From the NCBI GenBank assembly GCA_017649605.1, contig JAGCGL010000036.1, positions 1 to 45,993 of the forward strand: a stretch of DNA of 45,993 nt. Reading direction: 5' to 3'. Position 1 is the first letter of the stretch. Each line of letters begins with the position of its first letter. The notes under the pieces were generated by a model. The model saw nothing but the letters and a program-made list of their open reading frames with translations. It did not search any database and was not told the DNA's origin. Positions 1 to 45,993 of the stretch are shown here, piece after piece. Source of the DNA: Spirochaetia bacterium. GTDB taxonomy: Bacteria > Spirochaetota > Spirochaetia > CADAEX01. A program made the translations under genes and the position numbers.

Positions 1-29
1 GTAAGATTATTATTCATGCATACCCTCTC

Positions 30-43
30 TACTATATATAGTA
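30..43. repeat. 14-bp perfect palindrome
   Basis: The 14-mer TACTATATATAGTA equals its own reverse complement. It lies at the left edge of the window, beyond the terminator of the solute-binding protein gene. It could be part of a promoter or operator for a gene to the left, which is not visible here. AT-rich palindromes also arise by chance, so the assignment is weak. No gene is visible in positions 1-91. Confidence 0.2.
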
Positions 44-91
44 CATCTTTATTATACAGTACGCAACCACGATTTTTCCCTAAAAACAGAT

Positions 92-124
92 AAAAAAAGG
101 GGAACAGATTTTATTCTGTTCCCC
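92..124 (-). terminator. Rho-independent terminator of the solute-binding protein gene
   Basis: Read on the minus strand, a perfect 9-bp stem (GGGGAACAG paired with CTGTTCCCC) with an 8-nt loop is followed by seven consecutive T residues. It starts about 25 nt after the stop codon of the gene at 149-1714 and so ends that transcript. Confidence 0.9.
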
Positions 125-148
125 GATTCACAATAACTGTGCTCTAAA

Positions 149-1714
149 TCACTTTTTTACGTTCCGAGGTCCAAAGTCCATGAAGTAGCAAGGATATGAC
201 TTCCACTGGATGTCCTTTGCCTTTCCGTAGAACATAGGTGTGTTGTAAAGCATAACTGCAGGTGGGTTCTCGTCCCATTCGATAAGCATTGCCTTGAGAG
301 CAGCCTTTCTTTCTGCAGGATCGATGCTGGTGCTCAGGATCTCGCCGTACTCAGCGAACTTCCGTGAATCCCAGTTGTAGTATCTGGTTGCGTCATAGGA
401 TGGCTTGAATGTTCTCCAGAGGCCGCCTACTGGGTCTGGATACAGGGTGTTATGCATTGTGTTTCTAAGGTCAAGAGTTCTGATCTTGTTGGCATCGGTA
501 GCGTTAACCTGCTGCTGGTTCTCGCATACTTCGATCTTTACGTTGATTCCAACTTTCTTCCACATCTCTACACATGCCTGGGATGTATCAACCTCTCCTG
601 GGTAGTAGTCTCTCATGATTCTGAATACCAGCTCTGGGGATCCCATCTTCACATATTCAGACTGAGCGAGCTCTTTCTTAGCCTCTTCTACATCATATTT
701 TGGAGCTGGGTGCTCTGCAACATACATATCGCCGAAGTCCTTGTACTGGATTCCGTGTGGAACGTCAACCATGTTGTTCCAGAGGTCTCTTACCAGTGCA
801 TCGCGGTCGATTGAGTAGCAGAGTGCCTTTCTCAGGTGAAGGTCCATATATGGCTTGTGCATGTTCATGTAGATGGTTCTTGCAACTGCAATAGGTCCAC
901 CGATGATCTCTGTCCGAGAGTCTGCATTTACTGTAGCATGGAAGTCGGTAGGAACGTCACAGATAACCTGATAGTCTCCGGACTGGAGTCCTGCGATTCT
1001 TGCCGCAATCTCCTTAACAACCTTGAATGTGATCTTGTCGAATGCTGGCTCGCCGCCCCAGTATTCTGGGTTCTTCTCTACGATAAGATGGTCTTCTGCA
1101 TCGAAGTCAACAATCTTATAAGGACCTGTTCCGATAGGCTTGAACTGCCAGTCTACGAATGGTGTCGCCTTGAAATCCTCGCCGCTGATGATTGAGTAGC
1201 AAGGGAGTGACAGGATCTGAACCATTGTCGGGTCTGGTTTAGATGTGATGAACCGAACTGTGTAATCGTCAATCTTCTGAACCTCTTTGAGGGAAGGCCA
1301 GTTCTTGTCCTTTACACCTACAGCTGGCTTCTCGCCGAAAAGTCTTTCCTGGCTGAATGTAACCAGAACGTCATCTGCGTTGAAATCAGTTCCGTTGTGG
1401 AATTTAACACCTTTTCTCAGGTAAACCTCAAGGGTCTGTGAGTCAATCTGCTTCCAGGACTCTGCCAGGCCTGGCATCATACCTGTGTTGTTCTGATAGT
1501 CGGTGAAGATAAGGTTGTCGTATACATTCATGAATACACGGTACATTGATACCAGAACTTCTTTTCCTGGCTCCATTGTTGCTGGAAGTGCAGGAATAGC
1601 TACTGTAATTTCCTTAGGCATATCAGAGCCTTTGGCAGCTTTTTCTCCGGATCCGCCGGCGAATGCACTAACTGCAAGAAGAGCAATCAAACATACTAAT
1701 AAGAATTTTTTCAA
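149..1714 (-). CDS. ABC transporter substrate-binding protein, family 5 (peptide/nickel type)
   Basis: A 521-residue extracytoplasmic solute-binding protein of the SBP_bac_5 (DppA/OppA/NikA) type, which delivers oligopeptides or related ligands to an ABC importer. After an N-terminal hydrophobic signal of about 20 residues the mature part shows typical family wording: a TMEPGKEV-like opening, LAESWKQID, YLRKGVKFHNGTDFNADDV and IGTGPYKIVDFD. The signal ends AFA-GG without a lipobox cysteine, so cleavage by signal peptidase I to a soluble periplasmic protein is more likely than lipidation. The start codon is TTG at 1714, preceded by a strong GAGGAGGA site. No permease or ATPase genes are adjacent in the window, so this may be an orphan receptor or the last gene before a distant operon. 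The ligand cannot be told from sequence alone. Confidence 0.9.
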   Translation of the reverse strand: MKKFLLVCLIALLAVSAFAGGSGEKAAKGSDMPKEITVAIPALPATMEPGKEVLVSMYRVFMNVYDNLIFTDYQNNTGMMPGLAESWKQIDSQTLEVYLRKGVKFHNGTDFNADDVLVTFSQERLFGEKPAVGVKDKNWPSLKEVQKIDDYTVRFITSKPDPTMVQILSLPCYSIISGEDFKATPFVDWQFKPIGTGPYKIVDFDAEDHLIVEKNPEYWGGEPAFDKITFKVVKEIAARIAGLQSGDYQVICDVPTDFHATVNADSRTEIIGGPIAVARTIYMNMHKPYMDLHLRKALCYSIDRDALVRDLWNNMVDVPHGIQYKDFGDMYVAEHPAPKYDVEEAKKELAQSEYVKMGSPELVFRIMRDYYPGEVDTSQACVEMWKKVGINVKIEVCENQQQVNATDANKIRTLDLRNTMHNTLYPDPVGGLWRTFKPSYDATRYYNWDSRKFAEYGEILSTSIDPAERKAALKAMLIEWDENPPAVMLYNTPMFYGKAKDIQWKSYPCYFMDFGPRNVKK

Positions 1715-1744
1715 AACGTCCTCCTCGTTTTTCTCTCTTTTTCC

Positions 1745-1774
1745 ATTATAACCATAACTTCTTTAAATTGTGAA
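1745..1774 (-). promoter_or_regulatory. Promoter of the solute-binding protein gene
   Basis: On the minus strand TTCACA (1774-1769) is followed by an 18-bp spacer and a perfect TATAAT (1750-1745). The start codon at 1714 lies about 30 nt downstream, with a GAGGAGGA ribosome-binding site in between. The spacing and hexamers fit a sigma-70-type promoter. Confidence 0.6.
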
Positions 1775-1838
1775 GATAGAAAAATTATATATATTTTTGG
1801 TTTTTCTATGGGGTTTCCCTATTTCTTTTTGGAAACGA

Positions 1839-1850
1839 TATAATTATAAT
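1839..1850 (+). promoter_or_regulatory. -10 region of the FAD oxidoreductase-fusA unit
   Basis: Two consecutive TATAAT hexamers (1839-1844 and 1845-1850) precede the FAD oxidoreductase start by 31-42 nt, with an AAGGAG site at 1865-1870. No convincing -35 hexamer is seen. The region is shared with the divergent promoter of the solute-binding protein. Confidence 0.4.
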
Positions 1851-1880
1851 GGATTATTGTATTCAAGGAGTGAGTATACT

Positions 1881-3089
1881 ATGGAAATTATTCATGAGAG
1901 TTTTGATACCCCTGTTGTAGAGGAATGTGATGTGCTGGTTGCAGGCGGTGGAATAGCTGGAATTGCAGCAGCTTTGGCAGCAGCAAGGGCCGGAGCAAAG
2001 GTCACCATGATAGAGAGATCCTGGATTCTGGGCGGCCTTGCCACATCTGGACTTATCGCAATCTACCTCCCTATAGATGACGGAATGGGACATCAGGTCT
2101 CCTTCGGAATCTGCCAGGAGCTCTTCATGCTCTCTATTAAGCACTTAGTGGAAAGCCGTTACCCCAAGGCATGGCTCGAGAACGGCACCTTCGAGGAGAA
2201 GAGGGACGGAAAACGGTTTGAGGTTCAGTACAATGCCTCTCTCTTTGCCCTGGAATCGGAGAAACTCCTTAACCAGAACGGTGTGCGGATACTCTATGGA
2301 ACAGAGATAAGCGATGTCAAGCGCTCTGCCGACCGGATCGAGGCTGTAATAGCCAATAACAAGAGCGGACGCTTTGCCATCAAATTCAAGAATATTGTGG
2401 ATACAACCGGCGATGCCGACATTGTCCATTTTGCAAAGATTCCAGAGGAGACATTCAAGGCTGGAAACGTGCTGGCCGCATGGTACTTCTCCATCAAGGA
2501 CAACTGGCACAAGCTGAATCAGATCGGTGCTGCTGACATTCCAGACGAGGAGAAGACCGGAAACAACGAGAGAAAGCCTCTCATCGACAGACGGTTCACC
2601 GGCTTAAGCGGTTTTGAGCTTTCCGAGATGATGCAGCTATCACACGAGCAGACTCTGAGGGACATTGTTTTAAAACGGAAGAGCGACCCCAACCATGTTC
2701 CTACCCTTATTGCAACTATCCCGCAGATCCGCATGACACGGAGAATTGTGGGCGAATATACATACGATGTGGCAGATGAGCACAAGTATTTTGAGGACTC
2801 CATCGGTATGTACAGCAACTGGAAGAAGCGGGGTCCTGTTTACGAGACACCATTCAGAGCACTTTACAACAAGGAAGTGAAAAACCTTATCACAGCAGGA
2901 AGAAACATCTCTGTAACCGAGCACATGTGGGATGCCTCCCGGGTTATTCCAGCCTGTGCTGTTACTGGAGAGGCGGCTGGTATTGCAGCAGCATGCTTCG
3001 ATGACATCCCGGGAATCGATGTCAAGGATCTGCAGAAAAAGCTTGTTGCAGGCGGAGTTGTGCTCCACGAGAAAGACCTGAATATTTAA
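1881..3089 (+). CDS. FAD-dependent oxidoreductase (FAD_oxidored family)
   Basis: A 402-residue flavoprotein. Residues about 12-40 form a Rossmann dinucleotide-binding fold with the glycine motif GGGIAG and a terminal acidic residue (VTMIER). The [14 protein letters not shown] segment and the C-terminal [20 protein letters not shown] and GEAAGIAAA motifs are typical of FAD_oxidored (PF12831-type) enzymes of unassigned substrate. An upstream in-frame extension exists, but the start at 1881 is preferred because AAGGAG lies 10 nt before it and the glycine motif then sits at the usual distance. No signal peptide is seen. It precedes fusA by only 11 bp and is probably co-transcribed with it; the functional reason is not obvious. 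The substrate is unknown. Confidence 0.85.
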
Positions 3090-3100
3090 CCGGAGATTTT

Positions 3101-5128
3101 ATGACGCTTAAGAATATGCGCAATATCGGCATCATGGCCCATATCGATGCCGGAAAGACAACAACCACAGAACGTATCCTCTTCTATACCGGAGAGAACC
3201 ATAAGATCGGCGAAGTCGACAACGGCGAAGCCACCATGGACTGGATGGAGCAGGAGCAGGACCGGGGAATAACCATCACCTCGGCTGCCACAACATGCTA
3301 TTGGCGTGACCATCAGATCAATATCATCGACACCCCGGGCCATGTGGATTTCACTGCCGAGGTGGAGCGTTCCCTAAGAGTTCTGGACGGCGGAGTTGCC
3401 ATATTCTGCGCTGTCGGCGGGGTTGAGCCCCAGTCCGAGACAGTCTGGAAGCAGGCAGAAAAGTACAAGGTTCCACGGATTGCATTTGTGAACAAGATGG
3501 ACCGGATGGGAGCCAACTTCTTTGCTGTAGTGGATGAGATAAAGGAGAAGCTGGGTGCAAACCCTGTTCCACTCTTCCTCCCTATCGGGGCCGAGAATGA
3601 GTTTGAGGGTGTCATTGATATCCTGAACCAGAAGGAAATACGGTTCGATCCTGCCGACAAAGGGGTCACCATGACCACCTCCGATATTGCAGATGACCGT
3701 AAGGAGCTGGCAACACAGTGGAGAGACAGCCTGCTGGACAACATCTCTGCATTCTCCGACGAGATCACAGAGCTCTATCTGAACGGCGAAGAGATTCCTC
3801 TTGATATGATAAAGGCCACTATCCGAAAGGCTACCCTGGATGGCAACCTGCTGCCGGTGTTTGTAGGATCTTCCCTTAAGAATACCGGAGTTCAGTGCCT
3901 TCTGGACGGCGTGGTTGACTACCTCCCCGCACCGGACGAGATGCCACCTGCAATCGGTGTGCATGCCAAGAAAGGAGATAAGGTTGAGGTGCCATGCAAC
4001 CCATCGGGCAGACCATTGGGACTGGTGTTCAAGATCCAGAACGACCCTGCTGCAGGAAGTCTGTGCTTTATAAGAATGTATTCCGGAAGTATTTCAAACG
4101 GTACTGCTGTTATGAACATAAGCAAAGGAAAACGTGAAAGAATAACCAGACTCTTCAGGATGCACTCCAACAAACAGGAGGCTATAGACACCCTCGCGGC
4201 AGGCGACATAGGAGCTGTAATCGGCTTCAAGCTTGCCCAGACCGGCGACACCATAGGAAATGAATCATTCCAGGTGCTCCTTGAGAACATCGAGTTCCCG
4301 GAGCCTGTAATATCGGTTGCCATAGAGCCGAAGACCATGTCTGACCGCGACAAGCTAAAGGGCGTTCTTGAGATTCTCTCCAAGGAAGACCCGACCTTTG
4401 TGGCAAAGGAGAGCGAGGAGACTGGGCAGCTCATCATCTCTGGAATGGGCGAGCTCCATCTTGATATCCTGGTGACCCGTATTGTCAAGGATTTCAAGGT
4501 TGCAGCAAATGTGGGCAACCCGCAGGTATCCTACAAAGAGTCCATTACTAAAGAAGTCACTCATGTCGAGAAGTTCGACAAGGTTATCGCCAACAAGGAG
4601 AACTTTGCCCAGATCACACTGCGGGTTAAGCCTGCCGGTCAGGGCTCAGAGAACAAGTTCACCTACGACGAGAAGCTCAAGAAGAAACTTCCTATGGAGT
4701 TTATCGAGGCAGTCAAACGGGGTGTCACCGGCAGCTTCACATCTGGATCGCTGTTCGGCTACCCTATGGTCGAGGTTGCAGTTGAGCTTATCGATGCTGA
4801 ATATAACGAGCTTACAGCCACCGAGTTTGCCTACGAGGCTGCCGGAGCTATGGGCTTTGACAACGCCTGCCGCGAGGCCGCCCCGGTCAAGCTTGAGCCT
4901 ATTATGAATGTGGATATCGCAACTCCAAAGGAGTATATCGGCGAAGTTATAAGCAACATGACTGCCCGGGGCGGGCTGGTAGAGAGCCTGGAGAGCAGGA
5001 ACGGCAGCGAGCATGTGAAGGCACAGGCAGCACTGGCCAAGATGTTCGGCTACTCCACTACACTGCGGAGCCTTACCCAGGGAAGAGGAACTTTCAGTCT
5101 GTCATTCAGTCATTTCGCCGAAGCTTAG
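3101..5128 (+). CDS. fusA: Elongation factor G
   Basis: A 675-residue translational GTPase that moves tRNA-mRNA through the ribosome. The G1 motif [10 protein letters not shown], the switch region [13 protein letters not shown]3 DTPGHVDF and G4 NKMDR are all intact near the N terminus. Domains II-V follow (for example [15 protein letters not shown] in domain III and the [11 protein letters not shown] region near the C terminus). The length is slightly below the roughly 700 residues of classical EF-G. Spirochaetes often carry two EF-G paralogues with split translocation and recycling roles, and I cannot tell which this is. A GGAG site lies a few nt upstream of the ATG. It follows the FAD oxidoreductase closely, and its last 4 nt overlap the convergent kinase gene. 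Confidence 0.95.
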
Positions 5129-5742
5129 ACCATCGCATCCAGAGTGCCAAGATCCTGGATTATGAAGAGTGGAATTGTGTCTATGTCCACAGCCACCTCA
5201 ACAATGTTTATATCCCGGCTTCTGTAATACTCGATCAGAGGGAATGTCTGGTCGTAGAAAATATTCACTTTTCTCTTTACTTCTTCCAGAGAATCGTCGG
5301 TTCTGTCTGTCCTGTCGCCACCACTGTTGTATTTGATCCGCTCGTATGCCACCTCAGGCGGGCAGTTGAGGAAGAGAACAAACTTTATATTCACAAGATT
5401 GCTCAGTGCATTTGCCTGTCCCACATGGCGTGGCAGACCGTTCAGGATAATAACATCCTCAGGCTGCACCTGACGCTTCTCGATGAAAGCTTTCAAAAGC
5501 TTCTCTGCAATAGGGAAATCCTTGTCCTCCAGAAGCTGGTTGGACTCAAGAAGCCCTTTTACTGTAGCCTTCTCCTCCGGTGTCAGAAGTGTCGCATCAT
5601 CTTTCACTGCATCCCGCAGTTGCTGGCCGAAATCGAAGTGATGGTAGGTGTTATACCAAAGCTCCTGGGTCTCCATCTGGTCGCCGAATGGAGTCTTTCC
5701 TGCTCCTGTAGAGCCTAAAACAAGCATTGCCTTATATTTCAT
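5125..5742 (-). CDS. Adenylate kinase-like nucleoside-monophosphate kinase
   Basis: A 205-residue P-loop kinase. The Walker A loop is at residues 10-17 (GSTGAGKT). [15 protein letters not shown] corresponds to the adenylate-kinase DGFPR region that contacts the nucleoside monophosphate. [10 protein letters not shown] resembles the lid arginine-aspartate motif, and the lid is short and lacks zinc cysteines. The family phosphorylates nucleoside monophosphates with ATP in the cytoplasm, but the acceptor here is uncertain because NGLPR replaces the canonical DGFPR. The gene starts 13 nt after the nitrilase gene, with a GAGGT site, so the two form an operon. It overlaps the convergent fusA by 4 nt. 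Confidence 0.8.
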
Positions 5743-5755
5743 CTTTTTACCTCAT

Positions 5756-6553
5756 TTATTTTGTTATCTCATTATACAGTTCGGGGCGCCGGTCTGCAAA
5801 GAGGTCTGCCATCGGTGCCACCTTCTTGTCGAATGCTTTAGCCGGGTCAATCTCAACACCATAGAATCCGGTGTCATCAGCTCCTGCGCTCACCAGCACC
5901 TTGCCACGGTTGTCCACAATGCGGCTTAAGCCGGAATAAGAGAGGCTCCTCCCCTTCCGATCCTCGGTCCCGTGGCGGTTTGCCAGAATCCAGAAAACGC
6001 CGTTCTCAAGGGCACGGCAGCAGGATGTAATCTGGGCAAAGCCGGGAAGTACCAAGTTCGCAGGATGGCAGATTATCTGGGCACCTTCAAGGGCCAGAGT
6101 CCGTGCCGATTCTGGGAACATGTGGTCAAAGCAGACCAGGACACCTACCTTAACACCTTTGACCTCGAATACTGGGAAGCCCAGGTTCCCAGGCTTGAAG
6201 AATAACTTTTCCTCGTTGAATACATGGTTCTTGCGATAAACATGCACTTTACCGTCTGGAGTTGCTATCAGGGCTGAGTTGTAGAATACGCCATCAGCTT
6301 TCTCAGGAAATCCCACCACCACTGCGGTATCTGTCTCTACTGCAACCTTGGAGAATGCATCGGACATAGGGCCTGGAACTGTGCTGGCAGTCTCTTCCAC
6401 TTCCTTCTGCTCAAGGAAAAGATAGCCTGATGTTGCCAGCTCAGGGAACACAACAAGGTCTGCATCGGCAGAGCGTACTGCGCTCACCATTGTGGCGATA
6501 TTTTTCTCCACATTCCCGAATTCCGGGACAAACTGATAAAAGCCAACCTTCAT
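5756..6553 (-). CDS. Carbon-nitrogen hydrolase (nitrilase superfamily)
   Basis: A 265-residue cytoplasmic amidase of the nitrilase superfamily. The catalytic triad can be seen as Glu38 (VVFPELATSG), Lys108 (VYRKNHVF) and Cys141 (VLVCFDHMFPE). Such enzymes hydrolyse small amides such as omega-amides or carbamoyl compounds; the substrate here is not evident. Its start codon lies 6 nt after a TATATT -10 hexamer and there is no Shine-Dalgarno sequence, so translation from a leaderless mRNA is likely. It leads a two-gene unit with the nucleoside-monophosphate kinase. Confidence 0.88.
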   Translation of the reverse strand: MKVGFYQFVPEFGNVEKNIATMVSAVRSADADLVVFPELATSGYLFLEQKEVEETASTVPGPMSDAFSKVAVETDTAVVVGFPEKADGVFYNSALIATPDGKVHVYRKNHVFNEEKLFFKPGNLGFPVFEVKGVKVGVLVCFDHMFPESARTLALEGAQIICHPANLVLPGFAQITSCCRALENGVFWILANRHGTEDRKGRSLSYSGLSRIVDNRGKVLVSAGADDTGFYGVEIDPAKAFDKKVAPMADLFADRRPELYNEITK

Positions 6554-6559
6554 AGTTTA

Positions 6560-6588
6560 AATATATAAACATAATCCTTTTTTTTCAA
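6560..6588 (-). promoter_or_regulatory. Promoter of the nitrilase gene (leaderless)
   Basis: On the minus strand TTGAAA (6588-6583), a 17-bp spacer and TATATT (6565-6560) precede the ATG at 6553 by 6 nt. Transcription would start at or next to the A of the ATG. Confidence 0.6.
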
Positions 6589-6706
6589 GGCGCAGATACT
6601 TAGCCAGCCGTAAAAGCCTACCTCGATCGGCGTGTACCCCATAGACAAGCAATTGGCAGCCCGATATCTTCGGTAGGCTTTTCTGATGGCTGTGTTCTGT
6701 GCCTTA
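6587..6706. ncRNA. Long imperfect inverted repeat; candidate structured RNA
   Basis: The intergenic region can fold into a rod of about 118 nt. The outer stem pairs AAGGCGCAGA with TCTGTGCCTT (one G-U pair), the middle pairs CAGCC with GGCTG, and the inner stem pairs AAAAGCCTACC with GGTAGGCTTTT without mismatch. A loop of about 48 nt follows, in which ATCGG can pair with CCGAT. No oligo-T terminator follows on either strand. On the plus strand it would precede nifS, on the minus strand the nitrilase gene. It lacks the GGAAG core of SRP RNA and is shorter than usual 6S RNA. It could be a small regulatory RNA, a leader element or a DNA inverted repeat; the strand is not decided. Confidence 0.35.
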
Positions 6707-6725
6707 TTGCGGGGTTTAATGTTTA

Positions 6726-6754
6726 TTTACTCAAAGCCGGTTATATATTATACT
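6726..6754 (+). promoter_or_regulatory. Promoter of the nifS-thiI operon (leaderless)
   Basis: TTTACT (6726-6731), a 17-bp spacer and TATACT (6749-6754) end 7 nt before the nifS ATG at 6762. No purine-rich ribosome-binding site is present, so the transcript is probably leaderless. Confidence 0.5.
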
Positions 6755-6761
6755 CCACACT

Positions 6762-7925
6762 ATGAGTATCTACCTGGACTGGGCGGCTACTGCAGTGCCA
6801 GACCCGGCCATCTTGAAGGACATATATGAATGCTCTTCCCGCTTCTACGGGAACCCATCCTCGGTGCACCAGGCCGGACAGAAAGCCAACGCTCTGCTGG
6901 AGGAGTGCCGCACCAGATGCGCTACAGTACTGGGTGTAAAAAAGGAAGAAATCTACTTCACATCCGGCGGCACCGAGAGCGACAACATAGTGCTCCTTTC
7001 CCTGCTGCGGAAGCCTTCCCGTGGTACAGTTCTGGTCAGCGCAATCGAGCATCCTGCTGTACTTGAGCCTGCTGCAGTACTTGCAGAGAACGGCTACAAG
7101 GCAGCATACTTAAAGCCAGGTGCCGACGGCATCATCAAGACAACAGCTCTTGAAAAAGCGCTCACTCCCGACACAAAACTTGTTACTGTAATGGCAGTGA
7201 ATAACGAGACTGGCGCTATACAGCCAGTACATGAACTGGCCGCCGCAGTGCAGAACTATGCAAAGGAGTGCGGACACAAAATCCATTTCCACTGCGATGC
7301 AGTCCAGGCCACCGGCAAGGTAAAACTGAACTTTGCAGATCCAAATATCCACTCTTGGGCTGTAAGTGCCCACAAAATAAGGGGACCCAGAGGTGCCGGC
7401 ATCCTGGTGCTCAAGAACACTATTCAGACTATGGTGCGGGGCGGCGGCCAGGAGAACGGCATACGCCCCGGAACAGAGAACACCGCCGCAATTTATGGAA
7501 TGACACTTGCTTTGGAGAAAGCACTTGCAGACCTGGAAAAGAACAGCGCACATGCCTACAAGCTGATGGATTCTCTCATGGATAAACTTGGCAAAAACTC
7601 AGCATACACCATCATCCCGGAGAACAGGAAACCTGGAGATGAACACTACTCTCCATATATTCTCTCTCTTGCCGCAACACCTATCCCGGCAGAGGTTCTG
7701 GCCCGCACCCTTGATGACAAAGGCATATGCGTAGGTACTGGCTCAGCCTGCTCCAACCGGAAGAAAGGCCAGTCAAAAACTCTAGCAGCAATGGGAGTGG
7801 CTGACAATGTATCATTCTCCAGAATCAGGGTATCAATCGGGAGCACTACAACAGAAGAGGATATAGAAGAGTTAATCAGGACACTGGACCAGGAGAGCAG
7901 CATACTGCGTAAAGCACTGAGGTAA
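6762..7925 (+). CDS. nifS: Cysteine desulfurase (NifS/IscS family)
   Basis: A 387-residue class V aminotransferase-fold PLP enzyme that removes sulfur from cysteine as a protein persulfide. The PLP-binding lysine is Lys205 (VSAHKIRGP) and the persulfide-forming cysteine is Cys330 (GTGSACSNRK). The loop around Cys330 is long, as in the NifS/IscS group rather than SufS. TSGGTESDN and RPGTEN motifs are intact. The gene is followed after 3 nt by thiI, a pairing also known from Bacillus (nifZ-thiI), so its main partner is probably ThiI in tRNA thiolation, though it may also feed MnmA and Fe-S assembly. The start codon follows a -10 box directly, without a Shine-Dalgarno site. The choice of nifS as symbol rests on family only. 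Confidence 0.93.
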   Translation: MSIYLDWAATAVPDPAILKDIYECSSRFYGNPSSVHQAGQKANALLEECRTRCATVLGVKKEEIYFTSGGTESDNIVLLSLLRKPSRGTVLVSAIEHPAVLEPAAVLAENGYKAAYLKPGADGIIKTTALEKALTPDTKLVTVMAVNNETGAIQPVHELAAAVQNYAKECGHKIHFHCDAVQATGKVKLNFADPNIHSWAVSAHKIRGPRGAGILVLKNTIQTMVRGGGQENGIRPGTENTAAIYGMTLALEKALADLEKNSAHAYKLMDSLMDKLGKNSAYTIIPENRKPGDEHYSPYILSLAATPIPAEVLARTLDDKGICVGTGSACSNRKKGQSKTLAAMGVADNVSFSRIRVSIGSTTTEEDIEELIRTLDQESSILRKALR

Positions 7926-7928
7926 AGC

Positions 7929-9152
7929 ATGGAAAGAATGTATGTCATAAAAATAGGCGAGATCTCCCTTAAGGGGGGCAACCGGAGAATATTTGAGAAA
8001 AGGCTTACCAACAACATCCACCGGCAGCTGGGAGATATCCATGTGGTGATCACCGGCAGATCGGGACGCTTCTACCTCCACTACGACGGCGACAACCAGG
8101 CCGAAATAGAGAAGATTGAGTACACTCTGGCCCATGTTTTCGGAATTGTAGCTTTCTCTAAAACAGTGAAAGTTGAAAAAAATATTGATGATATAAAGAA
8201 GGCCTGTGGTGACATTGCTGACAAGCTTATGGCAGAGGGCAATTACAAGACATTCAAGATAAAGGCTATGAGGGCCGATAAGAGCTTCCCACTCTCATCA
8301 TACCAGCTTGACTGCGAACTTGGCGGTGTGGTTCTGGACAAGTATCCAGACCTCAAGGTGGAATTGAAGAATCCAGATTTCTCGATCACTGTGGAGATCA
8401 GGGACAAGGCCTATCTTTACGGCCCTGACACAAAGGGGCTCTTCGGGCTTCCTACAGGATGTGCAGGCCGTGGCATACTGCTTCTTTCGGGGGGCATCGA
8501 CTCCCCTGTCGCAGGCTATATGATGGCAAAACGGGGCCTTGCTCTGGAAGCTATCTATTTCCACACCTACCCATTCACCTCCGATAAATCGCTGAATAAA
8601 GTGATTCATCTGGCAGAGATTCTCTCCACCTATGTGCCAAGCATAAAGCTCCATGTGGTCAACTACACTCCGGTGCAGACCCATATCTCCGAGAAGTGCC
8701 ACAAGAACGAATCCACACTCCTCTCAAGGGCTGCAATGATGAAGATATCCCACTATGTGTGCAGGGAACGGGACTGCAACTCTTTAGTCACAGGTGAGAG
8801 CCTAAGCCAGGTTGCAAGCCAGACTGCCGAAAGCCTCCGCTTTACCGGAAGCAGCACCGACTACCCTATCTTTCGCCCACTTATCGGCATGGACAAAGAG
8901 GAGATAACCACTATTGCGAAAAAGATCGGTACCTACGAGACCTCTATTCTCCCCTACGACGACTGCTGCAGCATGTTTGCCCCGGAGTTCCCGCTTACAA
9001 AGCCAGTCTTCGAGAAGATAAAAGAGTCCTACGATTATCTTAAGATAGATGAGCTTCTGCCTGAGGCTGTCCGCTCCATCGAGACCTACACAATGGCAGA
9101 TGGTGTCACAATCGAGGCAAAGAAGAAAGTCCTTTCTGATTTTAATCTTTGA
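7929..9152 (+). CDS. thiI: tRNA sulfurtransferase ThiI (4-thiouridine synthesis)
   Basis: A 407-residue enzyme that adenylates U8 of tRNA and inserts sulfur to make 4-thiouridine. An N-terminal ferredoxin-like and THUMP region (about residues 1-165) is followed by a PP-loop ATPase domain with the signature LLLSGGIDSPVAGYM. There is no C-terminal rhodanese domain, unlike the roughly 480-residue Escherichia coli enzyme, so sulfur must come directly from a desulfurase such as the adjacent NifS, as in Bacillus. Start at 7929 is supported by GAGG overlapping the nifS stop; a second ATG lies 9 nt further. It ends exactly one base before the convergent PBP gene. Confidence 0.92.
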   Translation: MERMYVIKIGEISLKGGNRRIFEKRLTNNIHRQLGDIHVVITGRSGRFYLHYDGDNQAEIEKIEYTLAHVFGIVAFSKTVKVEKNIDDIKKACGDIADKLMAEGNYKTFKIKAMRADKSFPLSSYQLDCELGGVVLDKYPDLKVELKNPDFSITVEIRDKAYLYGPDTKGLFGLPTGCAGRGILLLSGGIDSPVAGYMMAKRGLALEAIYFHTYPFTSDKSLNKVIHLAEILSTYVPSIKLHVVNYTPVQTHISEKCHKNESTLLSRAAMMKISHYVCRERDCNSLVTGESLSQVASQTAESLRFTGSSTDYPIFRPLIGMDKEEITTIAKKIGTYETSILPYDDCCSMFAPEFPLTKPVFEKIKESYDYLKIDELLPEAVRSIETYTMADGVTIEAKKKVLSDFNL

Positions 9153-11039
9153 TTACTGGAGCTCGAATTCCAATGTCATGCCAGGCTCAACAGGAGTTCC
9201 TGGTGCTGGAGACTGCTTTACTACCCAGCCTTCTCCCCTGATTACCAGATTGAACCTGTCGTCCCGGAAAAGAGGCAGAAGGTGCTTTTTGGAAGCTCCC
9301 GTGAAATCGGGGATAACATCAATAACTGAATAATTCTTATCCTGGCCATTATCGTTTATTGTGCCGTCGAACCCAAGGACTGTATCGCCTTTGCGTGGCA
9401 TTCCTTTATACGAGATTATATCATTGGCCAGCTTACCCACAGCAGGAACTGCAATTCCTGCACCAGTGGTGACCTGTCCCTTAGGATAGAAAACTACATT
9501 GTAGATTATGTACTGAGGGTCTTCTGTCGGGAAGATCGCAAGACAGGAGGCAGTGAACTTTTCTTTGGAGTAGGTTCCAATCTCGGGATCATATACCTGG
9601 GCTGTTCCGGTCTTCATGGACATGCGCACGCCGCCAACATTGTGCCGCCGGGCTGTTCCACGGTCTTGAGAAGCCCGCTCCATCATAAGAAGCATGGAAT
9701 CGGCAATCGAAGGGGAAATAACCTCTTGGATGACATCTGTCCCAGTCTCAAACACCACATGGCCTGTGGCATCCACCACCTTCTTGACCACATGCGGGAC
9801 AAGCAGCTTTCCATGGTTTGCTATAGCTGTAGCAGCCTTTACTATCTGCAGTGCATTTACAGAAATCTCCTGCCCCATCGCCTTGGTGGGCTTTGAATAT
9901 CCAGTCCAATTCTCAACCTTGTTTACTTCTATGACCGCCTCAGAAATCTCTGCTCCAGAAGGAGAGCCGAAACCGAACTGGGTTATCATATAGTAGAAAT
10001 CTTCTTCGCTTACCGACTCAGATGCTGTGCATGTACCCGGGTTGCAGGAATACTTGATTATATCGCCGGTATCTATGTTTCCATGTTTTCCTGTGCACTT
10101 GATCGGAGGGCCTGGCACATTGTAATAAAAGCCGTTGCAGAAAAAACGGGATTCTGGAGTCACTCTCTCCTTGCCCTGCACCGGGGTTGGAAGATGCATG
10201 AATGAACTTATGCTGAATACTTTGAAGACAGAGCCTGGTTCGTAGTTGTAGATAGCTGGTTTATTCCGCTTTATAGAATCGTCTGCATTATATTTTGTAT
10301 AATTGTTCAGATCCAGCTCCGGCATGGATACATAGGCAAGAATCTCTCCTGTCTTGGCATCGGCCACCAGGGTAATAACTCCATCCTGAGGCTCGTACTG
10401 ATCCATGATATCCATAGAAGCCTGCTGGGCAAAGTTCTGTATGTTTACATCTATGGTCAGATAAACCTGATTGCCATAGACAACGCCTGAAAATGCCTCC
10501 TGGTTTCCCACCGGATAGAGGTAGTTGTCCATTTTAAGCTCAATGCCGTCCAGACCTTTATTATCGTCTCCTGCAAAACCTATAAGATGGGATGCCAGCT
10601 CCTTCTCGGGGTAGAGCCGTCCATAGTCGTTATCTACACGGATACCTGAAATTTCGCCGCTTTTAATAAGGTCCTGGATTTTTTCTGCAGATTCGTAGGA
10701 GACTTTGCGGGCCAGCTGTATCAGATCGCCCCCTTTCTTTTCGAATTTCTCCTTTATCTCTTTCTCCGGAATCTCGAGAATCTCAGAAAGCTTTTTTGCC
10801 ACATAATCGGGATTTTTCAAGGTAGGACGCCAACCTGAAACCCTGAAAAGACGGGTCTGGATTGCCAATACTACTCCGTTGCGGTCCAAAATAGGCCCCC
10901 GCTCAATCCTGTAAATATTGCGGGAAGCTGCATCATTCCTGGGGCTTAACACCATAAGATAAAAGTAACGGCATATGAGACCGCAGAGGGAAATAAGAGC
11001 TATTGCAAATATAAATATGGCTTTCTTTGTCTTATCCAT
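9153..11039 (-). CDS. ftsI: FtsI/PBP2-type transpeptidase with C-terminal PASTA domain
   Basis: A 628-residue class B penicillin-binding protein that cross-links peptidoglycan in the periplasm, probably at the division septum. There is a short cytoplasmic tail, one membrane segment (about residues 8-30), and the dimerisation-domain start RGPILDRNGVVLA. The transpeptidase motifs, numbered from the upstream TTG, are SVFK at 271-274, SCN at 332-334 and KTG at 477-479. A single PASTA domain occupies the last roughly 57 residues. The ATG at 11039 follows TATATA by 5 nt without a Shine-Dalgarno site; a TTG three bases upstream is the alternative start. It is divergent from the LysM gene and convergent with thiI. 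The ftsI assignment over a spore- or elongation-type PBP is by resemblance. Confidence 0.88.
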   Translation of the reverse strand: MDKTKKAIFIFAIALISLCGLICRYFYLMVLSPRNDAASRNIYRIERGPILDRNGVVLAIQTRLFRVSGWRPTLKNPDYVAKKLSEILEIPEKEIKEKFEKKGGDLIQLARKVSYESAEKIQDLIKSGEISGIRVDNDYGRLYPEKELASHLIGFAGDDNKGLDGIELKMDNYLYPVGNQEAFSGVVYGNQVYLTIDVNIQNFAQQASMDIMDQYEPQDGVITLVADAKTGEILAYVSMPELDLNNYTKYNADDSIKRNKPAIYNYEPGSVFKVFSISSFMHLPTPVQGKERVTPESRFFCNGFYYNVPGPPIKCTGKHGNIDTGDIIKYSCNPGTCTASESVSEEDFYYMITQFGFGSPSGAEISEAVIEVNKVENWTGYSKPTKAMGQEISVNALQIVKAATAIANHGKLLVPHVVKKVVDATGHVVFETGTDVIQEVISPSIADSMLLMMERASQDRGTARRHNVGGVRMSMKTGTAQVYDPEIGTYSKEKFTASCLAIFPTEDPQYIIYNVVFYPKGQVTTGAGIAVPAVGKLANDIISYKGMPRKGDTVLGFDGTINDNGQDKNYSVIDVIPDFTGASKKHLLPLFRDDRFNLVIRGEGWVVKQSPAPGTPVEPGMTLEFELQ

Positions 11040-11076
11040 CAAAATATATACTAATTTTTATTTTAAATCTTGTCGA

Positions 11077-11082
11077 TACAAT
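11077..11082 (+). promoter_or_regulatory. Possible -10 box of the LysM gene
   Basis: TACAAT ends 11 nt before the ATG at 11094. No clear -35 and no Shine-Dalgarno sequence are visible, so the 5' leader would be very short. The divergent PBP gene has its own TATATA at 11045-11050. Confidence 0.3.
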
Positions 11083-11093
11083 AATTACCCATT

Positions 11094-11558
11094 ATGAACG
11101 AAATATTTAACTACAGTCAGCTTATGACTGAACCACAGGTAGAAACCTGCAAGCAGAAGAAAGACCCAGTACAAATCGACTTAGTTCCGGTGCTTAAGAA
11201 ATGTGCCGGCATACTCTGCAGCAAATTTGTGCTCAAAGGGGCTGCCTGCATTGCAGTAGCCCTGCTGATCTACCACTTGGGCACCATCGTACCTAAGTAT
11301 GAGAAGCCGGCCAGCTTTGCTCTGCCTGAGGATTCAAGCCTGGAGACCATCATGCTCTCATCGTTAGTCTCCGACGGGTCATCCCAAAGCCTGGCTGCAG
11401 AAAGCAGTTCAATAGTGGCCTATTCTGTAAAGGCTGGGGATACTCTTGATAAAATATCCAAGAAATATAAAATCACATCCGAGAAACTGGCTGTCTACAA
11501 CAACATCGAGGATGCAAGAAAGATTTTCCCAGGAATGGTTCTAAGAATTCCACTTTAA
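11094..11558 (+). CDS. Single-pass membrane protein with C-terminal LysM domain
   Basis: A 154-residue protein. A cytoplasmic N-terminal part of about 44 residues is followed by one membrane segment (about 45-66, FVLKGAACIAVALLIYHLG). A low-complexity serine-rich linker and a single LysM domain follow (about 108-154: YSVKAGDTLDKISKKYKI, then [11 protein letters not shown]). LysM domains bind the glycan strands of peptidoglycan, so the protein is likely anchored in the inner membrane with its LysM in the periplasm. It has no catalytic domain. It is divergent from the class B PBP gene and may act in the same cell-wall process. Its last 4 nt overlap the convergent clpC. Confidence 0.85.
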   Translation: MNEIFNYSQLMTEPQVETCKQKKDPVQIDLVPVLKKCAGILCSKFVLKGAACIAVALLIYHLGTIVPKYEKPASFALPEDSSLETIMLSSLVSDGSSQSLAAESSSIVAYSVKAGDTLDKISKKYKITSEKLAVYNNIEDARKIFPGMVLRIPL

Positions 11559-13519
11559 GAAATCAGAATCTTATCCTTAGGCATAGTCACATGTGCCTTG
11601 TCTCCGCTTTTAAGCTCTCTGTTTATAAGCTTAAAGGCAATCTCGTCCTCCAGCTCCTTCTGGATCAGACGCCGCATTGGACGGGCACCGAACTTGGGAT
11701 CAAAGCCTTTTCCGATGAAATATCTCTTTGCCTTCGGAGAGAGCGACAGGGTTATACCTTTCTCCTTAAGCCGGCCTGAAAGCTCTTTAAGCATCAGGTC
11801 AAAGATAGCCTCAATCTCCTTCGGCCTGAGCAGGTCAAACACCACAATCTCGTCAATTCTGTTGAGGAATTCGGGTCTGAAGCTCCGCTTAAGCTCGTTC
11901 AGGGCTGCAGATCTGATAGTGCTTCGGCTCTGGGATTCTTCGTCCCGGCGGAATCCCATTATGGAATCGGATGCAAACTCCCGGGTGCCTGCATTGCTGG
12001 TCATAATTATTACAGCGTTGCGGAAAGAGACCCTGTGCCCCATGCTGTCCTGAATCTCTCCCTCCTCCAGCATCTGCAGAAGCAGGTTGAACACATCGGG
12101 ATGGGCCTTCTCTATCTCGTCGAACAGGATGACACAGTAGGGTTTGCGGCGCACCTTCTCGGTAAGCCAGCCCCCCTCTCCATATCCCACATAACCAGGA
12201 GGTGAACCGACCAGCCGGGATGTGGTGTGTTTTTCCATATAGTCTGACATATCAACGCGGATAAGGGCATCCTCGCTGCCGAAAAGGTACTGTGCCAGCT
12301 GTTTTGCAAGGTAAGTTTTTCCAACACCAGTTGGCCCTAGGAATATGAAAGAACCAAGAGGCCGCTTCGGCGAAGCTATTCCAGCCCTGGAACGGCGTAT
12401 TGCGGCAGAGACAGCCTTTATGGCATCATCCTGGGCTATCACGTGCTGGTGCAGGTGCTCCTCCATCTTCAGAAGCTTCTCCGTCTCGTTCCTGGAGATA
12501 CCGGAAACCGGTATGCCTGTCATGGAGGAGAGGGTGCGGCAGATATCCTCCACATCTATGATATTCCTGCTCAGCTTCAAGGAGGCACGCCACTCCTGAG
12601 CTGTCATATCCAGAGTGTATTTAAGCTTGTTTATCTCGTCCCGCACCTTGGCTGCATTCTCGTAGGCCTGCACCTGTACAAAATGCTTTTTCTCCTCTGT
12701 AAGGCGCTCGATCTTTTCCTCCAGATTCAGCAGTTCGGCAGGCTTTTCCACAAAGGCAATACGGCAGTGTGCCCCCGATTCATCCAAAAGGTCTATAGCT
12801 TTATCGGGCTGCATACGGCTGGTTATATACCGGGTAGAAAGGTCTACAGCAGCCTCCAGGGCCTCATCGCTGAAGCTTACATTATGGAAGTTCTCGTAGT
12901 TGGTGCGTAACCCCTTGAGAATCTCCAGAGTCTGCTCCCTGTCCGGCTCCTCCACCAATATAGTCTGGAAACGACGCTCCAGGGCAGCATCCTTTTCTAT
13001 GTGCCTGCGGTATTCATCCATGGTGGTGGCCCCTATGCACTGGAAAGTGCCTCTGGCCAGAGCAGGCTTAAGTATGTTGGCCGCATCCACTGCCCCCTCG
13101 GATCCGCCGGCGCCTACAATAGTGTGGATCTCGTCTATGAACAGGATCACATCCTTCACCGACTCAACCTCCTTTATCAGGTTCTTAAGCCGTTCCTCGA
13201 ACTCGCCTCTGAACTTGGTGCCAGCCACCAGAGAACCCATATCTATAACCATTATCCGCTTTTCCAGGAACACCTCGGGGGCAGTCCCCTGGGCAATCCT
13301 GTGGGCAAAGCCTTCTACAATAGCAGTCTTGCCTACTCCCGGCTCCCCTATAAGCACAGGGTTGTTCTTCCGCCGCCGGGCCAGTATATGCATAAGTCTG
13401 TTTATCTCTCTATCGCGTCCCACTATCGGATCCAGCTGCCTGGAGGATGCCATAAGCACCAGGTCTCTGGCAAAGCTGTCCAGCATAGGGGTTTTGCTCT
13501 TTACCGCTTCCTTAACCAA
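11555..13519 (-). CDS. clpC: ClpC-type AAA+ unfoldase lacking the N-domain
   Basis: A 654-residue Hsp100 unfoldase that feeds proteins to ClpP. D1 carries GEPGVGKT and [10 protein letters not shown] short middle domain contains a UVR-like coiled segment ([20 protein letters not shown]), and D2 carries GPTGVGKT and [10 protein letters not shown]. The ClpP-docking loop is present as SIMGF. The usual repeated Clp N-domain of about 140 residues is absent: the protein begins at [14 protein letters not shown], which matches the linker just before D1 in ClpC. The start is TTG at 13519 with GGAGG 6 nt upstream, and it overlaps the mcsB stop by 8 nt, so no missing upstream exon-like segment can be hidden there. 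In Bacillus the N-domain binds adaptors and phosphoarginine. Confidence 0.93.
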
Positions 13520-14528
13520 TCGAAGCCTCCTTTATTCCCAGCTTCTTACGCAGGGCTGCCGCACGCAGGATATCAACATCTATATCATCCCTATCGAAAG
13601 GTCCTACCATGGCGTCGGCAAGCACATGGTACTTCTGCATCTCTATGAAAAGGGAATCCAGGTTATCAGGCATATCCTTAAGTATGCCTGCGCAGACTCC
13701 CAGCTTAATATCTGCTATCAGCTCAAGGGCATCCCATATAGTCAGTTTCCTGCAATACCGGATGACACCGTAAGAGCGCATCACCTTGTCCTCTATATCA
13801 AGGCGGCGCACCTCCATAATATGATTCCGGGCCTCCCGCTCCATATCCACAATATGGGAATAGATATCGTTCATGCGAGTCAGGAGATCCATGGGGCTGC
13901 TTCCGGTTGCCATCTGATTCTCTATGAGGAAGATGCACCCTTTAGGGGTAGAATCGAGAGTATCCACATACCCTTTCACCTGCACACCTGATGAGTCTGC
14001 AGTCTTGAAGAACTGATCCAGCTTTCCATCCAGCGCAAGACCTGGAAGGAACATGGTTGCATACACATGGAGCCCGGTGCCACAGTCATCCACTGCCGAG
14101 GTAAGGTATCCAAACTTAGGATAATTCTGGAACTCGAACACAGTGCGGAGCCGTTTTTCCACATCGGAGCAGCTGTTGTAGGCCGAAAAGATATCAAGGC
14201 CGGGGATAAAGCATTTTATCCGGATGTGATCGTCTTCGTTGAAGATTACAAAAGGTCTTACTCCGGGGGAAGTGGCCACATATTTTCCCGAGCTTACTAT
14301 AGACTCGGGGTTGATGATATTTTTCTCAACCATAAGCTGGCGCTTGGAGAAAGAGAGCTCATCCAGGGCACGGAATGTAAAATCGGGAAGCTTGTCCATA
14401 GCCTCGCCCTGCTGCAGATTCAGAGAACCCACCTCGGTTCCGGTAAGGCGGGAAAAGTATTTCCAGTCCTTCATATTACGGGCTAAACGCACATAGGAAT
14501 GAAGGACCACATCAGTACATAGATCCAT
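13512..14528 (-). CDS. mcsB: McsB-like protein-arginine kinase homologue with altered catalytic motifs
   Basis: A 338-residue phosphagen-kinase-fold protein. Recognisable McsB segments are VRLARN near the N terminus, [30 protein letters not shown], the GTGL loop, [12 protein letters not shown] and [14 protein letters not shown]. From memory of the Bacillus protein several conserved residues are replaced. The SSRIRLARN motif is HSYVRLARN. The CPTNxGTGLR loop is [10 protein letters not shown], losing the cysteine and the phosphate-binding arginine. The RGxYGEGS segment is KGYVDTLDS. The C-terminal RDxxRAA phosphoarginine-pocket motif is VDILRAA. The fold seems kept while catalysis may be weak or lost. 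It lies 1 nt after mcsA and overlaps clpC by 8 nt. Confidence 0.82.
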
Positions 14529-14529
14529 A

Positions 14530-15021
14530 TTAATCCACCAGCGCCTTTATTTTATCCCTGATTACGGCAGCCGATTCGTAGTCCTCGATAGAGACTGCCT
14601 GCTCCAGCTTTTTCTCAAGTGCTTTCTTGTATTCTGCCTGGGAAATGACCTCCCGGACCGGTCCCCTGGCCCTTCCCCCCTTCTGATGGTTTGCACCTGG
14701 ATTCTTGAAATAGGAGGAAAGATATTCGTCGAAGTATTCGTAGCACTGGCTGCATCCTACAGTTCCATGCTTCTTCACTTCGGCCAGGGTGGTGTTGCAG
14801 TTGTGGCACACCACATTCATATCATCGGGGTTAAGCCCCTTCTTAAAGTTCTTGAGCTTTTCTAAAAGAGCAGGAATATGGATGGAGTTCTCCTGCCCTA
14901 TCTGAAAACCGTTCTTGACAGCACAGCTTTCGCACAGATTCAGGGAAACATCGTTCTTTCCATTCATAATCTGCCGTATATGCATAATGGCATTGTCGTT
15001 GCCACAGATATCACAGATCAA
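14530..15021 (-). CDS. mcsA: McsA-like zinc-binding UVR-domain protein
   Basis: A 163-residue partner of McsB. It has four CxxC pairs in two zinc-binding modules (CDICGN with CESC near the N terminus, CHNC with CSQC at about residues 72-98). A C-terminal UVR domain follows (YKKALEKKLEQAVSIEDYESAAVIRDKI). In Firmicutes McsA activates McsB and tethers it to ClpC. The start is TTG at 15021, overlapping the apbE stop as TTGA, with a GAGGTG site about 7 nt upstream. The zinc ligands are all intact, unlike the altered motifs of its McsB partner. Confidence 0.9.
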   Translation of the reverse strand: MICDICGNDNAIMHIRQIMNGKNDVSLNLCESCAVKNGFQIGQENSIHIPALLEKLKNFKKGLNPDDMNVVCHNCNTTLAEVKKHGTVGCSQCYEYFDEYLSSYFKNPGANHQKGGRARGPVREVISQAEYKKALEKKLEQAVSIEDYESAAVIRDKIKALVD

Positions 15022-16058
15022 AACGCACCTCGCATTGTAAAATTCCGGTCGGTAAGGGTAAAAGAGTCCTTAAGGCCGGAAGAAATATAAACTTCCTTAT
15101 CCTTGGTGATGCATATAGCCTCTGCACCGCCGGTCCTCTCCACCAGTGCCATCCCCTTCTCAAGCCCCAGGGCAAAGACTGCGGTAGAAAGGGCATCTCC
15201 GGCCGCCGATTCCTGGGTCAAAATAGAGACGCCAGCCAGATTGTTCTCCACAGGATAGCCGGTTCTGACATCAAAGATATGATGATACCGCTTTCCATCC
15301 TGCTCAAAGAACCGCTCGTAGATGCCGGATGTAACTACAGAGCCCTCTTCCAGGGTCACCACCCCTATGGCAGAACCCCGGCCGCCGAATGGATCCTGGA
15401 TTCCTATGCGGAAACTGCTGCCATCAGGCTTTTTGCCAAAGACCAGGATATTGCCACCCAAGTCTATAATACCGCCACCAGCACCGCCAGATACCAGAAA
15501 ATCTCTAACCTGGTCAGCTATATAACCTTTGGCTATGCCACCTAGGTCCACAGCCAGCTCCTTGGCCGGCAGGAACGCGCTGCTGTTTGCAGCATCCAGC
15601 ACCAAATTGCGGTAATCCACCAGACCGACAGCATGCTCAAGCTTATCTCTGGCAGGAACTGCCGCATGGTCTGTTCCTATGCCCCACAGCTCCACCACCG
15701 GGTCTATGGTCACATCAAACATCCCTTCTGATAAGATACTATATTTCTGGGCTATCGTCAAAAGTTGGAACACCGGTTCAGAGAGAACTACGGCCGAAAC
15801 CCCCGCATTGCGGTTAAGGGAAGAGATCTCGCTTTCTGGAATGTTTTTGCTTATTTTATTCTCAAGTTGGGAGATAAGGGAAAAAGAGGCCGGCAGCAGA
15901 GCCTGCTTTGAGCTGTCAAAGAGAGAGACAGAGCATACTGTCCCCAGAGCCAGCTCTGTCTGCCGGATAGGTTTGGGTTTTCCAGTGCAGCCACATACAA
16001 TCAGGGCTGCTAAAACTATTAAAACTGCACTTTTAAAAAACCGTGTCTTAGAAATCAT
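15018..16058 (-). CDS. apbE: FAD:protein FMN transferase (ApbE), lipoprotein
   Basis: A 346-residue flavin transferase that links FMN covalently to threonine residues of target proteins such as Nqr/Rnf subunits, usually in the periplasm. The N-terminal signal ends in a lipobox-like IVCGC, so it is probably a lipoprotein. The family motifs are present: FDVTIDPVVELWG, AVDLGGIAKGYIAD, the glycine-rich GGIIDLGGNI and HHIFDVRTGYP. In Treponema pallidum the corresponding lipoprotein also acts as a flavin-trafficking FAD pyrophosphatase (established for that species, not shown here). It overlaps the ACT gene upstream by 11 nt and mcsA downstream by 4 nt, inside a six-gene operon. No Rnf or Nqr genes are in the window. 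Confidence 0.9.
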   Translation of the reverse strand: MISKTRFFKSAVLIVLAALIVCGCTGKPKPIRQTELALGTVCSVSLFDSSKQALLPASFSLISQLENKISKNIPESEISSLNRNAGVSAVVLSEPVFQLLTIAQKYSILSEGMFDVTIDPVVELWGIGTDHAAVPARDKLEHAVGLVDYRNLVLDAANSSAFLPAKELAVDLGGIAKGYIADQVRDFLVSGGAGGGIIDLGGNILVFGKKPDGSSFRIGIQDPFGGRGSAIGVVTLEEGSVVTSGIYERFFEQDGKRYHHIFDVRTGYPVENNLAGVSILTQESAAGDALSTAVFALGLEKGMALVERTGGAEAICITKDKEVYISSGLKDSFTLTDRNFTMRGAF

Positions 16059-16470
16059 CTCCAGATATTGTCACCAATGCGTTGTCACGAGCTATCTTAA
16101 GGCCCTGCTCCACATTGGCAACCTTGAAGATGACTATGGATTTGCCATCCTTCTGCTCCAGTGTCGCGTACAGGTATTCGATGTTCACACCGTTATCCTT
16201 GAACAGCTTCATGATCTTATACAGTCCGCCCGGCTCGTCCGAAACCTCGATGCCCAGCACTCTGGTTACCCGGGTGGTGAACTCATTTGCCTCCAGCACT
16301 TCCCGTGCCTTCTCGTAGTTGTTCGCAATGATTCTGAGTATGCCGAAGTCGGCTGTGTCGGCAATAGTCATGGCCCGCAGGTTTATGCCTGCTTCTGCAA
16401 GCACTCTGGTAACCTCGGCAATACGACCCGATTTATTCTCAAGAAAAACTGAAATCTGGTTAATTGTCAT
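16048..16470 (-). CDS. Tandem ACT-domain protein
   Basis: A 140-residue protein made of two ACT domains (about 3-65 and 70-135). Each begins with a beta strand and a glycine-containing ligand loop (ENKSGRIAEVTRVLAEAGIN and DEPGGLYKIMKLFKDNGVN). ACT domains bind amino acids and usually act as regulatory modules. It lies 11 nt downstream of the phenylacetate-CoA ligase gene. ACT proteins are often paired with that ligase in anaerobes, so a role in sensing aromatic amino acids for the ligase is plausible (inference). Confidence 0.85.
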   Translation of the reverse strand: MTINQISVFLENKSGRIAEVTRVLAEAGINLRAMTIADTADFGILRIIANNYEKAREVLEANEFTTRVTRVLGIEVSDEPGGLYKIMKLFKDNGVNIEYLYATLEQKDGKSIVIFKVANVEQGLKIARDNALVTISGDDF

Positions 16471-16481
16471 ACATTCCTCCT

Positions 16482-17783
16482 TCAGATAACTCTGTTATCA
16501 ATTACTCTCTTGGCCTTGCCCTCAGATCTTGTGATTGACATAGGCTCAACCAGTCTTATTTTAGCATAGATTCCAAGTTTTGACTTAACTGAATTGTAAA
16601 TTCTATTCTTAAGTGATTCCAGATCCTTGGTCTCGTCGGAGAATGTGTTCTCGTCCATCTCGACCTTGATCTCCATCTCGTCCAGATGATTATCGCCGCG
16701 TGTAAGGATAATCTGGTAGTTAGGGGTGATTCCCTTGATCTGGATAAGGAGCTGCTCAACCTGGGATGGGAATACATTGACACCCTTGATGATAAGCATG
16801 TCGTCAACACGGCCGAAGAGCCTGTGCATCTTGATGGTGGTCCGTCCGCAGGCACACTCTTCCCTGTACAGGTAGGTGATATCGCGTGTCCTGTAGCGGA
16901 TAAGCGGAGTTCCTTCCTTCTTAAGTGTTGTAATTACAAGCTCTCCCTTCTCGCCATACGGCAGAACCTCGCCAGTCGCAGGGTTGATCACTTCCGGATA
17001 GAAGAGGTCCTCGTTCACATGCAGACCGCTCTGGACCTCGCACTCGCTGGATACACCAGGACCGGTTATCTCTGTAAGTCCGTAGATATCGTAAGCCTTG
17101 ATTCCCAGCTTCTTCTCGATCTCCTTGCGCATATTGTCGCTCCAAGGCTCTGCCCCCATGCAGCCGATCCTAAGCTTAAGCTGATTGCGGTCTATGCCCA
17201 TCTTTGCCAGCACCTCGGAGATATAGAGGGCATAGGATGGGGTACAGGTCATCACTGTTGTCCCGAAGTCGCGCATGAAGTTGATCTGCCGCTCGGTGTT
17301 TCCTGAGGAGATAGGAAGCACTGTCATACCGATCTTCTGGCCGCCGTAGTGGGCGCCAAGTCCACCTGTGAAAAGGCCGTATCCGTATCCGTTCTGGAGC
17401 ACATCCTCTGGACCTGCGCCAGCCATGGTAAGGGTTCTGGCCATTCCTTCGGCCCAGCCGCCCAGGTCGTTCCGTGTATATGCATCCACCACCGGAATAC
17501 CTGTGGTGCCCGATGATGTGTGGACTTCCACAATATCCTTCATAGGCACTGCCAGAAGGCCGTACGGATAGGTGTCCCGCAGGTCTGTCTTGGTGGTGAA
17601 TGGAAGGTATTTGATATCCTCAAGGGATCTTATATCTTCCGGCTTGACCTTCATCTCGTCAAACCGCTGCTTATAAAAAGGAACTTTCTCATATACTTTC
17701 TTTGCCAGCTTCTGAAGATCAGCAAGCTGCTGTTTCTCTCTTACTTCCTGTTTCGCCTGTTCGGCTTCCGGATTCCAAATCAT
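16482..17783 (-). CDS. paaK: Phenylacetate-CoA ligase-type adenylate-forming enzyme
   Basis: A 433-residue cytoplasmic enzyme that activates an aryl acid to its CoA thioester through an acyl-adenylate. The P-loop-like HTSSGTTGIPVVDAYT, the YGLTEITGPGVSSEC adenylate motif and the RTRDITYL segment are typical of PaaK. Such enzymes in anaerobes accompany 2-oxoacid oxidoreductases in aromatic amino acid fermentation, acting on phenylacetate or indoleacetate. The start at 17783 is chosen because AGGAGG lies 7 nt upstream and it gives the normal family length; an in-frame extension to 17849 has no homology-like content. It is the first gene of the operon ending in clpC. Confidence 0.9.
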   Translation of the reverse strand: MIWNPEAEQAKQEVREKQQLADLQKLAKKVYEKVPFYKQRFDEMKVKPEDIRSLEDIKYLPFTTKTDLRDTYPYGLLAVPMKDIVEVHTSSGTTGIPVVDAYTRNDLGGWAEGMARTLTMAGAGPEDVLQNGYGYGLFTGGLGAHYGGQKIGMTVLPISSGNTERQINFMRDFGTTVMTCTPSYALYISEVLAKMGIDRNQLKLRIGCMGAEPWSDNMRKEIEKKLGIKAYDIYGLTEITGPGVSSECEVQSGLHVNEDLFYPEVINPATGEVLPYGEKGELVITTLKKEGTPLIRYRTRDITYLYREECACGRTTIKMHRLFGRVDDMLIIKGVNVFPSQVEQLLIQIKGITPNYQIILTRGDNHLDEMEIKVEMDENTFSDETKDLESLKNRIYNSVKSKLGIYAKIRLVEPMSITRSEGKAKRVIDNRVI

Positions 17784-17856
17784 ATCTGAACCTCCTGTTC
17801 TTGAGAAAACCCTACTTTCTTCCTTCGAAAAAAAAAAGATATATAACAAAAAATTA

Positions 17857-17884
17857 TTGAAAATTTCCGCCGTAATGTTATAGT
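17857..17884 (+). promoter_or_regulatory. Promoter of the 17891 membrane protein gene (leaderless)
   Basis: TTGAAA (17857-17862), a 16-bp spacer and an extended -10 (TG at 17876-17877, TATAGT 17879-17884) end 6 nt before the ATG. No Shine-Dalgarno sequence is visible. Confidence 0.55.
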
Positions 17885-17890
17885 TAAGCT

Positions 17891-18667
17891 ATGGCTGTAC
17901 TGAGCAAACGGAATATAATAATCATCAGTTTCAATATTTTCTCTGCCGTATCCATCCTGTTTTTCATCGGGCTTCTTGCCTATCTCTCCAAAGGGCTGCC
18001 CCAGACTTTCGGTCAGATGCTGACCAGCCCCAACGTCCTAATACCCAGCATAACCATTATCTTCTCGGTATTCTCTGTATATTTCATCCGCAAGTTTTTC
18101 CTGCAGAACACCCGGGCAGAAATCTTCTTCTTCCTTATCTTCCTGCTCACCCTGAACTTCGACGGAATAAGGTCTATCATCTATATCCTGGAACAGCTGG
18201 ACAAGCCTGAATCATATGTCCTTATCCTGACCCGGCTGGCATATTTCGGCAAGATCTTAGGTGTTTTTGCACTCCTCTGCTTTGCCATGATGACTATCGA
18301 CACCGAATACAAACCCTTTGCAACCCTGCTCAGCGCTATAGCGCTTTTTGCCCTGTTTGTGGCCATACTGCTGCCATTCACTCCTAACAAAGGGGTCAAT
18401 GCCCTGTTCGTTCCAGGCCTTGATTTCTTCTTCACTGCCCTGCTTATAATCAAAGTCCTGACCGTCCTTACCCTGGCCTTCAACTATCTGCAGAACCGGA
18501 ACTGGGAGTATCTGAACCTTGCTGTGAGCATGATATTCATCCTCTCCGGGAGCCACACTCTGTTCTATACAGCCTCTCCTTTCGGGGCATTCATCGGAAT
18601 GGCATTCCTTGCCACCGGCACAGTGTTTATCTCATACCGTATCCACAAGCTCTATCTGTGGAACTGA
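17891..18667 (+). CDS. Polytopic membrane protein of unknown function
   Basis: A 258-residue protein that I do not recognise. Seven or eight hydrophobic segments fill nearly the whole length (for example about 10-32, 46-68, 74-94, 106-132, 140-162, 170-195, 205-222 and 228-250), with only short loops. The arrangement resembles 7TM sensory membrane domains, but no soluble signalling domain is attached. It is divergent from paaK and precedes def by 53 bp, with an own promoter in front of def. No catalytic motif can be seen. Confidence 0.75.
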   Translation: MAVLSKRNIIIISFNIFSAVSILFFIGLLAYLSKGLPQTFGQMLTSPNVLIPSITIIFSVFSVYFIRKFFLQNTRAEIFFFLIFLLTLNFDGIRSIIYILEQLDKPESYVLILTRLAYFGKILGVFALLCFAMMTIDTEYKPFATLLSAIALFALFVAILLPFTPNKGVNALFVPGLDFFFTALLIIKVLTVLTLAFNYLQNRNWEYLNLAVSMIFILSGSHTLFYTASPFGAFIGMAFLATGTVFISYRIHKLYLWN

Positions 18668-18674
18668 CAATATC

Positions 18675-18703
18675 TTGTTAAAGACTTTATTTTCTTATAT
18701 TAT
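18675..18703 (+). promoter_or_regulatory. Promoter of the def-fmt operon
   Basis: TTGTTA (18675-18680), a 17-bp spacer and TATTAT (18698-18703) precede def; a TATAAT at 18703-18708 is an alternative -10. A GGAG site follows at 18711-18714, so this transcript has a short leader with ribosome-binding site. Confidence 0.4.
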
Positions 18704-18720
18704 ATAATCTGGAGAAGTTT

Positions 18721-19215
18721 ATGGATCTGGATGTTGTCACATTAGGAAATGAAGTATTGCGGGAAAAAGCCAAGGCTGTGGAGACCTTCGACCAGGCTCT
18801 GGAGGAGACTGTCCGCCAGATGTTTGTCCTTATGAGGGAAAAGAAAGGGGTCGGCCTTGCAGCACCGCAGATAGGCATTTCCAGACGCTTCTTTGTAACC
18901 GAAGCAGTGGACGACAAGCCGAGAGTTTTCATAAACCCGGAGATTATCGAGACTTCTCAGGAGACTGTGAATGGAGAGGAAGGCTGCCTTAGCCTGCCCG
19001 GTGTCTGGGCAAATGTGGTCAGACCCTACTCTGTCAAAGTTCAGGCTCAGGATACCAGCGGAAAGATATTCCACCTGAATGCCGAAGGGTGGCTTGCCCG
19101 GATAATACTGCACGAGAACGACCATCTGAACGGCCTCCTCTTTGTGGACAGACTGCCACAGAACATCAAGAATAAAGTCATAAGCAAATACGAGAAGATG
19201 AGCCAGAACAAATGA
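18721..19215 (+). CDS. def: Peptide deformylase
   Basis: A 164-residue metalloenzyme that removes the formyl group from new proteins. All three family motifs are intact: GVGLAAPQIG (residues 43-52), EGCLSLPG with metal ligand Cys89, and HENDHLNG with ligands His131 and His135 and catalytic Glu132. It overlaps fmt by 4 nt, the usual coupling of formylation and deformylation genes. The GGAG site sits 7 nt before the ATG. Confidence 0.97.
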   Translation: MDLDVVTLGNEVLREKAKAVETFDQALEETVRQMFVLMREKKGVGLAAPQIGISRRFFVTEAVDDKPRVFINPEIIETSQETVNGEEGCLSLPGVWANVVRPYSVKVQAQDTSGKIFHLNAEGWLARIILHENDHLNGLLFVDRLPQNIKNKVISKYEKMSQNK

Positions 19216-20156
19216 AGATACTTTTTGCAGGAACCCCGGCCATAGCAGTACCTGTACTCAAGGCGCTGTCCGATAACCATCAGGTGTCTGGTGTCCTTAC
19301 CAATCCGGACCGCCCCGCAGGAAGAAAGAACATACTCACCCCATCTCCTGTCAAGGTGTGCGCCTTGGAACGGGCTATTCCTGTGTTCCAGCCAGAGAAG
19401 CTTGATGAAAGATTCATTAGTTTCCTTAAGGAAGAGGGGTTTGACACCCTTATCACTTTTGCATTCGGAAAAATTTTCAAGAAAGAATTCCTTGACCTTT
19501 TCACAAACGGCGCATTCAATATCCATCCATCGCTCCTGCCACGCTGGAGAGGGCCGGCCCCTATAAATGCCACAATCCTGGCAGGGGATATAGTCAGCGG
19601 AATAACAATTCAGAAGATGGCCCTTAAGATGGACACCGGCGACATAGCGCTGCAGATACCTTTCCCTCTGGATGGAACCGAGACAGCCCCGGACCTCACC
19701 GAGTTTGTTGCAGCCAAAAGTGCACTGCTCATCCCGGGATTCATAAAAGCCCTGGAGGCCGATTCCTTAAACTACACAGCCCAGAACGAGGCCAAGGCCA
19801 CCTACTGCTCAATGATTAAAAAAGAGGATGGAATAATAGACTGGCACGAAAGCGCCGCATCCATAGAGCGCAAGATACGGGCCTACCAGCCCTGGCCAGG
19901 CAGTTTCACCACCATGGCGGGAAAAACCATTGCAATTACCCAGGCTTCTCTGTACACTGGAGAGGAGTTTAAAGGTGGCGAATGCGGCACAGTGCTTGGT
20001 GTGGACAGGCGTCAGGGTATAATAGTTGCCACAGGGAAGGATTGCCTGGCCATACAATACCTTAAGCCGCAGGCTAAGAACGAGATGGATTTCAAGTCAT
20101 TCTTAAACGGTGCCAGAAATGTTATTGGTACTGTTCTTGGAGAGAAAAATGAATAA
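19212..20156 (+). CDS. fmt: Methionyl-tRNA formyltransferase
   Basis: A 314-residue enzyme that formylates initiator Met-tRNA using 10-formyltetrahydrofolate. The N-terminal domain begins KILFAGTPAIAVPVL, and the catalytic region reads NIHPSLLPRWRGPAPI, followed by KMDTGDIAL with the active-site aspartate. The C-terminal tRNA-binding domain includes RAYQPWPGSFT. The ATG overlaps the def stop, and its own end overlaps the PASTA protein start (ATGAATAA). Confidence 0.97.
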   Translation: MKILFAGTPAIAVPVLKALSDNHQVSGVLTNPDRPAGRKNILTPSPVKVCALERAIPVFQPEKLDERFISFLKEEGFDTLITFAFGKIFKKEFLDLFTNGAFNIHPSLLPRWRGPAPINATILAGDIVSGITIQKMALKMDTGDIALQIPFPLDGTETAPDLTEFVAAKSALLIPGFIKALEADSLNYTAQNEAKATYCSMIKKEDGIIDWHESAASIERKIRAYQPWPGSFTTMAGKTIAITQASLYTGEEFKGGECGTVLGVDRRQGIIVATGKDCLAIQYLKPQAKNEMDFKSFLNGARNVIGTVLGEKNE

Positions 20157-21120
20157 TTCTGGAAAAATAACTGTATTCACCCTTATGGGAATGATCATAC
20201 TTTTAGGGGCTTCGGCACTGGCCGGCTTCTTCCTTACCTTCCGCGGTTCAGAGATAACCGTAGTGCCGGACGTGAACGGCATGCAGCTGGAGGAGGCTCT
20301 TATTGCCATCCAGGACAAAGGGCTTACATCCAAGATACAGCTGCGTTATTCCCAGAACCCGGGCGACAAGGGAAAAATCCTTGAGCAGCAGCCTTCCCCG
20401 GGCTCTATCCGCCGGGCTGGAAAAGCTGTCACACTGTTCGTCAGCCAGGGTGCAGTAATCGACAAGATAGGCGACTATACAGGCTGGAACCTGCAGGATC
20501 TCAAGACCCACTTTATGACACTGTTCTCTACATACGGAACATTCATAACCATAAAGGAACCGGTAATTACAGTCTACAGCAACGAGCCGAGAGGCACCAT
20601 AATCCAGCAGAAGCCGCTTCCGGGAACACCTGTAAACAGCTACACACAGCTTGAGCTTATTGTCAGCCAGGGACCGGAAAATGCAGTTATCACAGTACCT
20701 ACATTCAAGGAGATGAACTTCCAGGAAGCACTGCTTCAGGTAACTGGAATGAACCTGCCGTTTGCATTCAGCTTCCGGGACAGGATGGGAGACGAGAAGC
20801 CAGGCACTGTTGTGGCACAGACTCCAGAGGCAGAGACCGAGGTTAAACGGGGCACCATGATGCAGCTTCAGATAGTGCCGCCAGCACCTGAGGAAGGAAA
20901 AGTGTTCGGCCTATTAGAGCGCTCTCTCCCCGATTATCCAGTTCCTATAAATCTTAAATATCAGATCATAGATCCTGTCGGCAACCGGACCGATGTATTC
21001 TCTACAAAGACCAAAGGTGGCGTCATCGCTATCCCATATTTTGTGGAGGAAGATTCAATCCTTATTTTGCTGACCGATGATAAAGAGATTGTCAACTTTA
21101 CAGTTAAAAAGGAGAATTAA
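20149..21120 (+). CDS. Membrane-anchored protein with three PASTA domains
   Basis: A 323-residue protein. A short cytoplasmic tail and one membrane segment (about residues 9-31) are followed by three PASTA-like domains (about 35-103, 105-178, 180-250). These are marked by VVPDVNGMQLEEA, the repeated Q.P.PG segments (QQPSPGS, QQKPLPGTP, QTPEAETEV) and TVPTFKEMNFQEAL. A C-terminal beta-rich tail follows. PASTA domains bind peptidoglycan fragments or beta-lactams, but no kinase or transpeptidase domain is attached. The start at 20149 overlaps the fmt stop; an upstream in-frame ATG at 20110 lies inside fmt and is less likely. Genes in the order def-fmt-PASTA are, to my knowledge, also seen in treponemes. 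Confidence 0.88.
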   Translation: MNNSGKITVFTLMGMIILLGASALAGFFLTFRGSEITVVPDVNGMQLEEALIAIQDKGLTSKIQLRYSQNPGDKGKILEQQPSPGSIRRAGKAVTLFVSQGAVIDKIGDYTGWNLQDLKTHFMTLFSTYGTFITIKEPVITVYSNEPRGTIIQQKPLPGTPVNSYTQLELIVSQGPENAVITVPTFKEMNFQEALLQVTGMNLPFAFSFRDRMGDEKPGTVVAQTPEAETEVKRGTMMQLQIVPPAPEEGKVFGLLERSLPDYPVPINLKYQIIDPVGNRTDVFSTKTKGGVIAIPYFVEEDSILILLTDDKEIVNFTVKKEN

Positions 21121-21121
21121 A

Positions 21122-21952
<831 letters not shown>

Positions 21953-21968
21953 GTTTCATGAAGAGATA

Positions 21969-22000
21969 AAAAAAGCTCCTCGCATTGAGGAGCTTTTTTG
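21969..22000. terminator. Bidirectional Rho-independent terminator
   Basis: A stem AAAGCTCCTC paired with GAGGAGCTTT around the loop GCATT is flanked by A-run and T-run on either side. On the plus strand it ends the def-mrp operon 17 nt after the stop; on the minus strand it ends tRNA-fMet a few nt after the discriminator base. Confidence 0.92.
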
Positions 22001-22004
22001 TTTT

Positions 22005-22077
22005 TAGCAGGGGTAGGACTCGGACCTACGACCTCCGGGTTATGAGCCCGACGAGCTGCCAACTGCTCTACCCTGCG
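22005..22077 (-). tRNA. tRNA-fMet (initiator, anticodon CAU)
   Basis: The minus strand folds into a full cloverleaf. The acceptor 5' strand is CGCAGGG, the anticodon loop CTCATAA, and the T stem GTAGG/CCTAC. Initiator features are present: three consecutive G-C pairs GGG/CCC at the base of the anticodon stem and an unpaired first position, here C1 opposite U72 rather than the usual A72. The CCA end is not encoded; AAAA follows the discriminator A. The D loop is one base shorter than in Escherichia coli. Formyl-Met-tRNA made from it is the substrate of the nearby fmt gene. Confidence 0.93.
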
Positions 22078-22130
22078 TCGATGTTCAACGATTATAACGG
22101 CACAGTGGGGTTTTGTCAACAGCAAACTGC

Positions 22131-22559
22131 CTAAATAATGTAGTTTTCGGCAGCTGGGCTGCTATTCATCAGGTCGGCAATAGTTATGCCGTCAAAAAAG
22201 TCATTTATAAGGGAATTGAACTTCTTCCACATGCCAAGGGTGCGGCATTCTGCCGCTCTGGCACAGGGCTTGGCATCCTTTGCCAGGCAGGCTACCGGCG
22301 CCAGGTCCCCTTCGGTAAGGCGGAGCACATCCCCTACTATGCATTTTTCAGGGCTAAGCACCAGCCGGTAGCCGCCACCCTTGCCATGGACACCCTCTAT
22401 AAGGCCGCTCTTGGTAAGCACCGGCACTATCCTCTCCAAATACTTAAGAGATATATCCTGCCGGTCTGCGATATCCTTCATCGGAATATAGCTTCCATTC
22501 CTATGCTCAGCCAGATCTATGAGAACTCTGAGCGCATATCTTCCACGTGTCGAAATCAT
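22131..22559 (-). CDS. Rrf2-family transcriptional regulator (IscR/CymR-like)
   Basis: A 142-residue winged-helix regulator beginning ISTRGRYALRVLIDLAEH, with the family recognition helix (ISLKYLERIVPVLTKSGLI) and wing (GKGGGYRL). Three cysteines at 91, 99 and 105 in the C-terminal loop correspond to the cluster-binding region of IscR-type members, although the spacing (7 then 5 residues between) is slightly wider. It may sense Fe-S status or cysteine supply. It lies immediately downstream of the metY-cysK-hydE-mnmA genes and has its own promoter; the shared operator halves there and at metY suggest that it represses itself and the operon. Its ATG is 5 nt after the -10 box, so its mRNA is likely leaderless. 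Confidence 0.9.
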   Translation of the reverse strand: MISTRGRYALRVLIDLAEHRNGSYIPMKDIADRQDISLKYLERIVPVLTKSGLIEGVHGKGGGYRLVLSPEKCIVGDVLRLTEGDLAPVACLAKDAKPCARAAECRTLGMWKKFNSLINDFFDGITIADLMNSSPAAENYII

Positions 22560-22564
22560 ACCCT

Positions 22565-22594
22565 ATTATACCACGAGTTTGGTAGGTAAATCAA
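22565..22594 (-). promoter_or_regulatory. rrf2 promoter with overlapping operator
   Basis: On the minus strand TTGATT (22594-22589), an 18-bp spacer and TATAAT (22570-22565, extended by an upstream TG) end 5 nt before the ATG at 22559. The spacer holds TGGTAGGTAA (plus strand 22580-22589), which is also found at the metY promoter. TACCA and TGGTA (22569-22573, 22580-22584) form an inverted repeat with a 6-nt gap. Autorepression is the simplest reading. Confidence 0.6.
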
Positions 22595-22603
22595 CAGATT
22601 TAC

Positions 22604-23668
22604 TCAAATAATTGTTCCACCGCCCAGCACCACATCGCCGTCATACAGCACTGCAGCCTGTCCCGGTGTCACAGCCCGCTGGGGCTGTTCAAATACTATC
22701 TCCACAGTGCCATCCTCCTTAGGATAGACCACTGCATCCTGCTCCCTGCTCCGGTAGCGGATCTTGGCCTTGCACCGCACCTCCCCTGCCGGTGTGTGAC
22801 CTGAAATCCAGTGGAAATCATCCACCTTTACATTACGGCAGAAAAGATCCTGGTCATGCCCTACCACCACAGTATTATCCTCCGGCCGGATCTCAACCAC
22901 ATACAAAGGCTCCGAGGCAGAGATTCCCAGTCCCCGCCGCTGCCCGATTGTATAGTGGATAATCCCTTTATGCCGGCCGATCACCTTGCCGTTCATATCC
23001 ACAAAATTGCCTGGCACACCCTTTTTCCCGGTATGAAGCTCTATAATCCCGGCATAATCCCCGTCGGGGACAAAGCAGATATCCTGGCTGTCGGGCTTTT
23101 CGGCATTACAGAACCCCTGCTCCGATGCAATTTGCCGTATCTGGCTCTTCCTAATGCTTCCCAAAGGAAACTGGATATGGGACAGCTGATCCTGCGAGAG
23201 CATGTAGAGCACATAACTCTGATCCTTTGTCTCATCCAGTCCTTTCTTAAGCAGATACTTCCCCGAAGAATCCCGCTCTATCCGGGCATAGTGGCCTGTA
23301 ACCACATAATCGCACTGCAAAATAGAGGCCCGCTCAAAAAGCTTCTCAAACTTCATATAACGGTTACAGTCGATGCACGGATTCGGAGTCTTTCCCTTCT
23401 CATAGCTCTGTATAAATTTCTCTATTATGTGATGCTGGAAATCCTTCTTGAAATTGAAGACAAAGTAATCCATTCCCAGGCTGTAGGCGACACGGCGGGC
23501 ATCCTCCACATCGGAGAGGGAGCAGCAGGTATGGCTTTTAGGTATTCCGGCATCCTCGTTGTCGTACAGGTGCATGGTGCACCCGATGCATTCATATCCT
23601 TTCTGCTGCATAAGCAGAGCCGCAACGCTGGAATCGACCCCGCCGCTCATGGCAATAAGCGCTTTCAT
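22604..23668 (-). CDS. mnmA: tRNA-specific 2-thiouridylase MnmA
   Basis: A 354-residue enzyme that makes 2-thiouridine at the wobble position of Lys, Glu and Gln tRNAs. The PP-loop is SGGVDSS at residues 8-14. The catalytic cysteines are Cys98 (TPNPCIDCN) and Cys198 (DSQDICFVPDG). The remaining conserved segments VTGHYARI, KDQSYVLY and GQRRGLG are present. Its ATG shares its A with the TGA of hydE, so translation is coupled. The clustering with cysteine synthesis genes fits its need for persulfide sulfur. It carries no promoter of its own that I can see. Confidence 0.96.
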   Translation of the reverse strand: MKALIAMSGGVDSSVAALLMQQKGYECIGCTMHLYDNEDAGIPKSHTCCSLSDVEDARRVAYSLGMDYFVFNFKKDFQHHIIEKFIQSYEKGKTPNPCIDCNRYMKFEKLFERASILQCDYVVTGHYARIERDSSGKYLLKKGLDETKDQSYVLYMLSQDQLSHIQFPLGSIRKSQIRQIASEQGFCNAEKPDSQDICFVPDGDYAGIIELHTGKKGVPGNFVDMNGKVIGRHKGIIHYTIGQRRGLGISASEPLYVVEIRPEDNTVVVGHDQDLFCRNVKVDDFHWISGHTPAGEVRCKAKIRYRSREQDAVVYPKEDGTVEIVFEQPQRAVTPGQAAVLYDGDVVLGGGTII

Positions 23669-24714
23669 CAGTGTTTCTTCACATCTCCAATGTCTGTAGA
23701 AAATTCATATCCCGCATTCGTGACACGGCGTTCCAGACAGAACCGGCACTGCACAGAACCCTCGCCAGTACATATCTTCGAATCGTAGATAGCATATTTT
23801 TTGCGCACTGCCACAGGAGAGAGGTTGGGCATGACCACATTGGCACCCGCCTTGAGTCCCAGCTCGCGCCCTTCGGGACAGATAGTTCCCAAGGCAGTGG
23901 TTGCAGGAATAAGGGCGTATGGGAACATAAGCCGAAGCACTGCAATGAGCCGCAGTGTCAGCTTGAAGTCACCATTCGGAAAGTCCTTGAATGGAGTATC
24001 GCTCTGTGTTATGTATGGACCAATACCTATCATGTCAGGCTGGAGCGACTGCAGGAACCTGATATCTGCAATTATGTTTTCGACAGTCTGATACGGAGAG
24101 CCCACCATAAAGCCGGAGCCCACCTGATACCCTATCGCCTTAAGGTCAAAGAGGCACTGTTTCCGCCTCTCAAGGCTCATGGAAGTTGGATGCAGTTTTC
24201 GGTAATGCTCAGGGGCTGCAGTTTCGTGCCGCAGAAGATAACGGCGGGCTCCTGCATCAAAGAAATCCTGGTAGCTGCTCTTTTCCTTTTCCCCTATAGA
24301 AAGGGTTATTGCACAGTCAGGGTAGGCCTTATGGATAGAAGAGACAATATCGATAATTATCTCGTCTGTGAAAAATGGATCCTCCCCACCCTGCAGCACA
24401 AAAGTACGATAGCCCAGAGCATAGCCCTGGGCACAACAGGAGAGAATGTCCTCTTTAGACAGCCGATAGCGGCTTATAAGGCTGTTCTTGGCACGCAGCC
24501 CGCAGTAAAGGCAGTTGTTCTTACAGTAGTTTGTAAACTCTATAAGTCCCCGCAGGTAAACCTGCTTTCCGTAAAAACGCTGCCGTACCGCATCAGCTTC
24601 CTTAAAGAGGAAAGAATCAAAGCTGTCCTGACTAAGAAGCCAGGACAGCTCGTCGTCTGTAGGTACAAACGGTTTATTACTCAGCAAAGAGTGGAGTCGA
24701 GAGGTATCTGTCAC
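23668..24714 (-). CDS. hydE: [FeFe]-hydrogenase maturase HydE (radical SAM)
   Basis: A 348-residue radical SAM enzyme that helps build the dithiomethylamine-bridged H-cluster of [FeFe] hydrogenase. The cluster motif CKNNCLYCG uses Cys64, Cys68 and Cys71. Strong HydE wording follows: [57 protein letters not shown] and [10 protein letters not shown]. The accessory C-terminal cysteines ([12 protein letters not shown]) are present. The start is uncertain: GTG at 24714 gives the usual length and overlaps cysK by 38 nt; TTG at 24687 is the alternative. Neither has a strong ribosome-binding site. hydF, hydG and the hydrogenase itself are not in the window. Confidence 0.88.
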
Positions 24715-25609
24715 CTGTATCCGGCAGGAGCACCACAATGGTCTTTCCTGCATTCTCCTTGCGTTTTGCCAGTTCAATTGCAGCAAATGCTGCGGCGCCG
24801 GAAGAGATTCCCACCAGCACACCCTCTTTCTTTCCGATCAGCTTTCCAGTCTCGAAAGCATCTTCGTTCTTGACAGGGATAATCTCGTCGTAAACCTTGG
24901 TGTTGAGCACATCGGGCACAAATCCAGCGCCGATTCCCTGGATCTTATGAGGTCCAGCCACACCTGTGGAAAGCACTGCAGATGTCGCAGGCTCTACAGC
25001 CACAACCTTGACACCAGGATTCTTTGACTTAAGGTATTCGCCTACTCCGGTAATAGTTCCACCGGTGCCGACTCCTGCAACAAAGAAATCAACCTTGCCG
25101 TCTGTATCCTCATAGATCTCCGGTCCGGTGGTCTCGCGGTGAGCCTTGGGGTTTGCAGGGTTCACAAACTGGCCTGGGATAAAGCTGTTAGGAATCTCCT
25201 TTGCAAGCTCATCTGCCTTGGCAATTGCCCCCTTCATACCTTTTGCCCCCTCGGTGAGAACCAGCTCGGCACCGTAAGCCTTCATAAGCTGGCGGCGCTC
25301 CACAGACATGGTCTCAGGCATTACAATTATAATCCGGTAGCCACGGGCAGCTGCCACTGCAGCAAGTCCAATTCCTGTGTTTCCGCTGGTAGGCTCGATG
25401 ATCACAGAGCCTGGTTTAAGCTTTCCGCTGGCCTCGGCATCGTCGATCATTGCTTTCCCGATTCTGTCCTTTACAGAACCTGCCGGGTTGAAGTACTCAA
25501 GCTTAGCCAGAAGCTTTGCCTTGAGCCCCAGCTCTTTCTCAATATGGGTAAGCTCCAGAAGCGGTGTTTTTCCAATCAGCTGATCTGCTGAAGTATAAAT
25601 CTTAGACAT
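24677..25609 (-). CDS. cysK: Cysteine synthase (O-acetylserine sulfhydrylase)
   Basis: A 310-residue PLP enzyme that joins O-acetylserine and sulfide to give cysteine. The PLP lysine is Lys47 ([11 protein letters not shown]). The TSGNTGIG substrate loop, the [10 protein letters not shown] phosphate-binding loop and the GISSGAAA motif are intact. It lies 31 nt downstream of metY and overlaps hydE. It is probably transcribed from the Rrf2-type operator upstream of metY. Confidence 0.96.
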
Positions 25610-25640
25610 AGTGTTCTCCTTGTTCTATTCTATCAATCTT

Positions 25641-26921
25641 TTATACAGCCGCAAACCCTTTCTCAAGGTCTGCGATGATATCATCAATATGCTCGGTACC
25701 GATAGAGAGCCGGATAGTGCTCTGGCGGATACCTACTTCCTCAAGCTCCTTTTCCGAAAGCTGTGAATGAGTGGTAGTTGCCGGATGGATCACCAGGCTC
25801 TTCACATCTGCAACGTTTGCAAGAAGCGAGAAGATCTCCAGGTTGTCGATGAAAGCGTGGGCCTCCTTCTGCCCTCCCTTGATATCGAAGGTGAAGATGC
25901 TTCCGCCGCCGTTCGGGAAATACTTCTGGTACAGCGCATGATCCGGATGCTCCGGCAGTGACGGATGGTTGATCTTGGCCACCTTAGGATGCTTCTTAAG
26001 GAACTCGATAACCTTCTTGGTGTTCTCCGCATGGCGCTCAAGCCTGAGGGATAAAGTCTCTGTGCCCTGCAGCAGGAGGAAAGCTGCAAAAGGAGAGATC
26101 GCTGCACCCTGATCCCTCAGGAGGATAGCGCGGATATAGGTCACAAATGCTGCTGGGCCTACAGCATCGGCAAAAGAGATGCCATGATAGCTTGGGTTTG
26201 CATCTGCAATAGGTGCAAACTTGCCTGCCTTCTTCCAGTCGAACTTGCCGGAGTCCACAATAATACCGCCCAGTGTTGTTCCATGGCCGCCGATGAACTT
26301 GGTTGCAGAATGGACTACGATATCTGCACCGTGCTCGATAGGACGGATAAGGAACGGAGTTCCAAAGGTGTTGTCTATTGCAAGAGGAATACCATGCTTG
26401 TGGGCAATGGCTGCAATAGCATCGATATCTGGAATGTCGCTGTTCGGGTTACCCAGTGTCTCGATGAATACTGCCTTTGTATTAGGCTTGATAGCTGCCT
26501 CAAGCTCTGCCAGGTTATGGGCATCGACAAATGTTGTATCCACACCATATAAAGGAAGAGTGTGTGCCAGAAGGTTGTAGGTTCCACCGTAGATAGTCTT
26601 CTGGGCTACAATGTGGTCTCCAGCCTGTGCCAGTGCCTGGATAGTATAGGTGATGGCTGCTGCACCTGAAGCCAATGCCAGGGCTGCTACACCGCCCTCA
26701 AGGGCTGCGATTCTTTTCTCAAGCACATCCTGTGTGCTGTTGGTCAGACGGCCGTAGATGTTTCCTGCATCTGCAAGTCCGAACCGTGCTGCGGCGTGGG
26801 CTGAGTTATGGAATACATAAGAAGTTGTGGCATAAATCGGTACTGCCCGGGAATCGGTTACCGGGTCGGCCTGCTCCTGTCCTACATGGAGCTGTAATGT
26901 TTCAAATTTATAGTTGCTCAT
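25641..26921 (-). CDS. metY: O-acetylhomoserine sulfhydrylase
   Basis: A 426-residue PLP enzyme of the Cys/Met metabolism family that makes homocysteine from O-acetylhomoserine and sulfide. The PLP lysine is Lys208 (VVHSATKFIGGHG). YGRLTNSTQDVLEKR near the N terminus and the length (over 420 rather than about 390) favour O-acetylhomoserine aminocarboxypropyltransferase over cystathionine gamma-synthase. It has an AGGAG site and a leader of about 70 nt containing the operator. It is the first gene of the sulfur operon. Confidence 0.94.
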   Translation of the reverse strand: MSNYKFETLQLHVGQEQADPVTDSRAVPIYATTSYVFHNSAHAAARFGLADAGNIYGRLTNSTQDVLEKRIAALEGGVAALALASGAAAITYTIQALAQAGDHIVAQKTIYGGTYNLLAHTLPLYGVDTTFVDAHNLAELEAAIKPNTKAVFIETLGNPNSDIPDIDAIAAIAHKHGIPLAIDNTFGTPFLIRPIEHGADIVVHSATKFIGGHGTTLGGIIVDSGKFDWKKAGKFAPIADANPSYHGISFADAVGPAAFVTYIRAILLRDQGAAISPFAAFLLLQGTETLSLRLERHAENTKKVIEFLKKHPKVAKINHPSLPEHPDHALYQKYFPNGGGSIFTFDIKGGQKEAHAFIDNLEIFSLLANVADVKSLVIHPATTTHSQLSEKELEEVGIRQSTIRLSIGTEHIDDIIADLEKGFAAV

Positions 26922-26971
26922 GTCGTTCTCCTTTTTCTCTTTTAAGTTTCTTCGCTAGCTTTTCTCTTTAT

Positions 26972-27025
26972 CCTACCAACCTGGTAGGTAAGTAGAATAT
27001 AGCACAAAGGAGAAAAATTTGTCAA
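26972..27025 (-). promoter_or_regulatory. metY operon promoter with Rrf2-type operator
   Basis: On the minus strand TTGACA (27025-27020), an 18-bp spacer and TATATT (27001-26996) form a near-consensus promoter. Starting at about +1, an inverted repeat CCTACCA-N3-TGGTAGG (26972-26988) continues into TGGTAGGTAA (26982-26991), a 10-mer identical to that in the rrf2 promoter. Binding there would block transcription start. Confidence 0.7.
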
Positions 27026-27085
27026 CAGGAAAAATAAAATTTTTTGAATTTTTTTTGAGATGTTGTGCTGGAACCTGTATTATTG

Positions 27086-27400
27086 CTACTTTACCATGCG
27101 CTCGAGAAGTTGAAGAAGCGAGTCCTGCTCTGCGGTCGAAAGCTGCTGGAAAAGCTGCACCAGACGGCGGGTCTTGTTATCCAGATGACGCTGCCGGGTG
27201 TCGCGGCCAGTGACCAGATACTCCACGCTGCACCCAAGCACCCGGGCCAGGCGCACTGCCACCTCGGCCGAAGGCATGCAGCCCCGCACCCCCACATAAC
27301 TGTCGATGGCACGCTTAGTTATGCCGGCCCGATCGGCCACCTCCTTGTCAAGAAGCCCTGAGTATTCTATCTCTTCCCGCAGTCTATCTCTGAAGTCCAC
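27086..27400 (-). CDS. XRE-family transcriptional regulator
   Basis: A 104-residue protein with a helix-turn-helix domain in its first 65 residues (LLDKEVADRAGITKRAIDSYV, then EVAVRLARVLGCSVEYLVTG). A C-terminal helix follows that may mediate dimerisation. The start is GTG at 27400, only 6 nt after TATTAT and with no Shine-Dalgarno sequence. It is divergent from the gene at 27505 and is flanked by an 11-bp inverted repeat that may be its operator. No toxin partner or phage gene is adjacent. Confidence 0.85.
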   Translation of the reverse strand: MDFRDRLREEIEYSGLLDKEVADRAGITKRAIDSYVGVRGCMPSAEVAVRLARVLGCSVEYLVTGRDTRQRHLDNKTRRLVQLFQQLSTAEQDSLLQLLERMVK

Positions 27401-27406
27401 GTGGGT

Positions 27407-27492
27407 ATAATATCACTTTATTCGCACTATGGAGTAGACGATAACAAGATAATGTTGTATATTCTATAAGAATACTACTATAGTGATATTAT
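27407..27492. promoter_or_regulatory. Divergent promoter region with 11-bp inverted repeat
   Basis: ATAATATCACT at 27407-27417 is the exact reverse complement of AGTGATATTAT at 27482-27492. The two arms lie next to the starts of the divergent xre and 27505 genes. CACTATGGAGTAG (27425-27437) and CTACTATAGTG (27475-27485) extend the mirror similarity imperfectly. The arms overlap the likely -10 boxes on both sides, as expected for an autoregulating XRE repressor. Confidence 0.5.
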
Positions 27493-27504
27493 CTGGAGGG
27501 ATTT

Positions 27505-28095
27505 TTGAGAAAAACGCTATTGTTCTGCCTTGTTGCCGTGCTGTTTATGTATGTGGGTTACACTGCCAAGACCATTGTTGATGACCGCAACAAGCCCCAG
27601 TCGTCAGAAGAAATAGAGGAAAAGCTGTTTGACAGCTATGACTCAATTCTGGATTCAGGAGCTGGCTTTATAAGCGACAACATGATATTTGTCCCATATG
27701 AATATGTCAAAAAGTTCAAAAGCGAGAGGATTGATATCCCATGCCACACATCAGAATTAGGCTGGTGCCTTTTCGGCCTCTCCAAAGAGGGAAGAGACCT
27801 TGAGGAGATAAATATTCCTGCATATGTGGAGGGCAAACCCGTTGTCTGCCTTATGGCAGGAGCTTTCTTCCACTGCCCTAACCTAGTCAGAGTTACTGTC
27901 CCCGACACAATACGCTGCGCATTCAAATATGTATTCGCCTACTGTCCCAAGCTTAAGAGTATCACCAGCACCGGAGATTTCTTCGACGCAGTGGGCGGCG
28001 TAAATAGTCCGATATTCGCCGAGTGCAATGTCAGCGAGTGGAACTACTCGGACGGCCTTGATGTGGAATTCAGCTTTGCTCCCATGGCGGAGTAA
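27505..28095 (+). CDS. Exported or membrane-anchored small LRR_5-like protein
   Basis: A 196-residue protein starting with TTG; GGAGGG ends 4 nt upstream. Residues about 3-20 are hydrophobic (signal peptide or anchor), followed by a charged linker. The second half has one or two repeats in the BspA style (INIPAYVEGKPVVCLMAGAF, then HCPNLVRVTVPDTIR and YCPKLKSI). It is divergent from the XRE regulator and possibly controlled by it. It differs from the large LRR proteins further right in having a secretion signal. The function is unknown. Confidence 0.65.
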   Translation: MRKTLLFCLVAVLFMYVGYTAKTIVDDRNKPQSSEEIEEKLFDSYDSILDSGAGFISDNMIFVPYEYVKKFKSERIDIPCHTSELGWCLFGLSKEGRDLEEINIPAYVEGKPVVCLMAGAFFHCPNLVRVTVPDTIRCAFKYVFAYCPKLKSITSTGDFFDAVGGVNSPIFAECNVSEWNYSDGLDVEFSFAPMAE

Positions 28096-28120
28096 GGTAA
28101 AAAATTATAAGGAGTAAAAA

Positions 28121-28507
28121 ATGGGTTTACTAAACAGTATTCTGGGAAACGCAAGTTCAGTTTCCGTGGATGAAGTCAAGAAGGAATGGGGCAAAATCCT
28201 GGCACAGGACGAGGAGATCACTGTAGCCTACAAGGTTGTAAGGGACTACATCATCCTGACCCCTAAACGGATTATCTTTATCGACGTGAAGGGCCTTTCG
28301 GGCAAGAAGATCTGCATCAACTCGGTTCCATACCGTAAGATCTCAAGTTTCTCTGTTCAGACAGCAGGAATGATGGATCTCAACGCAGAGCTTGTAATAT
28401 GCATCCCTGGCATGCCGCTGCCGCTCACATACACCTTCGACAAGAACATCAACATCTACGAAGTACAGGCAGTGTTGGCCGACGCAATAGCAGCTGCGGA
28501 GAAATGA
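28121..28507 (+). CDS. Bacterial PH-domain protein (bPH_1 type)
   Basis: A 128-residue protein that resembles the YvbH-like bacterial PH domain (PF08000): EEITVAYKVVRDYIILTPKRIIFIDV followed by KKICINSVPYRKISSFSVQTAG and a C-terminal helix. These domains form ring-like oligomers and are poorly understood. There is no signal peptide or membrane segment. AAGGAG precedes the ATG, and the next gene begins 4 nt downstream. Confidence 0.8.
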   Translation: MGLLNSILGNASSVSVDEVKKEWGKILAQDEEITVAYKVVRDYIILTPKRIIFIDVKGLSGKKICINSVPYRKISSFSVQTAGMMDLNAELVICIPGMPLPLTYTFDKNINIYEVQAVLADAIAAAEK

Positions 28508-28511
28508 CAGT

Positions 28512-28787
28512 ATGGGATTCTTCAACTCAGAGAAAGGCAAGACAGCCGAACTTAAGGAAGAATTGAAGCACAAGACCGACAAGGAGCTGGAGGAGATTGC
28601 AAATGCACCTGCGCGCACATCCTTCTTCGGCTTCTCGAGCGGCCGTGCAAAGCAGCTTCAGGTAGCAGCTTTCGAGCTGCTGCGGGAACGCAGGAACAAG
28701 CCTACAAAGAAATGCCCGTACTGTGCCGAGTCCATCCCCCGGGAGGCTATTGTGTGCAAGTTCTGCGGGCGCGAGTTAAAGGAGTAA
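28512..28787 (+). CDS. Small zinc-ribbon protein
   Basis: A 91-residue protein with a charged helical N-terminal half (KTAELKEELKHKTDKELEEI). A C-terminal zinc ribbon formed by two CxxC pairs follows (CPYCAESIPREAIVCKFCG). There is no membrane segment. It sits between the PH-domain gene and a small membrane protein gene with gaps of 3-4 nt, so the three are translated from one mRNA. The function is unknown. Confidence 0.75.
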   Translation: MGFFNSEKGKTAELKEELKHKTDKELEEIANAPARTSFFGFSSGRAKQLQVAAFELLRERRNKPTKKCPYCAESIPREAIVCKFCGRELKE

Positions 28788-28790
28788 AAA

Positions 28791-29048
28791 ATGAAAGCAA
28801 CAAAAATCATCCACAAGATTGTGTTCACTATCGTGGCAATCGTATTATTTGTGACAGCATTCCAGATCTTCGAGAAGCTCAAGGTATATGGCCTTAGCAT
28901 CGCATCAATCCAGTCAAAGGGCGGGAATACCCTGTGGGAAGCTTATTATCAGCAGGTGGGCTATGTCTATATCTGCCTGGCCGAATTCATGAAGTTTATC
29001 TCCGCCGGTATTTCTGGAATCATCCTATGCATCACTTACAAGGAGTGA
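28791..29048 (+). CDS. Small membrane protein
   Basis: An 85-residue protein with two hydrophobic segments (about 8-30 and 55-80) joined by a short polar loop. I do not recognise it. It starts 3 nt after the zinc-ribbon gene with GGAG upstream. It is part of the small-gene operon led by the PH-domain protein. Confidence 0.6.
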   Translation: MKATKIIHKIVFTIVAIVLFVTAFQIFEKLKVYGLSIASIQSKGGNTLWEAYYQQVGYVYICLAEFMKFISAGISGIILCITYKE

Positions 29049-29056
29049 AGCCGATT

Positions 29057-29197
29057 ATGCCTATATACAAACGTATTTGTGATAACGTTTGGGTGACAGC
29101 ACTTTTAGCTGCGGGAATGTGGGTTCTTTTCCTTTGGCAGGCATGGATTCTATGCGGACGCATCCTTTATTTAGTATCCAGAACAGGAATAAGGTGA
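29057..29197 (+). CDS. 46-residue single-pass membrane protein
   Basis: A short reading frame beginning at the ATG 8 nt after the preceding stop, with AGGAG at 29041-29045. Residues about 10-40 are hydrophobic (VWVTALLAAGMWVLFLWQAW, then a second short stretch). Size and position suggest a real small gene in the same operon, but nothing else supports it. Confidence 0.45.
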   Translation: MPIYKRICDNVWVTALLAAGMWVLFLWQAWILCGRILYLVSRTGIR

Positions 29198-29229
29198 CTG
29201 ATAAAACTTCTGCCCTATTTCAATTGATA

Positions 29230-29238
29230 TGTTATAAT
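29230..29238 (+). promoter_or_regulatory. Extended -10 promoter of the 29272 gene
   Basis: TG at 29230-29231 followed by TATAAT at 29233-29238 forms an extended -10 element about 33 nt before the ATG. An AGGAGA site lies between. No convincing -35 is visible. Confidence 0.4.
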
Positions 29239-29271
29239 TAAATTAACAATTATTCTCAGGAGATAGCATTA

Positions 29272-30189
29272 ATGAAAAAAGCAATCAAAGAGCGTATACT
29301 GCCGTTCTTCAAGAAAAATTTGATTATCGCCCTGATCGTCATCATGGTGATTGTAGGTTTATCAGTTTCCAAGCTTAACGTAAATACTGTGGACAAACTG
29401 GTCTCAGACACAGCCACTACATTCATAACAGTAAGCATAATAAAAGGTGGCGCCGATCTGATAGAGGGCTCCACTATCTTAGGGGTTGAAGTGGGCGATG
29501 TGGTCCAGCCAGTACTGGATGCGGTAGAACTTGTGTGGAAGTTCCTGATAGGTGCACTGGCTTTCTGGGGATGCATGAAGCTCTTTCTCACTTTGCCAGC
29601 ATACATTGCATTAGTGCTGCTGGCTCTAGCTCTTGTTGCCTATATTACGAACAGGAAGATGGGCAGGTTCATCATGTTCTGCTCCTTTGTATGCAGTCTG
29701 ATTCCGTTCATCATATTCGGAACAGGATTGATAATCAATCTCAGCACAGAGCCGTTGAGGGCCGATGCCCAGCAGCATTTTGACAGAGTGGCGACAATAT
29801 TCGACATGAGCGGTTTGGAACGTGGGATGATGGAAGAGGAAGAGAAAACTATGCAGAATAATGATGAGGAACACTGGTACGACTGGGTTACACGCCCCTT
29901 TAAGTCGGCAACAATCATCATTTCACAGACAAAGAGGAACATCACCTTCTTCACCCAAAAAGCAAAGGAGATAATCGATAAAAGTCCTTACATAATGAGC
30001 AACCTGGTCAACGGCACCTGGAAGTACATTGTGGTCCTGCTGATGAACTCAATCCTTATACCCGGGTTGCTGTTCCTGTTCTTCTATAAACTGGGCAAGT
30101 CCATGCAGCCAGATGAAGAGGATAAGCAGATCATAGTCCAGGCCATGCTCCCAGAACCGGCCGAAACCAAGCTGATTACTGCAAATTAA
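29272..30189 (+). CDS. Polytopic membrane protein of unknown function
   Basis: A 305-residue protein with about five to six hydrophobic segments (near 15-35, 85-110, 110-126, 130-155 and 245-268). A polar stretch of about 80 residues (EEEEKTMQNNDEEHWYDWV and following) lies between the fourth and last segments. No family is recognised and no catalytic motif seen. It is transcribed alone from its own promoter. Confidence 0.65.
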   Translation: MKKAIKERILPFFKKNLIIALIVIMVIVGLSVSKLNVNTVDKLVSDTATTFITVSIIKGGADLIEGSTILGVEVGDVVQPVLDAVELVWKFLIGALAFWGCMKLFLTLPAYIALVLLALALVAYITNRKMGRFIMFCSFVCSLIPFIIFGTGLIINLSTEPLRADAQQHFDRVATIFDMSGLERGMMEEEEKTMQNNDEEHWYDWVTRPFKSATIIISQTKRNITFFTQKAKEIIDKSPYIMSNLVNGTWKYIVVLLMNSILIPGLLFLFFYKLGKSMQPDEEDKQIIVQAMLPEPAETKLITAN

Positions 30190-30254
30190 ATAAAGAAATT
30201 ACTAAGATACTATTTGATATAGTTTTTTACCAGTATTTTTGATATAAATAATTG

Positions 30255-31094
30255 ATGCAAAGAAAGCTTTTCTGCGAAATAAACAGAACGTGCTACAGGA
30301 TTTCCCTTGCAAAGGAAATCCTGCGCCGTAATCTAAAAGACCTATTCAGCGGTCAGAAAATAGCCCGGGAAAGATCTGGCGAGACACTCCCTGTGATTGT
30401 AAAGAGCCACAGCTCAATACTTCTGCGCAAGCTGCATGGGGTCGACATCCGGCTCCAGGAGAACAAGGTGACCAACATCATGCTGGCCTGCTCAAAAATC
30501 AATGGGCTTATCATTCATCCGGGGGAGGTTTTCTCTTTCTGGAAGATGATAGGAAACCCCACAAAAAGAGCGGGCTATAAAGAGGGACTTGTTATAAGCA
30601 AGAACAACCTGTCCAAGGGATATGGTGGAGGGCTGTGCCAACTGGCCAACATGATACACTGGCTTATCCTCAACAGCCCGCTTACTGTCATAGAACTGCA
30701 CCACCATTCAGATGCCCTTTTCCCCGACGACAGGCGACGTGTCCCCTTCGGCACAGGGACATCGGTGGCATTCAACAGCGTCGATTACCGGTTCAAGAAC
30801 ACAACCGATCAGGATGTCCAGCTTTTAGTATGGTGCGAGGACGGTGACTTGTGCGGCGAGCTCAGGACCACCCGCGAGTTCCCTAACCGGTACCGGCTTT
30901 CGGAGGAGAACCATCACTTCAGGAAAGAGAACGGTAAATTTTATAGGATAAGCCAGGTCTACAGGACTACAATCGACAGGCAGACAGGAAAGGAAATACA
31001 GATAGAGCTGATCCTGAACAATCATTCTGAGGTCATCTACGATTACAGCCTTATACCGAAAGATCAGATAAAGGACAGCCCCGATGATGCTTGA
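30255..31094 (+). CDS. VanW-family protein
   Basis: A 279-residue protein with the VanW core: VTNIMLACSKINGLIIHPGEVFSFW, then GGGLCQLANMIHWL, LHHHSDALFPDDRRRVPFGTG and NTTDQDVQL. VanW proteins take their name from a vancomycin-resistance cluster; their biochemical role is still unclear. There is no obvious signal peptide. The ATG follows TATAAA by 6 nt, with no ribosome-binding site. Its end overlaps the adenylating enzyme gene by 11 nt, so VanW, the DltA-like and the DltC-like proteins form one operon. Confidence 0.88.
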   Translation: MQRKLFCEINRTCYRISLAKEILRRNLKDLFSGQKIARERSGETLPVIVKSHSSILLRKLHGVDIRLQENKVTNIMLACSKINGLIIHPGEVFSFWKMIGNPTKRAGYKEGLVISKNNLSKGYGGGLCQLANMIHWLILNSPLTVIELHHHSDALFPDDRRRVPFGTGTSVAFNSVDYRFKNTTDQDVQLLVWCEDGDLCGELRTTREFPNRYRLSEENHHFRKENGKFYRISQVYRTTIDRQTGKEIQIELILNNHSEVIYDYSLIPKDQIKDSPDDA

Positions 31095-32412
31095 GAAGAT
31101 TGCTGAAAGCGTAGAAAAATACCCATTGCGGACTGCCTACAAAGTCGGAGGGGAAAGCATAACCTACCGAGAACTGTGGGAAAAGGCCAATGCCAAAGCA
31201 GAGCAACTGCGTGAAGAGGGAAAAAGGCCTATCATCCTATACGACACCAAGGAGATAGATACATTTACTACTATCGTCGCATGTCTTTTAGCAGGGCGCC
31301 CTTATGTTCCCATAAACCGCACTACCCCACCCGAGCGAGTGGAAGAGATAACCAAAGCTATACAAACCTCTGACATCGCGGAGGACACTGCATATATCAT
31401 CTTCACTTCCGGGAGTACTGGAAAACCCAAGGGAGTGCCTATATCGGTAGAAAACTTGGACAATTTTGCATGGTGGATAAGCGGCCTGAGACCGCTGTCA
31501 GAATATGCGGGCTGCAATGTGCTGAACCAGGCAAGTTTCAGCTTCGACCTGAGCGTGGCAGATATGTACTATTCCCTCTGCAACAGCCATTCTCTGATAG
31601 AGATGGATTTAGACGTTACAGAGGAATACAGCGACATAGTCCCCCTGTTCTCGCGGGAGAAAATCAATGTGGCGATGCTTACCCCCACCTTCACACGGCT
31701 TTGTCTGCTGGATGAAAGCTTTAGCGCGGAGAAGTGCCCGGAACTGAAATGCATCTATTCCTGCGGCGAGCTGCTGGATAAAAAGACAACCAGCAAGCTG
31801 ATGGCGCGGTTCCCCAGCCTTAAGCTGATCAATGCATACGGCCCCACCGAAGCCACATCTGCTGTGTCAGGGATAGTGATAACCGAGGCCATGCTGCAGG
31901 ATGACAGACCGCTTCCTGTGGGCGACATGAGGACAAATGCTGTTGATATTGTAATTGATGATGGCGAGATTGTGCTCAAGGGCAAGAGTGTTTCCCCTGG
32001 ATATCTTGGTAGCCTTGCCGGCGGTTTCTTCTCGGAGGACGGACGGCAATGCTATAGAACTGGCGACCTGGGTTATATTTACGACGGCATGCTCTACTGC
32101 ACTGGGCGCAAGGACAGCCAGGTTAAATACAACGGCTACCGGATTGAGCTTATGGATATAGAGAATAATATCATCAGTATCCCTGGGGTGCAGGAGTGTG
32201 CGGTAATCGCAAAATATACCGAGAGCAATACAGTTAAAACTATCAAAGCTTTTGTCACTGCCGAAACAAAGAAACTCAATCCTGTATATATAAGAAATGA
32301 GCTGAGCAAAAAGATTCCGGGATATATGATACCCCGCACAATAGAAATACTTGACAGGCTGCCGGTGAACCAGAACGGCAAAATCGACAGGAAGGCGTTG
32401 ACTGAATTATGA
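31084..32412 (+). CDS. DltA-like D-alanine-activating enzyme (AMP-binding)
   Basis: A 442-residue adenylation enzyme: IIFTSGSTGKPKG (about 105-117), NAYGPTEATSAV (250-261), YRTGDLG and the C-terminal NQNGKIDRKAL with the catalytic lysine. It most resembles DltA, which loads D-alanine onto a carrier protein. The YSCGELL segment places a cysteine (Cys227) where DltA has the residue reported to select D-alanine (alignment by eye). It overlaps vanW by 11 nt and the carrier gene by 4 nt. DltB and DltD are absent from the window. An adenylation domain for another amino acid is the alternative. Confidence 0.82.
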   Translation: MMLEKIAESVEKYPLRTAYKVGGESITYRELWEKANAKAEQLREEGKRPIILYDTKEIDTFTTIVACLLAGRPYVPINRTTPPERVEEITKAIQTSDIAEDTAYIIFTSGSTGKPKGVPISVENLDNFAWWISGLRPLSEYAGCNVLNQASFSFDLSVADMYYSLCNSHSLIEMDLDVTEEYSDIVPLFSREKINVAMLTPTFTRLCLLDESFSAEKCPELKCIYSCGELLDKKTTSKLMARFPSLKLINAYGPTEATSAVSGIVITEAMLQDDRPLPVGDMRTNAVDIVIDDGEIVLKGKSVSPGYLGSLAGGFFSEDGRQCYRTGDLGYIYDGMLYCTGRKDSQVKYNGYRIELMDIENNIISIPGVQECAVIAKYTESNTVKTIKAFVTAETKKLNPVYIRNELSKKIPGYMIPRTIEILDRLPVNQNGKIDRKALTEL

Positions 32413-32636
32413 TAGATGTACAGAAACTTCTTTACGATATCTGCGAGGACAAGAGAGTGTATGAGGATGGCATAGACCTGATAGATTCAGGCATCCTGGA
32501 CTCGTATGCGTTCATCGAGCTTTTCTCTCGCCTCGAGGACTACGGAATTATCCTGCACCCCACCCGCATAGACAGAACAAAGCTGCACACTGTACACGGT
32601 ATCGAAGAGCTTATCAAGCAGAGCAACCAGGCGTGA
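32409..32636 (+). CDS. DltC-like acyl/aminoacyl carrier protein
   Basis: A 75-residue acidic helical carrier protein. Ser32 in GILDSYAFIEL is the expected phosphopantetheine attachment site, matching LDS in DltC. It would accept the aminoacyl group from the upstream DltA-like enzyme, whose gene it overlaps by 4 nt. It marks the last GC-balanced gene before the AT-rich island. Confidence 0.82.
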   Translation: MIDVQKLLYDICEDKRVYEDGIDLIDSGILDSYAFIELFSRLEDYGIILHPTRIDRTKLHTVHGIEELIKQSNQA

Positions 32637-32647
32637 TGCGAACTTTG

Positions 32648-32677
32648 TTGACATAATGTTTAGCTGAGAAGTATAAT
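32648..32677 (+). promoter_or_regulatory. Consensus promoter of the AT-rich membrane cassette
   Basis: TTGACA (32648-32653), an 18-bp spacer and TATAAT (32672-32677) match the sigma-70 consensus at all twelve positions. The first gene starts 23 nt downstream. A second TATAAT at 32691-32696 is only 4 nt before that ATG and may be fortuitous. Confidence 0.7.
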
Positions 32678-32700
32678 ATTTAACAATAGATATAATAATT

Positions 32701-33183
32701 ATGTTTAAAGATATATACAATTGGATTACAGCCATATCAACTTTTTGTGCATTCTGTGTTGCCTGGTACCAACTTAATAAAATAAAGAGAACAGAATCCA
32801 GCCGCTTCCTACTTGAATTAAGAGAGTCTTTTAGCGAAGAAAAAAGATGGAAGATACATTGTGCTATAAAGAACAATACCACTACTGATGCTATTTATCT
32901 TCAAGAAAACAAAGCAGATGTCGATGACTACTTAGGATTGCTGGAAATCTGCGAAGAAATGCTAGAAAGGAAAACATTATCATTGGATTCATTCAAGAAC
33001 TTTTATCACTACCGGTTAAAGTACATCTTGAGAAATGATTTCATGATTAAAAAGCTTTTAGATGATGATATTTCTTATTGGCCAAAGCTTTACAAACTGA
33101 TGAATCGTTTTCCAGATCTGAAAGATACTTATTATAAAACGCAGGAGCAAATTTTATTTTGGGAGAGAATAGAAGATGTGTGA
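32701..33183 (+). CDS. Membrane-anchored protein, first gene of the ExbBD-like cassette
   Basis: A 160-residue protein with one N-terminal membrane segment (about 7-25). A soluble, charged, mostly helical domain follows (RESFSEEKRWKIHCAIKN, then DVDDYLGLLEICEEMLERKT and FYHYRLKYILRNDF). It vaguely resembles DUF4760-type proteins, but I cannot confirm this. The base composition is AT-rich like the following genes. It has no clear Shine-Dalgarno site. Its end overlaps the next gene by 8 nt, indicating coupled translation. Confidence 0.7.
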   Translation: MFKDIYNWITAISTFCAFCVAWYQLNKIKRTESSRFLLELRESFSEEKRWKIHCAIKNNTTTDAIYLQENKADVDDYLGLLEICEEMLERKTLSLDSFKNFYHYRLKYILRNDFMIKKLLDDDISYWPKLYKLMNRFPDLKDTYYKTQEQILFWERIEDV

Positions 33184-33880
33184 AGAAAGAAATGATAAAA
33201 ACAAAGGGAGTTTTGTAATATCTCTGTTTTGGGGTCTATTAGCAATTAGCATCAGTATCTACTTTTTTAAATGGGTGCTTAATGATATTTTTTATTATAT
33301 CGTTATAATTGCTGATTTTAAAGGAATTGAATGGCTTGCTTCTGTATTAAACGTAATTTGCTATATTTTTACAACAATTGTTTTTTTAATAATCTTTAAA
33401 AATATATTAAATTATGGATTAAAAATAAGCAATCTCTATGGAAATCAGTTTGGACATTGGGTAGAAGAACTAAAAGAAAAAAACCGACATCTTAGTACAA
33501 TAAAAAAAATTAAACATTCTTATCCCCCAGAAGAAGCAGAAAAGAAATTAAATGAACTTTATGAAGCTTATTCAGAGGATAATTATTCAAAAATTAAACT
33601 GATAGAAATAGAAGTAGCCATCAAAAATACAGAAATAAAAACTAGTATCTTATGGAGTATTATTCCAGCATTATTAGTATTAATAGTCTTATTAGTTATT
33701 TCAGATGATTTATCATCACTCGATAGATTTGATCAAATATTTATTGCAATATTTATTGCTTCTAGTATTATTATAACAATTGCCTTTATAATTGATTATC
33801 TTGATGGTGCAAAAAGAAAAAAATTATCTTTAAAAGCAAAAGATCCAAATAAACAAAAATCTGAGGAAGAAAAACAATAA
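33176..33880 (+). CDS. Four-segment membrane protein with central helical domain
   Basis: A 234-residue protein that I do not recognise. Two hydrophobic segments (about 12-45 and 52-78) are followed by a charged helical region of about 75 residues (EELKEKNRHLSTIKKIKHSY to IEVAIKNTEIKTS). Two more hydrophobic segments (about 158-176 and 185-207) and a lysine-rich tail follow. Lysine codons are almost all AAA and base composition is far more AT-rich than in the genes left of 32640. It is the second gene of the cassette. Confidence 0.7.
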   Translation: MCEERNDKNKGSFVISLFWGLLAISISIYFFKWVLNDIFYYIVIIADFKGIEWLASVLNVICYIFTTIVFLIIFKNILNYGLKISNLYGNQFGHWVEELKEKNRHLSTIKKIKHSYPPEEAEKKLNELYEAYSEDNYSKIKLIEIEVAIKNTEIKTSILWSIIPALLVLIVLLVISDDLSSLDRFDQIFIAIFIASSIIITIAFIIDYLDGAKRKKLSLKAKDPNKQKSEEEKQ

Positions 33881-33927
33881 TCATATATTTTTGATTGATA
33901 GATTATTTTGAATATGGGGTACTAATA

Positions 33928-34530
33928 ATGGATGAAATAATAAAAAATATCTGTGAGGTGCTTAGCAAATCTCTTAATATTATTATACTTATAGCTGGAA
34001 TTGGAGAATTAGTTCTTCTTTGCATCTCATGGCATAAACTATATAAATCCAAGAATGCTTTTATGAAACTATCCAAGGCCACAACAAAAGAAGTTAGGGA
34101 CAAACAGGTAGATCATACAAGTACAAAAACTACCATAACAGTAATAAAGCTAGATTGGGCTGCTTTTGATAAATTAAAAGAAGAATACCAGTCAATTAAT
34201 GGAACATACTCAATTTATTCCCTAATTATTCAATTGTTTACTCTATTGGGTATCCTTGGAACCGTTGCAGGGTTATTCATTGCAATGCAAAACTGGTCTG
34301 ATTTAAGCAAGGCCACAGATATGTATAATGGAATAAAATTTGCTCTTTCTTCAACAGTATTAGGTATTATTTTTGCTGTTATATATAAGATTTTTGATAT
34401 CGTATTATGCTCACAATACATTAATTACATTGATGATGAGATTGAACGATTTGATAAAAACTATTCAGAAGCAAAAGATTCTTTAATAACCAACAATTCC
34501 AATATTCACGAGGTTGTTTCAGGTGAATAA
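33928..34530 (+). CDS. ExbB/TolQ/MotA-family proton-channel-like protein
   Basis: A 200-residue protein with three membrane segments (about 17-35, 97-119, 137-160), the ExbB/TolQ topology. TM2 contains FTLLGILGTVAGLFIAM and TM3 ALSSTVLGIIFAVIY, matching the family signature including the pore-lining threonines in both helices. In ExbB, TolQ and MotA such subunits form a pentamer that passes ions around a dimeric partner. The ATG at 33928 is preferred over a TTG at 33895 because GGGG lies about 8 nt upstream. It overlaps the ExbD-like gene by 8 nt. The long loop between TM1 and TM2 (about 60 residues) would be cytoplasmic. Confidence 0.8.
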   Translation: MDEIIKNICEVLSKSLNIIILIAGIGELVLLCISWHKLYKSKNAFMKLSKATTKEVRDKQVDHTSTKTTITVIKLDWAAFDKLKEEYQSINGTYSIYSLIIQLFTLLGILGTVAGLFIAMQNWSDLSKATDMYNGIKFALSSTVLGIIFAVIYKIFDIVLCSQYINYIDDEIERFDKNYSEAKDSLITNNSNIHEVVSGE

Positions 34531-35077
34531 GCGGAAAAGAAGTTTTACTGAAGAAATTAACTTAACTCCCCTTCTGGATGCCTTATTTTCTATATTATTT
34601 ATTGTTATGTTATCTGGAACTCAAAGTGAAAGAGTTATGCAAGAAGAGGCGACAAAACAACTTAATTCATCAGTGTCGGCACTAGAAGAAAATAATCAGC
34701 AGCTCAAAAATGACATTAAAACCTTACAAAATATAAATACAACCATAAAGATGTTCGAGGCAGATGCAATAATTATCACCCTAGAGAATATAAATGAAGA
34801 TGGGAGATATAAATTAAAATCTTTTGTTGGACAAAATAAAGAACCTTTTTTTGATGATCTGGATCTTGGTTCGGATATCCAATTAATAGAAGATTCAATA
34901 CCTAGAAAAATTGGGCTGACCATTGGAGAATCAAAATCAAGAAGACCAGTATATATTGTTTTTCATTGCGATATTAAAAACATTCTTACCAAAGAATTAT
35001 TTTCCATTAGGAATATGCTTGAAACATTAGAAAATGAACATAGCGAAGTTTTTTGCAAAATAGTTGAAGAGGAGTAA
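34523..35077 (+). CDS. ExbD/TolR-like stator protein with coiled coil
   Basis: A 184-residue protein. The N terminus EEINLTPLLDALFSILFIVML (split here as EEINLTPLLDA and LFSILFIVML) is the ExbD/TolR signature, with the ion-carrying aspartate at residue 19 inside the single membrane helix. A coiled coil (about 35-75, ALEENNQQLKNDIKTLQNIN) and a C-terminal alpha/beta domain (about 80-184) follow. The C-terminal domain does not look like the standard ExbD fold. Start GTG at 34523 is preferred to TTG at 34514 because GAGG at 34510-34513 then has normal spacing. It follows the ExbB-like gene with overlap, the usual pairing. Confidence 0.78.
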   Translation: MNKRKRSFTEEINLTPLLDALFSILFIVMLSGTQSERVMQEEATKQLNSSVSALEENNQQLKNDIKTLQNINTTIKMFEADAIIITLENINEDGRYKLKSFVGQNKEPFFDDLDLGSDIQLIEDSIPRKIGLTIGESKSRRPVYIVFHCDIKNILTKELFSIRNMLETLENEHSEVFCKIVEEE

Positions 35078-35079
35078 TT

Positions 35080-35523
35080 ATGAGTATAGTTTTTTGTATT
35101 GTCGCTGGAATTATTTTTCTTATTACTAGTATTATTTTAAATATAGTATCCAGAAAACCAATAAGAGCTTTTTTTGAAACTATTCTATTAATTATTATTT
35201 TAATATTAATTATTGGATGGGGATTTGGTGGCGGCAAAGGCAAAGAAATATTAAACGGAAGCAAGCGACAAGTTGAACAAACACTCAAAGAAGATGATCC
35301 ATTTGAAAACCAAAAGGAAATTATTATTCAACTTAACGGCTCTAACATTACCATAAACAATAATATAGTTGACTCTGAAGAACAATTAAAAGAATATGCA
35401 AAAAAATATTATAATGGAACACGAAAATTCAAATTAAATGGGGAAGAAGGATTATACAGCAATTATAAACTTGTGAAAAAAGTTTTTAAAGAACTTGCAA
35501 TTCCTTTAGACGAAGAGAATTAA
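35080..35523 (+). CDS. Two-segment membrane protein with ExbD-periplasmic-like domain
   Basis: A 147-residue protein. Two hydrophobic segments (about 2-23 and 33-52) are joined by a short basic loop. The C-terminal 70 residues run EIIIQLNGSNITINNNIV, then ENEEQL-type helix, FKLNGEEGLYSNYKLVKKVF and KELAIPL. This pattern (strand, NG turn, strand, helix, strand, helix with a final GI/IP) is that of the ExbD/TolR periplasmic domain, but the Asp-bearing TM helix of ExbD is missing. The same domain recurs in the next gene. GGAG lies 6 nt before the ATG. Confidence 0.6.
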   Translation: MSIVFCIVAGIIFLITSIILNIVSRKPIRAFFETILLIIILILIIGWGFGGGKGKEILNGSKRQVEQTLKEDDPFENQKEIIIQLNGSNITINNNIVDSEEQLKEYAKKYYNGTRKFKLNGEEGLYSNYKLVKKVFKELAIPLDEEN

Positions 35524-35547
35524 GTTCTAGTTTTGTTGGACGATGAT

Positions 35548-36153
35548 ATGGAAATAATAGTTAATACGCTGGCAACAATAATTGGATTTAATATTGTTTT
35601 ATTTATAGTTCATAGCTCTAGATGGCATGGAGAAATTAATAAAACAAAAGTAAAATTTTTATCTTTTATTACTATAATAATTATTGTTTGTTCCTACTAT
35701 TTATTCAAAACCATGAATTATGAACATCTTCAGGAAGTTGCATCTATTGTATGTGGTACAATACTTGGCATGGGTTTTTTCTATTATTCAGTAGAATTAT
35801 CTCTTGATAAAGTTCTTTTTTTTATTTCTTTTATTTTATTACTTGTTTTATTGAAATTCGGAGTCGGGTTTAATAGTTATATAACAAATAATAAACAATC
35901 CTTAGACGCAATATCTACACAAGAAATATCTAATACGAAAGGACAAGAAGAAATAACAATACTTATGTTTGGTGATCGTATTTTCGTTGATGGTAATCCT
36001 ATTACTTCAGAAACTGAATTTAAAGACATCGTAAAAAAATTTCATCATGATTCCAAAACTTTTGTTTTAAAAGAAACAGATAGCGCCACAGTGCATACTT
36101 ATAGACAAGTAAAAAAGATTTTTAATGAACTATCAGTCCCTATTAAAGAATAG
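35548..36153 (+). CDS. Four-segment membrane protein with ExbD-periplasmic-like domain
   Basis: A 201-residue protein with four hydrophobic segments in the first 115 residues. Its C-terminal domain (EITILMFGDRIFVDGNPI to VKKIFNELSVPIKE) aligns along its whole length with that of the preceding protein: both have an initial EI.I strand, a D/N-G turn, an acidic helix, an F.L strand and a Y..VKK.F.EL..P ending. The start is uncertain: ATG at 35548 or TTG at 35533, neither with a strong ribosome-binding site. It is the last gene of the cassette; 36154-36388 is AT-rich and holds no gene that I can see apart from the next promoter. Confidence 0.6.
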   Translation: MEIIVNTLATIIGFNIVLFIVHSSRWHGEINKTKVKFLSFITIIIIVCSYYLFKTMNYEHLQEVASIVCGTILGMGFFYYSVELSLDKVLFFISFILLLVLLKFGVGFNSYITNNKQSLDAISTQEISNTKGQEEITILMFGDRIFVDGNPITSETEFKDIVKKFHHDSKTFVLKETDSATVHTYRQVKKIFNELSVPIKE

Positions 36154-36376
36154 TTTTTATATTTCTTCGTTTTTACTCTTCTTCCATATGCAACATGACT
36201 AGCACTTTAAAAACTATTATTTAATTTTTACTAAACAAAAAACAACATAGGGTACAAAACAGATGTTAAAATAATTAATTACCCCAACCATATCAGATAG
36301 GACTTGTCAATAAACTTATTTATTCTATCACTGTTTTTAGTAAAATAATTCTACTTCTTTTTTTTGAAAAAAGTTT

Positions 36377-36382
36377 TATAAT
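36377..36382 (+). promoter_or_regulatory. -10 box of the first large LRR gene (leaderless)
   Basis: TATAAT ends 6 nt before the ATG at 36389, and no ribosome-binding site is present. A -35 hexamer is not convincing. Confidence 0.4.
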
Positions 36383-36388
36383 CAAACC

Positions 36389-37834
36389 ATGCTCTATAAT
36401 CCAGCTAAGCACATAGTGGAAGAAACCAACGATGGCCTTGCTATCTTTGACAAGGCAAGGACTACGCTGATTAAGTTTACACCGAACGAGGCTACCACAT
36501 GCTATGAAATACCAGACGGGATAACCACCATAGACAGGGCGGCATTCAAAGATTGCAACAAACTGGAAGAGATAACAATACCAAACAGCGTGTCAGCAAT
36601 TAAAGCATTTGCATTTTCGAACTGCTCAAGTTTATCGGCCATAAAACTGCCTAAATGCTTGAAGAAAATCAGCGAAGGTACTTTCAAAAGGTGTATTAAT
36701 TTATCAGATATAGTAATACCAAACAAGGTGACTTCTATAGGCAATCAAGCTTTTGCCAAGTGCAAGAATTTAAAAACAATAAAGCTGCCAGATACAATTG
36801 AGACAATTGGAATCAAGGCTTTTGACGGTTGCGAAAAATTGCGCGATGTCATACTGTCCAAGAATCTGAAAGCAATTACAAAAGAAATGTTCAGCGGTTG
36901 CAAAAGCATTACTAATATCACCCTACCAGGAAGTATTAAAACTATCAGAAGCGACGCGTTTTTTCTTTGTACCGATCTGAGGGAAATTATTATCAAGAGT
37001 GGCGTTGATGCCATTGAAGATGAGGCCTTTAATTCCTGCGAGAACCTCTCGACTATCTATATTCCTGACAGCTTAACTCATATCGGCAGCGATGTATTTG
37101 ATGATTGTCATAATCTTAAAGAAATAATAGTTGATGAGAACAATCCGCAATACTCCTCTATGGATGGCGTTCTCTACAATAAAGACATGACTTCCCTTTT
37201 GGTTTGTCCCCCAAGTAAAGAAACTATCACTATCCCAGACAGTGTTAAGACAATCACTATGTATTCTTTCTGGGCTTCAGTAATTGAGGAAATCAAAATA
37301 TCTCCAAATGTATCAGAAATTGAGCCTCATTCATTCGAATCTTGCTATAATCTAGAGAAAATAACTGTGGATAAAACGAATCCGGTCTACTGCTCTATTG
37401 ACGGAGTTCTATTCAGCAAAGACAAGTCTTGTCTTTTATTCTTTCCCCAGGGGAAAAAGGGAAGTTATTATATTCCCAATACAACTAATACTATTAAACA
37501 CGGTGCTTTTACCGACTCTAAACTGACTGACATTATTATTCCAAACAGTGTGAAATATATTGAATACGATGCATTTTTCTTGTGCTTCTATCTTCATCAT
37601 ATTATTATTCCGCAAAGTGTAGTCTCTGTTGGGGAGAATGTATTCTGCAGCTGCAGAGAACTTAAGACAGTAACCCTTAAAAGCCTCATACCTCCGCTTT
37701 GTGAAAAGCAATCAGAATTATTCTTTGATTGCATTAATCTGCAGTCTATTTTTGTTCCAAGCAAAGCTGTAGAAGCCTATAAAAATGCTCCTGGCTGGAA
37801 AGAATACGCAAGTTTTATAACCCCAGAACATTGA
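36389..37834 (+). CDS. BspA-type leucine-rich-repeat protein 1
   Basis: A 481-residue protein built almost entirely of Treponema/BspA-type repeats of about 23 residues (pattern IPxSVxxIxxxAFxxCxxLxxI). One example is AFSNCSSLSAIKLPKCLKKI. The first 35 residues form a cap (HIVEETNDGLAIFDKARTTL) shared with the next gene. Two spacer modules of the DGVLYNKDMTSLLVCPPSK type interrupt the repeats. The C terminus is a short cap ending in the PSKAVEAYKNAPGWKEY pattern. No signal peptide is visible, unlike BspA or LrrA, which are surface proteins that bind host ligands or other bacteria. Base composition is intermediate between the AT-rich island and the rest. Confidence 0.9.
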   Translation: MLYNPAKHIVEETNDGLAIFDKARTTLIKFTPNEATTCYEIPDGITTIDRAAFKDCNKLEEITIPNSVSAIKAFAFSNCSSLSAIKLPKCLKKISEGTFKRCINLSDIVIPNKVTSIGNQAFAKCKNLKTIKLPDTIETIGIKAFDGCEKLRDVILSKNLKAITKEMFSGCKSITNITLPGSIKTIRSDAFFLCTDLREIIIKSGVDAIEDEAFNSCENLSTIYIPDSLTHIGSDVFDDCHNLKEIIVDENNPQYSSMDGVLYNKDMTSLLVCPPSKETITIPDSVKTITMYSFWASVIEEIKISPNVSEIEPHSFESCYNLEKITVDKTNPVYCSIDGVLFSKDKSCLLFFPQGKKGSYYIPNTTNTIKHGAFTDSKLTDIIIPNSVKYIEYDAFFLCFYLHHIIIPQSVVSVGENVFCSCRELKTVTLKSLIPPLCEKQSELFFDCINLQSIFVPSKAVEAYKNAPGWKEYASFITPEH

Positions 37835-37862
37835 TATCCCCCTGCCCTATCGGCCGACTTTA

Positions 37863-37871
37863 TGCTATACT
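37863..37871 (+). promoter_or_regulatory. Extended -10 of the second LRR gene (leaderless)
   Basis: TG at 37863-37864 and TATACT at 37866-37871 form an extended -10 that ends 6 nt before the ATG at 37878. No Shine-Dalgarno sequence is present. Confidence 0.45.
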
Positions 37872-37877
37872 TAATCT

Positions 37878-39638
37878 ATGTTGTATAACCCTGACAAGCA
37901 CATACTAGAAGAAACCGATGCAGGTCTTGCTGTCTTTGATAAGGCAAGGACTACACTGATCAAGTTTACGCCGAACGAGACCACCACATGCTATGAAGTA
38001 CCGAAAGGAGTAACCACCATAGGCCGGGCTGCTTTTAAAGACTGCAAGAAGCTGGAAGAGATAGTTATACCTGACAGCGTTACAACTGTCGAAGACTATG
38101 CTTTTTGCAAGTGCAGAAAGCTTATGACTATGACTCTGCCTGCGGGGATAAGCCGTATTGGCGCCTATGCTTTTTATATGTGCGAGAACCTTGATTATAT
38201 AACTCTTCCCCAAAACCTACTCTCAATTGGAGAAGGGGCTTTTTCATACTGTATCGACCTTGGGGCAATAACCTTCCCGGACAGTCTGAATACTATAGAA
38301 ACAAAAGCATTTTGTGGCTGTCATTCTCTGACGGAGATCTATTTGCCTCCAAAACTGACCCACATTGCTAAAGAATCTTTCTCCTGTTGTACCAATCTTT
38401 TTTACATAGAACTGCCATACGGCCTTGAAACTATAGGAGAGTCTGCCTTTGAATACGATTCAGGTCTGTACAGGATACATATACCAGGCAGTGTCACTGA
38501 CATAGGTAAAAAGGCTTTCCGTTTCTGCAATGAGCTTTCTGAACTCAGGCTCTCAAGTGGGATAACTATAATTCGGTATGAGACATTTGCGGGTTGTGGG
38601 AAGCTTAACAAGATTAATATTCCAGAAGGTGTTGTTACTATCGGAAAGGAGGCTTTCTCAATGTGTTTCAGACTGATGCAGGTTACACTCCCCGAAAGTC
38701 TTCGCACAATAGGAGGAGGAGCTTTTTACCGGTGTGGAAGCCTTCCAAAAATATACATTCCAAAGAATGTCGATTCTATTGGACATGGAGCCTTCAGTGC
38801 CTGCTTTGACCTTAAGGATATAGAGGTGGATAGAGATAATCCTGTTTATCAAACACGCGATGGTGTTCTATATAAACAGCATACTATAATTGCTTTCCCT
38901 GGTGGTAGAAATGACGAGACCTTTGCTGTAGCCGAAGATGTCACTGATATAAGTTCAAGCACATTTATAGGTTGCCAGAATATTAAGCATATCTACATTC
39001 CGCATAGTGTCACCAACATCGAGAAAGAGGCATTCAGCGGCTGTTATAGTCTTGAAAGCATTACTGTAGATGATAGAAATAAAAAATACCATTCCACAGA
39101 TGGCCTTCTATTTGATAACAACGGAACGCTAGTGGCAAGTCCAATTGGTATAACCGGAACTGTCATAATTCCGGAGGGAACAAAAACCATCGGATACAGG
39201 GCTTTTTTAGGCTGCAGGCTTTCCAGAGTCAAAATTGCAGATAGTGTGGAAACTATTGAGGAAGGGGCTTTCTCCTGCTGCGATAACCTTACAGTTATAA
39301 CAATTCCTGGTCATGTCTCTTTGATTAAAGAGGGGTCTTTTACAAATTGCCAAAACCTAAAGACAATCAATCTTGCATCCGAATCCCTTATTATTGAGAA
39401 CCATTCTTTATCCTGGAGTGGCTTACTTACTAAAGTTTATATATACAGCGAAAACCCACCAAAATATCTCGGGGCCTCCAGTATATTTGCTAACTGTCCG
39501 AATCTTAAATCCATCATCATTCCGAAAAAATCTCTGGAAAAATACAATAATGCTCCTGGGTGGAAAGATTATTCAAACCATTTTGTCACAAAGAAAATGG
39601 ATCCGAAGGATCATCCCTGGGATTTTATAAAGGCTTAA
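37878..39638 (+). CDS. BspA-type leucine-rich-repeat protein 2
   Basis: A 586-residue paralogue of the preceding protein. The first 65 residues are nearly the same (HILEETDAGLAVFDKARTTL, then FKDCKKLEEIVIPDSV), and the DNA of this part is clearly alike, so the two arose by tandem duplication and then diverged. The body consists of about 18-20 LRR_5 repeats with two DGVLY/DGLLF spacer modules. The C-terminal NAPGWKDY cap is also shared. No signal peptide. It overlaps the convergent gene at 39625 by 14 nt. Confidence 0.9.
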   Translation: MLYNPDKHILEETDAGLAVFDKARTTLIKFTPNETTTCYEVPKGVTTIGRAAFKDCKKLEEIVIPDSVTTVEDYAFCKCRKLMTMTLPAGISRIGAYAFYMCENLDYITLPQNLLSIGEGAFSYCIDLGAITFPDSLNTIETKAFCGCHSLTEIYLPPKLTHIAKESFSCCTNLFYIELPYGLETIGESAFEYDSGLYRIHIPGSVTDIGKKAFRFCNELSELRLSSGITIIRYETFAGCGKLNKINIPEGVVTIGKEAFSMCFRLMQVTLPESLRTIGGGAFYRCGSLPKIYIPKNVDSIGHGAFSACFDLKDIEVDRDNPVYQTRDGVLYKQHTIIAFPGGRNDETFAVAEDVTDISSSTFIGCQNIKHIYIPHSVTNIEKEAFSGCYSLESITVDDRNKKYHSTDGLLFDNNGTLVASPIGITGTVIIPEGTKTIGYRAFLGCRLSRVKIADSVETIEEGAFSCCDNLTVITIPGHVSLIKEGSFTNCQNLKTINLASESLIIENHSLSWSGLLTKVYIYSENPPKYLGASSIFANCPNLKSIIIPKKSLEKYNNAPGWKDYSNHFVTKKMDPKDHPWDFIKA

Positions 39639-41157
39639 CAAAATTGCCTTCCAGTAGGTTATCGCTCAGCTCACCGTTGATATCATACCGGGCCAATGTA
39701 TAACCATCGTCTGTAATGTATTCATCATCCTTTCTGTCTATAACCATCCATCCCACAAAAATATAATTGTACTCAGACTTTGGGTATAACTTCTGGACTG
39801 CATCGATGTATGACACATACTCCTCATATTTTCCTGTGTTGAAGTTATAGAAACACTTTGTCCACTGCAGGCTGGGGACTATCTCTTTCCTAAGTATAAA
39901 CAGGTCAAACCCCTTGTCCCGCCATCTCTTCCAGTACTCCTTGTTACCTGTCGTAACAATCGAATCAAAATAGCCGTCATAATAATCCTTGCGCTTCAGA
40001 TATTTTTCTCGGGCGCAGAATGTATATATGCCTATAAGGCGATCCACTGCTTTGATGCACGTCTCCTTATCCGATGTATCAAGCGCAGGTAGCGAGTCTA
40101 TATATTCCTTGTGCTGCGGCGTAATAATCTTGAATGGCATCTGGTTTGCCGTGATCTCATCCACAGCCGGAATACGCCTGTCGCCCGCCGGGATAGCTGG
40201 TTTTACCTCATTCAGGAAAGCCACAATCTTTTTTCTGTAAGACAAGAGTTCCATATATTCCTTGTGGTTTGAGGGGCCGCGGGTATGAGCACAGTCTTCT
40301 ATTGCCCCTGTTGTGTCGTCATACTTTTTGAACACAGAACGGTAAAAATCATGGGCATTCTCAAGCTCTGCAGCTGTGAATTTTTTCTGCAACCGGAATG
40401 ATCTCAGAAGCGCTCTCTGTTCCTTATAATCGACAAACTCCAGAGCCATAGGATTCTTCTTAAGCTGTTTGGTGAGCCTGTTGGTGGGTATACTGCTCCC
40501 TTCTACTTTTTTGTTGATGTACCGCGCCGAATGCCAAAGGAGATAGGTCATAAAACAGTCACTTACCAGCTTCTCCTCGCATTCCATAAGTTCTGTAAGC
40601 CTGCGGTATTCCTCTATCTGCTTTATGAAATAGCGGCTTACTCCCAGGTTGTCCCGCTTCTGAACCAGCTTTTTATGGATTTTCTTAATAATTTTGGGGA
40701 GCCACTGGCGCAGGATGAAAGTATCTATATATTCCTTTGCCTCCTCATACATCTTTTCTTTGTTCCAGGAACTTACCTTTAGGCTCTGGTTCAGGAATTT
40801 ATTAAGGTAGACAATGTAGCCTCTTTTCAGCTTTATCTCGTGGGCTTTGTTAGAGATTCGGTAAATACCATCCTTTCCATATAACCGCCGGAAATATTCG
40901 AGAAAGGCATCAAAGGCCTTGTCATTACCAACCATCGCCCTCAGGTCCTGCTCACGCCTTGAGCCGTGACGACTGAATCCGTCCAATGCCGCAGAGCGTT
41001 CCTGCTGGACATTTATATAGCCTCTTTTCTTCTTGGTATGAACACACTTTTTATAAAAGCTCACATAAAGGGAAACGGCTTCTTTATAGCGACCATTAAT
41101 TACATCGTCCCGGAATGCAGGGCATTGCTGGATAAAGAACTCAGAGAACTTGCTCAT
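39625..41157 (-). CDS. Unrecognised 510-residue soluble protein
   Basis: I do not recognise this protein. It is basic, rich in Lys, Arg and Tyr, mostly helical in appearance, and without signal peptide or membrane segment. Segments of possible interest are NVQQERSAALDGFSRHG near residue 50, a lysine-rich helical region (about 150-185, LPKIIKKIHKKLVQKRDNLG), and a C-terminal beta-rich part (YNYIFVGWMVIDRKDDEYI). It lies on the opposite strand between the two LRR pairs. Its length and codon use support a real gene. A link to the LRR proteins is only positional. Confidence 0.7.
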   Translation of the reverse strand: MSKFSEFFIQQCPAFRDDVINGRYKEAVSLYVSFYKKCVHTKKKRGYINVQQERSAALDGFSRHGSRREQDLRAMVGNDKAFDAFLEYFRRLYGKDGIYRISNKAHEIKLKRGYIVYLNKFLNQSLKVSSWNKEKMYEEAKEYIDTFILRQWLPKIIKKIHKKLVQKRDNLGVSRYFIKQIEEYRRLTELMECEEKLVSDCFMTYLLWHSARYINKKVEGSSIPTNRLTKQLKKNPMALEFVDYKEQRALLRSFRLQKKFTAAELENAHDFYRSVFKKYDDTTGAIEDCAHTRGPSNHKEYMELLSYRKKIVAFLNEVKPAIPAGDRRIPAVDEITANQMPFKIITPQHKEYIDSLPALDTSDKETCIKAVDRLIGIYTFCAREKYLKRKDYYDGYFDSIVTTGNKEYWKRWRDKGFDLFILRKEIVPSLQWTKCFYNFNTGKYEEYVSYIDAVQKLYPKSEYNYIFVGWMVIDRKDDEYITDDGYTLARYDINGELSDNLLEGNFVKPL

Positions 41158-41339
41158 CAGTCAAAATATAGCAGAATTCGGCAAATATTTCAAGTTTCTA
41201 CTATGAAATTACCACTTGTTTGCTGGTTAGTATTATTATATTAAATATAATCCCAAGACAGCGGAACATCTCAAAAACAAGCCTGACTTCACCAGGCGGA
41301 ATTGTCATGTCCACAGCTGTCCGGGCATAAGGAGATCAA

Positions 41340-43547
41340 ATGAAAAAATTTAGAGACGACGACAAAAACGTAGTAGTGAACGGTGTGACATTCAGCGAAG
41401 ACCTGACAGAGCTTATCAGGTATCCCGAGGACAAGAAAGGAAACTTCTACAGCGTGCCAGATTCTGTGGGAAGCATAGAAGATGGTGCATTCTTCGGATG
41501 TAAGGCTCTGACCAACATCTACATTCCCGACACAGTCTACCACATAGGCTGCGGAGCATTTAAGGGATGCGACAACCTCAAGGAAATCATGCTGGATGGG
41601 AGCAATAAGCACTACAAGAGCATAAACGGGCAGCTCTGTGACAAGAAGGGCAAAAGCCTTATGGACAAGGTATCTCTGCCCGACATCGACTATGTTATTC
41701 CTAAAGGAATAACTGAACTTACAGGATTCGACAACTACACAATGGAAGATGATAATAACTACTGCTACAAGCAGAGATCTGGCGAGGACGGCATAGACGT
41801 ATATGGCACAGTCAGATCGGTCACCATTCCCAAAAGGGTGACTGGTATACCGCACAACCTGTTCTACATCTTTGATAAAGTCCAGTCCATCGAAGTGGAT
41901 CCTAAGAACCCCAGCTTCAAGAGCATAGACGGTGTGCTGTTCAGCAAGGACGGCAAGCGCCTTGTCGCCTACCCTGCCGCAAAGCCGGGCAGCGAGTACA
42001 CTGTGCCAGATGGCGTGACAGTGATAGGCGAAAGAGCCTTTTCCGACTGCGAAGCCATTGAGACAGTCAAACTGCCGGCCAGCATCGACCGCATAGAGCG
42101 GTACGCATTCCACGCCTCTGGACTGCGGCGGTTTGAGCAGCCGAAAGCTCTTAAACGGATTTGCGCCAACACTTTCTCTTTCTGCTGCAACCTGGAGTCG
42201 GTAGAGCTGAAAGAGGGGCTCAGAGTGATAGACGACTCTGCCTTTGACACCTGTTCTGCCCTTGAGGCAATCGAACTCCCCGACAGCCTTGAGATCATAG
42301 GAAAGTATGCCTTCGATTGCTGCGCCCTCCGTTCCATAAAGCTGGGACCCAAGGTTCAGACTTTGATAGACATGGCTTTCGCCAGCAATAACTTGGAATC
42401 GATAGAGTTTGGCAAGGGAATCACCTTTATAGGCGACAACGCATTCTATAACAACCCGATAAAGACGCTCGACATTCCAGACAATGTGAAAGTCATTGAC
42501 CGCGAGGCATTCGGCAACTGCGAGAACCTGACCAAGGTACATATAGGCAAAGGACTCAGCTACATCGACTCCTGTTCATTCAGCGGCTGCAAGAAACTGG
42601 CAAAGGTGACCGTGGACAGAGAAAACCCGAAATACTGCGGCTTCAACAGCATCATCCTCGACAGATTCACATCGGAGATTCCGCCGCTGAACAAGGAAGA
42701 ACCAGTACACCCGACGTTTGAGGGACTTAGGCCGGTAATCACACTGCTGCCGGAGGGGCTGGTTTATCCAAACAGGCTGTTCTACGAGGAGGACGGAGTG
42801 CTGTTTGTGGGCAAGAAGCTTTTCAAATACCCGGCAGAAAAGAAGGATGCCAGCTACACTATCCCCGACTGGGTGGATGACATTGAGCCCCATGCCTTTA
42901 AAGATTGCCTGCACCTTGAGGAAGTGACCCTGTCGCCAAATATCGGGTACCTTATAGGACAAGCATTCCAGGAGTGCAACAGCATAAAAAAGGTGGTGAT
43001 TCCGAGCGGAGTGACCCATATAGGTCAAAAGGCATTTGAGAGCTGCAAGAACTTGCGTCAGGTGGTTCTGAGCCCGACTCTGGAGGGGATAGGGAAAGGA
43101 GCTTTCGCTTACTGTGAGAACCTGCGGGACATTGAGCTTCCCGATGGACTTGAGGTGATAGGCATAGGTGCCTTCTTCCACTGCAGCAAGCTTAAGACCA
43201 TAAAGATCCCAGGAAGCGTCAGGGTTATTCAGGGTGATTCCTTCTGCCAGTGCACTGCCCTTAAGTCGCTGGTCATAGAAAATGGTGTCACCATGATAGA
43301 ACGCGATGCTTTTGAGGGCTGCGAGAACCTGATCGAGGTGCGCATCCCAGAAAGCGTGACCCAGTTTGAGTCGGGGGTCTTCGCCGGATGTACCAAACTT
43401 AAGAAGATAATCTTGCCGAACACCTTTCATTCAGAAGAAGGGCTTTTTTCAAAGTGCGAGAACCTGTCTGAGATAACATTTGCAGACGGCGAACCGGCCA
43501 CACGGCTCTCTGACTGGATTTTCACCGATTTCCGCATTGACCTCTGA
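41340..43547 (+). CDS. BspA-type leucine-rich-repeat protein 3
   Basis: A 735-residue BspA-like protein. Its N terminus (VVVNGVTFSEDLTELIRYPE) differs from those of proteins 1 and 2 but matches protein 4. After two repeats there is a stretch of about 80 residues without repeats (about 85-165, DNYTMEDDNNYCYKQRSG). Then follow many LRR_5 units, DGVLFSKDGKRLVAYPAAK and DGVLFVGKKLFKYPAEK spacers, and a C-terminal repeat block. No signal peptide. GGAG lies 5 nt before the ATG. The next gene begins 25 nt downstream with its own AAGGAG, so both are one operon. Base composition is GC-balanced, unlike proteins 1 and 2. Confidence 0.9.
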   Translation: MKKFRDDDKNVVVNGVTFSEDLTELIRYPEDKKGNFYSVPDSVGSIEDGAFFGCKALTNIYIPDTVYHIGCGAFKGCDNLKEIMLDGSNKHYKSINGQLCDKKGKSLMDKVSLPDIDYVIPKGITELTGFDNYTMEDDNNYCYKQRSGEDGIDVYGTVRSVTIPKRVTGIPHNLFYIFDKVQSIEVDPKNPSFKSIDGVLFSKDGKRLVAYPAAKPGSEYTVPDGVTVIGERAFSDCEAIETVKLPASIDRIERYAFHASGLRRFEQPKALKRICANTFSFCCNLESVELKEGLRVIDDSAFDTCSALEAIELPDSLEIIGKYAFDCCALRSIKLGPKVQTLIDMAFASNNLESIEFGKGITFIGDNAFYNNPIKTLDIPDNVKVIDREAFGNCENLTKVHIGKGLSYIDSCSFSGCKKLAKVTVDRENPKYCGFNSIILDRFTSEIPPLNKEEPVHPTFEGLRPVITLLPEGLVYPNRLFYEEDGVLFVGKKLFKYPAEKKDASYTIPDWVDDIEPHAFKDCLHLEEVTLSPNIGYLIGQAFQECNSIKKVVIPSGVTHIGQKAFESCKNLRQVVLSPTLEGIGKGAFAYCENLRDIELPDGLEVIGIGAFFHCSKLKTIKIPGSVRVIQGDSFCQCTALKSLVIENGVTMIERDAFEGCENLIEVRIPESVTQFESGVFAGCTKLKKIILPNTFHSEEGLFSKCENLSEITFADGEPATRLSDWIFTDFRIDL

Positions 43548-43572
43548 CAACAAAAAAAAGAAGGAGAAAAAA

Positions 43573-45678
43573 ATGAAAGAAACAAAAGACATGAACAAAA
43601 ACATTGTATTGAACGGCGTCACATTCAGCCCTGACATGACCAAGCTCATCAAGTATCCGGAGAAACGGAAAAGCTCCTTCTACTACATACCGGATGATGT
43701 AAAAAGCATTGAAAGCTACGCCTTTGACAACTGCAAGAATCTGACCACACTGGTTATCCCGGCCTCATTAGAGACAATAGAGATGGCAGCATTCCACGGA
43801 TGCGACAACCTTAAAGACTTCCTCCTGCCAAAGGTATGCTCGAGATTCCTCTTTAAGAACGGCAGGTTGTACAGTCTGCCCATGGGAGACCGGCCTGAGA
43901 GCGAGAAAAAAGACATAACCACAAGGATCTTTTATCCCGACATCGATTTCTGCATCCCCGAAGATATGAACACAATGCCAGATTTCAAGACGTATTATCC
44001 AGATGGCTCCATATTCGGGCGCGGAGATAAATACTCAGAACTGGAAATTTATGGCAATGTGCGAAACGTAGTAATACACAAGAATGTCACCGACCTTTCA
44101 GGGGGAATGTTCTTTGGTTTCAAAAATCTGAAGCAGTTCACTGTGGATGACGGAAATCCTTTCTTCAAGTGCGTGGACGGTGTCCTGTTCTCCAAGGATG
44201 GTACAGTACTCTACTGCTATCCCAGTGGGCTTGATGCAACGACATACAGGGTGCCGGACGGAGTCAGGACAATAGGCGATTCTGCCTTCTTGGGCAACTC
44301 AAGCCTGGAGGTTATCATCCTGCCGGACAGCGTGACTGAACTGGCAGAATATGCCTTTTCTGGCTGCACGAACCTGGACGATGTGGTTCTTCCACAGGGG
44401 CTTAAGACTATAGGTGACAATGCTTTCGATGGTTGTTGGGGTATTGGAGAATTTGTCATACCTGATTCGGTGACAAGCATCGGAAAAGAAGCATTCAATG
44501 GAAGCGAAATAGAAGGAATAATCCTGCCCTCGGACATCGACAGTATAAGAGAGGGCACATTCCAGGATTCCTGGCTGGAAAACATAGGGATAGGTCCTAA
44601 TGTCAAATACATAGATGACTATGCATTCAGCGGTTCCAATATTTCCGAAATAACAATTCCAGATTCGGTAGAGGCAATCGGAGAGGGCACATTTGAAGGA
44701 TGCGAAAATCTGACAACAGTATATATCGGAGCCGGGGTAACTTCCATCAGGTCATCAGCGTTCAAGGACTGTGACAATCTGGAAAGAATTGAGGTGGATC
44801 AGAATAACCCCAAATATACCAGTGTGGACGGAATACTCTTTGACAAGCTGACCGGCTCTCTTGAGGAATATCCAAGGCAGGCTCCCATGCCCAGCAGTTT
44901 CATGAAAAAGGTGGATGGCGTATTCTTCTGGGGAACCGTACTCATGGAGTATCCCGAGGACAGGCCTGATACCAAGTATGTTATTCCCGAATGGGTCAGT
45001 GATATCTTCCCCTATGCCTTTGCAGGATGTGAGCATCTTGAGGAGGTGGTGTTCCCCAAGGATCTGGATTCTATACCTATCAGTGCATTTGCTGACTGCC
45101 AGAGCCTTAAGCGGATAAAGCTGACTGGCAACATTTGGAAGATAAATTTCCGGGCCTTCAGAGGCTGCACCAGTCTGGAGGAGATTGAGCTGCAGGATTC
45201 GCTTGAAGTTATCGGGGAAGAAGCCTTCAAAGACTGCTCAAGCCTTAAGGAGATACATCTGCCGTCGGGGCTTAAGCACATAGAGAAAAGGGCATTCAGC
45301 CGGTGCACAGGATTGAAGGAACTGATTGTTCCGAACACGGTCGAGGACATCGGTGACAAGGCTTTCAAGAACTGCAGGGGGCTTACATCGATCACCCTCT
45401 CAAATGGCCTGAAAAAAATCGGAAACGAGGCGTTCGCAAGATGCTACAGGCTTACAAAGATAGTTGTACCCGAAAGCATCTGCACTATAAAAGAACTGGC
45501 TTTCTCTTACTGCAAGAGACTTAAGTCGATCACCATACCTCTTGCAGACGATATTGAAGAAGGCATCCTGAGAGGATGCAACAAACTCGAGGATGTAAAC
45601 ATAGCAGAGATCAAGGGAGAGTACTTCTCCACCAAGTTCTACGACACCCTCTTTGACGAGGATGAAATACCCTTCTGA
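43573..45678 (+). CDS. BspA-type leucine-rich-repeat protein 4
   Basis: A 701-residue paralogue of protein 3 (IVLNGVTFSPDMTKLIKYPE at the N terminus, the repeat-free insert at about 85-165, DGVLFSKDGTVLYCYPSG and DGVFFWGTVLMEYPED spacers). About 20 LRR_5 repeats follow, for example AFSRCTGLKELIVPNTVEDI. The start at 43573 has AAGGAG upstream and follows protein 3 closely; a longer frame reaching back into protein 3 is not supported. No signal peptide is seen. The gene ends before two hairpins. Confidence 0.9.
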   Translation: MKETKDMNKNIVLNGVTFSPDMTKLIKYPEKRKSSFYYIPDDVKSIESYAFDNCKNLTTLVIPASLETIEMAAFHGCDNLKDFLLPKVCSRFLFKNGRLYSLPMGDRPESEKKDITTRIFYPDIDFCIPEDMNTMPDFKTYYPDGSIFGRGDKYSELEIYGNVRNVVIHKNVTDLSGGMFFGFKNLKQFTVDDGNPFFKCVDGVLFSKDGTVLYCYPSGLDATTYRVPDGVRTIGDSAFLGNSSLEVIILPDSVTELAEYAFSGCTNLDDVVLPQGLKTIGDNAFDGCWGIGEFVIPDSVTSIGKEAFNGSEIEGIILPSDIDSIREGTFQDSWLENIGIGPNVKYIDDYAFSGSNISEITIPDSVEAIGEGTFEGCENLTTVYIGAGVTSIRSSAFKDCDNLERIEVDQNNPKYTSVDGILFDKLTGSLEEYPRQAPMPSSFMKKVDGVFFWGTVLMEYPEDRPDTKYVIPEWVSDIFPYAFAGCEHLEEVVFPKDLDSIPISAFADCQSLKRIKLTGNIWKINFRAFRGCTSLEEIELQDSLEVIGEEAFKDCSSLKEIHLPSGLKHIEKRAFSRCTGLKELIVPNTVEDIGDKAFKNCRGLTSITLSNGLKKIGNEAFARCYRLTKIVVPESICTIKELAFSYCKRLKSITIPLADDIEEGILRGCNKLEDVNIAEIKGEYFSTKFYDTLFDEDEIPF

Positions 45679-45692
45679 GCCTCTCCTTTTCT

Positions 45693-45760
45693 CCCGGCGT
45701 AACTGCCGGGGGTTATAATAAAAGAGCCTGTATCATCGTTGAAACAGGCTCTTTTTTTTT
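45693..45760. terminator. Hairpins and bidirectional terminator
   Basis: A 6-bp stem CCCGGC/GCCGGG (45693-45710) is followed by a strong stem AAAGAGCCTGT/ACAGGCTCTTT (45721-45754) with a run of nine T. It ends the LRR operon on the plus strand. Read on the minus strand, the same hairpin is followed by TTTTATTA and may also end the RRM gene. Confidence 0.88.
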
Positions 45761-45993
45761 ACTGCTGTTCTTTAGGGGTCTTAGGAGTTGCAAAGTCAAC
45801 CTTGAGCTTGCGTCCGCCGAACTCAAAGCCGTTGAGCGCTTCCTTGGCCTTGATAGCATCTTCCTCAGAAGCCATCTCCACAAAGCCGAAGCCCTTGCCC
45901 TCAATAATCTTCACATATCCTACCTGCCCATACTGTGCAAACAGATCTTTTACTTCTCTAAAACCTGTTGAATAAACCAGGTTGCCCACATAC
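45759..45993 (-). CDS. RRM-domain RNA-binding protein (5' end outside window)
   Basis: The visible 78 codons form one RNA recognition motif. RNP2 (YVGNLVY) begins at the very edge of the window and RNP1 is KGFGFVEM. The conserved DLFAQYGQV and A..ALNG.E..GR.L.V segments are present, followed by a short C-terminal tail ending KTPKEQQ. Small single-RRM proteins occur in cyanobacteria, spirochaetes and some other bacteria and bind RNA, possibly as cold-shock or post-transcriptional regulators. The gene is cut by the window edge: the true start codon lies a few residues upstream. Confidence 0.9.
   Translation of the reverse strand, partial: YVGNLVYSTGFREVKDLFAQYGQVGYVKIIEGKGFGFVEMASEEDAIKAKEALNGFEFGGRKLKVDFATPKTPKEQQ

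Follow-up and report, generated by a model that had tools for sequence, protein, structure and literature searches.

The locus described here raises the question of what a compact set of membrane genes related to ExbB and ExbD is doing in the genome of a Spirochaetia bacterium, and from where it was obtained. Within the 45,993-nucleotide stretch that was analysed (the window), we identified a six-gene cassette, A to F, on the forward strand at 32701-36153. All six frames are open, with no interruption in any of them, and they follow one another at spacings of -17 to +14 bases, as the original prediction of six consecutive, overlapping or nearly overlapping genes had stated. The cassette contains 28.3% G+C, compared with 47.8% in the remainder of the window, and the individual genes range from 25 to 33%. 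Segments of the same length have a mean G+C of 46%, and the minimum, 27.6%, falls on the cassette. The base counts first given for this contrast (18 of 60 at 33301-33360 and 33 of 60 at 3961-4020) are exact.

Gene C (33928..34530, 200 aa) encodes the protein that had been described as a three-helix relative of ExbB, TolQ and MotA, and the profile searches bear this out. The translation scores 48 bits (E-value 1.3e-12) with PF01618 (MotA_ExbB), above the curated threshold of 22.9, and the C profile matches solved MotA chains in the PDB. The reading frame opens with TTG at 33895, and the alignment of relatives places the start of the gene at ATG 33928. In ExbB, the pore threonines are Thr148 and Thr181 (PMC12215075). 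Their equivalents in C are Thr112 in helix 2 (LLGILGTVAGL, codon 34261..34263) and Thr143 in helix 3 (ALSSTVLG, codon 34354..34356), both invariant in 24 of 24 aligned members, so that C carries the polar threonines on the pore side of helices 2 and 3 by which the MotA/TolQ/ExbB superfamily is recognised. The protein ends soon after helix 3, and the host genome encodes no second PF01618 protein. A further profile comparison, of the C family (A7) with another alignment (A2), was circular since both include the window protein, and was not used.

Gene D (34523..35077, 184 aa), which starts at GTG 34523 according to the alignment of relatives, encodes an ExbD/TolR-like subunit, predicted to consist of a membrane helix, a long rigid helix and a soluble domain. 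The membrane aspartate that had been noted in it is Asp19, in the motif NLTPLLD (codon 34577..34579), which is invariant in 27 of 27 family members and is expected to be the ion-carrying residue. Taken alone, the window protein matches PF02472 weakly (0.013); all 27 family members match this model, the best at 1.1e-7. When the D profile was compared with PDB sequences, TolR was matched at 6e-5, with the match confined to the membrane-helix region. The first 30-45 residues match TolR and ExbD (84% in a profile-profile comparison), and an ExbD profile aligns to residues 1-43 only, leaving the soluble domain unmatched. The predicted structure (mean pLDDT 84.6) has a single helix from residue 15 to 81, with pLDDT mostly 80-92, followed by a domain of bbb-a-b-a-b order. 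In ExbD and TolR, by comparison, the membrane helix is followed by some 20 residues of unstructured linker (PMC12905483). In Foldseek searches with the soluble domain, RNase H-like folds ranked first, none of them convincing (best 2.5e-4), and the fold is not Pal-like.

The soluble domain that would be expected of an ExbD protein seems instead to be found next door. Gene E (35080..35523, 147 aa) encodes two membrane helices, a linker and, at residues 80-145, a domain resembling the periplasmic domain of ExbD and TolR. This domain was predicted at pLDDT of about 90-97, and its top PDB folds are ExbD/TolR periplasmic domains (8pek, 8vgc and 5by4, with 8p9r at rank 6). Foldseek E-values were modest, 3.4e-3 at best; the TM-score on the target was 0.67-0.72 against 8vgc and 8p9r, with an rmsd of 2.7-3.0. 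A single comparison of E with ExbD by hhalign was weak (0.035), and no Pfam model covers the E family. Gene F (35533..36153, 206 aa) is a paralogue of E (BLASTP 2e-14) that has four membrane helices and shares the C-terminal domain of E. The support from sequence, though weak, is consistent: an HMM built from 32 ExbD proteins of the host's class aligns to this domain of F in the same register. The paralogy of E and F and the ExbD-like C-terminal domain of both had been overlooked in the original prediction. E is bitopic in nearly all relatives, where the N-terminal helix is joined through a flexible, acidic linker to a small a/b domain at the C-terminus. Its membrane helix ends in a glycine-rich stretch and lacks, in the aligned members, both an aspartate and the ExbD membrane motif. 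Because D holds the ExbD helix with its aspartate and E holds an ExbD-like domain, the two halves of ExbD appear to be divided between two proteins. The soluble domains of the D and E models do share the same strand and helix order, so that the one on D could be a very diverged ExbD domain, and not a replacement for it, although Foldseek favours RNase H-like folds for it and a comparison of the D profile with that of E gave no match.

Relatives of this arrangement were sought by a scan steered by the D membrane motif. The alignment used for steering (A4) includes invented short peptides, which are not real sequences; each match was confirmed in two steps, first with tblastn using the true D protein of the window as query and afterwards by alignment. 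The scan yielded 27 relatives of D at 27-42% identity, full length except for one at a contig end; two additional weak matches (L088 and L089) were left out. All 27 came from Lachnospiraceae, Oscillospiraceae or related Bacillota MAGs of the gut, together with one isolate, Lachnospiraceae NC2008. Genes C, D and E were contiguous and in the same order in 26 of 26 complete loci, and one strong copy of the E family was present in each of the 15 genomes searched for it. More distant members also retain C-D-E, and in two of them (L106 and L107) the E gene is present as a tandem pair, as with E and F in the cassette. Distribution of the D family is patchy: at E<=1e-10 it occurs in 8 of 299 sampled genomes from the family that includes NC2008, and another Clostridial family gave 5 of 250. 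With window C as query, no close relative was found in plasmids, phages, IMG/VR or GTDB contigs, nor in two samples of about 395 genomes each from the host's class and phylum, and an alignment search with the ExbB motif returned a single weak viral contig only.

The neighbourhood check thus reduces the expected conserved six-gene set to the trio C-D-E. Genes A (32701..33183, 160 aa) and B (33176..33880, 234 aa) gave no match above cut-off to Pfam, PADLOC or stator models, and no homologue of either was seen in the relatives' loci, including the 26 complete loci and those of the distant members. We regard A and B as add-ons to the C-D-E core. B has four predicted membrane helices and a G+C content of 24.7%. 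The statement that all six genes encode membrane proteins is insecure for A, because its N-terminus, which precedes a soluble region, is just weakly hydrophobic (top 19-residue hydropathy of 1.24). The LRR_5 genes at 36389-39638 were also considered as part of the cassette and rejected: they have 38-41% G+C, lie beyond a 235-base gap, belong to a local LRR cluster and are absent beside the trio elsewhere.

The cassette was horizontally acquired by a double-membraned host from a Lachnospiraceae-like donor, since none of the 10 other genomes in the host's family has it, and C and D are nested among Lachnospiraceae and related Clostridial MAGs. In the tree of C and D, the clade that holds them has 99% support, and support for an exact sister of the window sequence stays at 54%. 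The horizontal origin originally proposed for the ion motor is borne out. That the host is double-membraned follows from the presence of Omp85 (3.4e-23) in its genome. The insertion occupies a variable site at 32614..39625, bounded on the left by the 3' end of dltC and on the right by a gene of 510 aa (39625-41157). Two sibling genomes, G002 and G003, hold different AT-rich genes here. G002 is syntenic with the window, at 83-94% identity, as far as position 32614, the match stopping at the end of dltC; beyond this point that genome has a sacsin-domain gene of 26% G+C (PADLOC TmtA 7.4e-17; Pfam SACS). On a second G002 contig, a DISARM-type DrmD helicase (780 bits) and another sacsin protein are encoded next to the homologue of the 510-aa gene, and G003 has other AT-rich genes at the right edge. 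As the contigs of both siblings end inside the site, we infer its continuity in them from these edges. An integrative element was considered and rejected, flanking repeats not being found and no integrase being seen.

A promoter of the form TTGACA-18-TATAAT, with 12 of 12 consensus bases, lies at 32648..32677 on the forward strand, within the 64 bases that separate dltC from gene A. In G003, an element 88% identical to it over 34 bases lies upstream of VanW/dlt genes, and because of this near-copy the cassette promoter is probably of host type.

It is likely that the cassette encodes an ion-driven motor. With moderate confidence, we favour the reading that the C-D-E core is a motor of the ExbBD/TolQR type with a detached ExbD-type domain, acquired by the host and probably acting on the envelope. 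Five copies of C would form a wheel in the membrane and two D helices its axle, a 5:2 ratio taken over by homology. Flow of H+ or Na+ past Asp19 of D and Thr112 and Thr143 of C would rotate the wheel against the axle. D would extend outside the membrane as a stiff helix of about 45 residues, capped by a soluble domain that would differ from that of ExbD, and the ExbD-type domain would sit on E, anchored in the membrane separately. E, along with its copy F, may act as the output or anchor partner, contacting peptidoglycan or another envelope target when the axle moves. The cassette would be read from the probable host-type promoter, in a variable site that is partly occupied by defence genes. 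That the motor works on the cell wall or envelope is a guess that we place just short of evenly balanced. More tentatively, C-D-E may represent a separate motor class, in which the ExbD axle and soluble domain are split and which works without an outer membrane, and which later moved into a double-membraned host and was there expanded with A, B and F.

A role in defence or envelope stress had been suggested, and defence is possible, the location being suggestive of it within the host's genus: the same site in a sibling holds genes for a DISARM-like helicase and sacsin/TmtA-like ATPases. The cassette might be a Zorya-like anti-phage module, in which damage to the envelope is sensed by the motor, which then sets off A, B or F, with cell death or a block to the phage as the outcome. 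The other AT-rich genes of G003, the patchy presence of the D family, and the FRG, macro or vWA genes that lie beside a few distant or single relatives would be in keeping with this, as would the best PADLOC matches of C, which are ZorA models (1.1e-6). However, the cassette has neither a helicase nor a nuclease, and the contexts of the trio in Clostridia are ordinary and varied. Of the 106 genes scanned that lie nearest to the trio in Clostridial loci, near-duplicates excluded, most serve metabolism or transport, and strong PADLOC matches are few. We therefore rank envelope work above defence; defence is a guess that we consider unlikely, and so is this anti-phage scheme.

Within the envelope, E could also be a force transducer like TonB or TolA, which would make C-D-E a Ton-like system for single-membrane bacteria that pulls on a cell-wall or surface target. 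The layout of E in nearly all relatives is indeed TonB-like, and E always follows the ExbB-ExbD pair. On the other hand, its domain resembles that of ExbD and TolR and not that of TonB or TolA, no partner receptor is linked to the trio, and no common downstream gene was found beside it in Clostridia. This role seems to us improbable. Less probable again is that E and F are mere second and third ExbD-like subunits, comparable to the spirochaete-like operons with tandem ExbD genes, and involve no new principle. ExbD genes often occur as tandem pairs in the host's class, and the shared fold order of the E and D models agrees with such a reading, but both members of a tandem pair keep the ExbD membrane motif, which the E helix lacks along with the aspartate. 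Finally, it is very improbable that C and D are a degenerate or non-functional Ton remnant: although Clostridial Ton-like systems have been termed likely non-functional (PMC12204202), here the six frames are open, the key residues are invariant across 24-27 relatives and the promoter is intact.

The motor with a detached ExbD-type domain is of interest for what it would say about this family of machines. The wheel and axle belong to an established motor superfamily and are known; we did not find in the open-access literature a description of a Clostridial version made up of three genes, in which the ExbD-like domain belongs to a separate protein that is always adjacent. Motors of the ExbBD type are usually viewed as machines of double-membrane envelopes. 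If the ExbD domain acts in trans from the axle, ion-coupled rotation would be separated from target binding, two functions that ExbD and TolR each combine in one protein, and this would help to account for the coupling between a motor of this kind and its load.

Among known systems, the cassette shares with the Ton motor ExbBD(-TonB) a wheel with conserved threonines, an ExbD-like helix with an essential aspartate and, on E, an ExbD-like soluble domain. It differs in that the two ExbD halves lie on two proteins and in having a rigid shaft in place of the unstructured linker, and the trio occurs mainly in single-membrane Clostridia. In addition, the host MAG has no TonB_C protein, whereas 4 of the 11 family members have one; as the MAG is 92.7% complete, this absence is not proof. 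With TolQR, the likeness lies in TolR being the best PDB sequence match of the D helix and in the match of the E domain to TolR 5by4. Unlike TolQR, the cassette has the extra protein E, and none of TolA, TolB or Pal is found in it or in the flanking genes examined. A standard Ton or Tol set was rejected, since the partner genes were not found.

Zorya ZorAB resembles the cassette in its PF01618-type subunit and in the variable site, which hosts defence genes in a sibling. However, C has 200 aa and no long tail, in contrast to ZorA models of 461-692 positions; no protein matches ZorB or has its Pal/OmpA-like domain; and ZorC, ZorD and ZorE are unmatched in the cassette and the two downstream genes. 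Zorya was rejected, as its three defining features (the ZorA tail, the Pal-like ZorB domain, and ZorC/ZorD or ZorE) are all missing. MotAB and GldLM belong to the same motor superfamily, and the stiff shaft of D resembles GldM, but no flagellar or gliding genes lie nearby, no flagellar stator model was matched at cut-off, and neither the torque-generating domain of a stator nor the OmpA-like domain of MotB was found in the cassette proteins. The original prediction that TonB, Tol, flagellar and Zorya effectors are missing from the neighbourhood stands for the genes examined. For the ExbB proteins annotated in the Gram-positive bacteria S. aureus and C. sporogenes, a 2022 review describes the function as untested and the ExbD subunit as absent (PMC9389320). 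Because culturable Lachnospiraceae such as NC2008 carry a compact trio that includes a conserved partner, this Gram-positive question becomes directly testable. Unlike those proteins, the wheel subunit described here is accompanied in one operon by a cryptic ExbD-type axle and a third partner.

In one relative, the trio of C (ExbB-like), D (ExbD-like) and E (ExbD-periplasmic-like domain) adjoins a single reading frame of 889 aa that combines histidine kinase, response regulator and DegV domains (L064:4580-7246). In Lachnospiraceae NC2008 the trio is closely preceded by an FRG-domain gene (L078:6348-7130). In one lineage a GGDEF-EAL protein is encoded immediately upstream of C (L071:4819-7188), hinting at a c-di-GMP link there; similar ORFs occur at L072 and L073. 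In both of the distant relatives that carry a second E gene, a tRNA_anti-like (OB-fold) protein is encoded downstream (L106:5395-6402 and L107:9886-10842); on its upstream side L107 has, in addition, macro-domain and vWA genes.

The window contains a cluster of BspA-type LRR_5 genes (36389-37834, 37878-39638, 41340-43547 and 43480-45678). The first two are paralogous at the DNA level (75% over 276 bases), and no counterparts of them adjoin the 510-aa gene in the sibling genome G002. Upstream of the VanW/dlt genes in the other sibling, G003, is a TTGACA-18-TATAAT promoter element that shares 88% identity with the promoter region of the cassette (L043:4372-4405).

At the site matching that of the cassette, G002 carries an AT-rich cluster, divided between two contigs (L042:1-1674 and L047:7567-15340), which encodes a DrmD-type helicase (780 bits) as well as two large proteins with sacsin domains and resembles a defence cluster of the DISARM or sacsin type.
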